Positions 1 through 64,000 of a DNA stretch of 64,000 nucleotides are shown here, piece by piece (the first letter of the stretch is position 1; every line of letters starts with the position of its first letter). This DNA is from Nitratireductor thuwali. GTDB taxonomy: Bacteria > Pseudomonadota > Alphaproteobacteria > Rhizobiales > Rhizobiaceae. The position numbers and the translations under genes were made by a program. The DNA lies in NCBI RefSeq assembly GCF_036621415.1, contig NZ_CP030941.1, forward strand, positions 1,672,001 to 1,736,000, read 5' to 3'. Under the pieces are notes generated by a model, which saw nothing but the letters and a program-made list of their open reading frames with translations, was not told where the DNA came from and did not search any database.

Positions 1-1056
1 CTGCTGCGCCCCGACCGCGGGATCGGAGGCGGTTTCAGCGCGAAAGGCGGTGACGGGGGTGGACTGCGGCGGCGCCGCGGCGGCAACAGCCACCGGCGCC
101 AGCGAAGGCGGCTCGGCCGAAACCCTTTCGCCCCGGGCGCGGCGCTTGCTCCAGTCGGCGACGAGCACCGCTTCCTTTTGGCCAAGGATGGAAGGCTTGC
201 GCTCCGGCTTGGAGCGCTTCTTCTTCGCTTCCGCGAAGGCCACCGCAAACTCCTTCTGGTAGCTCTGATAAGCTGTCACAAGGCTTTCCGGCTGGCGGCT
301 CGGCGGGCACATTTCGGTGGGCGAGAAGACCGCGCCTTCGGCGGGAACGCGATTGAAGACATAGCGGCGCTCACAGACATCCACCTTCGGCGGCTGCCTG
401 GTGATCTCGAAGTGGTCGTAACCTTCCTTCAACATCTTCCAGTAGTCGTAGTTTGGGTCGCCCTCGTAACGTGCCATGTTTTCCGCCGTCATGCGGAAGG
501 GAAAAGCCTGAACCTGGAAGGCCTGCTGTCCGCCGCGGAACGCATCGCGGGCGAAGGCATAGATTTCCTCAACCTGCTTGTCGGTCATCGAATAGCACCC
601 GGCCGACGAGCAGGCGCCATGCACCATCAGGTGCTGTCCGCTGCGGCCGTTGGCCCGGTCGTAGTTGTTGGGAAAGCCGATATTGAAAGCAAGATGGTAG
701 CTGGACTTGGGATTCATCTGCGCGGGGCCGACGCGGTAGAAGCCTTCCGGCGCCTGGCGGTCGCCCTCGGTATATTTGGGGCCCAGCTTGCCCGACCATT
801 TGCAGATGTCGTAGCTCGTCACCTTTTCGTAGCGGCCATTGTGCTTCTGCTTCCAGACCTCGAGCACGCCCTCTTCCTTGAAGATGCGCATCATGATGGG
901 AGAGCCCTTGCTCATCCCCTTGGCCTTCATTGTCTGGACGATATGCGCCGGCAACTGGCGTTCCGCCTTCGGAGCGATGTCCTCAAGCGTCTCGCCGCAC
1001 CCTGCCAGAAACAGGGCGGCTGCAAGCACTGTGGCGCTGGCAATACGGCTCTTCAT
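1..1056 (-). CDS. YkuD/YafK-type L,D-transpeptidase-fold lipoprotein (3' end outside window)
   Basis: Reads leftwards off the window edge; 352 codons are visible. It begins MKSRIASATV, then a hydrophobic stretch ending in a lipobox (LAGC, Cys20), so it is probably an outer-membrane or periplasmic lipoprotein. Residues about 50-165 form a YkuD-fold domain with the motif HGACSSAGCYS, giving the expected catalytic His146 and Cys154. Family members either cross-link or cleave peptidoglycan; the E. coli relative YafK/DpaA releases Braun lipoprotein, so transpeptidase and amidase roles are both possible. From about residue 300 it becomes Ala/Pro-rich and low in complexity. The true C-terminus is unseen. 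Confidence 0.88.
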   Translation of the reverse strand, partial: MKSRIASATVLAAALFLAGCGETLEDIAPKAERQLPAHIVQTMKAKGMSKGSPIMMRIFKEEGVLEVWKQKHNGRYEKVTSYDICKWSGKLGPKYTEGDRQAPEGFYRVGPAQMNPKSSYHLAFNIGFPNNYDRANGRSGQHLMVHGACSSAGCYSMTDKQVEEIYAFARDAFRGGQQAFQVQAFPFRMTAENMARYEGDPNYDYWKMLKEGYDHFEITRQPPKVDVCERRYVFNRVPAEGAVFSPTEMCPPSRQPESLVTAYQSYQKEFAVAFAEAKKKRSKPERKPSILGQKEAVLVADWSKRRARGERVSAEPPSLAPVAVAAAAPPQSTPVTAFRAETASDPAVGAQQ

Positions 1057-1320
1057 AAATCGGTCTCTACCCTCGACCCCTCTCCCTATCGGGAGCAGGC
1101 AATTATCCCCCGGTACTAGAAACCCGTTAAGCTTGACAATTCCTTACCATTGGAAAGGCACGTTTGGCCATCCGCCCCATTCAAAGGAAACGCAAGGCAA
1201 GATTGTGGCAAATGCGGCGAAAAACCGCACTTTCTCGCAGTATGCCCCCAATCTGAAAAGCGTGACCCGGAAAGCGGACGCTCCAGCAGGAGACTACGAT
1301 TCAACGAAGCGTCCGTAATC

Positions 1321-2271
1321 TTAAAGCGTGCGGCCGATGGCCAGGAACTTCTCACGCCGGTGCTCGCGATAGTCGGTGTTGAGCTGGGCCAGGTCCGCGA
1401 ACCCCTTGTCGATCGTTTCGCCCGCCGCCTCTATTGCCGCCTGTGGCCCACGATGTGCGCCGCCAAGCGGCTCGGCAACGATCCCGTCGATCACCTTTAG
1501 CTGATGCAGGTCCTGGGCGGTGATCTTCATGTTCGTCGCCGCATCCTTGGCGCGGATGGAATCGTGCCACAGGATGGACGCCGCGCCTTCCGGCGAGATG
1601 ACCGAATAGATCGAGTGTTCGAGCATATAGACCAGATTGGCGGTGGCGATCGCTATCGCGCCGCCCGAGCCACCCTCGCCTATGATGAGCGAGATATTGG
1701 GCACCTTAAGCCCCAGACAGGTCGAGATCGACCGGGCGATCGCCTCGGACTGGCCGCGCTCTTCCGCGCCGATGCCCGGATATGCGCCCGCCGTGTCGAC
1801 GAGGCTGATCACGGGAATGCCAAAGCGGTCCGCCAGGTTCATGATGCGCACCGCCTTGCGGTAGCCCTCCGGGCGCGCCATGCCGAAATTGTGCTTGAGG
1901 CGGCTCTGCGTATCGTTGCCCTTTTCCTGCCCGACAACGGCAATCGACTGGCCCTTGAAGCGGGCGAAACCTGCCACCACCGCCTGATCCTCGCCGAAGG
2001 CGCGGTCGCCGGCGAGCGGCGTGAAGTCGGTGAAGAGCGCCTGAACATAGTCCATGCAGTGCGGCCGGTCTGGATGGCGGGCCACCTGCGCCTTCTGCCA
2101 CGGGGTCAGCGCGCGGTAGATCTCCCGCAGGGCATCCCTTGAGCGCTTCTCGAGCCGGGCAACCTCGTCGCCGACATCCACCGCCTCACCGCTTTCCGTG
2201 AGCTTCTTGAGCTCGAGGATCTTGCCTTCGAGATCGGCGACCGGCTTTTCGAAATCCAGATAATTATACAT
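1321..2271 (-). CDS. accA: acetyl-CoA carboxylase carboxyltransferase subunit alpha
   Basis: 316 residues, the usual AccA length. With AccD it transfers CO2 from carboxybiotin-BCCP to acetyl-CoA, giving malonyl-CoA for fatty-acid synthesis in the cytoplasm. Visible family segments are the N-terminal MYNYLDFEKPVADLE, the oxyanion-hole region GGSGGAIAI and SPEGAASILW. An in-frame start 25 codons upstream exists, but MYNYLDFE is the conserved AccA beginning, so I place the start at 2271. It lies downstream of xerD on the same strand with about 90 bases between them, an arrangement common in rhizobia. Confidence 0.97.
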   Translation of the reverse strand: MYNYLDFEKPVADLEGKILELKKLTESGEAVDVGDEVARLEKRSRDALREIYRALTPWQKAQVARHPDRPHCMDYVQALFTDFTPLAGDRAFGEDQAVVAGFARFKGQSIAVVGQEKGNDTQSRLKHNFGMARPEGYRKAVRIMNLADRFGIPVISLVDTAGAYPGIGAEERGQSEAIARSISTCLGLKVPNISLIIGEGGSGGAIAIATANLVYMLEHSIYSVISPEGAASILWHDSIRAKDAATNMKITAQDLHQLKVIDGIVAEPLGGAHRGPQAAIEAAGETIDKGFADLAQLNTDYREHRREKFLAIGRTL

Positions 2272-2361
2272 AAGCGCCTGTGAACACGTGACTGCGTCGC
2301 GGCTTCTGCCCTCTGAAGGGCAAGCCGCCCTGAATGCTGGCCTCACATAGCGGGCATCGGC

Positions 2362-3279
2362 CTAATCGGCAAGCGGGTGGTGATTCTGGACCAGCTCCTG
2401 CAGCCTCTTTTCCAGCACATGCGTATAGATCTGCGTAGTCGAAATGTCGGAATGGCCCAGAAGCTGCTGCACCGCCCGCAGGTCGGCTCCATTCTGCAGA
2501 AGATGGCTGGCAAACGCATGGCGCAGCACATGCGGCGACACCTTGGCGCTCGCAATGCCGGTCCGGGCGGCAAGGCCCTTCAGTTCGCGCGCGAAGACCT
2601 GGCGGGGAAGGAAGCCGCTTTCCGAGCGTGCGGGAAACAGCCACGGGCTCTCCGCCGCCGCATTGTCGAGCGCCCGCTCCGCCAGCCACAGCCGCACCGC
2701 CTCGCGCGCCTTAGACGACAGCGGCACCAGCCGCTCCTTGCCGCCCTTGCCCTTGACGGAAAAGACCCGCTCATCCCGCTGCGCCACCCGCACAGGCAGG
2801 CTGACCAGTTCGGAGACGCGCATGCCGGAGGCATAGAGCACCTCGAGCAGCGTGTGCAGGCGCTGCGCGGTGAAGCGCTCGGGCGAACCGCGCTCCGCCT
2901 CGGCCACCTCCTCCTCGGCACGGCGCAGCAGCCGGCCGACCTCATCCTCCGCCAGCGTCTTGGGCAGTGGCCTAGCCTTTTTCGGGCTGTCGAGCACGCC
3001 GGTGGGATCGTCGCCCCGAAGCCCCTCGGCATAGAGGAACTTGAAGAACTGGCGCAGCGAGGACAGCTTCCGCGCCTGGGTGGAAGCCGTGTAGCTGCGC
3101 CGCGCCAAATCGGAAAGCCAGCCGCGGATAGCGGCCGCATCCGCCGTGGCCAATTCGCCGCCCATATGTTCGTCGGCATCTTCCAAGTCGCGGCGATAGG
3201 AAGATAGCGTGTTGTCGCTCGCGCCGCGCTCTGCGGCCATCATCTCGAGGAACGCCTCGATCCGTGCGCCGCTTGGCAT
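2362..3279 (-). CDS. xerD: site-specific tyrosine recombinase XerD
   Basis: 305 residues. With XerC it resolves chromosome dimers at dif, activated by FtsK at the septum. N-terminal SAM-like core-binding domain about 1-100; catalytic domain 105-305 with the tyrosine-recombinase set Arg154 (GMRVSEL), Lys178 (KGKGGKER), His250-x-x-Arg253 (HVLRH), His276 (LLGHSDI) and nucleophile Tyr285 (IYTHV). No integrase-associated genes or att sites lie nearby and the neighbours are housekeeping, so this is the chromosomal Xer protein, not a mobile-element integrase. Its ATG overlaps the TGA of the small membrane gene upstream (TGATG), implying translational coupling. Confidence 0.96.
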
Positions 3280-3422
3280 CAGCGCTTGAGCCGCTCGGGG
3301 GGAACCCGCACGCTCATTTCCGCCTGTTTCGGTTCGACGAAGGTGACAAGGGCGAACATGGCTCCATAGACGAGGCCCACAAGGATGGCGATAACCGTCA
3401 GCAATCGAAACAGCGTCGGCAT
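3279..3422 (-). CDS. small single-pass membrane protein upstream of xerD
   Basis: 47 residues from the start [10 protein letters not shown]. One transmembrane helix (about residues 5-28) is followed by a short polar tail ending [10 protein letters not shown]. Its stop codon overlaps the xerD start by one base (TGATG), so the two are co-transcribed and probably coupled. Similar small proteins sit at this position in other rhizobia, but I know of no assigned function. A longer reading frame begins 20 codons upstream; the chosen start gives the helix at the very N-terminus. It diverges from aroK across about 130 bases. Confidence 0.75.
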
Positions 3423-3550
3423 CCAGCGTCCTTCATTCTCCAAGCCCTGCTCGGTTATGAATGGGCCATTCCCGCAATGCAAGCCCGCGCTGCCCGTGCT
3501 TCCCCCTATTCTCGCCGCAATGACATTTGCTTGACGCGGGGCGGCTTTTC

Positions 3551-4183
3551 ATGTCGAAACCGGCCCCAAACGCCAAACCGATGGCTCGGGGAATGACAGC
3601 AATCGACAACTCACCCGCGCAGGACATTCCCGCCCTGGTCGCCAGGCTGGGGCGGCGCAGCATCGTGTTCGTGGGCCTGATGGGCGCGGGCAAGACTGTC
3701 ATCGGGCGCAAGGTGGCCGCGGCGCTGGACCTTCCCTTCATCGACAGCGATCACGAGATCGAGCGCGTGTCGCGCATGAGCGTGCCCGAACTCTTCTCCA
3801 AATATGGCGAGGCCGAATTCCGCTCGCTGGAGCGCCGGGTTCTCTCGCGCCTGCTCAAGCAGGGGCCGCAGGTGCTCTCCACCGGCGGCGGCGCCTTCAT
3901 GAGCGAGCGAACGCGAAAGGCCATCGCCCGCAGCGGCGTCTCGGTCTGGCTGAAAGCCGACCTTGAGACGCTGATGCACCGGGTCACAAAGCGCCAGAAC
4001 CGGCCGCTGCTCAACACGCAAGACCCGCGCGCCGTCATGCAGCGCCTTATGGACCTGCGCTATCCCGTCTATGAACAGGCCAGCATCGTTGTGCGCACCC
4101 GGGACGAACCGAAGGAGGTGATCGCCGCCGAGGTGATCAGCGGCCTCGTGGACCATTTCAAGAAACACCCGGATGAAGGATGA
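3551..4183 (+). CDS. aroK: shikimate kinase
   Basis: 210 residues. Phosphorylates shikimate at O3 using ATP in chorismate synthesis. The P-loop GLMGAGKT lies at 42-49; the shikimate site shows FIDSD (Asp65/Asp67), FRSLE around Arg91 and TGGGA at 111-115; the lid contains RNRPLL-type arginines (QNRPLLN). About 30 extra residues precede the kinase fold, typical of rhizobial AroK. ATG codons at 3551 and 3581 are both possible; I chose the first, which follows a TTG-initiated extension I reject. It is followed immediately by aroB. Confidence 0.96.
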
Positions 4184-4190
4184 GCGGCGG

Positions 4191-5318
4191 ATGAGCACTG
4201 AAACAGAAGCCCCGGTCGTCGTTTCCGTCGACCTTGGCGCCCGCTCGTACGACATCGTCATCGGCCCCGCCATTCTCGGCTCCGCAGGCGTGGAGATCGC
4301 AAGGCGCATCCCCGGCACCCGCGCCGCCATCGTCACCGATGCCAATGTCGCCGCCGCCCACCTGCGCACGCTGCGCGATGCCCTGTCGGCGGCAGGCATC
4401 GGCCACGAGGTGGTCACCATCGCGCCCGGCGAGAAAAGCAAGAGCTTCGCCACGCTGCAGGATACGGTGGATGCCATCCTGGCCGCCCGGCTGGAGCGGG
4501 GCGACACGGTGATCGCGCTCGGCGGCGGAGTGGTCGGCGATCTGGCCGGCTTCGCCGCCGCCATCGTGCGGCGGGGCATGAACTTCGTGCAGGCTCCGAC
4601 CTCGCTGCTGGCGCAGGTGGATTCTTCCGTCGGCGGCAAGACAGGCATCAACACCGGCCATGGCAAGAACCTCGTCGGCGTCTTTCACCAGCCGAGGCTG
4701 GTATTGGCCGATACGGCGGCGCTCGACACCCTCCCTCCCCGCGAGTTCCGTGCCGGCTATGCCGAAATGGCCAAATACGGGCTCATCGACCGGCCGGAGT
4801 TCTTTGCCTGGCTGGAGAACAACTGGAAGGACATATTCGCCGGCGGCGCGGCCCGCGTGGAGGCGATAGCCCGGTCCTGCCGCGCCAAGGCCGATGTCGT
4901 CGCGCGCGACGAGCACGAGGTCGGCGACCGCGCCCTCCTCAATCTGGGCCACACATTCGGCCACGCGCTCGAGGCCGCTACCTGCTACGACAGCGCCCGC
5001 CTCGTCCATGGCGAGGGCGTGGCGATCGGAATGGCGCTGGCGCACCGCTTCTCCGCCCGCCTCAATCTTGCAAGTCCCGACGATGCCGAACGCGTGGAGG
5101 CGCATTTGCGCGAGGTCGGACTGCCGACGCGGCTTTCCGACGTACCGGGCGGCTTGCCTGACGCCGAAGCCCTGCTGGCCTATATTGCGCAGGACAAGAA
5201 GGTTGCGCGTGGCGCGCTAACCTTCATTCTGACCAGGGGGATCGGCCAGGCTTTCATCGCGAAGGATGTCCCCATCTCGCAAGTGCTATCGTTTCTCGAG
5301 GAGAATCTCGCCCCATGA
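4191..5318 (+). CDS. aroB: 3-dehydroquinate synthase
   Basis: 375 residues. Converts DAHP to 3-dehydroquinate with NAD+ and a divalent metal, the second shikimate-pathway step. The glycine-rich NAD segment [11 protein letters not shown] lies at 111-121 and the substrate segment [10 protein letters not shown] at 145-154. The metal-binding histidine region [12 protein letters not shown] follows at about 250. An alternative ATG at 4173 overlaps aroK; I prefer 4191 because AAGGA stands 10 bases upstream of it. The stop overlaps the next gene (ATGA), so aroK-aroB-corC look like one transcription unit. Confidence 0.96.
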
Positions 5319-6580
5319 CAGCCGAAACCCTCATAACCATCGGCGTGATTGGCTTCCTTATCTTCATGTCCTTCCTGTTTTCGGGAACCGAGACCGGCAT
5401 GACCGCCGTCTCCCGGGCGCGGCTGCATACGCTTGAAAGCAGCGGCGACCTGCGCGCCGGGCTCGTCGCCCGCCTGATCGGCCGCCGCGACAGGCTGGTG
5501 GGCGCGCTGCTGATCGGCAACAACCTCGTCAATATCCTGGCCTCCGCGCTCGCCACCAGCCTGTTCCTCTCGCTCTTCGGAGAGGCCGGTGTATTTTATG
5601 CAACGATCGTCATGACTGCGTTGCTGGTGATCTTCGCCGAAATCCTGCCCAAGTCCTGGGCGCTGGCGAAGCCGGAGCAGTTCGCGCTCTTCGTGGCACC
5701 GTTCGCGCGGCTCGTGGTGCTGCTGTTCGGCTTTCTTTCCTCGGCGGCCAACGCCTTCGTGCGCGTGCTGCTGGCAATCTTCGGCGTCAATCTTTCGAGC
5801 GACACCTTCATGCTTTCGGCCCATGAGGAGCTGCGCGGCACCGTCGAGGTGCTTCACCGCGAGGGGGGCGTGGTCAAACAGGACCGCGACCGCGTCGGTG
5901 GCCTGCTCGACCTGCACGAGCTGGAAGTCTCCGACGTCATGATCCACCGCACCAACATGCGTTCGGTAAACGCGGCGGACGATCCTGAGATCGTGGTGCG
6001 CGAGATCCTGCGTAGCCCTTATACCCGTATACCGGTATGGCGCGATTCGACGGAGAATATCGTCGGGGTGGTTCACGCAAAGGATCTGCTGCGCGCGCTC
6101 AACGATGTCGACAACGACGCGAGCCGCATCGACATCATGAAGGTCGCATCAAAGCCCTGGTTCGTGCCGGACACCACGACGCTGCAGGATCAGCTCAACG
6201 CCTTCCTGCGGCGCAAGGCCCATATCGCCATTGTCGTCGACGAGTATGGCGAGGTGGAAGGGCTGGTGACGCTGGAAGACATCATCGAGGAAATCGTCGG
6301 CGACATCTCCGATGAGCACGATATCGAAGTGCAGGGCGTCAAGCAGGAGGCCGACGGCTCGGTGGTGGTCGAAGGCTCCGTGCCCATCCGCGACCTTAAC
6401 CGCGCGCTCGACTGGAACCTGCCCGACGAGGAAGCCACGACGATAGCCGGTCTCGTGATCCACGAGACCCAGACCATCCCGGAGGAGAAACAGGCCTTCA
6501 CCTTCTTCGGCAAGCGCTTCATCGTCATGAAACGCGACAAGAACCGTATCACCCGCCTGCGCATCAGGCCGGTAGAGTGA
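5315..6580 (+). CDS. HlyC/CorC (CNNM) family membrane protein with CBS pair
   Basis: 421 residues. Residues 1-190 form the DUF21/CNNM membrane domain with about four helices and the [15 protein letters not shown] signature; about 200-325 hold two CBS modules ([28 protein letters not shown]); the rest is the C-terminal CorC_HlyC domain. The family is linked to Mg2+/Co2+ export and to membrane stress; the hemolysin name is historical. Its start overlaps the aroB stop by four bases. Substrate cannot be read from the sequence; magnesium or cobalt efflux is inferred from the family. Confidence 0.93.
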
Positions 6581-6582
6581 AT

Positions 6583-6885
6583 TCACCACCGCGTCTTTTC
6601 GCCCGGCGCGGCGGGCTCGATGGCGAGCGCATGCAGTCCGGCCTTCAGTTCGTCGGCCAGCGCCGCATTCACGGCCCGATGCCGCTCGACGCGGCTCATC
6701 CCGTCGAAGACGGGACTGACGATGCGCACGCGGAAGTGGGTCTCGCCGCTGCCGTCGAACGTTTCCTGGCGGCCGCCCTCGGTGTGGTGATGCCCTGCGT
6801 GAAGATGGCTCTCATTGATGACGGTCAGCCTTTCGGGCGAAAAGGCCGCCGCGAGCTTCTGTTCGATTGCGGAATGTATGGACAA
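6583..6885 (-). CDS. BolA family protein
   Basis: 100 residues covering a BolA domain with the segments INESHLHAGHH and GETHFRVRIVSPVF and the helix FDGMSRVERHRAV. BolA proteins bind monothiol glutaredoxins and Fe-S clusters and influence iron handling and morphology. It starts at TTG (6885): TTG-TCC-ATA-CAT, with GAGGT eight bases upstream, and no in-frame ATG gives a complete domain. It ends only two bases from the convergent corC gene and diverges from the J-domain gene, the usual rhizobial arrangement next to cobS. Confidence 0.92.
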   Translation of the reverse strand: MSIHSAIEQKLAAAFSPERLTVINESHLHAGHHHTEGGRQETFDGSGETHFRVRIVSPVFDGMSRVERHRAVNAALADELKAGLHALAIEPAAPGEKTRW

Positions 6886-7127
6886 ATCAGTTACCTCGCA
6901 CCATATGGATATCGATCCCTCATATAGTCACTTGCTATAGCATCTTGCAGTCAGGTGGAATCGCCTGACCTTCCACACAATGCGGAAATGAGCAGGGAGA
7001 TGGGGCGCCTTTATGCGTCCAGAAGGACGTATGGCCGCCCGATGTCGACGCTGCGCAGAATGTCAATTCTTGTTTCGTTTTGAGCAGGCGTCATAATCAC
7101 AGCTGATTTGCATTTGATGGACCGGGA

Positions 7128-7748
7128 ATGAAACTGAACTCGAAATATTTCGAGAAGATCCGCATCCGCCCCGAAAGGCCTGCGGATGCCGACGCGCATG
7201 CGCCGCGCTGCCAGTGGGACGGCTGTGAGGAAGCGGGGACCCATCGTGCGCCGGTGGGCCGTCACAAGGAGGGGGAGTATTTCCGGTTCTGTTTCCAGCA
7301 CGTGCGGGAATACAACAAGGGCTACAACTACTTCTCCGGCCTCAAGGACACCGATATCGCCCGCTTTCAGAAGGAGGCGCTGACCGGCCACCGGCCCACC
7401 TGGAAAGTCGGGTCCACGGGCCAGGCGCGCGCTTCGGGCGATTTCGCGCCTTTCCGCTCCGGCCATGCCGCCTACCACAAGCGCATGGGCGATCCGTTCA
7501 ATCTGTTCGGCGGGGACGCGGCACGGGCCCGCGAACCCGTGAAGAAGCGCCTTCGCCCGCTTGAGGCCAAGGCGCTTGAAACCTTGGGCCTGAGCGCGGA
7601 AGCGACTGGCGCGGACATAAAGGCGCGCTATAAAGCCCTGGTGAAGCGCCATCACCCGGACGCCAATGGTGGCGACAGGGGATCGGAAGCGCGTTTTCGC
7701 GACGTGCTGCAGGCCTACCGTCTGTTAAAGCAGGCAGGTTTCTGCTAG
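7128..7748 (+). CDS. J-domain (DnaJ-like) protein
   Basis: 206 residues. The C-terminal 60 residues form a J domain with the HPD motif (KRHHPDAN) and a following helix FRDVLQAYRLLK; no Gly/Phe region, zinc finger or DnaJ C-terminal domain is present, so this is a class III co-chaperone. The N-terminal part has paired Cys/His (CQWDGCEEAGTHRA and FCFQHVREYNKGYNYF), resembling a small zinc-binding module. It presumably recruits DnaK to a particular client. It lies between bolA and cobS, a conserved neighbourhood in rhizobia; whether it serves cobaltochelatase assembly is unknown. Confidence 0.9.
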   Translation: MKLNSKYFEKIRIRPERPADADAHAPRCQWDGCEEAGTHRAPVGRHKEGEYFRFCFQHVREYNKGYNYFSGLKDTDIARFQKEALTGHRPTWKVGSTGQARASGDFAPFRSGHAAYHKRMGDPFNLFGGDAARAREPVKKRLRPLEAKALETLGLSAEATGADIKARYKALVKRHHPDANGGDRGSEARFRDVLQAYRLLKQAGFC

Positions 7749-7903
7749 CTCCGTCCCCTGCGCGTGAACGATCTGGACCTTTGGCCGTTTTTCGAAGGTT
7801 AGCTGCGCCTTTCCGGGCGCTGGGTCGCACGCCCATTGTGAGGCGGAAACGCTTCAATCGTTGATTAGCGGCACGGGCGAGAGCGCCCTGCGCTGGAGGT
7901 ATG

Positions 7904-8890
7904 ATGAACAAGATAGACCGCGATATCGCCAATCTTCCCGATACCACCGTCTCGGTGAAGGATACGTTCGGCTTCGAATCCGACATGGTCGTGCCGGCTT
8001 ATTCTGCGGCGGATCCGCATGTGCCCGATATCGATCCCGACTATCTCTTCGACAAGCAGACCACGATGGCGATCCTGGCGGGCTTTGCCTATAACCGCCG
8101 CGTCATGGTCTCGGGCTATCACGGCACGGGCAAGTCCACCCATATCGAGCAGGTGGCGGCCCGGTTGAACTGGCCCTGCGTGCGCATCAATCTCGACAGC
8201 CATGTCTCCCGCATAGATCTCGTCGGCAAGGACGCGATCGTCGTCAAGGAAGGCATGCAGGTCACCGAGTTTCGCGACGGTATCCTGCCCTGGGCCTATC
8301 AGCACAACGTTGCCCTCGTGTTCGACGAATACGATGCCGGCCGTCCCGACGTGATGTTCGTCATCCAGCGCGTGCTGGAATCCTCGGGCCGCCTGACGCT
8401 GCTCGACCAGAGCCGCGTCATCCGTCCGCATCCTGCCTTCCGCCTCTTCTCCACCGCCAACACGGTGGGGCTGGGCGATACGACCGGCCTTTATCACGGC
8501 ACTCAGCAGATCAATCAGGCGCAGATGGACCGCTGGTCCATCGTCACGACGCTCAATTACCTGCCACATGATGACGAGGTCGCCATCGTGCAGGCCAAGG
8601 CCAAGCATTACCAGAACGAGAAGGGCCGCGAGATTGTCGGCCGCATGGTGCGCGTGGCCGATATGACGCGTTCGGCCTTCATGAATGGCGACCTTTCCAC
8701 CGTCATGAGCCCGCGCACGGTGATCATGTGGGCCGAGAACGCCGAGATCTTCGGCGATGTCGGCTTCGCCTTCCGGCTGACCTTCCTCAACAAGTGCGAC
8801 GAGTTGGAGCGCGCCATCGTGGCGGAGTTCTATCAGCGTGCTTTCGGCGAGGAATTGCCCGAATCGGCCGCCAATGTGGTGCTGAGCTAG
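7904..8890 (+). CDS. cobS: aerobic cobaltochelatase subunit CobS
   Basis: 328 residues. An AAA+ ATPase that, with CobT and CobN, inserts cobalt into hydrogenobyrinic acid a,c-diamide in aerobic cobalamin synthesis. Walker [10 protein letters not shown] is at 71-79 and Walker [11 protein letters not shown] around 137-146; [10 protein letters not shown] supplies the sensor-1 asparagine. Near-identity to rhizobial CobS is evident from MNKIDR...[11 protein letters not shown]. An ATG one codon earlier (7901) is equally readable; GGAGG favours the second. Unusually, cobT does not follow directly: a GFA-family gene lies between. Confidence 0.97.
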
Positions 8891-8942
8891 AGGCAATACT
8901 CAGCAATAAGCGCTGAGCAGTGCCTAACAGGAGGAAGGTGGA

Positions 8943-9290
8943 ATGGCATATCAAGGCGGCTGTCATTGCGGTAAGGTGGGCTTCAGCGTTGAGATCGACC
9001 TTTCCAGCCCCATCACCTGCAATTGCTCGTACTGCTCGAAACGGGGCAGCATCCTCGCCTTCACTCCGGCTGAGAACTTCGTTCTCGAACGAGGCGGTGA
9101 AGACGTTACCGAATACCGCTTCAACACCAAGACCATTGCGCATCTCTTTTGCCAGACCTGCGGCATTGAATCGTTTGCGCGCGGCACAATGCCGGACGGC
9201 ACGAAAATGGCGGCGGTGAATATTCGTTGTCTGGAGGGCGTCGATCTCTACGCAATCGAGCCCCGGCAGTTTGACGGAAGATCGCGCTAG
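8943..9290 (+). CDS. GFA (CENP-V/GFA domain) family protein
   Basis: 115 residues, a single GFA domain. Zinc-binding cysteines are visible at Cys7 and Cys9 (GGCHCGK), Cys26-x-Cys28-x2-Cys31 (CNCSYC) and Cys70-x2-Cys73 (FCQTCG), the complete set for two zinc ions. The founding member was reported as a glutathione-dependent formaldehyde-activating enzyme, an activity since disputed; most members have no known substrate. A strong ribosome site (AGGAGGAAGG) precedes ATG at 8943. It is inserted between cobS and cobT on the same strand with short spacers, so it is probably co-transcribed with the chelatase genes. Confidence 0.93.
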   Translation: MAYQGGCHCGKVGFSVEIDLSSPITCNCSYCSKRGSILAFTPAENFVLERGGEDVTEYRFNTKTIAHLFCQTCGIESFARGTMPDGTKMAAVNIRCLEGVDLYAIEPRQFDGRSR

Positions 9291-9315
9291 ACAGGAAACT
9301 TGCAGGAAAACTTGA

Positions 9316-11208
9316 ATGCCAGGCCCCGGCGACAACACACGCAACCGACCAAACACGGTCACCGATACGGACGCCTTCAAGCGCGCCCTGTCGACTTGCG
9401 TGCGCGCCATAGCTGGCGACCACGACCTGGAGGTCTCGTTCACCAAGGACAAGCCCGCCCTTTCCGGCAACCGCGCGCGCCTGCCCGAGGTTCCCAGGAA
9501 GCCGACCTCCGAGAGCCTCCAGATCACGCGCGGTCTGGGCGATTCCATGGCGTTGCGCCGAGCCTGCCACGACGTTCGCCTCCACAGCCGCCTCGCCCCC
9601 CAGGGCCAGCAGGCCCGCGCCATCTATGACGCTGTCGAGCAAGCCCGCGTGGAAGCCATCGGCGCACGCACCATGCAGGGCGTGTCGGACAATCTGGCAG
9701 CCATGCTGGAGGACAAATACGCCCGCGCGAACCTGGCCGAGGTGACCGACCGCGCCGACGCCCCGCTGGAGGAGGCCGTCGCGCTTCTGGTGCGTGAGAA
9801 GCTGACCGGCCGCAAGGCCCCCAGGAGCGGCGAACGGCTGGTCGATGTCTGGCGCGACTGGGTGGAGGATAAGGCCGGCGGCGACCTTGAGGCGCTGCTG
9901 CCCAATATCGACAACCAAGATGCCTTCGCCCGCGCCGTCCGCGATCTTCTCGGCGCCATGGAGATGGGCGAAGAGCTGGAGGAAGACGACCAGACCGAGC
10001 AAAACGAGGACGACAGCGATCAGCCGCAGGGCGAGGAATCCTCCGAGGAAGGCGGCGAGGACGATTCGGAGGGGGAAAGGTCCCAGGCCGAGGAGTCCGA
10101 TGCCGCAAGCGATGACAACGAAGCCGGCGAAAGCGACGCCGCCGAGACTACCGCCGAGGACGTCATGGACGACGACCTCGACAACGAGACGCCTGGCGAG
10201 GCCAGGCGCCCCGAGAGCGCCTTCGACCAAGCCGCCAACGAGATCGACTATCGCGTCTTCACCACCGAATTCGACGAGATGGTGGGCGCGGAGGAGCTTT
10301 GCGACGAGGAAGAACTCGACCGCCTGCGCGCCTTCCTGGACAAGCAGCTCGCCAATCTGCAGGGTGTCGTCGGGCGCCTGGCAAACCGGCTCCAGCGCCG
10401 CCTCATGGCCCAGCAGAACCGCTCTTGGGATTTCGATCTCGAGGAAGGCGTGCTTGACACGGCCCGCCTCGTGCGTCTTGTCATCGACCCCATGCAACCG
10501 CTTTCCTTCAAGCAGGAGCGAGACACCAATTTCCGCGACACCGTCGTCACGCTGCTGATCGACAATTCGGGCTCCATGCGCGGCCGGCCGATTTCCGTCG
10601 CCGCCACCTGTGCCGATATCCTCGCCCGCACGCTGGAGCGTTGCGGTGTGCGCGTGGAAATCCTCGGCTTCACCACCCGCGCCTGGAAAGGGGGGCAGGC
10701 GCGCGAGAAATGGCTGAAGGAGGGAAAGCCGGCAACGCCCGGCCGGCTCAACGATCTGCGCCACATCATCTACAAATCCGCCGACGCCCCATGGCGCCGC
10801 GCCCGCCGCAATCTCGGCCTGATGATGCGGGAAGGGCTGCTCAAGGAGAATATCGACGGCGAGGCGCTCCTGTGGGCACATCAGCGCCTGATGGCCCGGC
10901 CGGAGCAGCGCAAGATCCTGATGATGATCTCGGACGGCGCGCCGGTCGATGATTCCACCCTTTCGGTCAATCCCGGCAACTATCTGGAGCGCCACCTGCG
11001 CGGGATCATCGAGCTGATAGAGACGCGCTCGCCGGTCGAGCTCTTAGCCATCGGCATCGGCCATGACGTCACGCGCTACTACCGCCGCGCCGTCACCATT
11101 GTGGACGCCGAGGAATTGGCCGGAGCCATGACCGAACAGCTTGCCTCGCTCTTTGAAGACGAAGCGCAGCGCCCCGGCAGGCCGCGGCGGACCCGCCGTG
11201 CGGGATAG
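9316..11208 (+). CDS. cobT: aerobic cobaltochelatase subunit CobT
   Basis: 630 residues. Partner of CobS in the ring complex that drives CobN in cobalt insertion. Residues about 215-300 are a strongly acidic Glu/Asp linker; the C-terminal third is a VWA domain with a MIDAS motif DNSGSMRG beginning at Asp416, and [12 protein letters not shown] completes the metal site. The ribosome site AGGA lies about ten bases before ATG 9316. CobN is not in the window. The stop codon overlaps the next gene by eleven bases. Confidence 0.97.
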
Positions 11209-12226
11209 AATCGCGTTCCGGCGCGCCTTGCGCCTGTCAGGCTGGCTGGCCTTCGCTCTTCTCCTCGCGCTCTCCCCGATCCGGGCCCAGCAAGGCGCGG
11301 GCGAGAGGCTGGAGATCGCGGCACGCCCCATTTCCAATTTTCGCATCGGCTCCAGCCAGACCCGCTTCGGACCGCTCGAATTCACAGGCGGGCTGGAAAT
11401 GACTGCCTCCAACCGCAGTTTCGGCGCGCTATCCTCCGTCCGCTTCCTTGATGCGGGAACGCGGTTGATCGGCGTGGCCGACACCGGCTTCTGGTTCTCA
11501 GGCAGCCTGGAACATGACAAGCAAGGCCGCCCCGCCGCCATCGCCGATTTCACCATGGTCCCGATGCGCGATCCGGACGGACGCACCGGCCATAAATGGA
11601 CCACCGATGCTGAGGCGCTGGCCGTGCGCGGATCCCAGGCGACGGTCGGCTTCGAGCGGGTGCACCGGGTTGCCGTCTTCGCACTCGAGGAAAAGGCGGA
11701 ACCAGGCCCTCTGCTGGGCGAGCGCGACTTCCTGGTTCCGCCCCATGAGCTGCGCTCCAACCGGGGTTTCGAGACCCTCGCCTTCGCGCCGGAAGACGGC
11801 CCGCTGGCAGGCGCGCTGGTCGCCGTCACCGAACACAGCATCGATAAGGCCGGCAATATTTTCGCCGCCGTTCTGGACGGGCCCCGGAAAGGTGTCTTCA
11901 CGGTGGTGCGTTCGGATGACTTCGACATCACCGACGGCGCCTTCCTCCCCGATGGCGACCTGCTTTTACTGGAACGCCGCTTCTCCATGGCCGCCGGCGT
12001 GGCCATGCGGCTGCGCCGCATCGAGGCCGGAAGCATAGCGCCTGGGTCCATAGCCGACGGCCCGGTGCTGCTCGAAGCCGACATGGCCTACCAGATAGAC
12101 AATATGGAAGCCTTGGATGTGTGGCAGCGACAGGACGGCGCGACGATGGTGTCGCTGATGTCCGACGACAACCACTCGATACTGCAGCGCAATCTCTATC
12201 TTGAGTTTCGCTTACTGGATGAGTAG
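11198..12226 (+). CDS. exported phytase-like (esterase-like activity) domain protein
   Basis: 342 residues from GTG 11198. The N-terminus [24 protein letters not shown] is a clear Sec signal peptide with cleavage after AQ. The rest matches the Phytase-like/esterase-like family common in Hyphomicrobiales ([23 protein letters not shown], then [13 protein letters not shown] and a C-terminal [10 protein letters not shown]), probably a beta-propeller. The name comes from weak phytase similarity and no substrate is established. A TTG further upstream would add 19 residues; GTG places the signal peptide correctly. The start overlaps the end of cobT, and the gene follows cobT in many rhizobia. Confidence 0.85.
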
Positions 12227-12276
12227 AATGATCGAATATTGAATTTGCTGTTCTGAAAATTGTTATCGGATATAAT

Positions 12277-12756
12277 ATGAAGAGTGTATCGTTAGTACTT
12301 ATTCTGGCATCCGTGACTTTCTCGAATCCATCGCTTGCGGAATCCCGCGAGGAAAGACTGGCCGCAGCGCAGGAATACATTTTGGTATCCCTCGAAGAGA
12401 TGGATGTCCCTGCTCTGGTTCGAGTGATGTGGAAGCCTATTGCTGACCAATCTGAAAGCAGAGGAACCCCATTGGATGACGAGCAGATTGCCGCTCTGGA
12501 TTCGCTTTACCAGCAGACCTTTGCGGATGCCTTGGAGAATCTGCTGCGGTCGCAGGACGAGACAATGGCCGACCTGTTCACGCTGAAGGAGATCGAGGCG
12601 CTGGCGGCTTTTTACGCAACGCCGGAAGGTCGTGCGGTTATGAGGAAAATGCCTGAACTGGCTCAAGCCCAACAAACGGAAATCCAGAGCCTGATTGCCG
12701 GTGGCATGGCGCTAATCCAGCCGCGAGTAAAGGCGATCCTGCGCGGCGATAAATAG
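12277..12756 (+). CDS. exported DUF2059 domain protein
   Basis: 159 residues. Signal peptide about 1-21 (LVLILASVTFSNPSLAES), then a helical DUF2059 domain with the typical FTLKEIEALAAFYATPEGRAVM segment near the C-terminus. Function unknown; members are periplasmic or secreted. The 5' end and the 50 bases upstream are visibly richer in A+T than the neighbours, and TATAAT abuts the ATG directly, with only a weak GGA six bases upstream as ribosome site. It converges on the queuosine-precursor transporter. Confidence 0.85.
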   Translation: MKSVSLVLILASVTFSNPSLAESREERLAAAQEYILVSLEEMDVPALVRVMWKPIADQSESRGTPLDDEQIAALDSLYQQTFADALENLLRSQDETMADLFTLKEIEALAAFYATPEGRAVMRKMPELAQAQQTEIQSLIAGGMALIQPRVKAILRGDK

Positions 12757-12844
12757 AGCCGGACAGGCCACCGAAGGGCCGCAGGAACCGTCCTTGGTCA
12801 CGATCCCGATTTTCGAAAAGCACGATGCGTGGATTCAAAGTGCT

Positions 12845-12881
12845 AGCGCGCCGTGCGTCCCAAATGGACGCGCGGCGCTCT
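12845..12881. repeat. intergenic palindromic repeat (rhizobial mosaic-element type)
   Basis: An imperfect inverted repeat, AGCGCGCCGTGCGTCC then CAAAT then GGACGCGCGGCGCTCT, lies just past the stop of the leftward transporter gene and after the DUF2059 gene. The flanking sequence (from about 12786) also resembles the mosaic intergenic elements that are frequent in rhizobial genomes, recognised from memory. As RNA it could fold on either strand and may act as a weak bidirectional terminator, although no T-run follows. Confidence 0.6.
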
Positions 12882-12885
12882 AGGA

Positions 12886-13506
12886 TCAGGCTTCCGCCGG
12901 CCGCAGCACGGTGATCAGCACACCATAGGGCACGAGCATCGCCAGCCCCACGAGCAGCTTTACGCCGAGATCGCCCAGCGCCAGCGACACCCACAACGGC
13001 ACTTCCGCGCCAAACCCCAGCAGCGGCACGGCGAAGGCAAGGGACCCGTCCTGCAGTCCCAACCCCGTATCGAGAAAGGAAAACCGGGCGGCGAAGGCGA
13101 GCGAGAAAAAAAGAGCTGTGTCCACCGCCGAGCCGACCAGCGAGGAGACCAGCGGCGCGCGCCACCAGACGCCATGGCGCAGCCGATCGAACACGGCGAT
13201 GTCCAGCAATTGCGCGACCAGAAAGGCCGTGCCCGAGGCGATGGCGATGCGCGGGCTCGCAAGCCACACGGACAGAAGCACAGCCAGCACGAAGCCGACC
13301 AGCACGACGCGCCGCGCCGCTTCCGGCCCGAAACGGCGGTTGCTCAGATCGGTGACGAGGAACGCGGCGGGATAAGTGAAAGCGCCCCAGGTGAGGATTT
13401 CGCCCAGGCCCAGATGCTGAAACGGAAACTGCACGAGGAAGTTGGAGGCGGCGACGATGGCCGTCATGGTGGCCACAAACGGCCAGACTGCATAAATGCG
13501 CGTCAT
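12886..13506 (-). CDS. queuosine precursor transporter (VUT/YhhQ family)
   Basis: 206 residues, about six transmembrane helices, matching the COG1738/YhhQ family that imports preQ0 or preQ1 for tRNA queuosine modification (E. coli YhhQ is the characterised member). Recognisable segments are TYPAAFLVTDLSNRRFG near residue 45 and SSLVGSAVDTALFFSLAF near 120. The ribosome site CCAGGA stands eight bases before ATG, separated by an A-run; this leader could form a preQ1-I-like pseudoknot (see the separate entry). It lies 60 bases downstream of rpmB on the same strand. Confidence 0.92.
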   Translation of the reverse strand: MTRIYAVWPFVATMTAIVAASNFLVQFPFQHLGLGEILTWGAFTYPAAFLVTDLSNRRFGPEAARRVVLVGFVLAVLLSVWLASPRIAIASGTAFLVAQLLDIAVFDRLRHGVWWRAPLVSSLVGSAVDTALFFSLAFAARFSFLDTGLGLQDGSLAFAVPLLGFGAEVPLWVSLALGDLGVKLLVGLAMLVPYGVLITVLRPAEA

Positions 13507-13532
13507 TTTTTTATCCTGGGTAATGGAACCAG
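13504..13532 (-). promoter_or_regulatory. candidate preQ1-I-like riboswitch overlapping the transporter start
   Basis: On the minus strand the 29 bases ending at the ATG read CTGG-TTC-CAT-TA-C-CCAG-GATAAAAAA-ATG. CTGG/CCAG form a short stem; the loop CAT can pair with the AUG start; the C before CCAG sits where the ligand-pairing cytosine sits in known preQ1-I aptamers; the A-rich tail has the expected length. GGUUC, ACCC and AAAAAA recall the class I consensus, as does the Bacillus element. The gene itself imports queuosine precursors. The stem is only four base pairs and the loop shorter than usual, so this remains a candidate. Confidence 0.45.
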
Positions 13533-13533
13533 C

Positions 13534-13555
13534 GGGCGGGATCAGGATCCCGCCC
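13534..13555 (-). terminator. hairpin after rpmB, possible terminator
   Basis: A near-perfect inverted repeat (GGGCGGGATC, two bases, GATCCCGCCC) lies 14 bases beyond the rpmB stop. No T-run follows on either strand, so it may only slow transcription or protect the rpmB 3' end before the candidate preQ1 element. Confidence 0.35.
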
Positions 13556-13568
13556 TCGATCGGATCGT

Positions 13569-13865
13569 TCAGGCCGCTGTCTGCTCGGAGAGCTTCTTGG
13601 CGATCTGCTTCTTGAGAAGGCGCGCGCGCTGGGACAACTCGTTCGACTTGGCTTTCAACAGGAAAGCATCGAGGCCGCCGCGGTGCTCAACCGTGCGCAG
13701 CGCATTCGCCGAAACGCGCAGGCGGTAATTCTGGCCGAGCGCCTCGGACATCAGCGTGACGTTGCATAGATTGGGAAGGAAACGCCGACGGGTGCGGTTG
13801 TTGGCGTGGCTCACATTGTTGCCGCTCATCACGGCCTTGCCGGTCAGTTCACAAGCGCGGGACAT
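13569..13865 (-). CDS. rpmB: 50S ribosomal protein L28
   Basis: 98 residues, the alphaproteobacterial L28 length. Begins [20 protein letters not shown], followed by the RRRFLPNL segment that contacts 23S rRNA, and ends in a Lys/Gln/Ala-rich tail. The open frame extends far upstream, but L28 always starts at this MSRxCELTG motif. A possible promoter, TTGACC and TCTAAT with 15 bases between, lies about 95 bases upstream. The divergent neighbour encodes a DUF3108 protein. Confidence 0.97.
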
Positions 13866-13958
13866 ATTTTCTACCTTATCTTTCGGACCATACCAGTCTG
13901 CCGCACCCGAAGGTTGGCGCGCGGTAAATTTGGCGGCCTCGTGGAAATTCGCCGTTCC

Positions 13959-13985
13959 ATTAGAGGTAAAAGGCCGGAAGGTCAA
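13959..13985 (-). promoter_or_regulatory. possible rpmB promoter
   Basis: On the minus strand TTGACC (13985-13980) and TCTAAT (13964-13959) are separated by 15 bases, about 95 bases upstream of rpmB. The boxes are good but the spacing is shorter than the usual 16-18, so the call is tentative. Confidence 0.35.
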
Positions 13986-14091
13986 GCGCGGGCGGCTGGG
14001 TGGAATGCCGCGCGGCACCCAATTATTGCCGGAATTGCGGTGATCAACGTGGACAAGGCAACGGCGGCGAGACCGCACGGAGACCGCTGAG

Positions 14092-14850
14092 ATGAAACAG
14101 ACCGTCAGTTTCGCCCTGGGAGCGATCCTGCTGCTGGGAACCGGCTCCGCCGGCGCGGAGCAGAATTCCTACCGCGTGCGCTATGACGCCTCCCTGTTCG
14201 GGCTGCCGATTGGGCGGGCCGTTTTCGAAACGAATTTCAACGGTAGTTCCTTTGCCATTTCCGGAAATTTCGCCAGCGCCGGCATCGCCCGCCTGTTCGA
14301 CCGCACGGACGGCGCGGTGACCGTCACCGGACGGATCGGCCAGAACTCCAGCCAGCCGCAGACCTATGTGCTGAACTACCGAAGCGGCGACAAACGCAAG
14401 CGCACGACCGTAACCTTTTCGGGCGGCACGGTGGAGCGCACGAAAAACGAGCCGGCGCCGGAGAAGCGGGGCGACGATTGGGTGCCCGTCGAGAAGGAGC
14501 ATTTGAGCGGCGTTGCAGACCCGCTTTCCGCGGCGCTGCTGCCGGCTGCCGATGTCGCGAGCGTGTGCAACCGGACGATGAGGGTCTATGACGGGGAAAT
14601 ACGCGCCGACCTCGTGCTGAGCCCCGCCTCCGCCAGGGAGGCGTTCGGCGACATGGCCGTCACCTGCCGCGCGAAATTCGTTCCCGTCGCCGGCTACCGC
14701 AAGAACCATTCCTCCATAAAGTTCCTGCGCGACAAGGCACGCATCCTCGTCGGGTTCAACCGGGTCGAAGGACGGGATCTTTATTCACCGGCCCAGGCGA
14801 CCATTGCCACCAAGGTCGGAACGGTGCACATCAGGGCGAAACCGATCTGA
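14092..14850 (+). CDS. exported DUF3108 domain protein
   Basis: 252 residues. A signal peptide ([20 protein letters not shown], cleavage after about residue 22) precedes a beta-rich DUF3108 domain of the kind that begins [17 protein letters not shown]. Two cysteines occur in the mature part (VCNRTM and VTCRAKF) and may pair in the periplasm. DUF3108 proteins resemble lipocalin/LolA-like beta barrels, but no role is established. It follows rpmB divergently and is followed within about ten bases by the DMT transporter. Confidence 0.88.
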
Positions 14851-14861
14851 GGGTGGGGAAG

Positions 14862-15755
14862 ATGGCGCGCGCGACGCTGGTGGGCTTTTCGGCCGTTGTG
14901 ATGTGGGCCTTGCTGGCGCTGTTCACGGCCGCGTCGGGCAAAGTGCCGCCCTTTCTCCTGTCTGCCCTCGCCTTCACCGTCGCCACCGCGATAGGCATCG
15001 CCATGCGGCTTCTGACAAAGAGCCAGGCGCCTGCCGCGCCCGTCCCGCCCATGGTCTGGCTGGTGGGAATCGGTGGGCTGTTCGGCTATCATTTCTTCTA
15101 CTTCACCGCCCTCAGGAACGCGCCGGCCGTCGAGGCCAGCCTGATCGCCTATCTATGGCCGCTTCTGATCGTCCTCGGCTCGGCCCTGATGCCGGGCGAG
15201 CGCCTGGGCTGGCACCACGTTGCCGGCGCGTTTCTAGGCCTTGCCGGCACCTTCCTCATCATCACCAAGGGCGGCGGCTTCACCTTCGAGAGCCGCTATG
15301 CCCTCGGCTACGCCGCCGCCGGGGCCTGCGCGTTGTTCTGGTCCAGCTATTCCCTGCTTTCCCGCAGGTTCCAGGCCGTGCCGACCAGCATGGTGACCTG
15401 GTATTGCGCCGGCACCGCGATCCTTTCGGCCCTTTGCCATATATTGCTGGAGGAAACCGTCTGGCCGGCCTCGCCCGGTGAGTGGCTGGCGATTGCAGGG
15501 CTTGGCCTTTTGCCGGTGGGGGCCGCCTTCTTTGCCTGGGACTACGGGGTCAAGCGCGGCAACATTCAGGTGCTGGGCGCCGCCAGCTATGCCGCTCCGC
15601 TCCTTTCCACGCTGATCCTGATCGGCGCCGGCGCGGCGGAGGCGACGACCAACATCCTCGCCGCCTGTCTGCTGATCACCGGCGGCGCGGCGCTCGCCGC
15701 CAAGAATATGATATCCGGGAACGGCAGCAAGCGGCCCGACGCGGCAAAGGCCTAA
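14862..15755 (+). CDS. DMT superfamily (EamA) transporter
   Basis: 297 residues with ten predicted transmembrane helices in two EamA repeats (about 5-135 and 150-285). The PVPPMVWLVGIGGLFGYHFFYFTAL and GLLPVGAAFFAWDYGVKRGN segments are characteristic of the aromatic amino-acid exporter YddG branch. Substrates in this superfamily vary widely (amino acids, nucleotides, drugs), so an efflux role for aromatic or other amino acids is inference. I chose ATG 14862, preceded by GGGGAAG, over a GTG three codons earlier. About ten bases separate it from the DUF3108 gene. Confidence 0.9.
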   Translation: MARATLVGFSAVVMWALLALFTAASGKVPPFLLSALAFTVATAIGIAMRLLTKSQAPAAPVPPMVWLVGIGGLFGYHFFYFTALRNAPAVEASLIAYLWPLLIVLGSALMPGERLGWHHVAGAFLGLAGTFLIITKGGGFTFESRYALGYAAAGACALFWSSYSLLSRRFQAVPTSMVTWYCAGTAILSALCHILLEETVWPASPGEWLAIAGLGLLPVGAAFFAWDYGVKRGNIQVLGAASYAAPLLSTLILIGAGAAEATTNILAACLLITGGAALAAKNMISGNGSKRPDAAKA

Positions 15756-15773
15756 CCGTTCATGCCGTGCCCT

Positions 15774-16541
15774 TCACGAAACGTCTTTCCGCTTCCTGAT
15801 CTCGGCGAAGACCTCCTCATCGCTGGCGTGCTGCATGCCGAGGTTCCGGCGGATCACCGGGTCGTGCCAGCGCAGGAACGGGTTGGTCGCCATTTCTTTC
15901 CCCATAGTGGTCGGCAGCGTCGGCTTGCCCTCCGCGCACAGGATACCGATCTGCGCCGCACGCTCCTTCAGCGCCGAATTCGTAGGGTCCACGGTCAGCG
16001 CGAAGCGCGCATTGGTCTCGGTATATTCGTGCCCGCAATAGACGACCGTCTCCAGCGGCAGCGCGGCCAGCTTGCTGAGCGACGCGAACATCACCGGCGG
16101 CTTACATTCGAACAGCCGCCCACAGCCGAGCGCGAACAACGTATCGCCGACAAAGACGATGCCGGCATCGGCGAAATGATAGGTGACATGGCCGGCCGTG
16201 TGGCCCGGCGTCTCGATGACGCGCGCCGCCTGCTTTCCCACCATCACGGTGTCGCCTTCCTCCACAGTGCGGTCGATGCCCGGAATGCGGTCCGCTTCGC
16301 GCGCCGGTCCGACAATGGTCAGGCCGAAGCGTTCCTTGAGCGCGAGATTGGCAGCCACGTGGTCCTGGTGGTGATGGGTGGTCAGGATCATCGTCGGGCG
16401 CCAGCCGGTGCGCTCTATGGCACTTAGTATGGCGCTTTCCTCCGGCGCATCGATGATGGCCGTCTCGCCTGTTTGCGCATCCCGCGCAAGAACGCCGAAA
16501 TTGTCGCTCCGGCACATGAACTGCTCGATCTCCAGCGTCAT
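15774..16541 (-). CDS. gloB: hydroxyacylglutathione hydrolase (glyoxalase II)
   Basis: 255 residues, the family's normal length. Hydrolyses S-lactoylglutathione to lactate and glutathione in methylglyoxal detoxification. The metallo-beta-lactamase metal motif THHHQDH (His56, His58, Asp60, His61) and the later HTAGHVTYH and VFVGDTLF (metal His and Asp) are intact; the C-terminal glutathione-binding helix region includes NPFLRW. The open frame continues upstream but MTLEIEQFMCRSDNFGV is the conserved beginning, preceded by GGAGG. It diverges from the methyltransferase gene. Confidence 0.95.
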   Translation of the reverse strand: MTLEIEQFMCRSDNFGVLARDAQTGETAIIDAPEESAILSAIERTGWRPTMILTTHHHQDHVAANLALKERFGLTIVGPAREADRIPGIDRTVEEGDTVMVGKQAARVIETPGHTAGHVTYHFADAGIVFVGDTLFALGCGRLFECKPPVMFASLSKLAALPLETVVYCGHEYTETNARFALTVDPTNSALKERAAQIGILCAEGKPTLPTTMGKEMATNPFLRWHDPVIRRNLGMQHASDEEVFAEIRKRKDVS

Positions 16542-16655
16542 CGAATTCCTCCGTTTCCAGCGCAACGATAGGGGGCGGCCATCCCATTGTCGCCCCTGTG
16601 ATCGCCACAAATTGATTTCTTGTCTTGGCCGCAAACGGCCCGTACCGTCCACCCC

Positions 16656-17417
16656 ATGATTTCGGATATAGTGGATCTCAAGGCATTTTACGCGACACTG
16701 CTCGGCCGCTTCGCGGAGCGTTCCATCTCGATGGCGCTGTCCACCCTGTGGTCCAAGCTGCCCGAGGAAAGGCTGATGGGCCTTGGCTACACGCTGCCCT
16801 GGCTCGACCGGTTTGCCACCGACGCGGAACGGACCTTCGCCTTCATGCCGGCGCGGCAGGGCGCGGTGACGTGGCCGGCCGGCAAGCCATCGGCGACAGC
16901 CCTCGTTCTGGAGGACGAGCTGCCGCTTGCCGACGCCGCGCTCGACCGGGTTCTGCTGGTGCATGCGCTGGAACATACGGAAAATCCCCGCCAGGCCCTA
17001 CTCGAAATATGGCGCGTACTGGCCCCGGGCGGGCGGCTCGTCATCGTGGTGCCGAACCGGCGCGGCATGTGGGCCCGTTTCGAGCACACGCCCTTTGGCA
17101 CCGGCCGCCCCTATTCGCGCGCCCAGCTCGTCGAGTTGCTGCGTACGGCCAATTTCACGCCCGCCCGCTGGGCCGATGCGCTGCATTTTCCGCCGGCGGA
17201 GCGGCGGTGGGTCATGCGGTTTCACCGCTGGCTGGAACACGCCGGACGCCGCTTCTGGCCGTTGTTCGCCGGGGTGCTCGTGGTGGAAGCTGAAAAGCGG
17301 CTCTACCAAGGGCTGCCAGCGATGGCGCGGCGCAGCCGCCGCGTGCTGATGCCGGTGTTCACGCCCCAAGGCGCGACTATGGGCGGGTGGAACGGCAGGA
17401 AATCGACGGGAGGATGA
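16656..17417 (+). CDS. class I SAM-dependent methyltransferase
   Basis: 253 residues. A Rossmann methyltransferase core (Methyltransf_11 type): LPLADAALDRVLLVHALEHTENP around 90-112 and EIWRVLAPGGRLVIVVPNRRG around 117-138 match motifs II-IV, while the SAM-binding glycine motif is degenerate. The C-terminal third carries a basic, helical extension. The substrate is unknown. It is read divergently from gloB, and in rhizobia the two commonly sit head to head. The stop is one base from the nitronate monooxygenase start, so the two are coupled. Confidence 0.87.
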   Translation: MISDIVDLKAFYATLLGRFAERSISMALSTLWSKLPEERLMGLGYTLPWLDRFATDAERTFAFMPARQGAVTWPAGKPSATALVLEDELPLADAALDRVLLVHALEHTENPRQALLEIWRVLAPGGRLVIVVPNRRGMWARFEHTPFGTGRPYSRAQLVELLRTANFTPARWADALHFPPAERRWVMRFHRWLEHAGRRFWPLFAGVLVVEAEKRLYQGLPAMARRSRRVLMPVFTPQGATMGGWNGRKSTGG

Positions 17418-17418
17418 C

Positions 17419-18486
17419 ATGTGGCGCGACAGGCGAATTCTTGATCTCTTCGACATAAGGGAGCCGCTGCTTCTGGCGCCCATGGCAGGTTCGGCGGGCA
17501 GCGAGCTGGCAATAGCGGTGATCGAGGCCGGAGGGCTGGGCGCGCTGCCTTGCGCTATGCTCTCGCCGGAGCAGATCCGCAACGAACTCGGCATTATCCG
17601 CCAGCGCGCCTCGGGCCCGGTCAATCTCAATTTCTTCTGCCACGTGCCGCCCGAACCGAATGCCGAGCGCGAGACTGCTTGGCGCCGGCGCCTGGCCGGC
17701 TATTACCGTGAATTCGGCCTCGACCCCGATGCCGCGCCGGCAGGGGCCGGCCGCAACCCCTTTAGCGAGGAAAGCTGCGCGATCGTCGAGGAATACCGGC
17801 CGGAGGTCGTCAGCTTCCATTTCGGCCTGCCCGAGCCCCGGCTGATGGAGCGCGTGCGGTCTACGGGCGCCAGGATCATAGCCTCGGCCACCACCGTCGC
17901 CGAGGCGCGCTACCTGGAGGAACACGGCTGCGACGCCATCATCGCCCAGGGGGCGGAGGCTGGCGGCCACCGCGGCATCTTCCTGGAAAGCGATGTCTCC
18001 ACGCAGCCTGGCACGCTGGCGCTCGTGCCGCAGGTCGTGGATGCGGTCTCGGTGCCGGTCATCGCCGCCGGCGGCATATCGGACGGGCGCGGCATCGCTG
18101 CCGCCTTCATGCTGGGTGCATCGGCAGTGCAGGTCGGCACCGCCTATCTGCAATGCCCGGAGGCACTGACGGGCGCGCCGCACCGTGAGGCGCTGTCCAA
18201 GGCCCGCGACGACCGCACGGCGCTGACGAATGTCTTCACTGGACGTCCCGCCCGCGGGCTTCTGAACCGCATCGTTTCTGAAGTCGGCCCGATGAGCGCC
18301 GACGCTCCCGAATTCCCCCTCGCCACCGCGGCCATCATGCCGCTGCGCAAAGCGGCCGAGGAAAAGGGCTCCGGCGACTTCTCGCCCTTGTGGGCCGGTC
18401 AGGCCGCCTCGCTTGCCCGCCCTGGGCCGGCGAGTGAAATGACGCGCAACATGCTGAGCGAGGCCAAGGCATTGCTCTATATCTGA
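17419..18486 (+). CDS. nitronate monooxygenase-family flavoprotein
   Basis: 355 residues, an FMN-binding TIM barrel of the nitronate monooxygenase/2-nitropropane dioxygenase family. Visible signatures include the N-terminal PLLLAPMAG, the catalytic AQGAEAGGHRG (with its histidine) around 172-183, and the FMN phosphate site PVIAAGGISDGRG near 215. It oxidises propionate 3-nitronate or related alkyl nitronates; other members act on enoyl substrates, so the substrate is not certain. It begins one base after the methyltransferase stop (TGACATG) and converges on metW. Confidence 0.92.
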   Translation: MWRDRRILDLFDIREPLLLAPMAGSAGSELAIAVIEAGGLGALPCAMLSPEQIRNELGIIRQRASGPVNLNFFCHVPPEPNAERETAWRRRLAGYYREFGLDPDAAPAGAGRNPFSEESCAIVEEYRPEVVSFHFGLPEPRLMERVRSTGARIIASATTVAEARYLEEHGCDAIIAQGAEAGGHRGIFLESDVSTQPGTLALVPQVVDAVSVPVIAAGGISDGRGIAAAFMLGASAVQVGTAYLQCPEALTGAPHREALSKARDDRTALTNVFTGRPARGLLNRIVSEVGPMSADAPEFPLATAAIMPLRKAAEEKGSGDFSPLWAGQAASLARPGPASEMTRNMLSEAKALLYI

Positions 18487-18512
18487 GTTGGAAACGAGGC
18501 GATCGTGACCGC

Positions 18513-19127
18513 TTACCGCTTCAACAGGAACACCGCCTGCTGGCCGAAGAAGTTCCAGAACCACCACGGCATGGACAGCCCGATCTTCTGCCCGTTGGCA
18601 TCCAGGGCGGCGGCGCTTTCCACCGTGGCGCCTATTTCCTCGCAGAGCGCAACGAAGTCGCGGATCGTGCAGAAGTGGATGTTCGGTGTGTCGTACCAGG
18701 AATAGGGCAGGTCCTTCGTCACCGGCATGCGCCCCTTGAACAGGAGGGAGAACCGCACCCGCCAATGGCCGAAATTGGGAAAGGAGACGATGGCGCGATC
18801 GCCGATGCGCAGGAGTTCGTCGAGCACCGTCCTCGGATTGTGTGTTGCCTGGAGCGTCTGCGACAGAACCACGTAATCGAACCCCCGGTCCGGATAGAAA
18901 ACGAGATCGCGGTCGGCGTCGCCCTGTACCACCGAAAGGCCCCGCGCCACGCATTCGTTGACGCCGCGCTGCGAGATTTCCAGGCCCCGCCCATCGACTT
19001 TCTTCTGGCCTTCGAGCAGTTCCAGCAGCGCCCCGTCGCCCGAACCGACATCCAGCACTTTCGCGCCCGGCCTGATGAGATCGGCGATGACCTGGAGGTC
19101 GACCCGCTGGGCGTTGTTCACGCTCAT
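18513..19127 (-). CDS. metW: methionine biosynthesis protein MetW
   Basis: 204 residues with a methyltransferase fold: [17 protein letters not shown] (SAM motif I) around 22-38 and the MetW-specific [16 protein letters not shown] and [10 protein letters not shown] segments. MetW partners MetX, and evidence from related bacteria indicates that it stimulates homoserine acetylation. Its ATG overlaps the metX stop by four bases (ATGA), so the two are translationally coupled, and both are governed by the SAM-II leader ahead of metX. Confidence 0.96.
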
Positions 19128-20293
19128 GACGAAATCCCCGCATTGCGCGCGGCCGATTTCAGGAAGCCACCGACGGCAGCGTGAAACTCCGGCTCGTCCA
19201 GAAGAAAGGCGTCATGCCCGCGGTCGGTTTCGATCTCGACGAAGGAAACGGATGCGCCGGCCGCGTTTAGCGCATGGACCACCATCCGGCTTTCCTCCGT
19301 CGGGAACAGCCAATCGCTTGTGAACGAGACGACGCAGAAGCGGGTTTTCGTGCCCGTGAAGGCGCGGGTGAGATGACCGTCATGCTCGGCGGCCAGGTCG
19401 AAATAGTCCATCGCCCTCGTCAGGTAGAGATAGGAATTGGCGTCGAAGCGGTCGACGAAGGTGATGCCCTGATGGCGCAGATAGCTTTCGATCTGGAATT
19501 CGGCGTCGAATCCGAATGTGAGTTGCTCGCGATCCTGAAGATTGCGCCCGAACTTGCGATGCAGCGCCGGCTCAGACAGATAGGTGATGTGGGCGGCCAT
19601 GCGGGCCACAGCCAGTCCCTTGCCGGGATGCTTGCCCGATTTCAGATAGGCGCCGCCGTGCCAGTCCGGGTCGGCCATCACCGCCTGGCGACCCACCTCG
19701 TGAAAGGCAATATTCTGCGCCGTGTGCCGCGCGCCGGTCGCGACAGGCACGGCGGTCAGCACCCGGTCGGGAAAGCTCGCCGCCCATTCAAGCACCTGCA
19801 TGCCGCCCATCGATCCGCCGATGACGGAGAACAGCCGCTCAATGCCCAGGTGATCGACTAGCATGGCCTGTGCGCGCACCATGTCCTTGATGGTGATGAC
19901 GGGCAGGTTGAGCCCGTAGGGTTCGCCCGTCTCCGGGTTCAGGCTGGCCGGACCGGTGGAGCCGAGGCAACTGCCGATTACATTGGCGCAGATGACGAAA
20001 AACCGGTCGGTGTCGATGACCCGCCCCGGCCCCACCAGCGCCTCCCACCAGCCGGGCTTGCCCGTCACGGGATGTGTGTTCGCCACATGCTGATCGCCGG
20101 TGAGCGCATGGCAGATGAGAATGGCGTTGGAGCGGTCATCGTTGAGCGAGCCATAGGTCTGATAGGCAGTCTGGAAGGGCGATAGGGTGAGGCCGGCGGC
20201 AAGCTTCAGCGGCTTGTCCGGCCCGAACCTTACGACCTGGCTCGACGGCTCATTGGCCTCGTCGCGCGCCTTTGCCACTCTTGAACGCGTCAT
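19124..20293 (-). CDS. metX: homoserine O-acetyltransferase
   Basis: 389 residues. An alpha/beta hydrolase that acetylates homoserine with acetyl-CoA, the first committed methionine step. The nucleophile elbow GGSMGGMQ contains Ser161; the C-terminal DRGHDAFL supplies the catalytic histidine. [10 protein letters not shown] around 61-70 and [14 protein letters not shown] around 104-117 are family hallmarks. The leader carries a promoter, a SAM-II riboswitch and an intrinsic terminator in that order, so expression should fall when S-adenosylmethionine is abundant. Followed by overlapping metW. Confidence 0.97.
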
Positions 20294-20323
20294 TGCGCCT
20301 CTCTATGCGCCGGCCGCAAGCAA

Positions 20324-20355
20324 CAAAAAACCGGCATTGCCATCGCAAAGCCGGT
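20324..20355 (-). terminator. intrinsic terminator between the SAM-II aptamer and metX
   Basis: Minus strand: ACCGGC-T-TTGC-GATG-GCAA-T-GCCGGT, ten base pairs with one T-T mismatch and a four-base loop, followed at once by six T residues. It lies about 15 bases after the SAM-II aptamer and 30 bases before the metX start, the position expected for ligand-controlled premature termination. Confidence 0.8.
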
Positions 20356-20369
20356 CAGAAAGCTGCACG

Positions 20370-20425
20370 GCCTTTTAGCGACTTGTTTTACGTGGCTGCA
20401 AGCCGACCGGCCAAATCACCACGAC
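20370..20425 (-). ncRNA. SAM-II riboswitch (metX leader)
   Basis: Read on the minus strand, the segment contains CGTGGTGATTTGG, then GGCTTGCAGCCACG and ends GTCGCTAAAAGGC, the conserved parts of the alphaproteobacterial metA/SAM-II motif. CGTGG pairs with CCACG to form the main stem and the 3' GCTAAAA segment forms the H-type pseudoknot around S-adenosylmethionine. It starts about five bases after the predicted transcription start and precedes a terminator, so binding probably stops transcription of metX-metW. Confidence 0.93.
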
Positions 20426-20436
20426 AGTTGACCAAG

Positions 20437-20465
20437 CTTTTACGGCCACAGGCCCTTTGCGTCAA
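20437..20465 (-). promoter_or_regulatory. sigma-70 type promoter of metX-metW
   Basis: On the minus strand TTGACG (20465-20460) and TAAAAG (20442-20437) are separated by exactly 17 bases. Transcription would begin near 20430, a few bases ahead of the SAM-II aptamer. Confidence 0.7.
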
Positions 20466-20513
20466 CGCGGTTGATGGGCTAAAGCAGGCGGCTTCAATTC
20501 ACGGGAAATTCCG

Positions 20514-21614
20514 ATGAGCCTAGCTGACCGCCCCCAACCGAAACCCGGCGTCATGGACATCGCCGCCTATGTGCCCGGCCGCGAAACCGCGCCCGGCGCC
20601 GCAAAGGTCTGGAAGTTGTCCTCCAACGAAACACCGCTCGGCCCCTCGCCTGCGGCGGTCGAGGCCATGCGCGCGGCAGCAGAACATCTCGAACTTTATC
20701 CGGACGGCTCCGCGACCGCGCTGCGTGACGCCATCGCCAGCGCCCATGGGCTCAATCCCGAGAACATCCTGTGCTCCAACGGTTCGGACGAGCTGCTCGG
20801 CCTGCTGGCCCATGTCTACCTCAATCCGGGCGATGAAGGCATCTTCACCGAGCACGGCTTCCTCGTCTACCGCATCCAGATCCTGGCCAACGGCGCCACG
20901 CCGGTCGTGGTCAAGGAAAAGGACGAACGCGCGGATGTGGATGCCATCCTGGCGGCCGTCACCGAGCGCACAAAGATCGTCTTCCTGGCCAATCCGAACA
21001 ACCCAACCGGCACCTATCTGCCGATGGACGAAGTGCGCCGTCTGCAGGCGGGCCTGCCGAAACATGTCCTCCTGGTGCTGGATGCGGCCTATGCCGAATA
21101 CGTGCGGCGCAACGACTACGAATCCGGTATCGAGCTCGTCTCGTCCTCGCAGAACGTGGTGATGACGCGCACCTTCTCAAAGATCTACGGGCTCGCGGCG
21201 CTGCGTATCGGCTGGATGTATGCGCCGGCCCCTATCGTCGACGCCGTCAACCGCGTGCGCGGGCCGTTCAACGTCAACGCGCTGGCCATTGCCGCCGGCG
21301 CTGCGGCAATCGGCGACAGGGCGCATGTCGAAGAGGCTGTGGCCCATAACGACCAGTGGCTTTCCTGGCTGACCGGGGAACTGACCGCGCTCGGCTTGCG
21401 CGTCACGCCTTCGGCTGGCAACTTCCTGCTGATCCATTTCCCGGAGAACGACGGCAGGACGGCCGAGCAGGTTGACGCCTTCCTGCTCAAGCGGGGCTAT
21501 GTGCTGCGCCGCGTCGCCGCCTATGGCTTTCCGAATGCGCTGCGCATGAGCGTGGGCACGGAGGAGGCCAATCGCGGCGTGGTGGCCGCGCTCACCGACT
21601 TCATGGGTGGCTGA
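20514..21614 (+). CDS. hisC: histidinol-phosphate aminotransferase (HisC family, aromatic-pathway context)
   Basis: 366 residues, fold-type I PLP enzyme. [12 protein letters not shown] near the start, NPNNPTGTY near 162, DAAYAEYVR near 190 and the Schiff-base lysine in [14 protein letters not shown] (Lys223) are intact; substrate arginine lies in the C-terminal region. It interconverts histidinol phosphate and imidazole-acetol phosphate; because tyrC overlaps its 3' end, this copy may mainly transaminate prephenate or arylpyruvates, a known side activity of HisC paralogues. Divergent from the metX leader across 220 bases. Confidence 0.92.
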
Positions 21615-22554
21615 TCCCGTGCCGGACATCCACTTTGAAAAGGTCGCCCTGATCGGTATCGGCCTCATCGGCTCCTCCCTCGCCCGCGTCATCCGGCGGG
21701 TAGGGTTGGCTGGCGAAATCGCGATTTCGACCCGCCGCGCCGAAACGCTCGCGCGTGCCCGCGAATTGAGACTGGGCGACAGCTACCATCCGGATGCGGC
21801 GGAGGCAGTAAGGAACGCCGAGCTGGTCATTGTCTGCGTTCCGGTGGGCGCTTCCGGCGCTGTGGCCGCCGACATTGCCGGCGCGCTGCTGCCCGGCGCC
21901 ATTGTCACCGATGTCGGGTCCACCAAAGGTTCCGTCATCAGCCAGATGCAGCCCTACCTGCCGGAGAACGTGCATTTCGTTCCCGGCCATCCCATCGCCG
22001 GCACCGAGCACTCGGGACCGGATGCCGGCTTTGCCGAATTGTTCGAGGGCCGCTGGTGCATCCTGACCCCGCCGGAAGGCACCGATGCCGGCGCCGTTGC
22101 GAGGCTGAGCAGGTTCTGGGAGCACTGCGGCTCGACTGTCGACATCATGGACCCGCAGCACCACGACATGGTGCTGGCCATCGTCTCGCACCTGCCGCAT
22201 ATCATTGCCTACAATATCGTCGGAACCGCAGACGATCTCGAGACGGTGACGAAATCGGAAGTGATCAAATATTCGGCATCGGGCTTCCGGGACTTCACGC
22301 GCCTGGCCGCCTCCGATCCCACCATGTGGCGGGACGTGTGCCTGCACAACCGCGACGCCATCCTGGAAATGCTGTCGCGCTTTTCCGAAGACCTGTCGGC
22401 TCTCCAGCGCGCCATCCGCTGGGGCGACGGCGACAAGCTCTTCGAGATGTTCACCCGCACCCGCGAAATCCGCCGCTCCATCATCGAGGCCGGCCAGGAG
22501 ATCGACGTCCCCGATTTCGGCCGTCATGTGCTGAGCCACCCGCACAAGGATTGA
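21607..22554 (+). CDS. tyrC: prephenate/arogenate dehydrogenase
   Basis: 315 residues. NAD(P)-dependent oxidative decarboxylation of prephenate or arogenate for tyrosine synthesis. Rossmann motif [10 protein letters not shown] around 17-26; [11 protein letters not shown] near 130 supplies the catalytic histidines; [17 protein letters not shown] near 182 is the helical-domain signature. It starts at GTG 21607, overlapping hisC by eight bases; a second GTG at 21619 is also possible. The coupled hisC-tyrC pair is consistent with a tyrosine-forming unit. No ACT domain is present, so feedback control by an attached domain is unlikely. Confidence 0.95.
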
Positions 22555-22566
22555 GGATACGTCCGT

Positions 22567-23562
22567 TCAGATCGCCGGTATCTGGCCAAGCCGGACAAAA
22601 CCGAGAGAGACGCGGCCGTCCTTTATGCGCAGTGGAAGTGGCTGGCCCGCGAGACCGGCAATCAGGCCGGATGCGGCCTCCAATTGGTCTTTGAGCGGCG
22701 GGAATGCTTGGCCGGCGAGCGTTGCGATACGCGCGGGTTCGTTGGCTTCGATGCGGAGCTCGGCGTCGATGAGCCCGTTTTCACCGACGGACACGGTGCC
22801 TGAGACCGACAGCCTGGCGCCTCCTCCGGCCTCGCCGATGAGCAGCTCGTCGATCTGCCATGAAGAACCGTGAAGCTCCCGTTCACCGCGCAGGAAACGC
22901 CCCACGCCATCCTCCAGCGTGGCTGATATGCTGCCGCTGACTGCCGGCAGGTCGATCGCGACTGCTTCGCCGGGCGCCAGATCGTCGAAGCGCGCGGCGA
23001 ACTGCAGGTCATTCTCCGCCGGCCGCGCATGAAATTCGGTACGGCTGGCGGTAGCCACCGTGCCGGCGGCGCCTTCCTTGCGCGCAAGCACCAAATCCTT
23101 GCCTTCGCTGGAGAAGATGTTGGGCAGTGGCGTCGCGATGCGCGCGCTGGCGCGCAGGACCCGCCAGTCAAGCTCGACCGCCGGGCCGAACGGCAGCACA
23201 ATCGCCGCAGGGCCATCGATCTCGCCGACCACCCGCGCCGGCTGATAGATCTGCGCGGCCGAACGAAAGGCGCCGGTGCGCACCGAGACCCCCTCGTTCA
23301 CGTCTTCATAGTAAAGGCTTCGGCAGAAAATCCCGATGCGGAAGGGGTATCCCTTCGCTTCCAGCTCCTCACAATGCGCGCGCAGCCCATCGCGGTTGAG
23401 GGCGGCGATGGCGTCCCGCGCTTCGCGTTCGACCTGGCGCGCGAAATAGTGCCAGGCGGCGCTATAGGCGGCGATGGCGAGGACGATTGCGCCAGCGAAC
23501 AGCGCGATGCGCCGCGCGTAACGCGATCCCCGCCGATCGGCCGACCCATTGCTTGACGCCAT
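22567..23562 (-). CDS. DUF2125 membrane-anchored protein
   Basis: 331 residues. One N-terminal membrane helix (RRIALFAGAIVLAIAAYSAAW, about 17-37) anchors a long periplasmic domain of the DUF2125 family. Segments such as GYPFRIGIFCRSLYYED and a C-terminal KDGRVSLGFVRLGQIPAI are typical. The function is unknown; the repetitive beta strands recall AsmA-like lipid-handling proteins, which is inference. I chose ATG 23562, preceded by GGGAG. It converges on tyrC with 12 bases between and diverges from the ChaC-like gene with 67 bases between. Confidence 0.88.
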   Translation of the reverse strand: MASSNGSADRRGSRYARRIALFAGAIVLAIAAYSAAWHYFARQVEREARDAIAALNRDGLRAHCEELEAKGYPFRIGIFCRSLYYEDVNEGVSVRTGAFRSAAQIYQPARVVGEIDGPAAIVLPFGPAVELDWRVLRASARIATPLPNIFSSEGKDLVLARKEGAAGTVATASRTEFHARPAENDLQFAARFDDLAPGEAVAIDLPAVSGSISATLEDGVGRFLRGERELHGSSWQIDELLIGEAGGGARLSVSGTVSVGENGLIDAELRIEANEPARIATLAGQAFPPLKDQLEAASGLIAGLAGQPLPLRIKDGRVSLGFVRLGQIPAI

Positions 23563-23629
23563 GCTGGTACTCCCGCTAGCTCGTTGCGCGGCGCGAAGCC
23601 GCCGGTACATATGCAACTGGCAGGTGGAA

Positions 23630-24160
23630 ATGGACGATTTTTGGGTCTTTGGCTATGGCTCATTGATGTGGCGGCCGGGTTTTGCCCATGTCGAGACGCG
23701 CAAGGCGCGCCTTTTCGGCTATCGGCGCGCGCTGTGCATCCGTTCCCACGTCCATCGCGGCACGCCCGACCGCCCCGGCCTCGTGCTCGGGCTGGATCGG
23801 GGAGGTTCCTGCGTCGGCATGGCTTTCCGGGTTCCGGGCGAATTGTCGGATGAGGCACTCGCCTACCTGCGCGAACGCGAGCTCGTCACCAACGTCTATC
23901 GCGAGCGGCATCTGCCCATCCGCCTGGAGGACGGCGCAGCGGTGACCGCGACCACCTATGTCGTCGACCGCACCCATCACCAATATGCCGGCAGCCTGCC
24001 CGTGGAAGAGGCGGCGCGGGCGGTGAGCGGCGCCATCGGCCAGTCCGGCCGCAACGACGAATATGTGCTCAACACCATCGCCCATCTGCAGGCGCTGGGG
24101 ATAAGCGATCATTGGCTGGAAGCAGTGGCATCGCGCATCGCGCCCGGACAGATGCCGTGA
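23630..24160 (+). CDS. ChaC-like gamma-glutamylcyclotransferase
   Basis: 176 residues. The N-terminal WVFGYGSLMWRPGF is the substrate-binding loop of the ChaC/GGCT fold; RELVTNVYRER around 80 supplies the catalytic acid region and GRNDEYVLNTIAHL near 142 is ChaC-specific. Such enzymes cleave glutathione (or other gamma-glutamyl compounds) to 5-oxoproline and a dipeptide. The start is ATG 23630 after AGGTGGAA; the upstream in-frame extension is not family-like. Glutathione specificity is inferred from similarity. Confidence 0.92.
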   Translation: MDDFWVFGYGSLMWRPGFAHVETRKARLFGYRRALCIRSHVHRGTPDRPGLVLGLDRGGSCVGMAFRVPGELSDEALAYLRERELVTNVYRERHLPIRLEDGAAVTATTYVVDRTHHQYAGSLPVEEAARAVSGAIGQSGRNDEYVLNTIAHLQALGISDHWLEAVASRIAPGQMP

Positions 24161-24186
24161 GCGGAACCGGCTGGCTACCTACTGGG

Positions 24187-24231
24187 GCATGATCTTCTCC
24201 GAAAGCCGGCATCCACTTTTCGCGATCATGC
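24187..24231. repeat. intergenic inverted repeat with GCATGATC/GATCATGC ends
   Basis: The gap between the convergent ChaC-like gene and plsC holds a 45-base unit bounded by GCATGATC and GATCATGC, with the inner arms CTCCGAAAGCC and ACTTTTCGCG. Very similar units (CATGATC...CCGAAAACCGG...CTTTTCGGGATCATGC) are scattered through many rhizobial genomes, recalled from general knowledge. It may act as a bidirectional transcription stop. Confidence 0.65.
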
Positions 24232-24232
24232 G

Positions 24233-25039
24233 CTAACCCGGCTGGGCCCTGGCGGGTATCCCGGCCTCAATCTCGCGCAGCCGGCGAAGGGCCGTCTCCG
24301 GCAATGGCGGAGCGCCGGGCGAACGCGCCGCCTCCACCAGCATCGCGTCGCAGGCGGCTTCAGTCTCGCGCACCAGCCGCTCCTGGAATTCTTCGCGCGA
24401 AAGGCCCGGTTCGATCGCCGGCAGGAAGCGCGCCTTTATCACGCCTGGATATCGCAGGAACCGCCGGCGCGGCCAATAAAGCCCGGCAACATGGGCCACC
24501 GGCACCACCGGCACGCCGAGCTGCGCGTAGAGCTCGACGATTCCGTATTTATAGGAAGGTTCCGCCCCCGGCGCCCGGCGTGTGCCTTCGGGATAGATGA
24601 TGAGCTGGCGGTTCTCCTTCATCCGCTCATGCGCCACCTTGATCGCCTTTCTCAGAGCCTTGGAGCGGCTGCCGCGGTCGATGGGGATCATCTTCATCTT
24701 GAGCACGTACCAGCCGAACAACGGTATCCAGGTGAGTTCGCGCTTGAGGATGTAGAGCGCGTCTGGAATGGACGGCAGGAAAGCGATCGTATCCCAGAAG
24801 GACTGGTGCTTGGGCGCGATGATACACGGCCCGTCCGGCAGGTTCTCAAGGCCGGTGATCTCGGCGCGCGTGCCCGCGAGAACCTTGTGCAGCCAAAGGC
24901 TGGAGGACGCCCAGAACTTGGGAACGAACCAGGCTTTCTTGCGCGGCAAAAGGAAATAGACCGGCGTGAAGACGATCATCTGCACGATCAAATTGAGATA
25001 GAAGGCGACGTTGAATACGATCGACCGCAGAATGAGCAT
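24233..25039 (-). CDS. plsC: 1-acyl-sn-glycerol-3-phosphate acyltransferase family protein
   Basis: 268 residues from ATG 25039. A hydrophobic N-terminus (about 5-31) places it at the inner membrane. The acyltransferase motif I is KHQSFWDT, His78-x4-Asp83, and motif III is IIYPEGTRR near 143; motif IV (VPVVPVAHVAG) follows. It acylates lysophosphatidic acid to phosphatidic acid, though rhizobia hold several paralogues, some acting on ornithine lipids, so the exact acceptor is not certain. An extra 14 codons upstream are possible but lack family resemblance. Confidence 0.9.
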   Translation of the reverse strand: MLILRSIVFNVAFYLNLIVQMIVFTPVYFLLPRKKAWFVPKFWASSSLWLHKVLAGTRAEITGLENLPDGPCIIAPKHQSFWDTIAFLPSIPDALYILKRELTWIPLFGWYVLKMKMIPIDRGSRSKALRKAIKVAHERMKENRQLIIYPEGTRRAPGAEPSYKYGIVELYAQLGVPVVPVAHVAGLYWPRRRFLRYPGVIKARFLPAIEPGLSREEFQERLVRETEAACDAMLVEAARSPGAPPLPETALRRLREIEAGIPARAQPG

Positions 25040-25143
25040 TGACAGGCTGCCCCGTTTCCGATGGAGACCAAAAGCCATCACAGCGCCTGTTACCGCAACG
25101 GCTTCCTTGGCGAAAGTCCCTGCGGCGTTATTGGCCGATCTGC

Positions 25144-25839
25144 TTATTTGCCAAGGTCGGCGTGAACCATGTCGTAGGATGCTCCGCTACCCTGACCGGC
25201 AACGAGGCCGCGCGCCAGCGAGGCGACGTATTTCGCATATTCAGTGAACAGAACCCTCAGCGCGTCGGGTTTGGCAAGCCATGCCCCGTCGCGCAGCGGC
25301 GTGTTGACGACCGGATAGGGCTGCAGATCGGCCATCGGCAGGATGCGGCGCATCTCCAAGAGGCTGCGCGGCATGTGATAGTTGTTCGTCACGACGATGA
25401 TGCTGCCGAAGGTATTGGCACTTGCCCATTTGCCGCTTTCCTCCGCATTGCCGATCGTGTTGAGAGCGACGCGATCGATGTCGACGCAGCAGTTGAACAG
25501 CGTACGGTCGCTGCCCGTGGCCAGGCGCAGATCGTCGATCCGGGCGACGGGATTCACGCCGCTGATGAGCAGGCGTTTGCCCATGCCGTCCTTCAGTAGG
25601 CCAATGGCGGCGTCGATGCGCGACTGGCCGCCGGTGAGCACGACGATGCCGTCGGCCGGCCGGAGTTCGGCGGGAGTTGTCAGCTTGGCGACATGATTGG
25701 CGAAAAAGGCAAAACCGCCGGCGAAAAACGCCGCGCCCGCAGCCACTGCCAGCAGCCCGGCCAGAAACGCCCTGCGCCACTTTGAGCGCGGGTGGAGCGG
25801 TCGAACGCCTTCTGCCCCAGGGTTCGCGGAGATGTTCAT
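25144..25839 (-). CDS. YdcF/SanA-like DUF218 membrane protein
   Basis: 231 residues. One membrane helix near residues 25-48 is followed by a Rossmann-like DUF218 domain: DGIVVLTGGQSRIDAAI around 60-78, KRLLISGVNP around 87, and ALNTIGNAEESGKWA, VVTNNYHMPRSLLEMRR in the second half. These proteins act at the envelope and SanA/YdcF relatives have been linked to envelope polysaccharide or barrier function; no reaction is established. Start ATG 25839 chosen over one 20 codons upstream. It lies between ftsX and plsC on the same strand, an order seen in rhizobia. Confidence 0.88.
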   Translation of the reverse strand: MNISANPGAEGVRPLHPRSKWRRAFLAGLLAVAAGAAFFAGGFAFFANHVAKLTTPAELRPADGIVVLTGGQSRIDAAIGLLKDGMGKRLLISGVNPVARIDDLRLATGSDRTLFNCCVDIDRVALNTIGNAEESGKWASANTFGSIIVVTNNYHMPRSLLEMRRILPMADLQPYPVVNTPLRDGAWLAKPDALRVLFTEYAKYVASLARGLVAGQGSGASYDMVHADLGK

Positions 25840-25951
25840 GCTCCCTTGGATAATGTCCAAATGCGGCGATGAATAGCCCGCAGCGCCGGTTGTGCGCAAA
25901 AAGAATTACAGCATGAAATCCCGACGTGAAAGCGCTGCCGGACCTTCATCG

Positions 25952-26947
25952 TTAGGTTTCGATGCGCTTAAGGTAGTTGATAACCGTGAGGTGCGTGGTC
26001 GCAGCCGTGAGAATAGCGATTACAACAACGATCAGGCCGACCCCCAGATATCCTGAAAGGCCGATGGCGAAATCTCCAAAAAGCGCCGAGGTCTGGTCGC
26101 CCTCGGGTGTCGCCACGTTGCGGGAAGACCACCAGGAAAAGGCGACAAACACGACGATGGCCGCGATGCCCCCCACCGCCGCGCCCCGCATGCCCGACAA
26201 GAGAAAGTGCCTGCGGAACTGCCGGGCGATGAAAGGCGCTTCCGCGCCGACGAAGTGAAGCACTTCGATGACGTGGCCATTGCCCGACATCGCACCGCGC
26301 GTGGCGAAGATGACGGTGAGTGCCGTCGCAGACAGCATGAGTGCCAGAACGGTGACGCCGATGGTGACCGTCGTGCGCGCCATGGTCACGAGCCGGTCCA
26401 CCCATGTGCGGTGATCGTCCAGCGCGGCGCTTGGCACAGCCGCGGCCAACTCGTCGCGCATGGCACTAAAGTCCGGCTTCTCGACCGGATCGATGGTGAC
26501 GATGACGAGCCGCGGCACCGGCAATTCGTCGATGTCGAGATCGGGGCCCAGCCAGGGCTCGAGCAGCCGGGCCGTCGCCTCCCTGCCGACAATGGACGCG
26601 CCGCGCACGCCGTTGTAGCCGCGCGCGATATCGCGCGCCTCCTCCAGCGCGGCCTCTATGTCGAGCCCTTCGCGCGGCTTGATCTGGATCGTCGCCTCGC
26701 GGGCAATCTGCGTCTGCCAAGTGGCGGCGGTATCCCGGACCAGCGTCACCGCACCCAGTGTCAGGCATGAAAGGAAGGTCATGATGGCGATCACAAGCAC
26801 CATCGCCCGGCCCGCTACATTGTCGGGCGGCACGATAGGCGCCTGCTGGCGCCCCAGCGTCTTGGCCGCCGTCTGCCTCATCCCCGCGCCGAGCCGGCGC
26901 GCCATGGCGCCCGCCTCGCTTGATCTTTTTGCCGCCCGGCTAATCAT
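25952..26947 (-). CDS. ftsX: cell division protein FtsX (ABC permease)
   Basis: 331 residues with four membrane helices: one near 50-75, then three in the C-terminal half, flanking a periplasmic domain (about 80-180) that in other bacteria contacts peptidoglycan-hydrolase activators. The family segment LHFVGAEAPFIARQFRRHFL near 230 is clear. FtsEX couples ATP hydrolysis in the cytoplasm to septal wall splitting. It starts at ATG 26947, overlapping ftsE by eight bases (ATGATTAG). A later in-frame ATG (MARRLGAG) cannot be excluded. Confidence 0.93.
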   Translation of the reverse strand: MISRAAKRSSEAGAMARRLGAGMRQTAAKTLGRQQAPIVPPDNVAGRAMVLVIAIMTFLSCLTLGAVTLVRDTAATWQTQIAREATIQIKPREGLDIEAALEEARDIARGYNGVRGASIVGREATARLLEPWLGPDLDIDELPVPRLVIVTIDPVEKPDFSAMRDELAAAVPSAALDDHRTWVDRLVTMARTTVTIGVTVLALMLSATALTVIFATRGAMSGNGHVIEVLHFVGAEAPFIARQFRRHFLLSGMRGAAVGGIAAIVVFVAFSWWSSRNVATPEGDQTSALFGDFAIGLSGYLGVGLIVVVIAILTAATTHLTVINYLKRIET

Positions 26948-27599
26948 AGATTTCGAGCCTTCCGCCCGCCAGCACCATGCGGCGCGCATCCACCTGTTCC
27001 ATCAGACCTATGTCGTGCGTGGCGATGACCACCGCCGTTCCCATGCGGTTCAGCTCAATGAGGAGGCGCAAGAGTCGGCGTGCGAGCTGCGGGTCGACAT
27101 TGCCGGTGGGCTCGTCGGCCAGGAGGATCCGCGGCTGCTCGATGAGCGCCCTGGCAATCGCCGCTCGCTGCTTCTCACCTCCGGACAAGACCGGCGGCAG
27201 CACGTGCATCCGCTCGCCCAGACCCACCCATTTGAGGAGTTCGGTCACGTCGGCCCGGTAGCTCGCCTCCTCGCGCCCGCGAACGCGCAGCGGCAGTGCC
27301 ACGTTCTCATAGGTCGTCAGATGGTCGAGCAGCCGGAAATCCTGGAAAACGACTCCGATGCGGCGGCGCAGCAGGGGCAGTTCCTGCCGGGTGATGCGGG
27401 CGCGGTCCTTGCCGAACATCGTTATCAGCCCGCGCGTCGGCTTCAGCGACATGAAAAGAAGCCGCAGCAGTGTCGTCTTGCCGGTACCCGACGGCCCGCT
27501 CAGAAACTGGAACGACCGCTCAGGCAGATGGAAGGTGATGTCGCGGAGCACCTCCGGACCCATCCCATATCTGAGGCCTACATTCTCGAAACGAATCAC
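26940..27599 (-). CDS. ftsE: cell division ATP-binding protein FtsE
   Basis: 219 residues, normal for FtsE. Walker A GPSGTGKTT near 35-43, signature LSGGEKQRAAIARAL near 138 and Walker B ILLADEPTGNVD near 160 are intact, with the switch histidine in IATHDIGL. It energises FtsX at the divisome. Transcribed leftwards with ftsX; about 170 bases separate it from the divergent membrane-protein gene. Confidence 0.95.
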   Translation of the reverse strand: MIRFENVGLRYGMGPEVLRDITFHLPERSFQFLSGPSGTGKTTLLRLLFMSLKPTRGLITMFGKDRARITRQELPLLRRRIGVVFQDFRLLDHLTTYENVALPLRVRGREEASYRADVTELLKWVGLGERMHVLPPVLSGGEKQRAAIARALIEQPRILLADEPTGNVDPQLARRLLRLLIELNRMGTAVVIATHDIGLMEQVDARRMVLAGGRLEIYD

Positions 27600-27771
27600 G
27601 GACTGCCGCCTGTTGCTGTATGGATGGTCGCCGGTCGCGCTGGACCAGCCTCCGCCGAACCTCCGCCCGCATGGTTAATGTCAGGTTAATTCCGGCCGGG
27701 CACTGGCGAAGCATTAACCAGTCTGCTTTACCGTGTAACAGACGCTGGCGAAAGGACGGTTCGAATCCGAA

Positions 27772-28437
27772 ATGGCGGAAAAGCGGAGCGGCATGCCCCT
27801 TTCGGGAGAGATTGTGGCGGCGGACACGTCCGTTCCGGCCGGCGAGCCGCAATCGCCCGACCGCGACATCCACGATGCCGAGTTCGAAACGCTGCCCACG
27901 GACAGCGCCCAGCCGGCGCGCGCGCGGTCGGGCGCGCACCTTCCCGATCCAGGTCTTGCGCGGACCAGCCAGGCTGATACGCGCGGCCTTGAAAGTCTTT
28001 TGCCTGCAGGCAGGAAGCCTTCGAGCGCTGCGGCGCGCCGTACCCCCGGCGGGCCGGCCTTCTGGGCCATGGGCCTGTGCATCGTGGCCGGAAGCTTCTG
28101 GATAGCAGGTGGGCACGCCCTGTTTCGCGAGGCCTTGGCGCCCGTCCTGGCGGGCGCCACTCCTGGCCTCAAGGCGGCGACTCTGGAAAGCCGCATAGAA
28201 ATGTCGGAGGCCAATGCCCTGCTGCTGATTGACGGACGGGCGATCAATGAGGGTGACGAGACCCGCGCGCTGCCCGACCTCCTGATCAGCGTCGTCGACC
28301 GCGACGGATACACAACGCACTACAAGCTGGGGACAAACGGCCATAGGCTGGAGCCGGGCCACAGCTATCCCTTTTCCAGCCGCCTGGTGGTCACTAAGGA
28401 TGGCGTGAAGTCGGTTTCCGTCTCGTTTCAGGAGTAG
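27772..28437 (+). CDS. membrane protein of unknown function at the ftsE-hpt junction
   Basis: 221 residues. A Pro/Ala-rich, probably disordered cytoplasmic N-terminus (1-98) leads to one membrane helix (about 97-118) and an extracytoplasmic beta-type domain (SRIEMSEANALLLIDGRAINEGDETRALPDLLI) resembling DUF3426. In many rhizobia this position encodes a protein whose N-terminus is an MJ0042-type zinc ribbon; no CxxC pair is seen here or in the 90 bases upstream. Function unknown. It is followed seven bases later by hpt. Confidence 0.75.
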   Translation: MAEKRSGMPLSGEIVAADTSVPAGEPQSPDRDIHDAEFETLPTDSAQPARARSGAHLPDPGLARTSQADTRGLESLLPAGRKPSSAAARRTPGGPAFWAMGLCIVAGSFWIAGGHALFREALAPVLAGATPGLKAATLESRIEMSEANALLLIDGRAINEGDETRALPDLLISVVDRDGYTTHYKLGTNGHRLEPGHSYPFSSRLVVTKDGVKSVSVSFQE

Positions 28438-28444
28438 TCGCAGC

Positions 28445-28987
28445 ATGGTCATGGTACGCGGAAAGGAAATCGAGATTCTCTACGCGGCCTCGACGATTGC
28501 GCGCCGTAATCTCGAACTGGCCAAGGAGATCGCCGAGAAGGACTACAACGATCTTCTGGTCATCTCGGTCCTGAAGGGCTCGTTCATCTTCGCGGCCGAC
28601 CTCATTCGGGCCATGCACGACGCGGGCATTTCACCCGAGGTCGAGTTCATCATGATCTCGAGCTACGGCGCCGGCACGGTGAGCGGGGAGATCAAGGTGC
28701 TGCGCGATATCGACAATGACGTTCGAGGTCGCGACATCCTGCTGATCGACGACATACTGGAATCGGGCAAGACGTTGAAATTCACCCGCGAGCTGATGCT
28801 ATCGCGCGGCGCCCGCTCGGTCTCCATCGCCGTTCTCTTGGACAAGCATTCGCGCCGCCAGGCCGATCTCCACGCAGATTTCGTGGGCTTCGAATGCCCC
28901 GACTATTTCGTCGTCGGCTACGGAATGGATGTGGGCCACGCATTCCGCGAACTGCCTTTTGTCGGCGTCGTCAAGGACGATGCCTGA
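28445..28987 (+). CDS. hpt: hypoxanthine phosphoribosyltransferase
   Basis: 180 residues. Salvages hypoxanthine (and often guanine) to the nucleotide using PRPP. The PRPP-binding motif ILLIDDILESGKTL lies near 97-110; VISVLKGSFIFAADLIR near 39 and PDYFVVGYGMD near 155 complete the type I PRTase fold. ATGs at 28445 and 28451 are both usable; AGGAG lies about ten bases before the first. It follows the junction membrane protein within seven bases and precedes the CpdR-like gene. Confidence 0.96.
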   Translation: MVMVRGKEIEILYAASTIARRNLELAKEIAEKDYNDLLVISVLKGSFIFAADLIRAMHDAGISPEVEFIMISSYGAGTVSGEIKVLRDIDNDVRGRDILLIDDILESGKTLKFTRELMLSRGARSVSIAVLLDKHSRRQADLHADFVGFECPDYFVVGYGMDVGHAFRELPFVGVVKDDA

Positions 28988-29045
28988 ACCAATCCGGCGC
29001 TCGCGCGTTCAGCGATCCGTAACCTCTGTTTGCGATGATCGGACC

Positions 29046-29411
29046 ATGGCTAAGCTTCTCATCGTCGAAGACGACGTTTCCGTACGCTCCTTCACCGCCC
29101 GCGCCCTGGCGGCCGCCGGCCACATGGTCGAGACAGCCGAGGATGGCATGGAGGGCCTGGACAAGATCAAGCAGGAGGCCGGCGCGTTCGACCTCGTCCT
29201 GTCCGATATCAGGATGCCGGCCATGGACGGTATCGAGATGGCGCGCGAAGCCGCGTCCGCCTTCCCGGGCCTGCGCCTGCTGCTGATGACCGGCTACGCC
29301 GAACAGCGCGAACGCGCGGCCGAACTTGAAGGCACGGTCCGGGGCGTCGTCAACAAGCCCTTCACGCTGGCCGAAATCCGCGACCGCGTGGGCGAGGCGC
29401 TGGCGGCGTAA
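29046..29411 (+). CDS. cpdR: CpdR-type single-domain response regulator
   Basis: 121 residues, one receiver domain. Acidic pocket EDD at 8-10, phosphoacceptor Asp54 (LVLSDIRMP), conserved Thr82 in LMTGYAEQ and Lys104 in VVNKPF. The LMTGYAEQRERA and NKPFTLAEI segments place it in the CpdR group, which, when unphosphorylated, directs the ClpXP protease to cell-cycle regulators in Caulobacter and rhizobia under the CckA-ChpT relay. The start ATG 29046 removes a spurious 39-codon extension. It is a second-type CpdR or close paralogue; which one cannot be told from sequence alone. Confidence 0.85.
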   Translation: MAKLLIVEDDVSVRSFTARALAAAGHMVETAEDGMEGLDKIKQEAGAFDLVLSDIRMPAMDGIEMAREAASAFPGLRLLLMTGYAEQRERAAELEGTVRGVVNKPFTLAEIRDRVGEALAA

Positions 29412-29585
29412 AACGCTCGCCCTTCAGGCATCTTGTCTTCCGCGCCCAACCCGGTATAAAGTTCGGCCATGACGTTCATGTCCACATTCTTCCCCCTGTT
29501 CTGATCGGCCCACGTCATTCCGGCGCATGCGCGCCGATCAGATCAATACGGCTCCGCCGAGCGGTGGCCGGACGGAGAATGTGCA

Positions 29586-30371
29586 ATGCCCAAAACAGAG
29601 CATGTAGGCCTGACGCCCCGTCAGGTCCGTAATTTCATCGACGACGGCTTCGTCAAAATCGAGAACGCCTTCAGCGCCGCACTTGCCAAACAATGCAGGG
29701 ACGAGCTGTGGGCAGATATTGGCCTTTCGCCGGACGAACCTGGGAACTGGATCAAGCCGGTCGTCCGGGTAGGCTTTAAGGCTTCGGCGCCTTTCATCGA
29801 GGCCGCCAACACCCCGTGCCTGCACAAGGCCTACGACCAACTCGCCGGTGAGGGCCGCTGGCTCGCGCCCAAAGGCCTCGGAACCTTTCCGATCCGCTTT
29901 CCCTCGGCGGAATCCCCTGCCGACGACGGCTGGCACGTGGATATGAGCTTCGGCGACGGCAGTGCCGATTTCATGGAATGGCGCATCAATGTGAAGAGCA
30001 GCGGACGCGCATTGTTAATGCTCTTCCTGTTCTCCGATGTCGACCTGAATGACGCGCCCACGAAGATCCGGAAGGGGTCGCATGCCGTCATCGCCCGCGA
30101 GTTGCTGCCGTATGGCGAGGCAGGCGCGACGCTCAGGCAGCTCTCCGCCGACGGCTATAGCTCGACGGAAGATTGCCCGATCGAACTGGCCGTCGGCCCG
30201 GCTGGCACCGTCTATCTGTGCCATCCGTTCCTTGTCCATGCCGCGCAGCAGCACCGAGGGAAGCAGCCGCGATTCATGGCGCAGCCGCCGCTGATGCCGT
30301 GGGGCGAGTTCGATCCGGCCCTGCCGCCATCGCCGGTTCAGATCGCCATCCGCCAGGCGTGCGGATTGTAG
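29586..30371 (+). CDS. phytanoyl-CoA dioxygenase (PhyH) family oxygenase
   Basis: 261 residues, a non-haem Fe(II)/2-oxoglutarate oxygenase. The facial triad appears as His117-x-Asp119 (GWHVDMSFG) and a distal His in YLCHPFLVHAAQQHRG (His213 or His218), with an arginine (Arg224 or 229) for 2-oxoglutarate. Substrate unknown; members hydroxylate fatty-acyl chains, antibiotics or ectoine. It stands alone between cpdR and groL, in opposite orientation to groL. It is not EctD, whose longer gene with its own signature is at 38405. Confidence 0.88.
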   Translation: MPKTEHVGLTPRQVRNFIDDGFVKIENAFSAALAKQCRDELWADIGLSPDEPGNWIKPVVRVGFKASAPFIEAANTPCLHKAYDQLAGEGRWLAPKGLGTFPIRFPSAESPADDGWHVDMSFGDGSADFMEWRINVKSSGRALLMLFLFSDVDLNDAPTKIRKGSHAVIARELLPYGEAGATLRQLSADGYSSTEDCPIELAVGPAGTVYLCHPFLVHAAQQHRGKQPRFMAQPPLMPWGEFDPALPPSPVQIAIRQACGL

Positions 30372-30432
30372 CGCCGCCCCGGCATGACATCTCGAGCCGA
30401 CACGGAGGCCGGGTAATCTCCGTCAGCCTCAC

Positions 30433-30473
30433 GGCCAAACAAAATCGGCGGAGCGGGTATCCCCGCTCCGCCG
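30433..30473 (-). terminator. groS-groL intrinsic terminator
   Basis: CGGCGGAGCGGG and CCCGCTCCGCCG form a 12-bp stem around a four-base loop (30446-30473). On the minus strand it is followed by ATTTTGTTTGG, a T-rich tract. It lies 22 bases past the groL stop. Confidence 0.8.
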
Positions 30474-30495
30474 CTTCCTGTTCAGGCTGCCAGGC

Positions 30496-32148
<1,653 letters not shown>

Positions 32149-32169
32149 TCATTGATCCTCAAGGCCCCC

Positions 32170-32484
32170 TCAGGCGGCCTTCCTGACCGCGTTTTCGGCA
32201 TCGAGGATGCCAAGGACATCGCTCTCCTTCATGATCAGGAGATCCTCGCCCTCAAGCCGGATTTCGGTGCCGGACCACTTGCCGAACAGGATGCGGTCGC
32301 CGACCTTGACTTCCAGCGGCACCAGTTCGCCGTTTTCGCCGCGCGCACCGGAGCCGACGGCGAGAACCTCGCCTTCCTGCGGCTTTTCCTTGGCGGTATC
32401 AGGAATGATGACCCCTCCGGCGGTCTTCTCTTCGGCTTCGATCCGGCGAACGAGAAGACGGTCATGCAAGGGACGGAACTTCAT
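32170..32484 (-). CDS. groS: co-chaperonin GroES
   Basis: 104 residues. [16 protein letters not shown] is the conserved beginning; the mobile loop [19 protein letters not shown] (about 18-36) contacts GroEL and the roof loop follows. The frame runs on 54 codons upstream but the ribosome site GGAGGAAAAC and family alignment fix ATG at 32484. Coupled in transcription with groL. A CIRCE operator centred 150 bases upstream predicts repression by HrcA outside heat shock. Confidence 0.97.
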
Positions 32485-32619
32485 GTTTTCCTCCTGGGAC
32501 AAACAACGAAAGAAGCACCTCCCGCGCTGAAGCAAGCGCGGTACGCGGCCCGTCATGGCACCGCGCGGCAAAGATTTGGGAGCGGATTTTCCGACGTTCA
32601 AGAGGCCGAAGAAGAAAAA

Positions 32620-32646
32620 TTGGCACTCCCCTCTTGAGAGTGCCAA
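32620..32646 (-). promoter_or_regulatory. CIRCE operator (HrcA-binding) of groS-groL
   Basis: TTGGCACTC, nine bases, GAGTGCCAA: a perfect inverted repeat matching the CIRCE consensus TTAGCACTC-N9-GAGTGCTAA with one symmetrical change in each arm (A to G, T to C). It lies about 136-162 bases upstream of the groS start. Confidence 0.9.
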
Positions 32647-32676
32647 AAAAATTACTAAGCGCGCGCGGACAAGGCG

Positions 32677-35271
32677 CTATCGCATGTCCAGCAGCCGTTC
32701 CAGATATTGCTTTTCCAACTCCGGGCTCAGCGCGTCGCCGAGGCGCCGGCGGATCGCCTCGAGGATTTCCCGCGCGCGCTGGGTATCGATCTCGTCGGGC
32801 ACCTCGACCGAATCTCCGAAATCAGGCCCCGTGGTCGACTGGGGCCGGCCGAGCGGGTCGCGGCCGTTACTGCCCTGACGCATCCCCTGCTGGCCTTCGC
32901 CCTGCTGGCCCTGCATGGCCTGCTGCATCTGGTTCATCATATCCTGGGCGCCGCGGCGCAAGGCTTCCAGCGCCCGCCCTTGCTCGCCCACCGCCCGTTC
33001 GCCACGGCCCTCGCCGAGCGCGCCTTCGGCTTCGCCCATGGCTTCGCCCGCCTCGCCGAAGCCCTCGCCTGGCTCGATGCCAAGCCCTTCAAGCCCGTCA
33101 AGCAGGCTTTGCAGGTCCCCCTGCAGCGCACCCTGCTGTCCTTGCAGGCCGCGCAGCGCCTCGGCCAGATCCTCGGGCGTCATCGGCTGGCCCTGCCCTT
33201 GCCCCTGCTGGCCCTGGCCTTGCCCAGGCATCTGGCCCCGCCCCTGCTGCTGGCCCTCGCCCTGCTGCCCTTGCTCGCCCTGTTGCCCCTGCTGGCCGCG
33301 CTGTTGCTGGTCCATGCGGAAGGTCTCGTTCATCAGTTCCTGCTGCCGGCGCATCAGTTCGCCGAGCTGGTCCATCTGCTGGCGCATCTCCGACTGCTGC
33401 CCGCCCTGCCCCTGCTGCGGACGGCCAGCCTGAAGATTGTTCATCATGTTCTCGAGCTGCGAAAGAAGATCCTGCGCCTGATCGCGCGCGCCTGACCTTG
33501 CCAGATCCTCGATCTGGTCGAGCATGCGCTGGAGATCGCTCTCGCGCATCGTCTGACCGTTCTCGCCCTGCGCAAAATCCTGATTCTGCATCGCGCGCTC
33601 GGCAAACTCACGCAGGAATTCCTGCATGGCCTGGCGCAGTTCATCTACAAGGCCGGCGATCTCCTCGTCGCTGGCACCTTCCTCCAGCGCTTGCCGGAGC
33701 GCTTCCTGCGCCTGCCGCAGCCGGCGCTCGGCTGCCGTCAGGTCGCCATCCTCGATGATCAGCGCGATCTCCCACAGGTCGCCCACGACCTGCCGCAGGG
33801 CGTCGTCGCTGCCTGCCTGCGCGAGCTTAGAGCGTACGGTGGAGATGAGCAGGAAGTGGGAAGGCTCCTCGAAGGTCTCCTCGGGCCACAAAAGGAGAGC
33901 ATCCATGAGCGCTCCCACCCTGTCCTGCTGATTGCCATCGAGCGCCAGCAGGCGCCGCTGTTCGATCAGCGCCTTGGCCAAGGGATTGGTGAACGGCCGC
34001 TGCGGCAGTACAAACGTCTCTTCTTCGCTGCGTCCGGTCTGCCCCGCCGCATCGGCGACGGTCAGGTGCAACCGCGTCGCCGCGCCTGCCCATGGATGCT
34101 CGGTCAGATCAGCAGAACTCTTGGCGGCGCCGTTTTCCGCATTGCTGCGGGGCAGCCTCAAGGCCACTTCCGGCGCGTCGAAAAGCGGACGGGCATCCGG
34201 CCGTTCTTCCGCCAGCGAAAAATGCGCCTGCGCTTCCACCGCGCCGTAGTCGTCCTCGATTTCATAATTCAGCTCCAGCGCGCCATTCACAGCGCGCTTG
34301 GGCTCCTGGGAGAAACGGATCTGCGGCGCCTCATCGGGAATGATGGTGAACTGCCACTGCCGCAGGGCCGGCCCCCCGCCGGTGAGCGTGACTATTCCGT
34401 CGCTGGCCAGCAGCGTCGAAAAACGCCGCATCGCGCCGTCGCCTTCCCCAGCCTCCGGCTCAATGTCGCGCACCGCCTCCCGGCCGTCGTCGATCGACAG
34501 GGTCTCTTCGCCCGAGCCGCCGCTGACTCGCACGGCAATTGCGCTGTTCTGCGGAACGGAGAAGGCCTGCTGCTCCAGATTAGCTTCCGCCGTCAGGAAA
34601 ATCGGCGCGCGACCCGTATAAGGCGGCGGCGTGACCCAGGCGTCGATGCGCGCAGGCGTCGCCTCGGCCGTTGGGCGCGGCTGAAACGCGTCGCCGATGC
34701 GGCCGCCATAGGGCCCGAGCGAATAGGCGAAAGCGGTGACGAAAAGCAGCGCTGCCACCGCCCGCAACCCCCAGGGATCGCGCTCGGGCACCGACGTCCG
34801 CGGCAGATCGCCGTGAACGCGCGACAGCCGCCCCGCCATCCGCTTCTGGTGTTCCCGCCAAAGCGCCGCGGCAAACGGACCGCCATCTCCGGCGGCCAGC
34901 CGGTCGGTCTGCGTGGCGACCGGAGCATGTTCGAGCCGGTTGATCTGCTCGATGCGGCGGTCGACTTCCAGCGCGACCGGGAAACGCAGGCCGCGCAGCC
35001 CGATCAGGGATGCGAGCATGCCGAGGCCTAGCGCACAGAGAACTGCCCAGCGCATCCAGCCCGGCATGATCTGGAACAGGCCGAACCAGGACAGGCTGAA
35101 AAACAGGCTGGCCACAAGGATGAGCGGAAGGACGACCGGCCATGCCCGCTCCACGACCATTGCCGTTCTGACGCCGGCGCGCGTCCGCGCCAGCCGCCCT
35201 AGCAGACTGGCTGCCATGCCGCCCGATTCCTGTCCGGGCGGCCCTTGCTTCGTGGTTTGCGGTTCGCTCAT
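32677..35271 (-). CDS. TIGR02302 family membrane protein with Gln/Gly-rich repeat region
   Basis: 864 residues from MSEPQTTKQG. Two N-terminal membrane helices (about 39-90) and a third near 170 are followed by a large region of beta character, a helical stretch about 520-640, and an extremely low-complexity Gln/Gly/Met segment (about 640-760) built of QQGQ, QGQGQ and GEGQQ steps. It matches the alphaproteobacterial TIGR02302 family (DUF4175). No function is assigned. It reads in the same direction as ectR 130 bases upstream; in other rhizobia lysA or argH genes usually precede it, so the ectoine cluster may occupy that place here. Start ATG 35271 rather than 35304. Confidence 0.9.
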   Translation of the reverse strand: MSEPQTTKQGPPGQESGGMAASLLGRLARTRAGVRTAMVVERAWPVVLPLILVASLFFSLSWFGLFQIMPGWMRWAVLCALGLGMLASLIGLRGLRFPVALEVDRRIEQINRLEHAPVATQTDRLAAGDGGPFAAALWREHQKRMAGRLSRVHGDLPRTSVPERDPWGLRAVAALLFVTAFAYSLGPYGGRIGDAFQPRPTAEATPARIDAWVTPPPYTGRAPIFLTAEANLEQQAFSVPQNSAIAVRVSGGSGEETLSIDDGREAVRDIEPEAGEGDGAMRRFSTLLASDGIVTLTGGGPALRQWQFTIIPDEAPQIRFSQEPKRAVNGALELNYEIEDDYGAVEAQAHFSLAEERPDARPLFDAPEVALRLPRSNAENGAAKSSADLTEHPWAGAATRLHLTVADAAGQTGRSEEETFVLPQRPFTNPLAKALIEQRRLLALDGNQQDRVGALMDALLLWPEETFEEPSHFLLISTVRSKLAQAGSDDALRQVVGDLWEIALIIEDGDLTAAERRLRQAQEALRQALEEGASDEEIAGLVDELRQAMQEFLREFAERAMQNQDFAQGENGQTMRESDLQRMLDQIEDLARSGARDQAQDLLSQLENMMNNLQAGRPQQGQGGQQSEMRQQMDQLGELMRRQQELMNETFRMDQQQRGQQGQQGEQGQQGEGQQQGRGQMPGQGQGQQGQGQGQPMTPEDLAEALRGLQGQQGALQGDLQSLLDGLEGLGIEPGEGFGEAGEAMGEAEGALGEGRGERAVGEQGRALEALRRGAQDMMNQMQQAMQGQQGEGQQGMRQGSNGRDPLGRPQSTTGPDFGDSVEVPDEIDTQRAREILEAIRRRLGDALSPELEKQYLERLLDMR

Positions 35272-35402
35272 CGTCCTTCCAGACTGCGTCGCTCGGCGCG
35301 CCACGCCCTATTAGGATAGCATTAAACACGGCAAAGGCGAGGCAAGGAGCCGAATTTGGCGGCCGACCCGCCCTTCGCATCCGTCTGGCCGTCGTGCGAC
35401 GC

Positions 35403-35879
35403 CTATTTCCGGTCCACCGCCCCGACATCGAGAAGCGGAGATGCATCGATCGCCCTGGCGTTGAGCATGAAGCCAACCTTTTCCAGCGCGGCGACGATCA
35501 TCGCCTGCTCCCAATCGGGCAGCTTCTCGAACTGGTTGGAGAACGTTCGCTGCAAAGGGTCGGGGGCGGCCTTGAGCAGCTCCTGACCGGCCTCCGTCGC
35601 CGAAACCCACACGATGCGCCGGTCGCGCTCGCCGCGGGTACGCTGGACCAGGCCCCGCGCCACCAGCTTGTCCACAAGCGACGTCGCGGTCGCCTGGCCT
35701 ACGCCGGCCTTGCCCGCGATGTCCTTCGGCGTCGCCCTGCCGGCCGCTGCCACGATCTCGAGCACGATGAGCTGCGGCGTGGTCAGCCCCGTTTCGCGGG
35801 CAAGCGTACGCGCGTTCAACTCGGTCGCGCGGAGGATCCTGCGTAGCGCGATAAGGCTGGTCTGGGTGCGGTTTTCCAT
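35403..35879 (-). CDS. ectR: MarR-family regulator of ectoine biosynthesis
   Basis: 158 residues, a winged-helix MarR protein: recognition-helix region PKDIAGKAGVGQATATSLVDKL near 50-72 and the wing RTRGERDRRIVWVSATEAG near 78-96. EctR of methylotrophs represses the ectABC operon and its own gene from a divergent position, exactly the arrangement here: ectA starts 189 bases away on the opposite strand. A 16-base perfect palindrome lies in the shared region. Osmotic induction through EctR is inference from the family. Confidence 0.93.
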   Translation of the reverse strand: MENRTQTSLIALRRILRATELNARTLARETGLTTPQLIVLEIVAAAGRATPKDIAGKAGVGQATATSLVDKLVARGLVQRTRGERDRRIVWVSATEAGQELLKAAPDPLQRTFSNQFEKLPDWEQAMIVAALEKVGFMLNARAIDASPLLDVGAVDRK

Positions 35880-35939
35880 AGGCGGGCCTTGAGCAACGAT
35901 TACATCACCTTGGTAGCAGAAAAATTTTATTTTGATTAG

Positions 35940-35955
35940 CGAATGAAATCATTCG
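35940..35955. promoter_or_regulatory. candidate EctR operator palindrome
   Basis: CGAATG, AAAT, CATTCG: a perfect inverted repeat in the ectR-ectA gap, 61 bases upstream of the ectR start and about 60 bases upstream of the ectA -35 box. It is the strongest palindrome in the gap. Binding by EctR is inferred from position only. Confidence 0.5.
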
Positions 35956-36016
35956 GCAATCTCGGCTCATCGGGGGCCGATTTAGCACAGTTCTGAACAA
36001 ATCGATGCTGCTGCGG

Positions 36017-36044
36017 TTGAAATATGGTTCGGTAATCGTAATAT
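36017..36044 (+). promoter_or_regulatory. predicted ectA promoter
   Basis: TTGAAA (36017-36022) and TAATAT (36039-36044) with 16 bases between, giving a start about 18 bases before ectA. The boxes match the sigma-70 consensus at four of six positions each. Upstream are A+T-rich tracts. Confidence 0.5.
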
Positions 36045-36068
36045 CCAGCCTGACGAAAGAGGAGAGCC

Positions 36069-36614
36069 ATGCCCAGCAGCGATCTGAAACTTGTTCGAAA
36101 ACGATCCGATGAAATCATCTTCCGCACGCCTGAAAAAGAAGACGGTTCCTCGGTTTGGCGCCTGATACGTGCATGTGAACCGCTCGACGAAAATTCCCTC
36201 TACTGCAATCTGCTGCAATGCGACCATTTCGGCGACACCTGCGTGGTGGCCGAGCGGCGCTCCGATGGAGAGATCGTCGGATGGATCTCGGCTTACCTCC
36301 TGCCCGACGACAGCAGCACCCTGTTTGTCTGGCAAGTCGCGGTGGATGAATCCGCCCAGGGTCAGGGCGTCGCCAAGCGCATGCTCAAATCCCTGCTCGA
36401 ACGCGACGTCTGCGGCGAGGTCGAGACGGTCAAGACCACGATCACCTCCGACAATGACGCGAGCTGGGCGCTGTTCCGCTCTTTCGCCCGCAGCCAGGGC
36501 GCGCGTTTGACAGACGAAGCCTATTTCCGCAAGGACGCCCATTTCGACGGCGCGCACGCCACCGAGCACATGGTGACGATATCGCTGCCCGAAGCCGCCC
36601 GCAGCGCCGCCTGA
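36069..36614 (+). CDS. ectA: L-2,4-diaminobutyrate N-acetyltransferase
   Basis: 181 residues, a GNAT-fold enzyme. Acetylates diaminobutyrate with acetyl-CoA, giving N4-acetyl-diaminobutyrate. The acetyl-CoA binding motif appears as WQVAVDESAQGQGVAKRML near 92-110; CEPLDENSLYCNLLQCDHF near 34-52 is diagnostic of EctA. Ribosome site AGAGGAGAG immediately precedes ATG 36069. First gene of the five-gene operon; 54 bases to ectB. Confidence 0.97.
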   Translation: MPSSDLKLVRKRSDEIIFRTPEKEDGSSVWRLIRACEPLDENSLYCNLLQCDHFGDTCVVAERRSDGEIVGWISAYLLPDDSSTLFVWQVAVDESAQGQGVAKRMLKSLLERDVCGEVETVKTTITSDNDASWALFRSFARSQGARLTDEAYFRKDAHFDGAHATEHMVTISLPEAARSAA

Positions 36615-36668
36615 TCGGCAGCCGGCTCAACGCGCGTCCAGCGAACTGAAAAACCCGAAGGATAAGAC

Positions 36669-37958
36669 ATGACGACCGTAAAAACGGACGATAAGACTAT
36701 TTTCGAGCGCCGCGAATCCGCGGCGCGCAGTTATTGCCGCAGCTTTCCCATCGTGTTCGAAAGCGCCAGCGGCGCCATGATGAAGGGCGCGGACGGCCGC
36801 GAATATATCGATTTCCTCGCCGGATGCTCTTCGCTGAACTACGGCCATAACGACCCCGATATGAAGAAGGCGCTGGTCGACTACATCACCAGTGACGGCG
36901 TAACCCACGGCCTGGACATGCACACCAGCGCCAAGGCGGCCTTTCTGGAAGCCTTCGAACGCATCGTCCTGGAGCCGCGCGGCATGGATCATCGCATGAT
37001 GTTCATGGGGCCCACCGGCGCAAATGCCGTTGAGGCCGCCTTGAAGCTTGCCCGCAAGGTGACGGGCCGTACCAACGTCGTCTCCTTCACCAACGGTTTT
37101 CACGGCGTCACGCTGGGCGCGCTTGCCGCGACCGGCAACGGCTATCACCGCGGCGGCGCCGGCCTGCCGCTGACCGGCGTCACGCGGATGCCCTTCGAAG
37201 GCTCGATGGGCAAGGACATCGACACCGCCGATTTCCTCAATCGCATGCTTGCTGAACCGTCCAGCGGCATTGAGCCGCCGGCGGCGATCATTCTTGAAAC
37301 GGTGCAGGGCGAAGGCGGCCTGAACGCGGCGTCGCGCGAATGGCTGCGGCGCATCGAGCAGATCGCACGCGCCCATGGCGCGCTGCTCATCGTCGACGAC
37401 ATTCAGGCCGGCTGCGGCCGCACGGGCTCGTTCTTCTCCTTTGAGGAGATGGGCATCACGCCGGACATCATCACCATGGCAAAGTCCCTTTCCGGCTTTG
37501 GGCTGCCGCTCGCCACGCTTCTGGTACGTCCCGAGTACGACATATTCGGCCCGGCCGAGCACAACGGCACCTTCCGCGGCAACAATCATGCTTTCGTTAC
37601 CGCGCGCGTGGCGCTGGAGAAATACTGGGCCGACGAGGGTTTCCAGGAGAGCGTGCGCGAGCGCGCCGGCTTCCTCGGCACCCGCCTCAGGGAGATCGCT
37701 GCGCATCTGCCGGATGCGCGTCTCAAGGGGCGCGGCATGATGCAGGGCATCGACGTGGGCTCCGGTGCGCTGGCGAGCGACATCTGCTCGCGCTGTTTCA
37801 AGGCCGGCCTCATCATCGAGACCTCCGGGGCGCACGATGAGGTGGTGAAGATTCTTTGCCCCATCAACATCGACAAGGGAACCTTTGCCCGGGGACTGGA
37901 CATTCTTGAAGAGGCCGTCGGCGAGATTTCCCGCTCGGCCAGTATTGCAGCGGAGTAA
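36669..37958 (+). CDS. ectB: L-2,4-diaminobutyrate transaminase
   Basis: 429 residues. A class III PLP aminotransferase that makes diaminobutyrate from aspartate semialdehyde and glutamate. [17 protein letters not shown] near 113-129 binds the cofactor phosphate; [13 protein letters not shown] near 240 holds the conserved Asp; [11 protein letters not shown] carries Lys272, the Schiff-base residue. Length is typical of EctB. ectC follows five bases after its stop, indicating tight coupling. Confidence 0.97.
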
Positions 37959-37963
37959 TTGCC

Positions 37964-38359
37964 ATGATCGTACGCGACCTGAATGAAGCGAAGAACACCG
38001 ACCGCCATATCTTCTCCGATGGCTGGGACAGCGTCCGCCTTCTGCTGAAGGGCGACAAGATGGGGTTCTCGTTCCACATCACGACGATCCATGCCAACGC
38101 CGAACTGCCGATGCACTACAAGAACCATCTCGAGAGCGTCTACTGCGTCGACGGAACGGGCTCGATCGAGGATTGCACGACCGGCGAAGTGCACCAGATA
38201 CGCCCCGGCGTGATGTATGCGCTCGACAAGAACGACAAGCACATCCTGCGCGCAAACGACAAGCCGATGGTCATGGCGTGTGTTTTCAACCCGCCCGTCA
38301 GCGGCAATGAAGTTCACCAGGAGGACGGCTCCTACGCACTCGAGGCCGAAGAGGCGTGA
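37964..38359 (+). CDS. ectC: L-ectoine synthase
   Basis: 131 residues, a cupin that cyclises N4-acetyl-diaminobutyrate to ectoine. [29 protein letters not shown] is the conserved start region; [11 protein letters not shown] carries the metal-proximal Glu and Tyr, and [11 protein letters not shown] near 85-95 the histidine of the cupin site. The natural length is about 130 residues, so it is complete. It directly follows ectB. Confidence 0.97.
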
Positions 38360-38404
38360 AGTGAACCACGCCCTCAGAAACCAAAGGAAGAAGGAGACAA
38401 GACC

Positions 38405-39337
38405 ATGTCTGCGATAACCAATCCAGTGGACCGAACCAGCGACCCCTATCCAAGCCGGCTGCCGGAAGAAAAGTGGCTGCCGCGCGAGGATAAGGTGGTC
38501 TGGTCCCAGTGGCGCCCCGATGCGCCCCTCACCGCCCAACAGGCGGATCAGTTCGACCGGGACGGATTCCTGGTCCTGAAGAACCTCTTCTCCGAGGAAG
38601 AGGTCAAGGCATTGATGGCCGAATCCGCCGCCATGCGCGGTGGTGAGCGCAAGCTCATGGACGGCAGCGTGATCACCGAACCCGGCTCGGACGAGGTCCG
38701 CACGATCTTCAAGTTGCCCGAACAGAGCGCGCTTTTCGAGCGGCTTTCGCGGGACCGCCGCATTGCCGGCATCGTCAGCTTCCTTCTTGGCGACGATATC
38801 TATGTTCACCAGTCCCGACTGAACTACAAGCCCGGCTTTACCGGCAAGGAGTTCTACTGGCATTCGGATTTCGAGACATGGCACGCTGAGGACGGCATGC
38901 CGCGCATGCGCGCCATTTCGGCCTCGCTGCTCCTGACCGACAACGACGAGTTGAATGGTCCTTTGATGCTGATGCCGGGCTCGCACAAGCAGTTCATCGC
39001 CTGCGCCGGCGAAACGCCCGAGGACAATCACAAGTCCTCGCTCAAGAAGCAGGAGGTGGGCGTGCCCTCGCACGAAGCGCTGACGAAGCTGGCCTCCGCG
39101 CACGGCATCGTGCCCGCGACCGGCAAGGCGGGGACGCTGGTCCTGTTCGACTGCAACACGATGCATGGTTCGAACGGCAACATCACCCCGTTTGCCCGCT
39201 CGAACGCGTTCTTCGTGTTCAACGCCATGTCGAACCAACTCACCGAGCCGTTCGGCGCCAGAAAGCCCCGTCCGGATTTTCTCGCCCACCGCGGCGAGCC
39301 CAAGCCGATCGACGTGGCGACAGGAAAGCTGGTTTAA
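38405..39337 (+). CDS. ectD: ectoine 5-hydroxylase
   Basis: 310 residues. Fe(II)/2-oxoglutarate dioxygenase converting ectoine to 5-hydroxyectoine. The EctD signature block runs through FYWHSDFETWHAEDGMPRMR with iron ligands His153 and Asp155; the third ligand is His254 in CNTMHGSNGN. The ribosome site AAGGAGAC lies within ten bases of the ATG. Its presence in the operon predicts accumulation of hydroxyectoine, which protects against heat and drying as well as salt. Confidence 0.97.
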   Translation: MSAITNPVDRTSDPYPSRLPEEKWLPREDKVVWSQWRPDAPLTAQQADQFDRDGFLVLKNLFSEEEVKALMAESAAMRGGERKLMDGSVITEPGSDEVRTIFKLPEQSALFERLSRDRRIAGIVSFLLGDDIYVHQSRLNYKPGFTGKEFYWHSDFETWHAEDGMPRMRAISASLLLTDNDELNGPLMLMPGSHKQFIACAGETPEDNHKSSLKKQEVGVPSHEALTKLASAHGIVPATGKAGTLVLFDCNTMHGSNGNITPFARSNAFFVFNAMSNQLTEPFGARKPRPDFLAHRGEPKPIDVATGKLV

Positions 39338-39359
39338 CCAGGAAGGCAACGATCATCAA

Positions 39360-40853
39360 ATGACACGACGACCGGAAGACAAGCGCGCCGCGAAGGAACG
39401 CGGCGCGGCCGAGAACGCTCAAACCGGCCATACGGTGGAGAAAATCGGCGGAACGTCGATGAGCCGCGCACGCGAGCTTCTCGACACAATTCTCGTGGGC
39501 GATCGCAGTGGCGACGCCCTCTACCGCCGCGTCTTCGTGGTCTCCGCCTTCAGCGGCATCACCGACAAGCTCTTGGAGCACAAGAAATCCGGCGAGCCGG
39601 GCGTCTACGCCCTGTTCGCCCATGCCGATAACGAGCACGGCTGGATGGATGCCTTGTCCGATGTCAGTCGCGCCATGCGGGAAATCAACGCCGGGATGTT
39701 CGAGGAAGCCGCCGACCGCCATGCGGCCGACGATTTCGTGCGGGAGCGGGTCGAAGGCGCACGCGGCTGCCTCATCGATCTGCAGCGCCTTTGCTCCTAC
39801 GGCCATTTCCAGCTTGGTGAGCACATGCAGACCATCCGCGAAATGCTATCCGCGCTGGGAGAGGCGCATTCGGCCAACAACCTTGCCATTCTGCTTCGCC
39901 GCGAAGCCGTCAATGCCCGCTTCGTGGACCTGACTGGCTGGCGCGATGAGACCCAGCCGGATCTCGACGAGCGGATCCATCGCGCCTTGGATGAAGTCGA
40001 TCTGGAGCGCGAGTTGCCCATCGTCACGGGCTACGCCCAATGCCGCGAAGGCCTGATGCGTGAGTTCGACCGCGGCTATTCGGAAGTCACCTTCGCCACC
40101 ATCGCCGCGCTGACCGGCGCGCGCGAGGCGATCATTCACAAGGAGTTCCACCTTTCGAGCGCCGATCCGCGCCTGGTGGGAACCGACAATGTGCGCAAGA
40201 TCGGGCGCACCAACTACGACGTCGCCGACCAGCTCTCCAATATGGGTATGGAGGCGATCCACCCTAAAGCCGCCAAGAAGCTGCGCCAGGCCGGCGTGCC
40301 GCTGCGCGTCGCCAACGCCTTCGAGCCCCATGACCCCGGCACGCTGATCGATGCCGAACCTGCGGGAGAGCCCGGCGTGGAGATGGTGACCGGCCTGCCC
40401 GTGACCAGCCTTGAGCTGTTCGAGCAGGACATGGTCGGCGTGAAGGGCTACGACGCCTCGATCCTGGAAGTGCTGACGCGCCACCGCGTGCGCATCGTTT
40501 CGAAATCGTCCAACGCCAACTCGATCGTCCATCACGTGGAAGCGCCACTGAAGGCGATCCGCCGGGTCGAGCGCGACCTGGCCGAGCGCTATCCCTCCGC
40601 CCGCATCACCGCGCGGCGGGCCGGGATGGTGTCGATCATCGGGCGTGACCTGAAGGGGCTGGGGGTCATGCTCAAGGGCTTGAAGGCGCTTGAGGCGGCC
40701 GGGATAGAGCCCATTTCCGCTCAAGAGACGGGCCGCGGCGTCGACGTTCAGTTCGTCGTGCGCAGCGAGGACCGCGAGGAAGCCGTCAAGACGCTGCATC
40801 GCAGCTTTATCGAGACAGCGGAAAAGACCGCAGGCCTCAAGGAAGCTGCTTGA
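39360..40853 (+). CDS. ask: ectoine-cluster aspartate kinase (Ask_Ect)
   Basis: 497 residues from ATG 39360, 22 bases past ectD. Phosphorylates aspartate, the entry step to aspartate semialdehyde, which EctB uses. The kinase N-terminus reads HTVEKIGGTSMS; the nucleotide/aspartate site STDTF-like residues are altered in this subgroup, with RGYSEVTFATIAALTGA and KEFHLSSADPRLVG instead; two ACT domains occupy the last 140 residues (MVGVKGYDASILEVL, GMVSIIGRDLKGLG). It belongs to the specialised Ask_Ect group found beside ectD, thought to escape threonine/lysine feedback. Confidence 0.94.
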   Translation: MTRRPEDKRAAKERGAAENAQTGHTVEKIGGTSMSRARELLDTILVGDRSGDALYRRVFVVSAFSGITDKLLEHKKSGEPGVYALFAHADNEHGWMDALSDVSRAMREINAGMFEEAADRHAADDFVRERVEGARGCLIDLQRLCSYGHFQLGEHMQTIREMLSALGEAHSANNLAILLRREAVNARFVDLTGWRDETQPDLDERIHRALDEVDLERELPIVTGYAQCREGLMREFDRGYSEVTFATIAALTGAREAIIHKEFHLSSADPRLVGTDNVRKIGRTNYDVADQLSNMGMEAIHPKAAKKLRQAGVPLRVANAFEPHDPGTLIDAEPAGEPGVEMVTGLPVTSLELFEQDMVGVKGYDASILEVLTRHRVRIVSKSSNANSIVHHVEAPLKAIRRVERDLAERYPSARITARRAGMVSIIGRDLKGLGVMLKGLKALEAAGIEPISAQETGRGVDVQFVVRSEDREEAVKTLHRSFIETAEKTAGLKEAA

Positions 40854-40873
40854 CGCCCGGCCGCAAGAAGGAT

Positions 40874-40913
40874 GGCGAAGCGTTCCCGACCCTAGCCCAG
40901 GAACCGCTTCGCC
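40874..40913. repeat. inverted repeat between convergent genes, possible terminator
   Basis: GGCGAAGCGTTCC and GGAACCGCTTCGCC pair (13 bp with one bulged C) around a 13-base loop, overlapping the end of the hydrolase gene and following ask. No T-run follows on either strand. It may stop transcription from both sides weakly. Confidence 0.35.
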
Positions 40914-41491
40914 GCCTCTATCTCGCTGGGCCGCACCTCGTGGCCGCCTTCGTGCCATTCCACTTCCAGCACGGCGCCGGCGCCTTCGAGATAGCTTACG
41001 AGCCGGTGCGTCAGCCGGGCTGGGCAGATGGGATCCGTCCTGCCCGCCGTCAGCAGGAGGCGCGTTCCGACAGGCCCCGCGATCTGCGGTTCGAACGGGA
41101 TGAGCGGATGCATGAGAACCGCCGCGTCAAACAGTGCCGGCTCCTGGAATATGACCGAAGCCAGGATGTTGGCGCCGTTGGAATAGCCTAGCCCGTAGAT
41201 GCCCTCCGGCCGCTGCTGCTCCGCATGAGCCTTGATGAATCTGGCCATCTTGACCGTGGCGCGGGCAAGGTCGTCCATGTCGTAGACGCCCTCGCCCGTG
41301 CGTTTGAAGAAGCGTGCGGCGCCGTGTTCGCTTATGTCGCCGCACGGCGATACGATACCGGCACCCGGCATGACGTCCTCGGCAAGATCGAGAAGCTGGC
41401 GCTCGTCTCCGCCCGTGCCATGGAACAGGAACAGCAGCGGCTTGCCCTGCCCCGCCGGCTCAAGGATGTGCTCATACGCGTCGGTGCTCAT
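40892..41491 (-). CDS. alpha/beta hydrolase (carboxylesterase, MhqD-like)
   Basis: 199 residues. A small hydrolase with the nucleophile elbow GLGYSNGAN (Ser near 104), an oxyanion region FLFHGTGGDERQ near 20, the acid in TAGRTDPICP near 153 and the catalytic His in WHEGGHEVRP near 180. Close in type to Bacillus MhqD/phospholipase-carboxylesterases. It overlaps the preceding dioxygenase gene by four bases (ATGA). The pair matches the mhqO-mhqD arrangement for quinone or electrophile detoxification; that role is inferred. Confidence 0.9.
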   Translation of the reverse strand: MSTDAYEHILEPAGQGKPLLFLFHGTGGDERQLLDLAEDVMPGAGIVSPCGDISEHGAARFFKRTGEGVYDMDDLARATVKMARFIKAHAEQQRPEGIYGLGYSNGANILASVIFQEPALFDAAVLMHPLIPFEPQIAGPVGTRLLLTAGRTDPICPARLTHRLVSYLEGAGAVLEVEWHEGGHEVRPSEIEAAKRFLG

Positions 41492-42426
41492 TCGCTGCTC
41501 CCGATTGGCGGCAGGTGGCTTTCCAGATATGGCCGCAGGTGCTGATGCTGCTTCGGCAGCTTGAGGGCCTCGCCCAGATGTTCGATGTCCTCGTCGCGGG
41601 CGAAACCAGGTTCATTCGTGGCGATCTCGAACAGCACGCCGCCCGGTGCTCGGAAGTAGACCGACAGGAAATAGTCGCGGTCGATGACGGGTGTAAGGCT
41701 GAAGCCCTCGCTCATCAGCGCCTTGCGAACGGCAAGCTGCGCAGGCTGGGTGGGGACGGCAAAGGCGATGTGGTGCACAGACCCGCTGCCCTGACGCGCC
41801 GGCGGCGCATTCGGATCGGTGATGAGATCGATGAAATTGGCCCCGTTGCCGCCCTTGCGCTCCATGCGCTCGATACCGTCTTCCGCACCCAGGGCCGAAT
41901 AACCCATCATCTCCAGCAGTGTACGCGTGCCGCCGCTGTCGTGAAGGACCAGGCTCGCCGAGTGGAAGCCGCGGATGGCCGCCGTTGCGGGAATATCGTG
42001 GCTGGGCCAGGGTTTCCGCTGGTCACCCGCTGTCTCGACCAGGGCAAACCCGTCGCCATCCTCACCCTGGAACGCGAGCCGGTTTTCGCCAAAGCGCTGA
42101 AGCCGCTCTATGCCGGCCAGCTTGTTGCTTGCAAAACGTTCTTCCCAGAAGTCGAGACTGCCTTCAGGCACGGAGAAAACCGTCGTGCCGACCTCGCCCG
42201 CGCCGCGCGTGCCGCGAATGATGTTGGGAAAGGGAAAATAGGTCATCACAGTGCCCGGCTGGCCGATCCCGTTCGCATAATAGAGATGGTAGATGTCGGG
42301 CGCATCGAAATTGACAGTTTTCTTGACTCGCCTGAGGCCCAGCGTCCCGGTGAAGAACGCGTCTGTCCGGCGCGCGTCCCGCGCCATCGAGGTGATGTGG
42401 TGAATGCCTTCGATCTTGTCGAGCAT
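41488..42426 (-). CDS. ring-cleaving dioxygenase of the VOC family (MhqO-like)
   Basis: 312 residues. Two glyoxalase/VOC domains: about 1-130 (IEGIHHITSMARD with His, then TVMTYFPFPN) and about 150-290 (RGFHSASLVL, VHHIAFAVPT, VYFRAPGGVLFEIATNEPGF with the Glu ligand). These match MhqO-type hydroquinone dioxygenases. The open frame extends 77 codons upstream without similarity, so the start is ATG 42426. Coupled by an ATGA overlap to the hydrolase gene. The bases from 42427 to 42689 upstream hold no gene, only a terminator of the next unit. Confidence 0.92.
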   Translation of the reverse strand: MLDKIEGIHHITSMARDARRTDAFFTGTLGLRRVKKTVNFDAPDIYHLYYANGIGQPGTVMTYFPFPNIIRGTRGAGEVGTTVFSVPEGSLDFWEERFASNKLAGIERLQRFGENRLAFQGEDGDGFALVETAGDQRKPWPSHDIPATAAIRGFHSASLVLHDSGGTRTLLEMMGYSALGAEDGIERMERKGGNGANFIDLITDPNAPPARQGSGSVHHIAFAVPTQPAQLAVRKALMSEGFSLTPVIDRDYFLSVYFRAPGGVLFEIATNEPGFARDEDIEHLGEALKLPKQHQHLRPYLESHLPPIGSSE

Positions 42427-42630
42427 GTCATGCTCCCCGTAACGTTTGCGGCTAAGTGCAGCCACCCGAGATCCGCAGGTCCCGATGGACACCGACGCCT
42501 CTGGTGAAGCCTGTACGTCGTACCGGTTTCCTTCCGCTCCTACATGGCGCAGCGCCGCCCCAGGAGGAAGACATCTGTTCCGAACGCACTGTATCGCCGG
42601 TGTAGACAGTGGCACAGCCGCCTGGCTGGA

Positions 42631-42668
42631 CGCAAAGACAACCCCGCGGCCTTGCAACCGCGGGGTTG
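42631..42668 (-). terminator. hairpin terminator after the PRC-barrel gene
   Basis: CAACCCCGCGG and CCGCGGGGTTG form an 11-bp perfect stem around an eight-base loop (42639-42668), 22 bases past the PRC-barrel stop. On the minus strand TCTTTGCG follows, a weak T tract. Confidence 0.65.
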
Positions 42669-42689
42669 ATCCGTCCAGATGCCGGGACG

Positions 42690-43877
42690 CTACTCGACTC
42701 TCAGCAGCATCTCGTCGCGCTGCTCTGCGTAGGCCGCCTCGTCATAGGCCGGCTGCGCTTCGAGCTGCTCCTGAGTGAGTTCGGTGTAGAGGAACAGGTC
42801 GCCGCCTTCGTCGGTCGTAAAGACCAGCTTCTCCATGCTGATGGCGACTTCCTTCTCGCCAAGCCCGAGGAAACCGCCCACATCGACGATGATGGCCTCG
42901 ACTTCGCCTTCCGGCGTCAGCACCACGTCGCCAATCTCGCCGACGTGCTCGTCATTGGCCCCATAGACGGCAGTGCCCATCAGGTTGTCCGCGCGAAGCT
43001 GATCCGGGCTGGCTTCCTGCTGGCCCTGGCGGTCGACCGCAGCGGTCTGCGTTTCGTCCGCCTCGGCTGCCTGCTGGTCCTCGGCGGCGGCCATGTCGCC
43101 AGCCTGTTCCTGATCTTCGGCCGGTGCCGCGGCAGTCTGATCGGCGGGGCGATCCTCGGTGCCATCGGCTGGCTGCTCGGTCACCACAACCTCGGTTTCG
43201 GCATCGGTTTGATCGTCCGCCGGGGCCGCAGCGGTCTGGTCCTCAGCGCCGTCGGCCGGCTGTTCGGTCGCCGCCACCTCGGCATCGGTACCGGTTTGGT
43301 CATCCGCCGGGGCCGCAGCGGTCTGGTCCTCAGCGCCGTCGGCCGGCTGCTCGACAACCGCCACCTCACCGTCGGCCTCGCCCTCAGCATCGGGCTGGGG
43401 AGCGCTGGCCAAATCGTCGGCTGTCGCCGGCCGGGTCTCGGCAACGTCAGCGTCGGCAGGCATCGGGCGATAGGCCGAACGCTCGAATTCCGGCTGGGCC
43501 TTCAGCGCATCGGCAGTGGTTTCAACCACCAACCACCGATCGCCATCCCGCTCAGCCCACTCGACCAGATCATATTCGAGAGCGACTTCCTTTTGGCCGA
43601 TGCCAAGAAAACCGCCCACACCGACGACGATCGCCTGGACGTCGCCTTCCTTGCTGAGAACAAGGTCGTTCACTTCGCCAATGTTCTCGGCCTCATCGCC
43701 AGTCCCGTTGTAGACCGACTTGCCGATTATGTTTGAGGCAAGATTGCCTTCGGCGCGGATCGTCATTTCGGTCGGCTGTTGCGTGGCGGCGGGGTCGGCC
43801 GGTGTCGTAGTCTGAGCGACCGCGCCAGTCGCTACCAGCGTCGCGATCGCGGTAGTCGCCAATAGATTGCGGATCAT
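42690..43877 (-). CDS. exported double PRC-barrel protein with acidic repeat linker
   Basis: 395 residues. Signal peptide 1-21 (LLATTAIATLVATGAVAQ). Two PRC-barrel domains, about 38-135 (NIIGKSVYNGTGDEAENIGEVNDLVL) and 295-390 (NLMGTAVYGANDEHVGEIGDVVL), flank an Ala/Asp/Glu/Pro-rich linker of repeated EQPADGAEDQTAAAPADDQT units, coded by an 87-base tandem repeat. PRC-barrel proteins of this exported type are common in rhizobia and often stress-induced, but the function is unknown. A match to the EcfG promoter (GGAAC-16-CGTT) precedes it, placing it in the general stress regulon. Confidence 0.88.
   Translation of the reverse strand: MIRNLLATTAIATLVATGAVAQTTTPADPAATQQPTEMTIRAEGNLASNIIGKSVYNGTGDEAENIGEVNDLVLSKEGDVQAIVVGVGGFLGIGQKEVALEYDLVEWAERDGDRWLVVETTADALKAQPEFERSAYRPMPADADVAETRPATADDLASAPQPDAEGEADGEVAVVEQPADGAEDQTAAAPADDQTGTDAEVAATEQPADGAEDQTAAAPADDQTDAETEVVVTEQPADGTEDRPADQTAAAPAEDQEQAGDMAAAEDQQAAEADETQTAAVDRQGQQEASPDQLRADNLMGTAVYGANDEHVGEIGDVVLTPEGEVEAIIVDVGGFLGLGEKEVAISMEKLVFTTDEGGDLFLYTELTQEQLEAQPAYDEAAYAEQRDEMLLRVE
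43118..43370. repeat. 87-base tandem repeat within the PRC-barrel gene
   Basis: The segment beginning CCGCCGGGGCCGCAGCGG at 43217 recurs at 43304, exactly 87 bases (29 codons) later, nearly identical over about 50 bases (GTCTGGTCCTCAGCGCC is shared). A third degenerate copy lies before it, around 43118-43160. The period keeps the frame, so the linker can lengthen or shorten by whole units. Confidence 0.85.
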
Positions 43878-43970
43878 GATATGCTCTCCATGTGCAGTGT
43901 TTCTGTACGGGCCGCGCTTCCGACCGAACCTGCCAAGCTAGGATCGGACGCGCGGCCATCACCTCGCTAC

Positions 43971-43995
43971 AACGTCGAGTCTCACAAACGGTTCC
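43971..43995 (-). promoter_or_regulatory. EcfG-type promoter of the PRC-barrel gene
   Basis: Minus strand GGAAC (43995-43991), 16 bases, CGTT (43974-43971). The exact match to the EcfG consensus lies about 95 bases upstream of the PRC-barrel start, in the gap shared with the divergent lipid-kinase gene. Confidence 0.8.
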
Positions 43996-44104
43996 GACAT
44001 CAGGATCCGCGGTCCTGCTAGCGCTGGATCTGCGGTTCTCGATGCGATGGAACCTAGGCGGCGCGCCGGCAATTCCTCAACGCTCAGATGTTCGGAGCGA
44101 CCGC

Positions 44105-45004
44105 ATGAAGATTATGGCTGTGCTCAACCGCAACGGCGGAACTCTGGCAACGATGGATATCGATGCCTTCTCCGCTTCGATTGCAGAACGTTTCGGGAAA
44201 GCAGGCCACGAAATCGACGTGCAGGTCGTGCCCGGAGAGCAGATCTCCGATGCCCTCCACAAGGCGGCAGGCGAGTCCGGCACCGACGCGGTGCTGGTCG
44301 GGGGTGGTGACGGGACAGTCTCGCTGGCGGCAAGCGTATTGGTCAGGAGCGGCAAGGTCCTTGCTATCCTTCCTGCCGGCACCATGAACCTTTTTGCCCG
44401 CAGCCTCCAGATTCCCCTGGACCTCGACGAAGCGGTCGAGGCGCTGGCGCAAGGCACCATACGTCAGGTCGACCTGCCGACCGCCAATGGCGAGCCATTC
44501 GTCCATCAACTGTCCATTGGCATGCACCCACAGCTCATCCACCTACGCTCGCGGCTGAGCTTCAGGGGCCGCCTTGGCAAAACCTTCGCGTCGGCCCGGG
44601 CGGCGCTGACGACGTTCCTGCGGCCGCATCATTTGCGTGTCCGGATCGAGATGGGTGACGAAGAAATACTGGTGACGACGTCGGGTATAGCGGTGACAAA
44701 CAACCTCTACGGGGAGGGCCACCTGCCCTATACGGACACTCCCGACAACGGGTTGCTCGGTCTCTACCTGACGCGTACGCGGCGACGCTGGGACCTGGTC
44801 GTCTTCTTCGCAAATATGGCTATAGGCCGATGGCGGCGAAACGAACAGGTGGATATCCATCAGACGCGGGAAGCGCGCATCTTCATTCTCGATCCGCACC
44901 CGCGCCACAAGCTCGCCATGGATGGAGAGTTGCATCCCCTCCCCGACCAGATTCATCTGCGCCAGCACCCGAAGGCACTATCGGTTCTCGTCCCGGTGGC
45001 ATGA
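44105..45004 (+). CDS. diacylglycerol kinase-like lipid kinase family protein
   Basis: 299 residues with the DAGK catalytic domain: VLNRNGGTL at the start, GGGDGTVSLAASVL near 66-79 (nucleotide loop) and LPAGTMNLFARSLQIP near 90. The C-terminal half is the beta-sandwich typical of YegS/BmrU proteins. The substrate could be diacylglycerol, phosphatidylglycerol or another lipid; none is shown. Start ATG 44105 instead of a frame 71 codons longer. It diverges from the EcfG-controlled PRC-barrel gene. Confidence 0.88.
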   Translation: MKIMAVLNRNGGTLATMDIDAFSASIAERFGKAGHEIDVQVVPGEQISDALHKAAGESGTDAVLVGGGDGTVSLAASVLVRSGKVLAILPAGTMNLFARSLQIPLDLDEAVEALAQGTIRQVDLPTANGEPFVHQLSIGMHPQLIHLRSRLSFRGRLGKTFASARAALTTFLRPHHLRVRIEMGDEEILVTTSGIAVTNNLYGEGHLPYTDTPDNGLLGLYLTRTRRRWDLVVFFANMAIGRWRRNEQVDIHQTREARIFILDPHPRHKLAMDGELHPLPDQIHLRQHPKALSVLVPVA

Positions 45005-45079
45005 CTAGCCTCGCGGCGGCGGCAGCGTACCGTAGAATGGCGTTCTTGCTGCCGCGCCGCATCGCTCCTGGTTTCCGCC

Positions 45080-45298
45080 CTACAGCTCCTCATCCGCCTC
45101 GACCTGCCCGCTGCGCTCTATCGGTATTTCCGTGGAGCTGGGCATCTCGACCGGCTGCTGCTCGTCCAATGCCACTCCATAGATTTCCACGGCCCACCAG
45201 CCGATCATGAGCAAGATCAGAGCCACGACGAGCACCAAAAGGACGGGCAGCCCCTTTCTGCCTTGCCGGGCTTTCCGCGGAGGGATTTTATCAGGCAC
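45080..45298 (-). CDS. small single-pass membrane protein
   Basis: 72 residues. A basic N-terminus (PPRKARQGRKG) leads into one membrane helix (about 17-40, LPVLLVLVVALILLMIGWW) and an acidic tail that would lie in the periplasm. No family recognised. It is the last gene of a probable three-gene unit with the holin-like and DUF883-like genes upstream, which begins at an EcfG promoter, so stress induction is likely. Confidence 0.7.
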   Translation of the reverse strand: MPDKIPPRKARQGRKGLPVLLVLVVALILLMIGWWAVEIYGVALDEQQPVEMPSSTEIPIERSGQVEADEEL

Positions 45299-45313
45299 GG
45301 CTAAACTCCTTCA

Positions 45314-45757
45314 TCAATCGTCGTGGTCATCGTCGGGATTCTGCATGGCGCGATAGGCTGCAAAGCCTGCGAGCCCTGCCAAGGCGACCAGCGCTACGCT
45401 CATGCCGCCCTTCCGGCTGATTAGTACCGGAAGCATCGCCATCGCGGATGCTCCCGCCATCGCGCTGCGGTCGGCCGCCAGCCGCCGCCGTTGAGCCCGT
45501 CGCTGCATCGCTGCCACGATCTTGAAAACAATAATGATTGCGATAGCCAGAAGGACGAAGCCCACGCCGAAATACAGCGCGGCGACGGTCGGTCCCACCT
45601 GCTCTGCAGTAACCAAAAATCCTGCATAGACTAGGAAGACCGCTCCCGCCAGCGCGGCCAGCGCGGCCGCTCCGTAGCCGATCACGGCGGTCTTGACCCG
45701 CCGCTTTAAAAACCCGATCTCGCCGCTGGCTAGAAGTGCCAAGAATCTCGCTAGCAT
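45314..45757 (-). CDS. membrane protein, phage-holin-III/DUF1469-like
   Basis: 147 residues. Two closely spaced membrane helices (about 26-48 and 58-82) and a third hydrophobic stretch near 118-138 with an Asp-rich end. The overall pattern resembles the Actinobacterial phage holin superfamily III/DUF1469 proteins that often sit beside DUF883 (ElaB/YqjD-like) genes, as here; the match is by layout rather than by motif. It is 98 bases downstream of the DUF883-like gene and 15 bases before the next small gene. Confidence 0.72.
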   Translation of the reverse strand: MLARFLALLASGEIGFLKRRVKTAVIGYGAAALAALAGAVFLVYAGFLVTAEQVGPTVAALYFGVGFVLLAIAIIIVFKIVAAMQRRAQRRRLAADRSAMAGASAMAMLPVLISRKGGMSVALVALAGLAGFAAYRAMQNPDDDHDD

Positions 45758-45855
45758 ATCCCCTTCTCGCTATTGCTTTTTGCAACAGACGATCTTGCCG
45801 CCGCTGCATAATGGTAGAGCAAATATGGAATGTCGCGCGCGCCGCGCCGGCCACG

Positions 45856-46155
45856 CTAGCGGCGCATGATCATGGCCAGCAGGAACCCCGCCCCGGCAGC
45901 CAGCGCCACGGCCGTAAGCGGCTTCTCCCGAACGCTCTCGACCAGTTCGCTTTCAAGATCCTGGGCGCTGCCCTTCAGTTGGTCGACGCTTTCCTTCGCC
46001 GCGCGCTGGGCCCGGGAAACGGATCTGTTGCCCGTCTGCTTGAGATGCTGCGTCAACTGCGTGATGTCTTCTCGCAACTGCCGGATATCGGCCTCAAGAT
46101 CGGGTTCTTTAGCCTGCACATCCGCCTTGGTGCTCTTCGTCCCGGTGGTTGGCAT
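45856..46155 (-). CDS. DUF883/ElaB-YqjD-like membrane-anchored protein
   Basis: 99 residues. A long amphipathic helix (about 18-78, ADIRQLREDITQLTQHL and onward) is followed by one C-terminal membrane helix (LTAVALAAGAGFLLAMIMRR). This layout is that of ElaB/YqjD/DUF883 proteins, which in E. coli are tail-anchored, stress-induced and associate with ribosomes or the membrane. The start ATG 46155 is preceded by GGAGAG. An exact EcfG promoter match lies 31-55 bases upstream, supporting stress control of this and the two following genes. Confidence 0.85.
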   Translation of the reverse strand: MPTTGTKSTKADVQAKEPDLEADIRQLREDITQLTQHLKQTGNRSVSRAQRAAKESVDQLKGSAQDLESELVESVREKPLTAVALAAGAGFLLAMIMRR

Positions 46156-46185
46156 GTTCTCTCCTTTCGTTGCTTGCGAATCCTC

Positions 46186-46210
46186 AACGCATAGTTGGGC
46201 AAGGGGTTCC
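46186..46210 (-). promoter_or_regulatory. EcfG-type promoter of the DUF883-like operon
   Basis: Minus strand GGAAC (46210-46206), 16 bases, CGTT (46189-46186), 31 bases upstream of the gene. It faces away from the match for the AI-2E-type transporter only 20 bases distant. Confidence 0.8.
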
Positions 46211-46229
46211 CGAACACGAAGCAGGAATG

Positions 46230-46254
46230 GGAACCATTCAACGCACCCGCCGTT
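46230..46254 (+). promoter_or_regulatory. EcfG-type promoter of the AI-2E-type transporter
   Basis: GGAAC (46230-46234), 16 bases, CGTT (46251-46254). Transcription would begin around 46261, which rules out the longer reading frame from TTG 46195 and supports the ATG at 46282. Confidence 0.8.
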
Positions 46255-46281
46255 GAAGCTGCGTCGGCGGTGGAAGAGATC

Positions 46282-47394
46282 ATGAGCAAGCAAGCCACGA
46301 AGAGGCCGCCGGTCGTCCGGCTGCCTCCAAAGTCCAATCTCGAATACACATTGTCGCGGGGCGCCCAGATCAGCGCTATTTTCCTGGGTTTTCTGGGATG
46401 CCTCTTTGTCCTCCAGGCGGGCCGGTTCCTGCTGGTTCCGGTGAGCCTTGCCGTCATCGTCGGATTGATGCTTGGTCCGGTTTCCACGCGCCTTGAATAT
46501 CGCGGCATGCCGCCGGCCCTTTCGGCTGTCGTAGCCGTCCTCGTCTTCCTGCTCGTCATCACCGGCCTTGCTACGGCGGTGGCCGCTCCCTTGACCACCT
46601 GGGCAGACCGGGTGCCGCAAATCTGGAGCAAGCTGCAGCTGCAACTGATCAGCCTGCGCGAGCCGCTGGCGACGATCGAGGGCTTTCGCGAGGAAATCCG
46701 GTCGGTCACAGGGGAATCGAACGTGACCGTTTCGGTGGATGGTGGCTCGCCTGTCGAAAATGTCGCCTATCTAGCGCCAACCCTGCTCGCTCAGATGCTC
46801 ATCTTCCTGGCCAGCCTCTATTTCTTCATCGCCACGCGGCACCAGATCCGCAACGCCGTTCTGACCGTTTGCTACGATAGGCGGCTGCGGTGGCGGGTCG
46901 CCCATATCTTCCGTGACGTCGAAAGCCAGGTGTCGAGCTACCTGCTGGCCATAGCGCTGATCAACACCGGGCTCGCCCTCGCGGTAAGCTTGGCCCTGTG
47001 GCTGGTGGGCGTCCCTTCGCCCCTGCTCTGGGGGGTGCTCGCGGGCATCCTGAATTTCGTCATCTACGTCGGCCCAATGATCATGGCGGTCATACTGCTC
47101 GGTGTCGGGCTGGCGAGCTTCGACAGCTTCTCCGGGAGTCTGCTCCCGCCATTGATCTACCTTTCCGTCAACGCGATGGAAGCGCAGTTCGTGACGCCGA
47201 TGGTGATCGGCAAACGCATGACGCTTAATCCCTTCATCGTGTTCCTCGCCATCGCCTTCTGGCTCTGGATCTGGGGTCCGGTGGGCGGCTTCATAGCCGT
47301 TCCAGCTCTGCTGATCATGTTTGCGATCTTCCGCAACATCTTTCCGGGTATCCACTGGAACCTCCCACCCGAGGGACCGCGCAACTTATCATAG
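46282..47394 (+). CDS. AI-2E family transporter (YdiK/PerM type)
   Basis: 370 residues with about eight membrane helices: a pair near 25-60 with VIVGLMLGPVSTRL, one near 80, then a soluble segment and a cluster from 180 to 340, including the signature PSPLLWGVLAGILNFVIYVGPMI and NPFIVFLAIAFWLWIWGPVGGFIAVPAL. The name comes from TqsA, but most members move unknown solutes. An EcfG promoter match 28-52 bases upstream fixes both start and probable regulation. Its end overlaps the convergent crp/fnr-type gene by six bases. Confidence 0.9.
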   Translation: MSKQATKRPPVVRLPPKSNLEYTLSRGAQISAIFLGFLGCLFVLQAGRFLLVPVSLAVIVGLMLGPVSTRLEYRGMPPALSAVVAVLVFLLVITGLATAVAAPLTTWADRVPQIWSKLQLQLISLREPLATIEGFREEIRSVTGESNVTVSVDGGSPVENVAYLAPTLLAQMLIFLASLYFFIATRHQIRNAVLTVCYDRRLRWRVAHIFRDVESQVSSYLLAIALINTGLALAVSLALWLVGVPSPLLWGVLAGILNFVIYVGPMIMAVILLGVGLASFDSFSGSLLPPLIYLSVNAMEAQFVTPMVIGKRMTLNPFIVFLAIAFWLWIWGPVGGFIAVPALLIMFAIFRNIFPGIHWNLPPEGPRNLS

Positions 47395-48144
47395 GAAGGG
47401 TCGCTTGGCAGGTATCGCGTCATCCCATTGCGCCAGGCGGCGAAGCCTCTCCAGATCGAGAATCCTGCAGCCACCGTCACTCCATGTCAGCAGTTTCCGC
47501 TCCGCCAGCTTACGGATCATCTTGTTCGTGTGGACGAGCGAGAGGCCGAGGGTGTCGGCCACATGCTGTTGGGTTAACGTGATGTCGACCACATTGCGGC
47601 CGGTCAGGCCGCAGGCGACGGAGCGGCTCCACAAGAAGACGACGAGATAGGCGATCTTCTCCTGAGCGGTGCGCCGTCCTACGGTCAGAAGGTTCTCATC
47701 GAGCATGCACTCCTCGCGCGAGGCGATCCAGGTCACGTCGTAGGCCAGTTCCGGGCTCCTCGTGAAAAGCCCGAAAAGCTCGGCGCGTTCGAAGACGCAC
47801 AAAGTCATCGGCGACAGGGCTTCCACCGAGTGTTGCATCTCGCCCATCAGGCTGCCCTGCAACCCGATCATGTCTCCGGGCATCGCGTAATTGACGATCT
47901 GGCGGCGGCCGTCGCGCATCATCTTGTAGCGGAATGCCCACCCGGAAAGCACCGTATAAAGATGCGGCGTGTGGGCGCCCTCCTGGAGGATGGCAGCTCC
48001 CTTGTCGATGGTGAGTTCGCCGCGTTTGAACCTCCTCATGAACGCCAGCTCGTCCTCGCTGAAGTCCCGGAATTCCTGCCGTTTGCGCAATGGACAGGCA
48101 TCGCAGGAAACCTGCTGGCGAGGCCGGTGGTTAGTCGCGTCCAA
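47389..48144 (-). CDS. Crp/Fnr family transcriptional regulator
   Basis: 251 residues. A cyclic-nucleotide-type sensor domain (about 35-150, RQIVNYAMPGDMIGLQGSLMGEMQHSVEAL) and a helix-turn-helix domain (about 175-235, DITLTQQHVADTLGLSLVHTNKMIRKLAER). An N-terminal CDACPLRKR cysteine pair is reminiscent of Fnr-type proteins but lacks the four-cysteine arrangement, so an Fe-S cluster is doubtful. The ligand is unknown. An 18-base palindrome lies about 50 bases upstream and may be its own operator. Confidence 0.9.
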   Translation of the reverse strand: MDATNHRPRQQVSCDACPLRKRQEFRDFSEDELAFMRRFKRGELTIDKGAAILQEGAHTPHLYTVLSGWAFRYKMMRDGRRQIVNYAMPGDMIGLQGSLMGEMQHSVEALSPMTLCVFERAELFGLFTRSPELAYDVTWIASREECMLDENLLTVGRRTAQEKIAYLVVFLWSRSVACGLTGRNVVDITLTQQHVADTLGLSLVHTNKMIRKLAERKLLTWSDGGCRILDLERLRRLAQWDDAIPAKRPFL

Positions 48145-48192
48145 GAGCGCTCTCCCCCATTATAGCGGACTCTCGCGAGCAAGTACGCGCTA

Positions 48193-48210
48193 TGTCATTT
48201 TTAAATGACA
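48193..48210. promoter_or_regulatory. 18-base palindrome between the Crp/Fnr gene and the orphan receiver
   Basis: TGTCATTT-TT-AAATGACA is a perfect inverted repeat in the 132-base gap between the divergent genes. Its half-site TGTCA...TGACA is Crp/Fnr-like in spacing but not a standard TTGAT half-site. Likely a regulator-binding site; autoregulation by the neighbouring Crp/Fnr protein is inferred. Confidence 0.5.
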
Positions 48211-48276
48211 CTACTCCGGATTGGTGGAACATGTACACGCGCAACGTTGATATCATCTTCATTTCGGGGATCTCGT

Positions 48277-48669
48277 TTGAAGCAGAAATTGTTGGACGGC
48301 CTGCAGATCATGCTGGTCGAGGAAGAAGCCCTTATTGCCATGGATATGGAGCAGCTTTGCTACGACAATGGTGCCGCCCGCGTCGTGACATTCGGCACTC
48401 TCTCTAGTGCCGCCGCACATGCGGCCACGGCATCTGTCGACGCCGCCATTCTCGACATCAGGCTGCAGGGACAATGGGCCACCGAGCTCGGCCATACACT
48501 CGCCGCCCGCCAAGTCCCCTTCATCTTCGCGACGAGCTATACGGACGCCGAACCGATCTTCACCGAGTTCCCGGGGGCGATTATCGTCCCCAAGCCGTAT
48601 TCAGACACGGAGCTCATGCAGGCTCTTGTGCAAGCGACGAGAACGGTCCGCTCACGCGAGAGCAGCTGA
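48277..48669 (+). CDS. orphan single-domain response regulator at the stress locus
   Basis: 130 residues from TTG 48277 (SD-like GGGGA upstream; a TTG/ATG extension to 48205 is possible). One receiver domain with phosphoacceptor Asp60 (AAILDIRLQG), conserved Thr/Ser in FIFATSY near 86 and Lys106 in IVPKPYSD. The first pocket reads LVEEEALIAMDME, resembling the PhyR receiver (IIEDEPLIAMDIEE) and receivers paired with HWE kinases. No output domain and no kinase adjoin. Its last 18 bases overlap the convergent ecfG gene, so it may act as a phosphate sink or competitor in the PhyR pathway; that is inference. Confidence 0.82.
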   Translation: MKQKLLDGLQIMLVEEEALIAMDMEQLCYDNGAARVVTFGTLSSAAAHAATASVDAAILDIRLQGQWATELGHTLAARQVPFIFATSYTDAEPIFTEFPGAIIVPKPYSDTELMQALVQATRTVRSRESS

Positions 48670-49203
48670 GTTGGTGACTTGTGTGCTGATGGCATCCGGT
48701 CCGAAGTCAGCCTCGCCCTCGATGGACAGTATTTCCTGAAGGCGGCTCCTGGCGCGGCTGACGCGGCTCTTGATGGTTCCTACGGCACAGCCGCAGATCT
48801 CGGCAGCTTCCTCATAGGAAAAGCCGGAGGCTCCGATAAGGATGATCGCCTCGCGCTGATCTTCCGGGAGAAGAGCGAGCGCCTTGCGGAAATCGGCAAG
48901 ATCCGCCGAACCCTCCTGACCCGGATGGACCGACAGGCGGGCAGTGATGCTGCCGTCGGAATCTTCGACTTCGCGCTTGCGCTTGCGCATCTGCGAGTAG
49001 AATTCGTTGCGAAGTATTGTGAAAAGCCACGCCTTCAGATTCGTTCCCGGCTGGAAACTGGCCTGCTTGTCCCAGGCCTTTACAAGCGTCTCCTGGACGA
49101 GGTCGTCGGCCCGGTCCGCGTTCTTCGACAGCGAAACGGCGAATGCCCGCAACGTGGGGACGGCTTCCAGCAGCCCCTCTCGAAAACCTTTTGCCGCCGC
49201 CAT
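48652..49203 (-). CDS. ecfG: ECF sigma factor EcfG (general stress response)
   Basis: 183 residues. Region 2 (about 12-78) includes RADDLVQETLVKAW and NLKAWLFTILRN; region 4 (about 108-165) includes LLPEDQREAIILIGASGFSYEEAAEICGCAVGTIKSRVSRAR. This is the sigma-EcfG signature. Held inactive by NepR, it directs RNA polymerase to GGAAC-N16/17-CGTT promoters. It lies three bases after nepR and shares its EcfG promoter, giving positive autoregulation. Confidence 0.97.
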   Translation of the reverse strand: MAAAKGFREGLLEAVPTLRAFAVSLSKNADRADDLVQETLVKAWDKQASFQPGTNLKAWLFTILRNEFYSQMRKRKREVEDSDGSITARLSVHPGQEGSADLADFRKALALLPEDQREAIILIGASGFSYEEAAEICGCAVGTIKSRVSRARSRLQEILSIEGEADFGPDAISTQVTNSAALA

Positions 49204-49206
49204 TAA

Positions 49207-49413
49207 CTAGTCCTTCTCAGTCGGCGAGGACGACTCTTCGCGTTCTTCGAGTTGACTGAGCAGACTGGTGAAGCGGTCCGGAACCTCTTCCGAGACGATA
49301 TCGTCATAATACTGCTTCAGCTTGCGCGCGATCTCGCTGTTCGTGCCGAGCGGATCCCGCCCGTCACCCCGCCTCCGCGCACTCCGGATGGTTTCGAACT
49401 TCTTGTGTTCCAT
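49207..49413 (-). CDS. nepR: anti-sigma factor NepR
   Basis: 68 residues from MEHKKFETIRS. The core DPLGTNSEIARKLKQYYDDIVSEEVPDRFTSLLSQLEE segment (about 20-58) is the NepR signature: two helices that clamp EcfG until phosphorylated PhyR draws NepR away. Both ends are disordered. An ATG 14 codons earlier gives no extra similarity. First gene of the nepR-ecfG operon. Confidence 0.95.
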   Translation of the reverse strand: MEHKKFETIRSARRRGDGRDPLGTNSEIARKLKQYYDDIVSEEVPDRFTSLLSQLEEREESSSPTEKD

Positions 49414-49500
49414 GTTCTTATCTTTGCCCGCGTTAGACCCCAATTGCATCACCAATTTCTTGCCCTTTACCTGCTGCTGGCAGGTGCCAATTCAGTGTGC

Positions 49501-49526
49501 AACGGCTGTCGTATAAAAAAGGTTCC
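49501..49526 (-). promoter_or_regulatory. EcfG-type promoter of nepR-ecfG
   Basis: Minus strand GGAAC (49526-49522), 17 bases, CGTT (49504-49501), about 90 bases upstream of nepR. Its -35 box lies back to back with that of phyR. Confidence 0.85.
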
Positions 49527-49534
49527 AACAGCCG

Positions 49535-49559
49535 GGAACCTTTTTTGCCAAGGGACGTT
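49535..49559 (+). promoter_or_regulatory. EcfG-type promoter of phyR
   Basis: GGAAC (49535-49539), 16 bases, CGTT (49556-49559), 55 bases upstream of phyR. The two divergent -35 boxes form the inverted repeat AAAAAAGGTTCC / GGAACCTTTTTT around eight bases. Confidence 0.85.
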
Positions 49560-49613
49560 GCCCGAGCATTGTATTGGATCCAACTTCAATTGACTGACGG
49601 AGACTGAAAAAGC

Positions 49614-50411
49614 ATGAGCTTGTCAGCGAGGATTGCCCCCCACCTTCCATATCTGCGCCGCTTCTCCCGCGCAGTTTCAGGTACCCAGTCCAGCGGTGAT
49701 GCGCTGGTGGCGGCAACGTTGGAAGCGTTGATAGCGGATACATCGATCTTTCCCAAAGCATCAAATGACCGCATCGCCCTTTTCAAACTGTTCACAAAGC
49801 TGTTCGGGACGTTCGACATCCGCGTGCCGGAGACCTCGCCCACGACCGCGTGGGAGAAGCGCGCCATCACCAATCTTTCCACGCTCGCCCCGCTTCCCCG
49901 CCAGGCGTTCCTCCTCGTCGCCGTCGAGGGCTTTGATCCCTCGGAGGCGGCCGAGATACTGGACATGGAGGAAGACAAGGTGAACGCCCTGCTGCAGGAC
50001 GCGAGCGCCGAAATTTCCCGCCAGGTCGCAACGGACATCATGATCATTGAGGACGAGCCCCTGATCGCCATGGACATTGAGGAGATGGTCGAGAGCCTCG
50101 GGCACAGGGTCGTGGGCACCGCGCGCACCCATCAGGAGGCAACGGCGATGTTCCACAAGACCAACCCGCGAATGGTGCTGGCCGACATACAGCTTGCCGA
50201 CGGCAGCTCCGGCATCGACGCCGTCAACGAGATACTGGCGTCCACACCTGTGCCGGTGATCTTCATCACGGCCTTCCCCGAACGTCTGCTGACGGGCGAA
50301 CGGCCCGAGCCGGCCTTTCTCGTCACCAAGCCGTTCAACCCGGACATGGTCAAGGCGCTCATCAGCCAGGCGCTCTTCTTCGACAGTCAGGCGCGCGTTT
50401 CAGCGGCCTGA
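49614..50411 (+). CDS. phyR: PhyR, response regulator with sigma-like domain
   Basis: 265 residues. The N-terminal 130 residues mimic an ECF sigma factor (SARIAPHLPYLRRFSRAVSG, LAPLPRQAFLLVAVEGFDPSEAAEIL) and bind NepR; the C-terminal receiver has acidic residues in IIEDEP, phosphoacceptor Asp191 (VLADIQLADG), Thr219-type switch in FITAFPE and Lys239 in VTKPFNP. On phosphorylation it sequesters NepR and frees EcfG. The PhyR-specific kinase is not in this window. Followed by a strong terminator. Confidence 0.97.
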   Translation: MSLSARIAPHLPYLRRFSRAVSGTQSSGDALVAATLEALIADTSIFPKASNDRIALFKLFTKLFGTFDIRVPETSPTTAWEKRAITNLSTLAPLPRQAFLLVAVEGFDPSEAAEILDMEEDKVNALLQDASAEISRQVATDIMIIEDEPLIAMDIEEMVESLGHRVVGTARTHQEATAMFHKTNPRMVLADIQLADGSSGIDAVNEILASTPVPVIFITAFPERLLTGERPEPAFLVTKPFNPDMVKALISQALFFDSQARVSAA

Positions 50412-50436
50412 CGACACTCTTGGCCCACCGTCCTTG

Positions 50437-50463
50437 AAAGCCGCCTGCCAAGGCGGCTTTTTT
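50437..50463 (+). terminator. phyR intrinsic terminator
   Basis: AAAGCCGCCT, GCCA, AGGCGGCTTT, then TTT: a ten-base-pair stem with a four-base loop and a run of six T residues, 26 bases past the phyR stop. Confidence 0.9.
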
Positions 50464-50467
50464 GCGG

Positions 50468-50493
50468 GGAACCATATGATGGCGACCGGCGTT
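50468..50493 (+). promoter_or_regulatory. EcfG-type promoter of the DUF1328 gene
   Basis: GGAAC (50468-50472), 17 bases, CGTT (50490-50493), immediately after the phyR terminator and 124 bases before the DUF1328 start. Confidence 0.72.
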
Positions 50494-50616
50494 TTCCGAG
50501 GAGTTCAAACCCAAGGCAATTCCAGCAAAGCGGGAACCTCCGGCAGAATTGCATGAAACAAACCAGTAGGTCCCTCCGCCTTTCGGTGAAGTGGGAGTGA
50601 TCCAGGGAGACGCATT

Positions 50617-50784
50617 ATGCTTTATTGGGCACTTGTATTCTTGGTGGTCGCACTGATCGCCGGCGCGCTCGGCTTTGGTGGTATTGCCGGTGCATCGGCA
50701 GGCATCGCGCAGATCCTTTTCTATATATTCCTCGTTCTGCTCGTCATCTCGCTGGTCCTCGGCCTCTTCAGACGGGCGCGATAG
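50617..50784 (+). CDS. DUF1328 small membrane protein
   Basis: 55 residues, two membrane helices joined by a glycine-rich turn: [20 protein letters not shown] then [20 protein letters not shown], ending [10 protein letters not shown]. This is the DUF1328/YtjA family, small stress-linked membrane peptides found widely in Proteobacteria, with no established mechanism. The ribosome site AGGGAGACG precedes ATG. It follows an EcfG promoter match. Confidence 0.92.
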
Positions 50785-50832
50785 GATCGGCACATCGAAC
50801 CGTACGGGCGTGCGACACGCAAGGGAGCAGAG

Positions 50833-51006
50833 ATGAACGAAATGTTGAGGAATGCCGAAGACGCAGCGCGTCTTGCGATGGTCAATGTCGAAGAGAGGGA
50901 TCCATTGCCACCCGGCCCCAACTACGGCCCGTTCGGCTATTTCCGGTTGGCACTTTTGATCTTGGCGGCCGTCGTGGCGGTGCTCCTGATCATCAATATC
51001 GTTTAG
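50833..51006 (+). CDS. small membrane protein of unknown function
   Basis: 57 residues. A polar N-terminal half (MNEMLRNAEDAARLAMVNVE, then DPLPPGPNYGPFGYF) leads to one C-terminal membrane helix (about 38-57, LALLILAAVVAVLLIINIV) reaching the stop. AAGGGAGCAG precedes the ATG. It lies 48 bases after the DUF1328 gene on the same strand, probably in the same stress-induced transcript, and before a bidirectional terminator. No family recognised. Confidence 0.7.
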   Translation: MNEMLRNAEDAARLAMVNVEERDPLPPGPNYGPFGYFRLALLILAAVVAVLLIINIV

Positions 51007-51040
51007 AACCCATCTGGCAGCATCCCGAAAAGGAACTTGG

Positions 51041-51072
51041 CAAAGGGCCGGCTCATTGGTGCCGGCCCTTTG
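51041..51072. terminator. bidirectional terminator between the stress island and the xyl genes
   Basis: CAAAGGGCCGGC and GCCGGCCCTTTG form a 12-bp perfect stem around eight bases. It lies between the rightward small-membrane-protein gene and the leftward xylG gene. The A/T-containing stem ends give CTTTG on both strands rather than a long T-run. Confidence 0.7.
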
Positions 51073-51080
51073 CTTTCCGT

Positions 51081-51872
51081 TCAAGCCGCTGCGGCCGTCT
51101 GAAGGGCGCCAGGTCCGGGCACTGCTCCGGGCGGGCATTTGCCCAGGATGATCATCCCCAGCACCTCGTCTTCGGTCACATCCTTGGTGCTGGCGGTACC
51201 GACCACTTGGCCGTTTTTCATGACCACGACCCTGTCGGCGAGATCGAAGACGTCGTGGATGTCGTGGCTGATCAGGAAGATGCCTATGCCGTCCTGCTTG
51301 AGTTGGCGCACCAGGTCGGAGACCTGGGCAGTTTCCTGGGGACCGAGCGCGGCGGTCGGCTCGTCCATGATGAGAATGCGAGCATCGAAATAGATGGCGC
51401 GGGCGATGGCCACGGACTGACGCTGCCCGCCTGATAGCCGGCTTACCGGCTCCTTGAACCGCTGAAAGCGCGGGTTGAGCCGCCCCATGACCTTGCGCGT
51501 TTCCGATTCCATGGCAACGTCATCAAGCGTACCCCACCGCGTCATCAGTTCGCGGCCAAGGAAAAGATTTGCCGCCGCATCCACATTGTCGGCCAGCGCA
51601 AGCGTCTGATAGATCGTCTCGATGCCGTATTTCTTGGCATCGCGCGGGTTGGTGATCTGTGCTTCCTCGCCTTTGATGAAGATAGTTCCCGCATCGCGCT
51701 TGTAGGCGCCCGACAGAATCTTGATCAGCGTGGACTTGCCCGCGCCATTGTGCCCCACGAGCGCCACAACCTCGCCTTCGCGCAGATCCACCGTGGCGTC
51801 CTCGACGGCATGGATGCCGCCAAAGGCGATCGAGATGTTCTTCATCTCGACGAGCGGTGCCTTGTTTTCCAT
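51081..51872 (-). CDS. xylG: sugar ABC transporter ATP-binding protein (XylG/FrcA-like)
   Basis: 263 residues, a single ATPase domain, unlike the double-domain E. coli XylG (about 513). Walker [12 protein letters not shown] near 40-50, signature [15 protein letters not shown] near 144-158, Walker [13 protein letters not shown] near 168-179, switch His in [14 protein letters not shown]. Single-domain sugar ATPases of this kind are common in rhizobia. It energises the XylH permease; GGAGGAGACA precedes ATG. xylH ends 45 bases upstream of its start. Confidence 0.93.
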
Positions 51873-51917
51873 TGTCTCCTCCTAGAGCGTTTCGCCGGGA
51901 CGCACGATCTGGCGCCG

Positions 51918-53231
51918 CTACTGCATGCGCTTGCGGTAGATCGTGTCCAGCCAGACGGCCAAAACCAGGACCAGCCCCACGACGATATTCTGCAGCGGCG
52001 TGTCGACGCCCAGCAGGATCATTCCGGTAGCCAGGGACTGCATCAGCACGGCGCCTATCATCGCGCCCGCGATCGTGCCGACACCGCCGCCCAAGGACGT
52101 GCCGCCGATGACCGCCGCGGCGATCACCAGAAGCTCGTCCAGCGTGCCCAGCGCATTCGTCGCCGCGTTAAGCCGGGCGGTCGAAATGGCCGAGGCGATG
52201 GCCACCAGGACGCCCATCAGAATGAATATCTTCATCACTACCCAGCGGGTATTGATGCCGGCCAGCTCCGCCGCCTCAGGGTTTCCACCGATGGCGAAGA
52301 CATAACGTCCGAAGCGGGTGCGCAGGGCGATGAAGGACATGACGACGCCGACGCCGATGGCGATCAGCACCGGAATGGCGATACCGTGGGCGATGAAAAG
52401 CCCGCCCTCGGGAATGGTGATGTTGTGCGCCTCCGCATATCGGCGAACGATGCCGCTCGGCCACGGATAGGAATTGACGACCCAGACGAAGCCAAGGATG
52501 AAGGTACAGCCGACCGCGCCGAGAAAGGCTTCGGCCCAGAGCGGCCGCAGCGGGAAGTTGAACTTGCGCCGCTGACGGCGTCCGGCGAAGAGCATCGAGA
52601 TCACGGCCGCGCAGGCGATCAGGCCGACGATCCAGCTCCAGGTGGAGCCGATCGCGCCCTGCGGACCGCCGCCGATGAGGCGGAAGGTGGAATCCATCGG
52701 CGCCACCGTCCGCCCGCTCGTCACCCACCAGGCAGCACCACGCCACACGAGCAGCCCGCCCAGCGTGACGATGAAGGCAGGCACGCCCATGAAGGCGATG
52801 ATATAGCCCTGCAGGGCGCCGATCACCGCGCCGACGAGAATGCCCATGCCGAGCGCCAAAACCCAGGTGGCGGGATGCCCGAAGCCAAGGAGGTCAGGCA
52901 GGAACTCGGTTTGCGTGACACCCATCACCATGCCGACAAATCCCAGCAGCGAGCCCACCGAAAGATCGATATTGCGCGTCACGATCACCAGCACCATCCC
53001 GGTCGACATGACGGCGATCGATGCCGACTGAACGGACAGGTTCCAAAGATTGCGGGGCGTCAGAAACAGGCCGTCCGACAGGAAATGGAACCCGAGCCAG
53101 ATGATGCCGAGCGCTCCCAGCATCCCCAGCATGCGCGTGTCGAGTTCGGTGGCCTTCAGGAAGCGCTGCGCAGCACCGCTGGACGATGCGGACGCACCCT
53201 GTCCTTGTACCCCAGACGTAGCCTCCGCCAT
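51918..53231 (-). CDS. xylH: sugar ABC transporter permease (XylH-like)
   Basis: 437 residues with about ten membrane helices in the branched-chain/ribose permease fold: TGMVLVIVTRNIDLSVGSLLGFVGM near 80-104, TLGGLLVWRGAAWWV near 155 and FAIGGNPEAAELAGINTR near 313 (the coupling loop facing the ATPase). The inserted cytoplasmic segment near 220-240 is XylH-like. Substrate assignment to xylose rests on the XylF partner. It is separated from xylF by a strong terminator. Confidence 0.94.
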   Translation of the reverse strand: MAEATSGVQGQGASASSSGAAQRFLKATELDTRMLGMLGALGIIWLGFHFLSDGLFLTPRNLWNLSVQSASIAVMSTGMVLVIVTRNIDLSVGSLLGFVGMVMGVTQTEFLPDLLGFGHPATWVLALGMGILVGAVIGALQGYIIAFMGVPAFIVTLGGLLVWRGAAWWVTSGRTVAPMDSTFRLIGGGPQGAIGSTWSWIVGLIACAAVISMLFAGRRQRRKFNFPLRPLWAEAFLGAVGCTFILGFVWVVNSYPWPSGIVRRYAEAHNITIPEGGLFIAHGIAIPVLIAIGVGVVMSFIALRTRFGRYVFAIGGNPEAAELAGINTRWVVMKIFILMGVLVAIASAISTARLNAATNALGTLDELLVIAAAVIGGTSLGGGVGTIAGAMIGAVLMQSLATGMILLGVDTPLQNIVVGLVLVLAVWLDTIYRKRMQ

Positions 53232-53284
53232 CTCATCCTCCCCTTCCGCCGCCAGGCGCCTGCCATGCGGCTGTTCTTGCTTTC

Positions 53285-53317
53285 AAAAAAACGCCGCGGT
53301 CCATCCGGCCGCGGCGT
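53285..53317 (-). terminator. intercistronic terminator between xylF and xylH
   Basis: Minus strand: ACGCCGCGG, nine bases, CCGCGGCGT then a run of T residues, a nine-base-pair stem with a TTTTTT tract. It lies 22 bases past the xylF stop and 54 bases before the xylH start, so it should make the binding-protein transcript more abundant than the transporter part. Confidence 0.9.
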
Positions 53318-53338
53318 CTCAACCTGTTGCTCGGCTGA

Positions 53339-54382
53339 TTAGCCGCAGACGTCTACCTTACCAGCTTCGACGCCCTGACACACAACGTCCTTGGTTACCC
53401 AGCCCGCGTCGATGACGACGTCGAGATTGTCGCGAGTGATCGGCACAGGCTTCAGGAAGATGGCGTTCATCTCCACGCCCTGCGGGCCGTCGGACCACTT
53501 AACCGCGCCCTCGACATCCGCCATCGCGGTGCCCTCGGCCAGCGCATTGGCGATCTCCGCCGCCGCCTTGCCTAGTTCGCGCGCATCCTTCCACACCGAC
53601 ACGGTCTGCGTGCCCAGCGCGATGCGGTTGAGCGCAGCATGGTCGCCGTCCTGGCCGGAGACCGGGACGGAACCGGCCAGACCCTGCGCTTCAAGTGCGG
53701 CCACGACGCCGCCGGCCGTGCCATCGTTGGAGGCGACGACCGCGTCCACCTCATTGTTGTTGGCGGTCAGGATCTGCTCCATGTTCTTCTGGGCGTTGGC
53801 CGGCAGCCAGCCATCCGTATAAGCCTCGCCGACATTGGTGATATCGCCGGACTCGATGTGGGGCTTGAGCACCTCCATCTGGCCCTCGAACAGGAAATCG
53901 GCATTCGGATCGGCCGAGGAGCCCTTGATGAAGGCGTAGTTGCCCGTCGGCTGCACCTCGTAGACGGCTCGCGCCTGCATACGTCCGACTTCCTTGTTGT
54001 CGAAGGTGAGATAGAAGGCGTCGGGATTCTCGATCAGACGATCGTAACCGACGACCGGAATGCCTTCATTGACAGCCTTTTCAACCGCCGGGCCGATGGC
54101 GGAGGAGTCCTGCGCCAGGATGATGAGCGCGTCGGCACCCTGCGCAATCAGCGCTTCGACATCAGTGAGCTGCTTGGAAGCCGAAGACTGGGCGTCGGCG
54201 GATACATAGGTATTGCCGTCAGCCTCGATCTGAGCCTTGATGGCAGCCTCATCAGTCTTCCAGCGCTCTTCCTGAAAATTCGACCAGGAAACGCCGATGG
54301 TCTTGCCTTCTGCAAGGGCTGCCGTCGAAAGCGACAGTGACAGCGTGAGACCCGCCAGCACGGCGGTGACAGTCTTCTTCAT
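53339..54382 (-). CDS. xylF: D-xylose-type periplasmic binding protein
   Basis: 347 residues from [10 protein letters not shown]. Signal peptide 1-24 (cleavage after ALA), then a two-lobed ribose/xylose binding fold closely parallel to E. coli Xyl[58 protein letters not shown] and [20 protein letters not shown]. These residues match the xylose-binding family rather than ribose RbsB. It delivers sugar to XylHG. A 21-base palindrome lies 57-77 bases upstream and is shared with the divergent ROK regulator. Confidence 0.94.
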
Positions 54383-54438
54383 GATTTTCCTCCCGGCGCC
54401 GAACGGCGCGACAATATTGGCTTTCACCAGGAAGCTCA

Positions 54439-54459
54439 TTTTTTCGAGCCTCGAAAAAA
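54439..54459. promoter_or_regulatory. 21-base palindrome, candidate ROK operator
   Basis: TTTTTTCGAG-C-CTCGAAAAAA is a perfect inverted repeat about one base around its centre, in the 180-base gap between xylF and the ROK regulator. Position and symmetry suit a dimeric repressor acting on both promoters. Binding is not shown. Confidence 0.6.
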
Positions 54460-54562
54460 AGAATGACTCACGTTTCTTGTCGTGTCAATATGGCTTTGGT
54501 GGCGGGATTGGACATCGCTTGCTGCGCAAGTTGTACCGAGCCCGCCGGGAGGAGAAGACTTG

Positions 54563-55807
54563 ATGACGGTCGGAATCCGTCACGACGAGATGCGCAAGCG
54601 CAATCGGGCGATGGTCATTGCCGCAGTCCGCCAGGCGGACAGGCCCTCGCGCACGCACATCGCGCGTGTGACAGGCCTCAGCCATTCCACCATCTCCGCC
54701 ATTGCCTCCGATCTCATCGAAGAGGGCATCATGCGCGAGGTGCCGCCCGGCGAAGCCGCCGCGCCGCGGCGCGGACGGCCGCAAATTGCCATCGCACCCG
54801 ATCCCGAGGCCGCCCGCGTCGTCTGCCTCATCCTGTCCTTCAACAGCCTGTCGGCCGTGCTGGTGGACTATTGCGGCGCACCCGTCGCCCGGTACGGCTA
54901 CCGCCTGCCGACACTGGCTCTGAGCCGCCAGGAGCTGATGGATGCGACCGTGGATGCAGTGAGGAAGGTCACCGCCGGCCATGGGCAGATCATGCGCATA
55001 GGCATCGCCGTGCAGGGCATTGCCGATTCGGCTGGCAGGGAAATGCTGTGGTCACCCATCAGCCCCCACGCGAATGTCGCCTTCGGCCCGTTGCTGGAGG
55101 ATGTTTTTTCGGTTCCGGTGACGGTCCACAACGACTGCAATCTCATCGCCGCCGCCCTGCGCTGGCTCCGGCCCGAGCGCTATCGGGACAATTTTGTTGC
55201 GATCCTCCTGTCCCACGGCATCGGCATGGGCCTGATGCTGAACGGCCATATGTTCACGGGCGAGCATTCGTCCGGCTGCGAGTTCGGCCATATGAACCAC
55301 CGGCCGGACGGGCCCCTCTGCCGCTGCGGCAAGCGCGGCTGTATTGAGGCCTTTGCCGGCAACTACGCGATCTGGCGGCGCGCCCATGGCAAGAGCCCGT
55401 TAGAAAAGCCCATCGCCGACATCGACGCTTCGGAGATGGAAGCACTCGCCAATGCCGCCCGGGCCGGCGGCGAGCGGGCTGGCGAGGCCTTCCGCGAGGC
55501 CGCCGAGGCGCTCGGCTACGGGCTGGGCAATCTGTTCGCGCTGATCGATCCCGCGCCCATTGCCGTGGTCGGACAGGGCACGGCGGCGTTCGACCTCCTG
55601 GAACCGGGAATACGCCGGTATCTGGCACAGACGGCTGGCGGTCAGCATGCCGACGCCATCAGCTTTGAGACGGAGAGCAACGAGGTTCCCCTGATCGAGC
55701 ATGGATGCGCAATGACCGCTCTGACCAGCCTGGATAGAGACTATTTTGCGCCGGCCCTCCATCTGGCCCTGCCGGTCGGCGCCCCGGGAAGGGAGGACGT
55801 CGCATGA
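54563..55807 (+). CDS. ROK family transcriptional regulator (XylR-like)
   Basis: 414 residues from ATG 54563 after GGGAGGAG. An N-terminal winged helix (about 10-75: SRTHIARVTGLSHSTISAIASDLIEEGIM) joins a ROK sugar-sensor domain; the ROK zinc motif is present as GCEFGHMNHRPDGPLCRCGKRGCIEAF. It most probably senses xylose and represses the divergent xylFHG; kinase activity is unlikely given the HTH. Its stop overlaps the di-heme gene start by four bases (ATGA), an unexpected coupling. A longer frame from 54482 adds 27 unmatched residues. Confidence 0.92.
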   Translation: MTVGIRHDEMRKRNRAMVIAAVRQADRPSRTHIARVTGLSHSTISAIASDLIEEGIMREVPPGEAAAPRRGRPQIAIAPDPEAARVVCLILSFNSLSAVLVDYCGAPVARYGYRLPTLALSRQELMDATVDAVRKVTAGHGQIMRIGIAVQGIADSAGREMLWSPISPHANVAFGPLLEDVFSVPVTVHNDCNLIAAALRWLRPERYRDNFVAILLSHGIGMGLMLNGHMFTGEHSSGCEFGHMNHRPDGPLCRCGKRGCIEAFAGNYAIWRRAHGKSPLEKPIADIDASEMEALANAARAGGERAGEAFREAAEALGYGLGNLFALIDPAPIAVVGQGTAAFDLLEPGIRRYLAQTAGGQHADAISFETESNEVPLIEHGCAMTALTSLDRDYFAPALHLALPVGAPGREDVA

Positions 55808-57228
55808 ACCTCCGCACATGGAAAAGGTTGGCGCTCCTGGGCGCCGCCCTTTGCACGATGCCTGCTCCCATGGCCGGCGCGGAGCCCTGGAACGAGGCGG
55901 TGATGCCGGGTGCGGTCGAACAGGACACGCTTGCGGACAAGCTGGACCGCGCCGCGCTGGACGCCTTGCGCGAGCGCGGCGAGCATCTCTTCATCGGCCA
56001 TTTCACGCCAGCGGACGGCGTGGGCCGGCCTTTCGCGACCCAGGCGATTGTGCCGACCAAGCGCAAGCGCCCGCCCGAGAACGGCTTTTTCCGTTCGGCC
56101 GGGATGGACGCAAATTCCTGCGCAGGCTGCCACAATATGCCCATCGTCGGCGGCGCCGGAGATTTCGTGACCAATGTCTTCGTATCCGAAGGTTTCGAGA
56201 GCGCCGATTTCGATAGCCTTGACCCCCAGTTTTCCAATGAACGCGGTTCCAACCATCTCTTCGGCGCCGGGCTGATCGAACTGCTCGCCCGTGAGATGAC
56301 GGCCGACCTGCGCGAGACGCGGCGGCGGACCCTGGAGGCGGCGCGTGGGACCGGCAAGCCCACCACGGCCACCCTCGCCAGCAAGGGCGTCTCCTTCGGA
56401 ACGATCACCGCAGAGCCCGACGGCATGCTGGATCTTGCGGGTGTCGAGGGCGTCGACGACGATCTCGTCGTGCGCCCGTTCAGCCAGAAGGGCGTGATGA
56501 CGTCGATCCGCCAGTTCACCGTCAACGCGCTCAATCATCATCACGGCATGCAGGCCACCGAGCGTTTCGGTCCGCGCTGGACCGGCGAGCGCGACCACGA
56601 CGGTGACGGGGTCGAGGATGAGATCCGCGACGGCGACATTTCGGCGCTGGTGGCATGGCAGGCAGGGCTGAAGGCGCCCGTCGTCTTCGAACCCGAGCAG
56701 CCTGAATGGGAGGCGCCGGCCGCGCGCGGCAGCGCCCTGTTCGATGCGATGGGCTGCGTTGCATGCCACAAGCGCGCCTTGCCGCTGAACTCCTTGGAGT
56801 TCGCAGATCCCGGCCCGCTGGATATGGCCGGAACGCTGCGCGACGGCGAACTGGCCGAGCCCGTGACCTACGATCTGGCCCTGCTCGAATGGGCGAGCAC
56901 CCTTCCCCGGGATGCCGAAGGCAATGTGCTGGTGCCGCTGTTTGGCGACCTCAAGCGCCACGTTATCGCCGATCAGGAAGTGGCGACGCTCGGCAACGAG
57001 CTCCTTGCCCAGCGCTTCGTCGAGCGTAATGTCTTCATGACCGCCGAACTCTGGGGTGCAGGCTCGACGGGCCCCTATGGCCACCGCAACGACCTGCCGA
57101 CGCTGGATGAGGTGATCCGCGCCCATGGCGGCGAGGGGCGGGCCGCGCGCGACCGCTATGTTGCCGCCTCCGACGAAGACCGAACCGCGCTCGTCGCGTT
57201 CCTGAAGACGCTGGTGATCGAGGAGTAG
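55804..57228 (+). CDS. exported di-heme oxidoreductase (DHOR family)
   Basis: 474 residues. Signal peptide 1-26 (LLGAALCTMPAPMAGA). Two c-type heme sites: CAGCH (Cys106, Cys109, His110) and CVACH (Cys318, Cys321, His322). The family signature DANSCAGCHNMPIVGGAG is clear, as are SIRQFTVNALNHHHGMQ and the calcium-like loop DHDGDGVEDE. DHOR proteins (thiol oxidoreductase family) are periplasmic cytochrome c peroxidase/MauG relatives of uncertain substrate. Translationally coupled to the ROK gene; three bases separate it from the CRTAC1 gene. Confidence 0.92.
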   Translation: MNLRTWKRLALLGAALCTMPAPMAGAEPWNEAVMPGAVEQDTLADKLDRAALDALRERGEHLFIGHFTPADGVGRPFATQAIVPTKRKRPPENGFFRSAGMDANSCAGCHNMPIVGGAGDFVTNVFVSEGFESADFDSLDPQFSNERGSNHLFGAGLIELLAREMTADLRETRRRTLEAARGTGKPTTATLASKGVSFGTITAEPDGMLDLAGVEGVDDDLVVRPFSQKGVMTSIRQFTVNALNHHHGMQATERFGPRWTGERDHDGDGVEDEIRDGDISALVAWQAGLKAPVVFEPEQPEWEAPAARGSALFDAMGCVACHKRALPLNSLEFADPGPLDMAGTLRDGELAEPVTYDLALLEWASTLPRDAEGNVLVPLFGDLKRHVIADQEVATLGNELLAQRFVERNVFMTAELWGAGSTGPYGHRNDLPTLDEVIRAHGGEGRAARDRYVAASDEDRTALVAFLKTLVIEE

Positions 57229-57231
57229 GCA

Positions 57232-58860
57232 ATGCGGACCGCGATTGCGATAACAGCGCTACTGGCTTGCATCCCGGCAAGCATCGCCGGCCCCGTCAGC
57301 GATGTTCCTGCGATGCAGGAGGAGGCGGTCGAAGCCGGCATCGACCACGCCTATCGGGGCCCCTGGGAATATTTCGTAGGCGGCGGCGCAGCCTCCTTCG
57401 ACTGCAACGGCGACCGCATGCCGGACCTCCTCATTGCGGGTGGCAAGCTGCCGGCGAAGCTCTACATCAATCGGAGCAACACCGGTGGCCGCCTTCGTTT
57501 CGAGGCGGTCGAGACCGGGTTGAAGCCTCGCGATCTCGAAAAGGTGCTCGGTGCATACCCGCTCGATATCGACAATGACGGTTACCAGGACCTCGTGCTG
57601 CTGCGCCTCGGCGAGAACATCCTCTTGAAAGGCGGGCCGGAATGCCGCTTCGAGCCGGCCAACGAAGCCTTCGCCTTCGAGGGCGGGCGCGAATGGACCA
57701 CCGCCTTTTCCGCCACATGGGAGGAAGGCAACGCCTACCCGACTTTGGCCATCGGCAACTATGTGGATCGCACCGCCCCCGGCGCACCCTGGGGCACCTG
57801 CCACGACAATGCTCTATACCGCCCCGCGCAAGGGGAAGAAGGGCCGCTGTATGACGACCGCCGCCCGCTGGCGCCCGGCTATTGCACCCTGTCCATGCTG
57901 TTCACCGATTGGAACCGCTCGGGTACGCAGGACTTGCGGATCACCAATGACCGGCACTATTATCGCGGCGGCGAGGAACAGCTCTGGCACGTGGAGCCGG
58001 GCCGCGCGCCCCGGCTCTTCAGCCGGTCGGAGGGCTGGCGGCATCTGACGATCTGGGGGATGGGCATCGCCGAGGGCGACATCGACGGCAACGGCTACCC
58101 CGAATACGCTCTCACCTCGATGGGCGACACCAAGCTGCAGCGCCTCGACGAGGAGGCGGCGGAAGACCGTCCGATCTACACCGACATCGCCTTCGAGCGC
58201 GGCGCGACAGCGCACCGGCCCTACAAGGGCAGGGATCTGAAGCCCTCCACCGGCTGGCATGCGGAGTTCGCCGACTTCAACAATGACAGCCTGCTCGACC
58301 TCTTCATCGCCAAGGGCAATGTCGAGCAGATGCCCGATTTCGCCGCCATCGATCCCGACAATCTCCTGCTCGGCCAGTGGGACGGTTCTTTCGCGGAAGC
58401 GGGCGGCACGGCGGGCATCGGTCTGCCCACAAAGGGCCGCGGCGCGGTGGTCGAGGATTTCAATGCCGACGGCCTCCTGGATCTGTTGGTCGTCAACCGC
58501 GAGCAGCCCGCGTCCCTGTTCCGCAATCTCGGTGCGAAAAGCGAGGCGGGCCCGAGGCCGGGCGGCAACTTCGTCGCCATAGAACTCGCCCAGAAAGGCC
58601 CCAACCGGAACGCGGTGGGCGCGCTCGTTTCGGTGAAGATCGGTACCCGCACGGTCAACCGCACCGTCCAGGTCGGCGGCGGGCATGCCTCGGGACGAAC
58701 CGGCTTCGTCCACGCCGGCGTCGGCACCTCCGAGCGCGCCGAAATCCGCGTCAAATGGCCTGACAGCGAATGGAGCCCGCCCTACCGCGTCTTCGCCAAC
58801 AATTTCGTGCGGATAGAGCGTGGCGCGGTGGAAGCGCGGTACTGGTACCCGCGGGAGTAA
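57232..58860 (+). CDS. secreted CRTAC1/UnbV-type FG-GAP repeat protein
   Basis: 542 residues. Signal peptide 1-19 (AITALLACIPASIAG). At least five VCBS/FG-GAP calcium loops: DCNGDRMPDLLI, DIDNDGYQDLVL, DIDGNGYPEYAL, DFNNDSLLDLFI and DFNADGLLDLLV, forming a beta-propeller. The last 100 residues are an ASPIC/UnbV domain (GGNFVAIELAQKGPNRNAVGALVSV, then GHASGRTGFVHAGVG). It follows the di-heme gene by three bases. Such proteins often stand next to cytochromes in bacteria; the joint function is unknown. Confidence 0.9.
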   Translation: MRTAIAITALLACIPASIAGPVSDVPAMQEEAVEAGIDHAYRGPWEYFVGGGAASFDCNGDRMPDLLIAGGKLPAKLYINRSNTGGRLRFEAVETGLKPRDLEKVLGAYPLDIDNDGYQDLVLLRLGENILLKGGPECRFEPANEAFAFEGGREWTTAFSATWEEGNAYPTLAIGNYVDRTAPGAPWGTCHDNALYRPAQGEEGPLYDDRRPLAPGYCTLSMLFTDWNRSGTQDLRITNDRHYYRGGEEQLWHVEPGRAPRLFSRSEGWRHLTIWGMGIAEGDIDGNGYPEYALTSMGDTKLQRLDEEAAEDRPIYTDIAFERGATAHRPYKGRDLKPSTGWHAEFADFNNDSLLDLFIAKGNVEQMPDFAAIDPDNLLLGQWDGSFAEAGGTAGIGLPTKGRGAVVEDFNADGLLDLLVVNREQPASLFRNLGAKSEAGPRPGGNFVAIELAQKGPNRNAVGALVSVKIGTRTVNRTVQVGGGHASGRTGFVHAGVGTSERAEIRVKWPDSEWSPPYRVFANNFVRIERGAVEARYWYPRE

Positions 58861-58867
58861 TCGCTCT

Positions 58868-59557
58868 CTACGCTTCCCGTATCGCGTAGCCGGCGCCGCG
58901 AATGGTACGGATGACGTCGGGCATGCGGCCCTGGTTCACGGCCTTGCGCAGCCGGCCGACATGCACGTCCACGGTGCGCTCGTCGATATAGATCGTCTCG
59001 CCCCACACATTGTCGAGAAGCTGGCTCCGCGAGAAGACGCGGCCTGGGTGCTGCATCATGAACTCCAGCAGGCGGAACTCCGTCGGCCCGAGCCTGATTT
59101 CGCTTTTGCGGCGGTAGACCCGGTGCGATTCCCGGTCGAGAATGATGTCGCCCACCTTCAGCACCGTCGAAAGCACCTCCGGCTTGGCGCGGCGCAGGAG
59201 CGCGCGCACCCGGGCGATGAACTCGGGCGTCGAGAACGGCTTCACGAGATAGTCGTCGGCACCGGTGGCAAGGCCGCGCACGCGGTCGCTTTCCTCGCCC
59301 CGCGCGGTCAGCATGATGATGGGCAGGCGCTCGGTGTCCGCCCGCATGCGCAGCCGGCGGCACAGTTCGATGCCGGAGATCGCCGGCACCATCCAGTCGA
59401 GCACCAGCAAATCGGGAACGTTCTCCTGGAGGCGGACCTCTGCTTCATCTCCGCGTGTGATCATCTCGACCTGATAGCCTTCGGCCTCGAGATTATAGCG
59501 CAGCAGGACGCATAGCGGTTCGTCGTCCTCGACCACCATGACTTTGGGTGCGATCAT
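58868..59557 (-). CDS. phoB: phosphate regulon response regulator PhoB
   Basis: 229 residues. Receiver domain 1-125 with acidic pocket EDDE, phosphoacceptor Asp54 (LVLDWMVP), Thr83-type residue in IMLTARGEE and Lys106 in LVKPFS; winged-helix DNA-binding domain 130-229 (RLGPTEFRLLEFMMQHPGRVFSRSQLLDNVWG, then RTVDVHVGRLRKAVN). It activates pst and other genes at Pho boxes when phosphate is scarce. The stop is seven bases from the convergent CRTAC1 gene. PhoR is not in the window. Confidence 0.97.
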   Translation of the reverse strand: MIAPKVMVVEDDEPLCVLLRYNLEAEGYQVEMITRGDEAEVRLQENVPDLLVLDWMVPAISGIELCRRLRMRADTERLPIIMLTARGEESDRVRGLATGADDYLVKPFSTPEFIARVRALLRRAKPEVLSTVLKVGDIILDRESHRVYRRKSEIRLGPTEFRLLEFMMQHPGRVFSRSQLLDNVWGETIYIDERTVDVHVGRLRKAVNQGRMPDVIRTIRGAGYAIREA

Positions 59558-59570
59558 CCAGTACTCTCCG

Positions 59571-60278
59571 CTATTGCGCGCTCATCGTCATTTGCGTCTC
59601 GTCCAGCTTCGGACGCTGGACTGGAAGCTGTTCGCCCGTGAGCACATAATAGGCGTTCTCGGCGATGTTGGTGACGTGGTCGCCTATGCGCTCCAGATTC
59701 TTCGCGCAGAAAAGCAAATGGGTGCAGGCGGTGATGTTGCGCGGGTCTTCCATCATATAGGTGAGGAGTTCGCGGAAGACGGACGTGTAATGGATGTCGA
59801 TCTTCTCATCCTCGTCGCGCAGCTTGGTCAACGCGTCGGGCTGGCGCTCGACATAGCGTTCGACCACCGAATTGACCTGGACGATGACCATCTGGGCCAT
59901 TGCGTCGATCGAGTGGGTGAGGCTGCGCGGCGTGGCGCTGTCGCCGACCGCGCCCACCCGCTTGGCGATATTCTTGGCCAGGTCGCCGATCCGCTCGAGG
60001 TCGGATGCCATGCGGATGCCTCCGACCACGGCACGCAAGTCCTGCGCCATCGGCTGCCGCTTGCCGATCAGGGTGATGGCCTTCTCGTCCAGGTCCCGCT
60101 GCTTGGCGTCCATGATCGTATCGTCGGAGATGACCCGCTGCGCCAGGGCATTGTCGGATTTGAGGAGAGCCCGCGTGGCGTCGTGGGTCATCGCGCCGGC
60201 GAGGTCGCCCATATCCCGGATCAGCCGGTCGATCTGCTCCAGATCCTCGTCGAACGACGTAACTGTATGCTCGCCCAT
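59571..60278 (-). CDS. phoU: phosphate signalling protein PhoU
   Basis: 235 residues, two three-helix PhoU repeats, each with metal-binding Glu/Asp motifs (RIGDLAKNIAKR near 100; RIGDHVTNIAENAYY near 205). PhoU links the PstSCAB transporter to PhoR, keeping the regulon off when phosphate is plentiful. Thirteen bases before phoB, 39 bases after pstB, in the standard order. Confidence 0.97.
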   Translation of the reverse strand: MGEHTVTSFDEDLEQIDRLIRDMGDLAGAMTHDATRALLKSDNALAQRVISDDTIMDAKQRDLDEKAITLIGKRQPMAQDLRAVVGGIRMASDLERIGDLAKNIAKRVGAVGDSATPRSLTHSIDAMAQMVIVQVNSVVERYVERQPDALTKLRDEDEKIDIHYTSVFRELLTYMMEDPRNITACTHLLFCAKNLERIGDHVTNIAENAYYVLTGEQLPVQRPKLDETQMTMSAQ

Positions 60279-60317
60279 GAAAACGGTTCCTTGTGAAAAA
60301 AACGTCCTGCCAGCCGG

Positions 60318-61133
60318 TCAGCCGAAGCGGCCTGTAATGTAGTCCTGGGTGCGCTTGTCTTCGGGATTGGTGAACATTTTGTCCGTCGGCCCCTCCTCGA
60401 CAAGGTTGCCGAGGTGGAACATGGCTGTGCGCTGTGAAACGCGCGCCGCCTGCTGCATGGAATGCGTGACGATGACGATGGTGTAATTCTCGCGCAACTC
60501 GTCGATCAGCTCTTCCACACGGGCCGTGGCGATCGGGTCGAGCGCCGAGCACGGCTCGTCCATCAGGATGACCTCGGGCGAAACGGCGATGGCGCGGGCG
60601 ATGCACAGGCGCTGTTGCTGCCCGCCCGAAAGGCCCGTGCCAGGCTCGTGCAGCCGGTCCTTCACTTCGCTCCATAGACCGGCCTTCTGCAGGCTCCGCT
60701 CAACGACCGCGTCCATGTCGCTCTTGGCGTTGGCCAGCCCGTGAATGCGCGGTCCATAGGCGACGTTTTCATAGATCGATTTGGGGAACGGGTTGGGCTT
60801 CTGGAAGACCATGCCGACCCTGGCGCGCAGCTCGACCACGTCGATACGCGGATCGTAGATGTCCTCGCCGTCGAGCGTGATGTCGCCGGTCACCCGGCAG
60901 ATGTCGATCGTATCGTTCATCCGGTTGAGACAACGCAGGAAGGTCGACTTGCCGCAGCCCGAAGGACCGATAAGCGCGGTCACCTGGTTCTCCCGGATGT
61001 CGAGATCCACATCGAACAGGGCCTGCTTCTCGCCATAGAAGACGCGAACCTTTGAACCCTGCATCTTCACCGCTTCGTGCGCGGGCGTCTTGTCCATGGC
61101 GTTTTCTATGGCGGCATCTGTCAGCATGTTCAT
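60318..61133 (-). CDS. pstB: phosphate ABC transporter ATP-binding protein PstB
   Basis: 271 residues from ATG 61133 (a second ATG two codons later is equally good; a frame ten codons longer is not). Walker [11 protein letters not shown] near 57-66, PstB signature [14 protein letters not shown] near 168, Walker [13 protein letters not shown] near 190, and [17 protein letters not shown] near 115 typical of PstB. It drives phosphate uptake through PstCA. It starts 13 bases after pstA. Confidence 0.97.
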
Positions 61134-61146
61134 ATCCCTCACTCCG

Positions 61147-62439
61147 TCACCAGCGACGTTCAAAGCGTTGCCGCAGATAGATCGCGAACGCGTTCATGAA
61201 AATCAGGAAGCCCAGCAGCACGAGGATCGCGGCCGACGTACGCGAGACGAAACCACGCTCGGGGCTGTCCGCCCATATGAATATCTGCGTCGGCAAGGCT
61301 GTCGCCGGATCCATGATACCACCGGGCGGCGAAGTCAAAAAGGCGTTCATGCCGATCAGAAGCAATGGCGCGGTCTCGCCCAGCGCCTGCGCCAGGCCGA
61401 TGATCGTGCCCGTCAGGATGCCGGGCACGGCTAGTGGCAGCACATGATGCAGAATGACCTCGTGCTTGGAAGCGCCAACGCCCAGCGCGGCTTCACGGAT
61501 GGACGGCGGTATCGATTTGAGTGCCGCCCGGGTGACAATGATCATCGTCGGCAGCGTCATCAGCGCAAGGACAAGGCCGCCCACAAGCGGCGCCGAACGC
61601 GGCAGGCCGAAGATCTGGATGAAGACCGCCAGGCCCAGAAGCCCGAATACGATCGACGGCACCGCCGCCAGATTGTTGATGTTGACTTCTACAAGGTCGG
61701 TCCAGCGGTTCCTGGGCGCGAACTCTTCAAGATAAATCGCGGCGGCAATACCGAGAGGAAACGAAATGACAAAGCAGACGAGAAGGGCATAGAACGAGCC
61801 GGTGATGGCGCCGGCCAGGCCCGCGAGCTCCGGGAAGCGGCTGTCGGCGTTCAAGAACAGGCCCCAATTAAAGGGCGTAGTGACAAGCCCTCGCTCCTCC
61901 AACGTCTCGAACAGCGCGATTTCCGTGTCCGAAACGCGGCGGCGGTCTTCCGGCAGATCGCGGTCGATCACGCCCTTGTTGAGCTGATCGAAGGGATCGG
62001 ACGCCGGCACCTTGAGCGTAATGGTCTGTCCAATGATCTCCGGGTTAGCGACCACGTAGTCGCGCAGGATGTTGGGCGTCCCGTTCGACAGGATGCGCGA
62101 GGCCACGCGCTGTTCGGCTGCGTCATCGACATCGGGAAACAGCTTCTGCGCCGCATCGGCGACGACGGCGCGGAAGTTGCCGCTTGCCGGGTCATCCGCC
62201 GGCACGTTCTCCGGATCGACGGTGAACTCGACCGCGATATGGGTCTGCACAAAGGCCGTATGCCCCGTGATGATCAGCGACGCTATCAGGATGCCAAGCA
62301 GCCCGATGGCCGTGATGATGGAGGCCAGACCGTAGAGCCGAAGGCGGCGGTCGGCGGCATACCGGCGCTTGCGGATTGCCGCGGCTTCCGGTGAGGACCA
62401 GTCGAATGGTTTGGGCGTCGTCAATGTGTTTTCGGACAT
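61147..62439 (-). CDS. pstA: phosphate ABC transporter permease PstA
   Basis: 430 residues from [10 protein letters not shown]. One N-terminal membrane helix, then an extracytoplasmic insert of about 150 residues ([17 protein letters not shown] onward) seen in the longer alphaproteobacterial PstA, then five membrane helices with the coupling motif [29 protein letters not shown] near 330. An alternative ATG at 62451 overlaps pstC by eight bases. Partner of PstC in the inner membrane. Confidence 0.96.
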
Positions 62440-62443
62440 GGGT

Positions 62444-63835
62444 CTACTCATATTTCTCGCGGTAGCGGCGCACAATGCGCAGAGCGAGGACGTTCAGGCA
62501 CAGCGTCGAGACGAACAGCACGAGCCCGAGAGCGAAAGCCGACAGCGTCTTCGGATTGTCGAAGGAGGTGTCGCCGATCAGCAGCGTGACGATCTGCACG
62601 GTAACCGTGGTCACGCCGTCCAGCGGATTGGCCGTCAGCGTGGCGGTGAGGCCGGCGGCCATGACGACGATCATAGTCTCCCCGATGGCGCGGCTGGCGG
62701 CCAGCAGAACACCGCCCACGATGCCCGGAAGCGCCGCGGGTAGAAGCACGCGCGTGATCGTTTCCGCCCGCGTCGCGCCCAGCGCGAAGGAGCCGTCACG
62801 CATCGATTGCGGCACGGCACGCAGCGCATCGTCCGACAGCGAGGAAATGAAGGGCAGGATCATGATGCCCATGACGCCGCCCGCCGCCAGGGCACTGTTC
62901 GGCGAGATGGAGAGACCGATGAGGCTGCCGGCTTCGCGGATCGCGGGAGCGACGGTAAGAATGGCGAAGAAGCCGTAGACTACCGTCGGCACACCGGCGA
63001 GGATTTCGAGGATCGGCTTGACGATCCCACGGAAACGCTCGCTCGCGAATTCGACCAGGTAAAGGGCTGACAAGAGTCCGATCGGCACGGCGACGATGAG
63101 AGCGATGGCCGCGATAAGCAATGTTCCCGTGAACACCGGCACGGCGCCGAAAGCGCCCGTTCCGGCCACCTGATCCTCGCGGATGGCGATCTGCGGCTCC
63201 CAATTGAGCCCGAAGAAGAACTCCTGCGGCGGCACCAGCATGAAGAACTGGAGCGCTTCGTAGGTCAGCGATACGATGATGCCGATCGTCACCAGGATCG
63301 CCACGACGGCCGACGTGATCATGATGATATCGAGCGCCCGTTCGAAATTCTGCCGCGCGCGGAACTTCGGCGCCATGCGCACGCGTGCCAGATAGAGCGC
63401 AATGGTGGAAACGGACAGCGCCACGACGACCATTGCCCAGCCGGCGATGGCATGCCATCTCTGATACCGTTCGGCGGCGGCGCGTATTTCGGGAGAGGGT
63501 TCGCTAAAGATGCGCCCGGAGGCCACGTTCTTGATTTCACTGAGATAAAGCGAAAGCTGCGACGTCGAGGCTCCTTCGGTCAGGCTCGACGGCAGCGACG
63601 CGAGGATGAGACGATCGATGACGCCGTCCTGGGAAAGCAGCCACAGGACGACAAGTATCAGGGCGGGCAACCCCACCCAGACCGCAGCGAAGGCGCCATG
63701 ATAGAGCGGTCGGGAATGAACCTCCGCTCCATGGGCCGCAACGAACCTGTTGGCTGTCGACCGCCCGACATAAAAGGCGACGAGCGACAGCGCGAGGATG
63801 GCGAGAAACAAATATCCGGTCACGGCCGTCTGCAT
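62444..63835 (-). CDS. pstC: phosphate ABC transporter permease PstC
   Basis: 463 residues. N-terminal extension with two membrane helices (about 5-25, 45-70) and an insert, then the permease core; the coupling loop MRDGSFALGATRAETITRVLLPAALPGIVGG lies near 358-388 and AVPIGLLSALYLVEFASERFRGIVKP near 240-265. Longer than E. coli PstC (319), as usual in this group. It starts 68 bases after the pstS stop. Confidence 0.96.
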   Translation of the reverse strand: MQTAVTGYLFLAILALSLVAFYVGRSTANRFVAAHGAEVHSRPLYHGAFAAVWVGLPALILVVLWLLSQDGVIDRLILASLPSSLTEGASTSQLSLYLSEIKNVASGRIFSEPSPEIRAAAERYQRWHAIAGWAMVVVALSVSTIALYLARVRMAPKFRARQNFERALDIIMITSAVVAILVTIGIIVSLTYEALQFFMLVPPQEFFFGLNWEPQIAIREDQVAGTGAFGAVPVFTGTLLIAAIALIVAVPIGLLSALYLVEFASERFRGIVKPILEILAGVPTVVYGFFAILTVAPAIREAGSLIGLSISPNSALAAGGVMGIMILPFISSLSDDALRAVPQSMRDGSFALGATRAETITRVLLPAALPGIVGGVLLAASRAIGETMIVVMAAGLTATLTANPLDGVTTVTVQIVTLLIGDTSFDNPKTLSAFALGLVLFVSTLCLNVLALRIVRRYREKYE

Positions 63836-63903
63836 CCTTGGCTGCGTTCAAGTTGGAGCGCGCCGCGCGGAGTGCTCCCCGCGGCGCGCTATCGGCATGG
63901 CGA

Positions 63904-64000
63904 TTACTGAGTGTAACGCGTAAGGTTCTTGCCAGCGATGGCAGCTTCGCGAACCTCGGCGCGACGCTCGTCGGAAAGCGGGATCAGGCCGCGCTCCGAA
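63904..64000 (-). CDS. pstS: phosphate-binding protein PstS (3' end only)
   Basis: Only the last 31 codons plus stop are inside the window; the visible end reads SERGLIPLSDERRAEVREAA...NLTRYTQ, the typical C-terminus of alphaproteobacterial PstS. Position directly upstream of pstC on the same strand supports the call. The 5' part, its signal peptide and any Pho box lie beyond the right edge. Confidence 0.88.
   Translation of the reverse strand, partial: SERGLIPLSDERRAEVREAAIAGKNLTRYTQ

Follow-up and report, generated by a model that had tools for sequence, protein, structure and literature searches.

On the minus strand of the window, the whole 64,000-nucleotide stretch of Nitratireductor thuwali DNA analysed here, yhhQ (12886..13506) encodes a COG1738 queuosine-precursor transporter of 206 amino acids. 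The product scores 92.6 bits against TIGR00697 (queuosine precursor transporter; cut-off 50.95), bearing out the YhhQ-type gene named in a first-pass annotation, and 121.8 bits against NF008406, below the cut-off of 252. The upstream neighbour is rpmB, encoding ribosomal protein L28 (13569..13865, minus strand; TIGR00009 above cut-off). A GC-rich hairpin (13534..13555, minus strand) lies between rpmB and the element described below, stopping one base short of its P1 stem; it has no U-run and is probably terminator-like. The same genome encodes Tgt (tgt) and QueF, so preQ1 is probably made and used in this host. Elsewhere in the window, a SAM_alpha (SAM-II) riboswitch occupies 20355-20432 on the minus strand (76.7 bits, E = 1.6e-15); the open reading frame (ORF) downstream of it (18513-19127, minus strand) is one that we take to be MetW-like.

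A preQ1-I-like element at the start of yhhQ

Sequence, model matches and covariation place a preQ1-I type III-like element at 13504..13533, N1 to G30 in the numbering of the Escherichia coli 30-mer. It lies on the minus strand, a strand the first-pass annotation had not given, and its bases 13532 to 13504 read CUGG UUCCAUUAC CCAG GAUAAAAA AAUG. P1 is a short stem of four pairs, formed by CUGG (positions 2-5; 13529..13532) and CCAG (positions 15-18; 13516..13519). The loop UUCCAUUAC, with seven pyrimidines among its nine bases, contains both UU and AC. It opens with U6, U7 and C8 (13526..13528), termed UC type here; by alignment, U6 and U7 are the equivalents of E. coli ligand-pocket bases and C8 that of a pocket-ceiling base (roles as described in PMC10622847). 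C9, A10 and U11 (13523..13525) follow as the 5' strand of P2 and form an anti-start-codon. L2 consists of U12, A13 (the gatekeeper equivalent) and C14 (the ligand specificity equivalent; 13520..13522), and C14 stands directly before the 3' strand of P1, where the ligand-binding cytosine had been proposed.

Downstream of P1, L3 comprises G19, A20 and U21 and a conserved A-tract up to A27 (13507..13515), including the A25-A27 equivalents, so that an A-rich tail separates CCAG from AUG. The 3' strand of P2, A28, U29 and G30 (13504..13506), is the AUG start codon of yhhQ. The +4 base, the first base of codon 2, is an A (13503) that is unpaired with C8. The compact layout of four-pair stem, loop and A-rich tail first proposed for this leader is thus found on the sequence, as is the pairing of CAU with AUG. 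The ribosome site AGGA (13514..13517) lies half within P1, with the AUG seven bases on; its proposed overlap with the 3' stem strand holds in part, being confined to two bases, A17 and G18.

A motif pattern allowing up to three mismatches matched the window once and none of 100 dinucleotide shuffles. Folding energies are uninformative for the element, since the E. coli riboswitch used as a control is also indistinct from its shuffles (z = 0.14, against -0.15 for the window element). Rfam searches at gathering and relaxed thresholds gave no preQ1 match at the element, and RF00522 (PreQ1, the public preQ1-I model) had no match across its own genome at E ≤ 10; in that genome search E. coli was among the control genomes with some match, its place not given. 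The preQ1-I assignment of the first-pass annotation accordingly goes unmatched in Rfam, but the same relaxed search also misses the yhhQ leader of E. coli K-12 (L047:5176-5211; no Rfam 15 match at E ≤ 10 in a 301-base search). Because this positive control fails too, the negative carries no weight, and, as far as a single E. coli leader can show, it suggests that type III leaders escape the current Rfam model. The relaxed matches that did appear, to a sobemovirus frameshift element and a Streptomyces sRNA, fell on the GC-rich hairpin far below thresholds and were rejected.

Conservation and distribution of the element

A protein search for yhhQ gave matches in 49 of 61 genomes, and 46 of the 49 leaders were read, leaving out three genomes with weak yhhQ matches only (G052, G054 and G055). 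The family of the window, presumably Rhizobiaceae in the broad GTDB sense, accounts for every leader in which the element was found: all 16 genomes of the genus, the window included, and 17 of 19 yhhQ-bearing genomes of other genera, one of which (L037) escaped the first pattern and was picked up later. The 11 yhhQ leaders read in other families of the order are all without it. Family relatives keep the stem, the C and the CAU/AUG pairing, the three features on which the first-pass annotation had staked its claim. Across the 16 genus genomes, the commonest base per column reaches a mean frequency of 0.96 in the element, compared with 0.49 upstream and 0.775 at the gene start.

We built a first covariance model (R1) from 32 leaders. 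In an order-wide sample of 397 genomes, the covariance model gave E < 1e-6 in 19 of 21 listed family members and in no other genome. At E ≤ 0.1 it matched 357 of 394 family genomes, nearly always once each; two of the 357 matches were judged false, as they are not beside yhhQ (L115 and L116, in genomes G525 and G770). With a broader model, only the window's genome fell below 1e-3 among 385 genomes of the class, and only 16 family genomes did so among 398 of the phylum. The order, class and phylum samples thus hold no out-of-family match below E = 1e-3, and 34 weaker out-of-family loci that we checked were rejected for having no yhhQ (11 at the order level, L067-L077, and 23 others, L221-L239 and L255-L258). 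Among the matches listed, carriers include Mesorhizobium, Rhizobium, Sinorhizobium, Agrobacterium, Brucella, Bartonella, Aureimonas, Shinella and Chelativorans.

Twenty of the 37 model-negative family genomes were examined. In eight, no yhhQ match appeared; the remaining 12, which do have yhhQ, comprise two with a long-linker form overlooked by the model (G505, G572), one with a decayed-looking element (G514) and nine in which we recognised none. In the 1.5-Mb genome G514, the leader before yhhQ (L122) keeps the 5' stem strand and loop, with the 3' stem strand and A-tract altered. The element is therefore dispensable, given these nine genomes with yhhQ but no element and its absence from the 11 leaders of other families. 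Three genomes (G663, G707 and G742) have two model matches each; in G663, full GG-type elements (defined below) precede different gene starts (L152, L153), so another gene may be under control there or the gene may be duplicated.

P1 is CUGG/CCAG in 170 of 172 elements, and two lineages show compensatory changes, to CUAG/CUAG (L107) and CCGG/CCGG (L037). The counting patterns required P1 pairing, U6, CAU and C14, so the invariance of these features is partly by construction; the only family loci of model R1 that failed the patterns are the two not beside yhhQ. In alignment A4, the floor G-C, specificity C and A-rich L3 columns are invariant. Of the 167 elements in which two L2 bases precede C14, 14 have C or U in place of A13; 5 of 172 elements carry an extra base in L2. 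No element with a GUG or UUG start was recognised with patterns that demanded an A before UG.

Pairing statistics were taken from 48 of the 57 sequences of alignment A3, because A3 shifts the AUG in nine rows of unequal length. Paired cells make up 93.0% of 384, compared with 90.7% after shuffling, a level that none of 500 shuffles reached. Two-sided pair changes number 2 (shuffled 1.0; 10/500) and the covariation score is 0.034 (shuffled 0.016; 1/500). The count of further pair types, 2 against a shuffled mean of 2.8 (500/500), speaks against structure. Slid registers reach at most 46.6% paired, and one of them (+3, with 5 of 8 pairs counted) equals the real covariation score.

Stems ending one or two bases before P1, as in the window, occur in 91 of 207 leaders (51 of 207 when shuffled), and stems at any position are also commoner than in shuffles (184 versus 143 of 207). 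We rejected the idea that a hairpin abutting P1 on its upstream side belongs to the element in general: its gap to P1 varies, and terminators of the upstream gene suffice as an explanation. A U-run ends within one base of P1 in 17 of the 207 leaders. At four loci (L020, L102, L104 and L112), an intrinsic-terminator-like hairpin and U-run end at the riboswitch candidate.

Loop types, codon 2 and the frame of the start codon

Family elements fall into three loop types according to positions 7-8, which are UC, GG or GC, and the loop type predicts the first base of codon 2. Among 263 distinct elements, the +4 base is C in 114 of 114 of the GG type (GCAU:AUGC) and G in 21 of 21 of the GC type (CCAU:AUGG). 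In the UC type, to which the window element belongs, +4 is G in 0 of 128 and otherwise A (76), C (30) or U (22), a range that includes the A of the window. An earlier, overlapping set of 172 elements gave 68/68, 13/13 and 0/91 for GG, GC and UC, and the 79 countable loci among the matches listed follow the same pattern, these sets again overlapping. For comparison, +4 is G in 9 of 45 genes of an R. etli plasmid. This relation between loop and codon 2 is the strongest evidence for the element. The elements were gathered by protein search, by model R1 and by a sequence pattern; as the RNA model and pattern ended at the AUG, sampling was not selective for the +4 base.

A quick tree built from 207 YhhQ rows requires at least 12 changes of loop type. 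For the +4 base it requires at least 27 changes among the 111 UC rows and none among the 81 GG and 15 GC rows. Independent pairs on supported branches number 3 and 4, none of them contrary, with median p values of 0.25 and 0.125 that are not significant alone. The simplest explanation is that GG and GC types form a fourth P2 pair, between position 8 and the first base of codon 2, and that the UC type avoids this pair, C8 having another role in the pocket ceiling in E. coli. The CAU/AUG pseudoknot of the first-pass annotation is in this way extended by one base of codon 2 in two of the three loop types.

The AGG of the ribosome site is kept in 251 of the 263 elements and replaced by GGGA in one more (L037). 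Of these site-keeping elements, 192 have a readable frame, and in every one of them the paired AUG lies in the YhhQ frame; a further 60 lie on fragments too short for reading it. Similarly, among at least 80 named loci, 79 of them countable, the paired AUG opens a YhhQ-homologue ORF in 75; the other four are three Aureimonas loci with yhhQ in another frame and one whose ORF runs off the end of the sequence.

AGG has been lost in the remaining 11 elements (L108, L110, L111, L113, L114, L125, L126, L267, L296, L316 and L361). All 11 combine the GC loop type with a fifth P1 pair, and two have a sixth; a fifth pair occurs in 25 of the 251 AGG-keeping elements, wobble counted. That G19 belongs to the AGG site would explain why position 19 is usually G and P1 is held to four pairs. 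The frame can be checked in 10 of the 11, the sequence of L361 ending too early. In 9 of these 10 the paired AUG is out of the yhhQ frame, and all 10 have an AUG or GUG in the yhhQ frame 8-11 bases past the GGA of AUGGA; in L111 the paired AUG is in frame, yet a GUG also follows 8-11 bases past AUGGA. Judging from this spacing, the pseudoknot strand would again be a ribosome site in the AGG-less lineages, which include Aureimonas among those named.

The in-frame AUG of the site-keeping elements, together with GG and GC pairing that reaches codon 2 without exception in 135 elements, speaks against a reading in which the fold is real but works as in E. coli, hiding the ribosome site through the AGGA in P1, with the AUG pairing incidental. 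Such a mode of action, which we consider unlikely, could draw on the overlap of AGGA with P1, on the resemblance of the AUGGA strand in AGG-less lineages to a ribosome site and on the translational preQ1 riboswitches in Table 1 of a review, which target the ribosome site (PMC11625349); of the AGGA, however, just A17 and G18 lie inside P1. We prefer the start codon as the target of the pairing.

Proposed mechanism and relation to known preQ1-I riboswitches

The first type III preQ1-I riboswitch solved by crystallography was that of the E. coli yhhQ leader; in it, U6, A27 and C14 contact preQ1, A13 is a suggested gatekeeper, A25-A26 lie in the pocket floor and C8 lies in the pocket ceiling (PMC10622847). 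The K-12 leader, AUUGGGUUCCCUCACCCCAAUGGUUAAUCAAAAAGG, matches the family consensus, ACUGGUUCCAUCACCCAGGAUAAAAAAAUG (first base variable), position by position, and its sequence is consistent with the 36-mer numbering used in that description (PMC10622847). P1 and loop align without gaps, E. coli reading UUCCCUCAC and the family consensus UUCCAUCAC. The sole consensus difference in the loop is A10 for C10, to which the window adds U12 for C12, and the tail carries the matching change of G29 to U29. The C10-G29 pair is thus replaced by A10-U29, which turns the tail AAGG into AAUG and the ribosome-site strand into a start codon. All bases with a role in the crystal structure as described are present in the window: G5-C15, U6, U7-A27, C8-A28-U11, A13, C14, A25, A26 and A27. 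As loop length and register equal those of E. coli type III, the loop is not small by the standard of that type, contrary to the first-pass description of an unusually small variant.

We conclude that the element is very probably a preQ1-I riboswitch variant of type III architecture, widespread in Rhizobiaceae broadly defined, that controls yhhQ translation through the start codon. The sequence, pairing, covariation, conservation and gene association are observed; preQ1 as the ligand, stabilisation of the fold by binding and a fall in translation are what we infer from them. When ligand is absent, the leader would be open, and the ribosome would take the AGGA and then the AUG seven bases on. 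When preQ1 is present, the loop would fold back, with C14 reading the ligand and A25-A27 packing along P1, and C9-A10-U11 would pair with A28-U29-G30, the start codon. In GG and GC relatives, a fourth pair would form between position 8 and the base that follows the AUG, the first of codon 2. P1 would simultaneously hold half of the AGGA. Plentiful precursor would in this manner block initiation and turn down the YhhQ importer.

Alternatives to this mechanism are not all exclusive of it. The GG and GC types, which make up 96 of the 207 tree rows, have no U7, a base that makes an important contact with A27 in E. coli (PMC10622847), so the pocket is not identical across the family. With G7 and either G8 or C8 in place of U7 C8, and with YhhQ salvaging preQ0 and preQ1 alike (PMC10622847), at least these types could be preQ1-I-like folds that sense another queuosine precursor, preQ0 or queuine. 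We give this possibility little credence: C14 and the A-tract, whose E. coli equivalents read the guanine-like face and the minor-groove edge, are kept, and the window element is of the UC type like that of E. coli, whose binding of preQ0 is about 138-fold weaker than its binding of preQ1 (PMC10622847). It is most improbable that the leader is an ordinary conserved translation-initiation region without ligand sensing: AGGA, A-tract and AUG are normal initiation parts, but conservation is as high in the 5' stem strand and most of the loop, for which initiation has no use, as in the ribosome site, the loop covaries with codon 2, the stem shows compensatory changes and the element is absent from the 11 leaders of other families of the order.

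The preferred reading, a translational switch acting at the start codon, would make that codon part of the ligand-bound knot, unlike in the preQ1 riboswitches of the review's Table 1 (PMC11625349). Most of the genomes sampled from this large family, which includes nitrogen-fixing symbionts and pathogens by the names among the matches listed, would have one more translational switch, and codon 2 would be tied to RNA structure. Bolder, and in our view doubtful, is the idea of a fourth kind of preQ1-I riboswitch, in which the start codon roofs the pocket and selects the first base of codon 2, start codon and ribosome site are exchangeable in evolution, as the AGG-less lineages would illustrate, and the ligand of the GG and GC types has shifted to preQ0 or queuine.

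The preQ1 riboswitches listed in Table 1 of the 2024 review all target the ribosome site or transcription termination, and the review's main text describes no start-codon-hiding preQ1 riboswitch and does not contain the words 'start codon' (PMC11625349). As summarised in a 2013 survey, preQ1 riboswitches occur mostly in Firmicutes, plus one or two proteobacterial lineages (PMC3766115). Among the literature titles and abstract openings searched, none concerned a preQ1 riboswitch from Rhizobiaceae or one pairing with a start codon.

The element has the general features of preQ1-I riboswitches, namely an H-type pseudoknot, a G-C floor pair, a specificity C, an A-rich L3 and placement before a queuosine transport gene. 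The type II riboswitch of Thermoanaerobacter tengcongensis has a loop one base longer than that of the window family. It shares the AC before the 3' P1 strand, and its loop purines resemble the GG type. Unlike in the window element, no more than two of the four steps in its P2 are canonical pairs (PMC11625349) and the first two ribosome-site bases alone are integrated (PMC10622847).

Type III is described as having a pyrimidine-rich loop with UU after the 5' P1 strand and AC at the specificity base (PMC11625349); the window element has all of these, and the GG and GC types are without the UU. The type III tail, AAGG, is the ribosome site and is paired in P2 (PMC11625349). Here the tail is AAUG, the start codon, for which reason we file the element as type III-like and not as a member of type III. 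A longer, variable 3' tail joins P1 to the expression platform in type III (PMC10622847), whereas 161 of 172 family elements have three linker bases and seven A, counting that of the AUG.

Set beside E. coli type III, the window element shares the yhhQ gene, the nine-base loop, A13 before C14, the G5-C15 floor pair, the A-rich tail and a P2 of positions 9-11 with 28-30. It differs in a 3' P2 strand that is AUG, the start codon, instead of AGG, the ribosome site, in an A-U instead of a C-G pair at 10-29 and in a ribosome site that sits in P1 and linker; its GG and GC relatives, besides being without U7, add the pair 8-31 into codon 2. Its linker is short, and its natural length, from the base before P1, is 30 bases compared with 36 in E. 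coli, the same as the shortened E. coli crystal construct (PMC10622847). If our reading is correct, a natural RNA is as short as that trimmed construct, and nature would offer a series showing how the same pseudoknot can pass from masking a ribosome site to masking a start codon and back.
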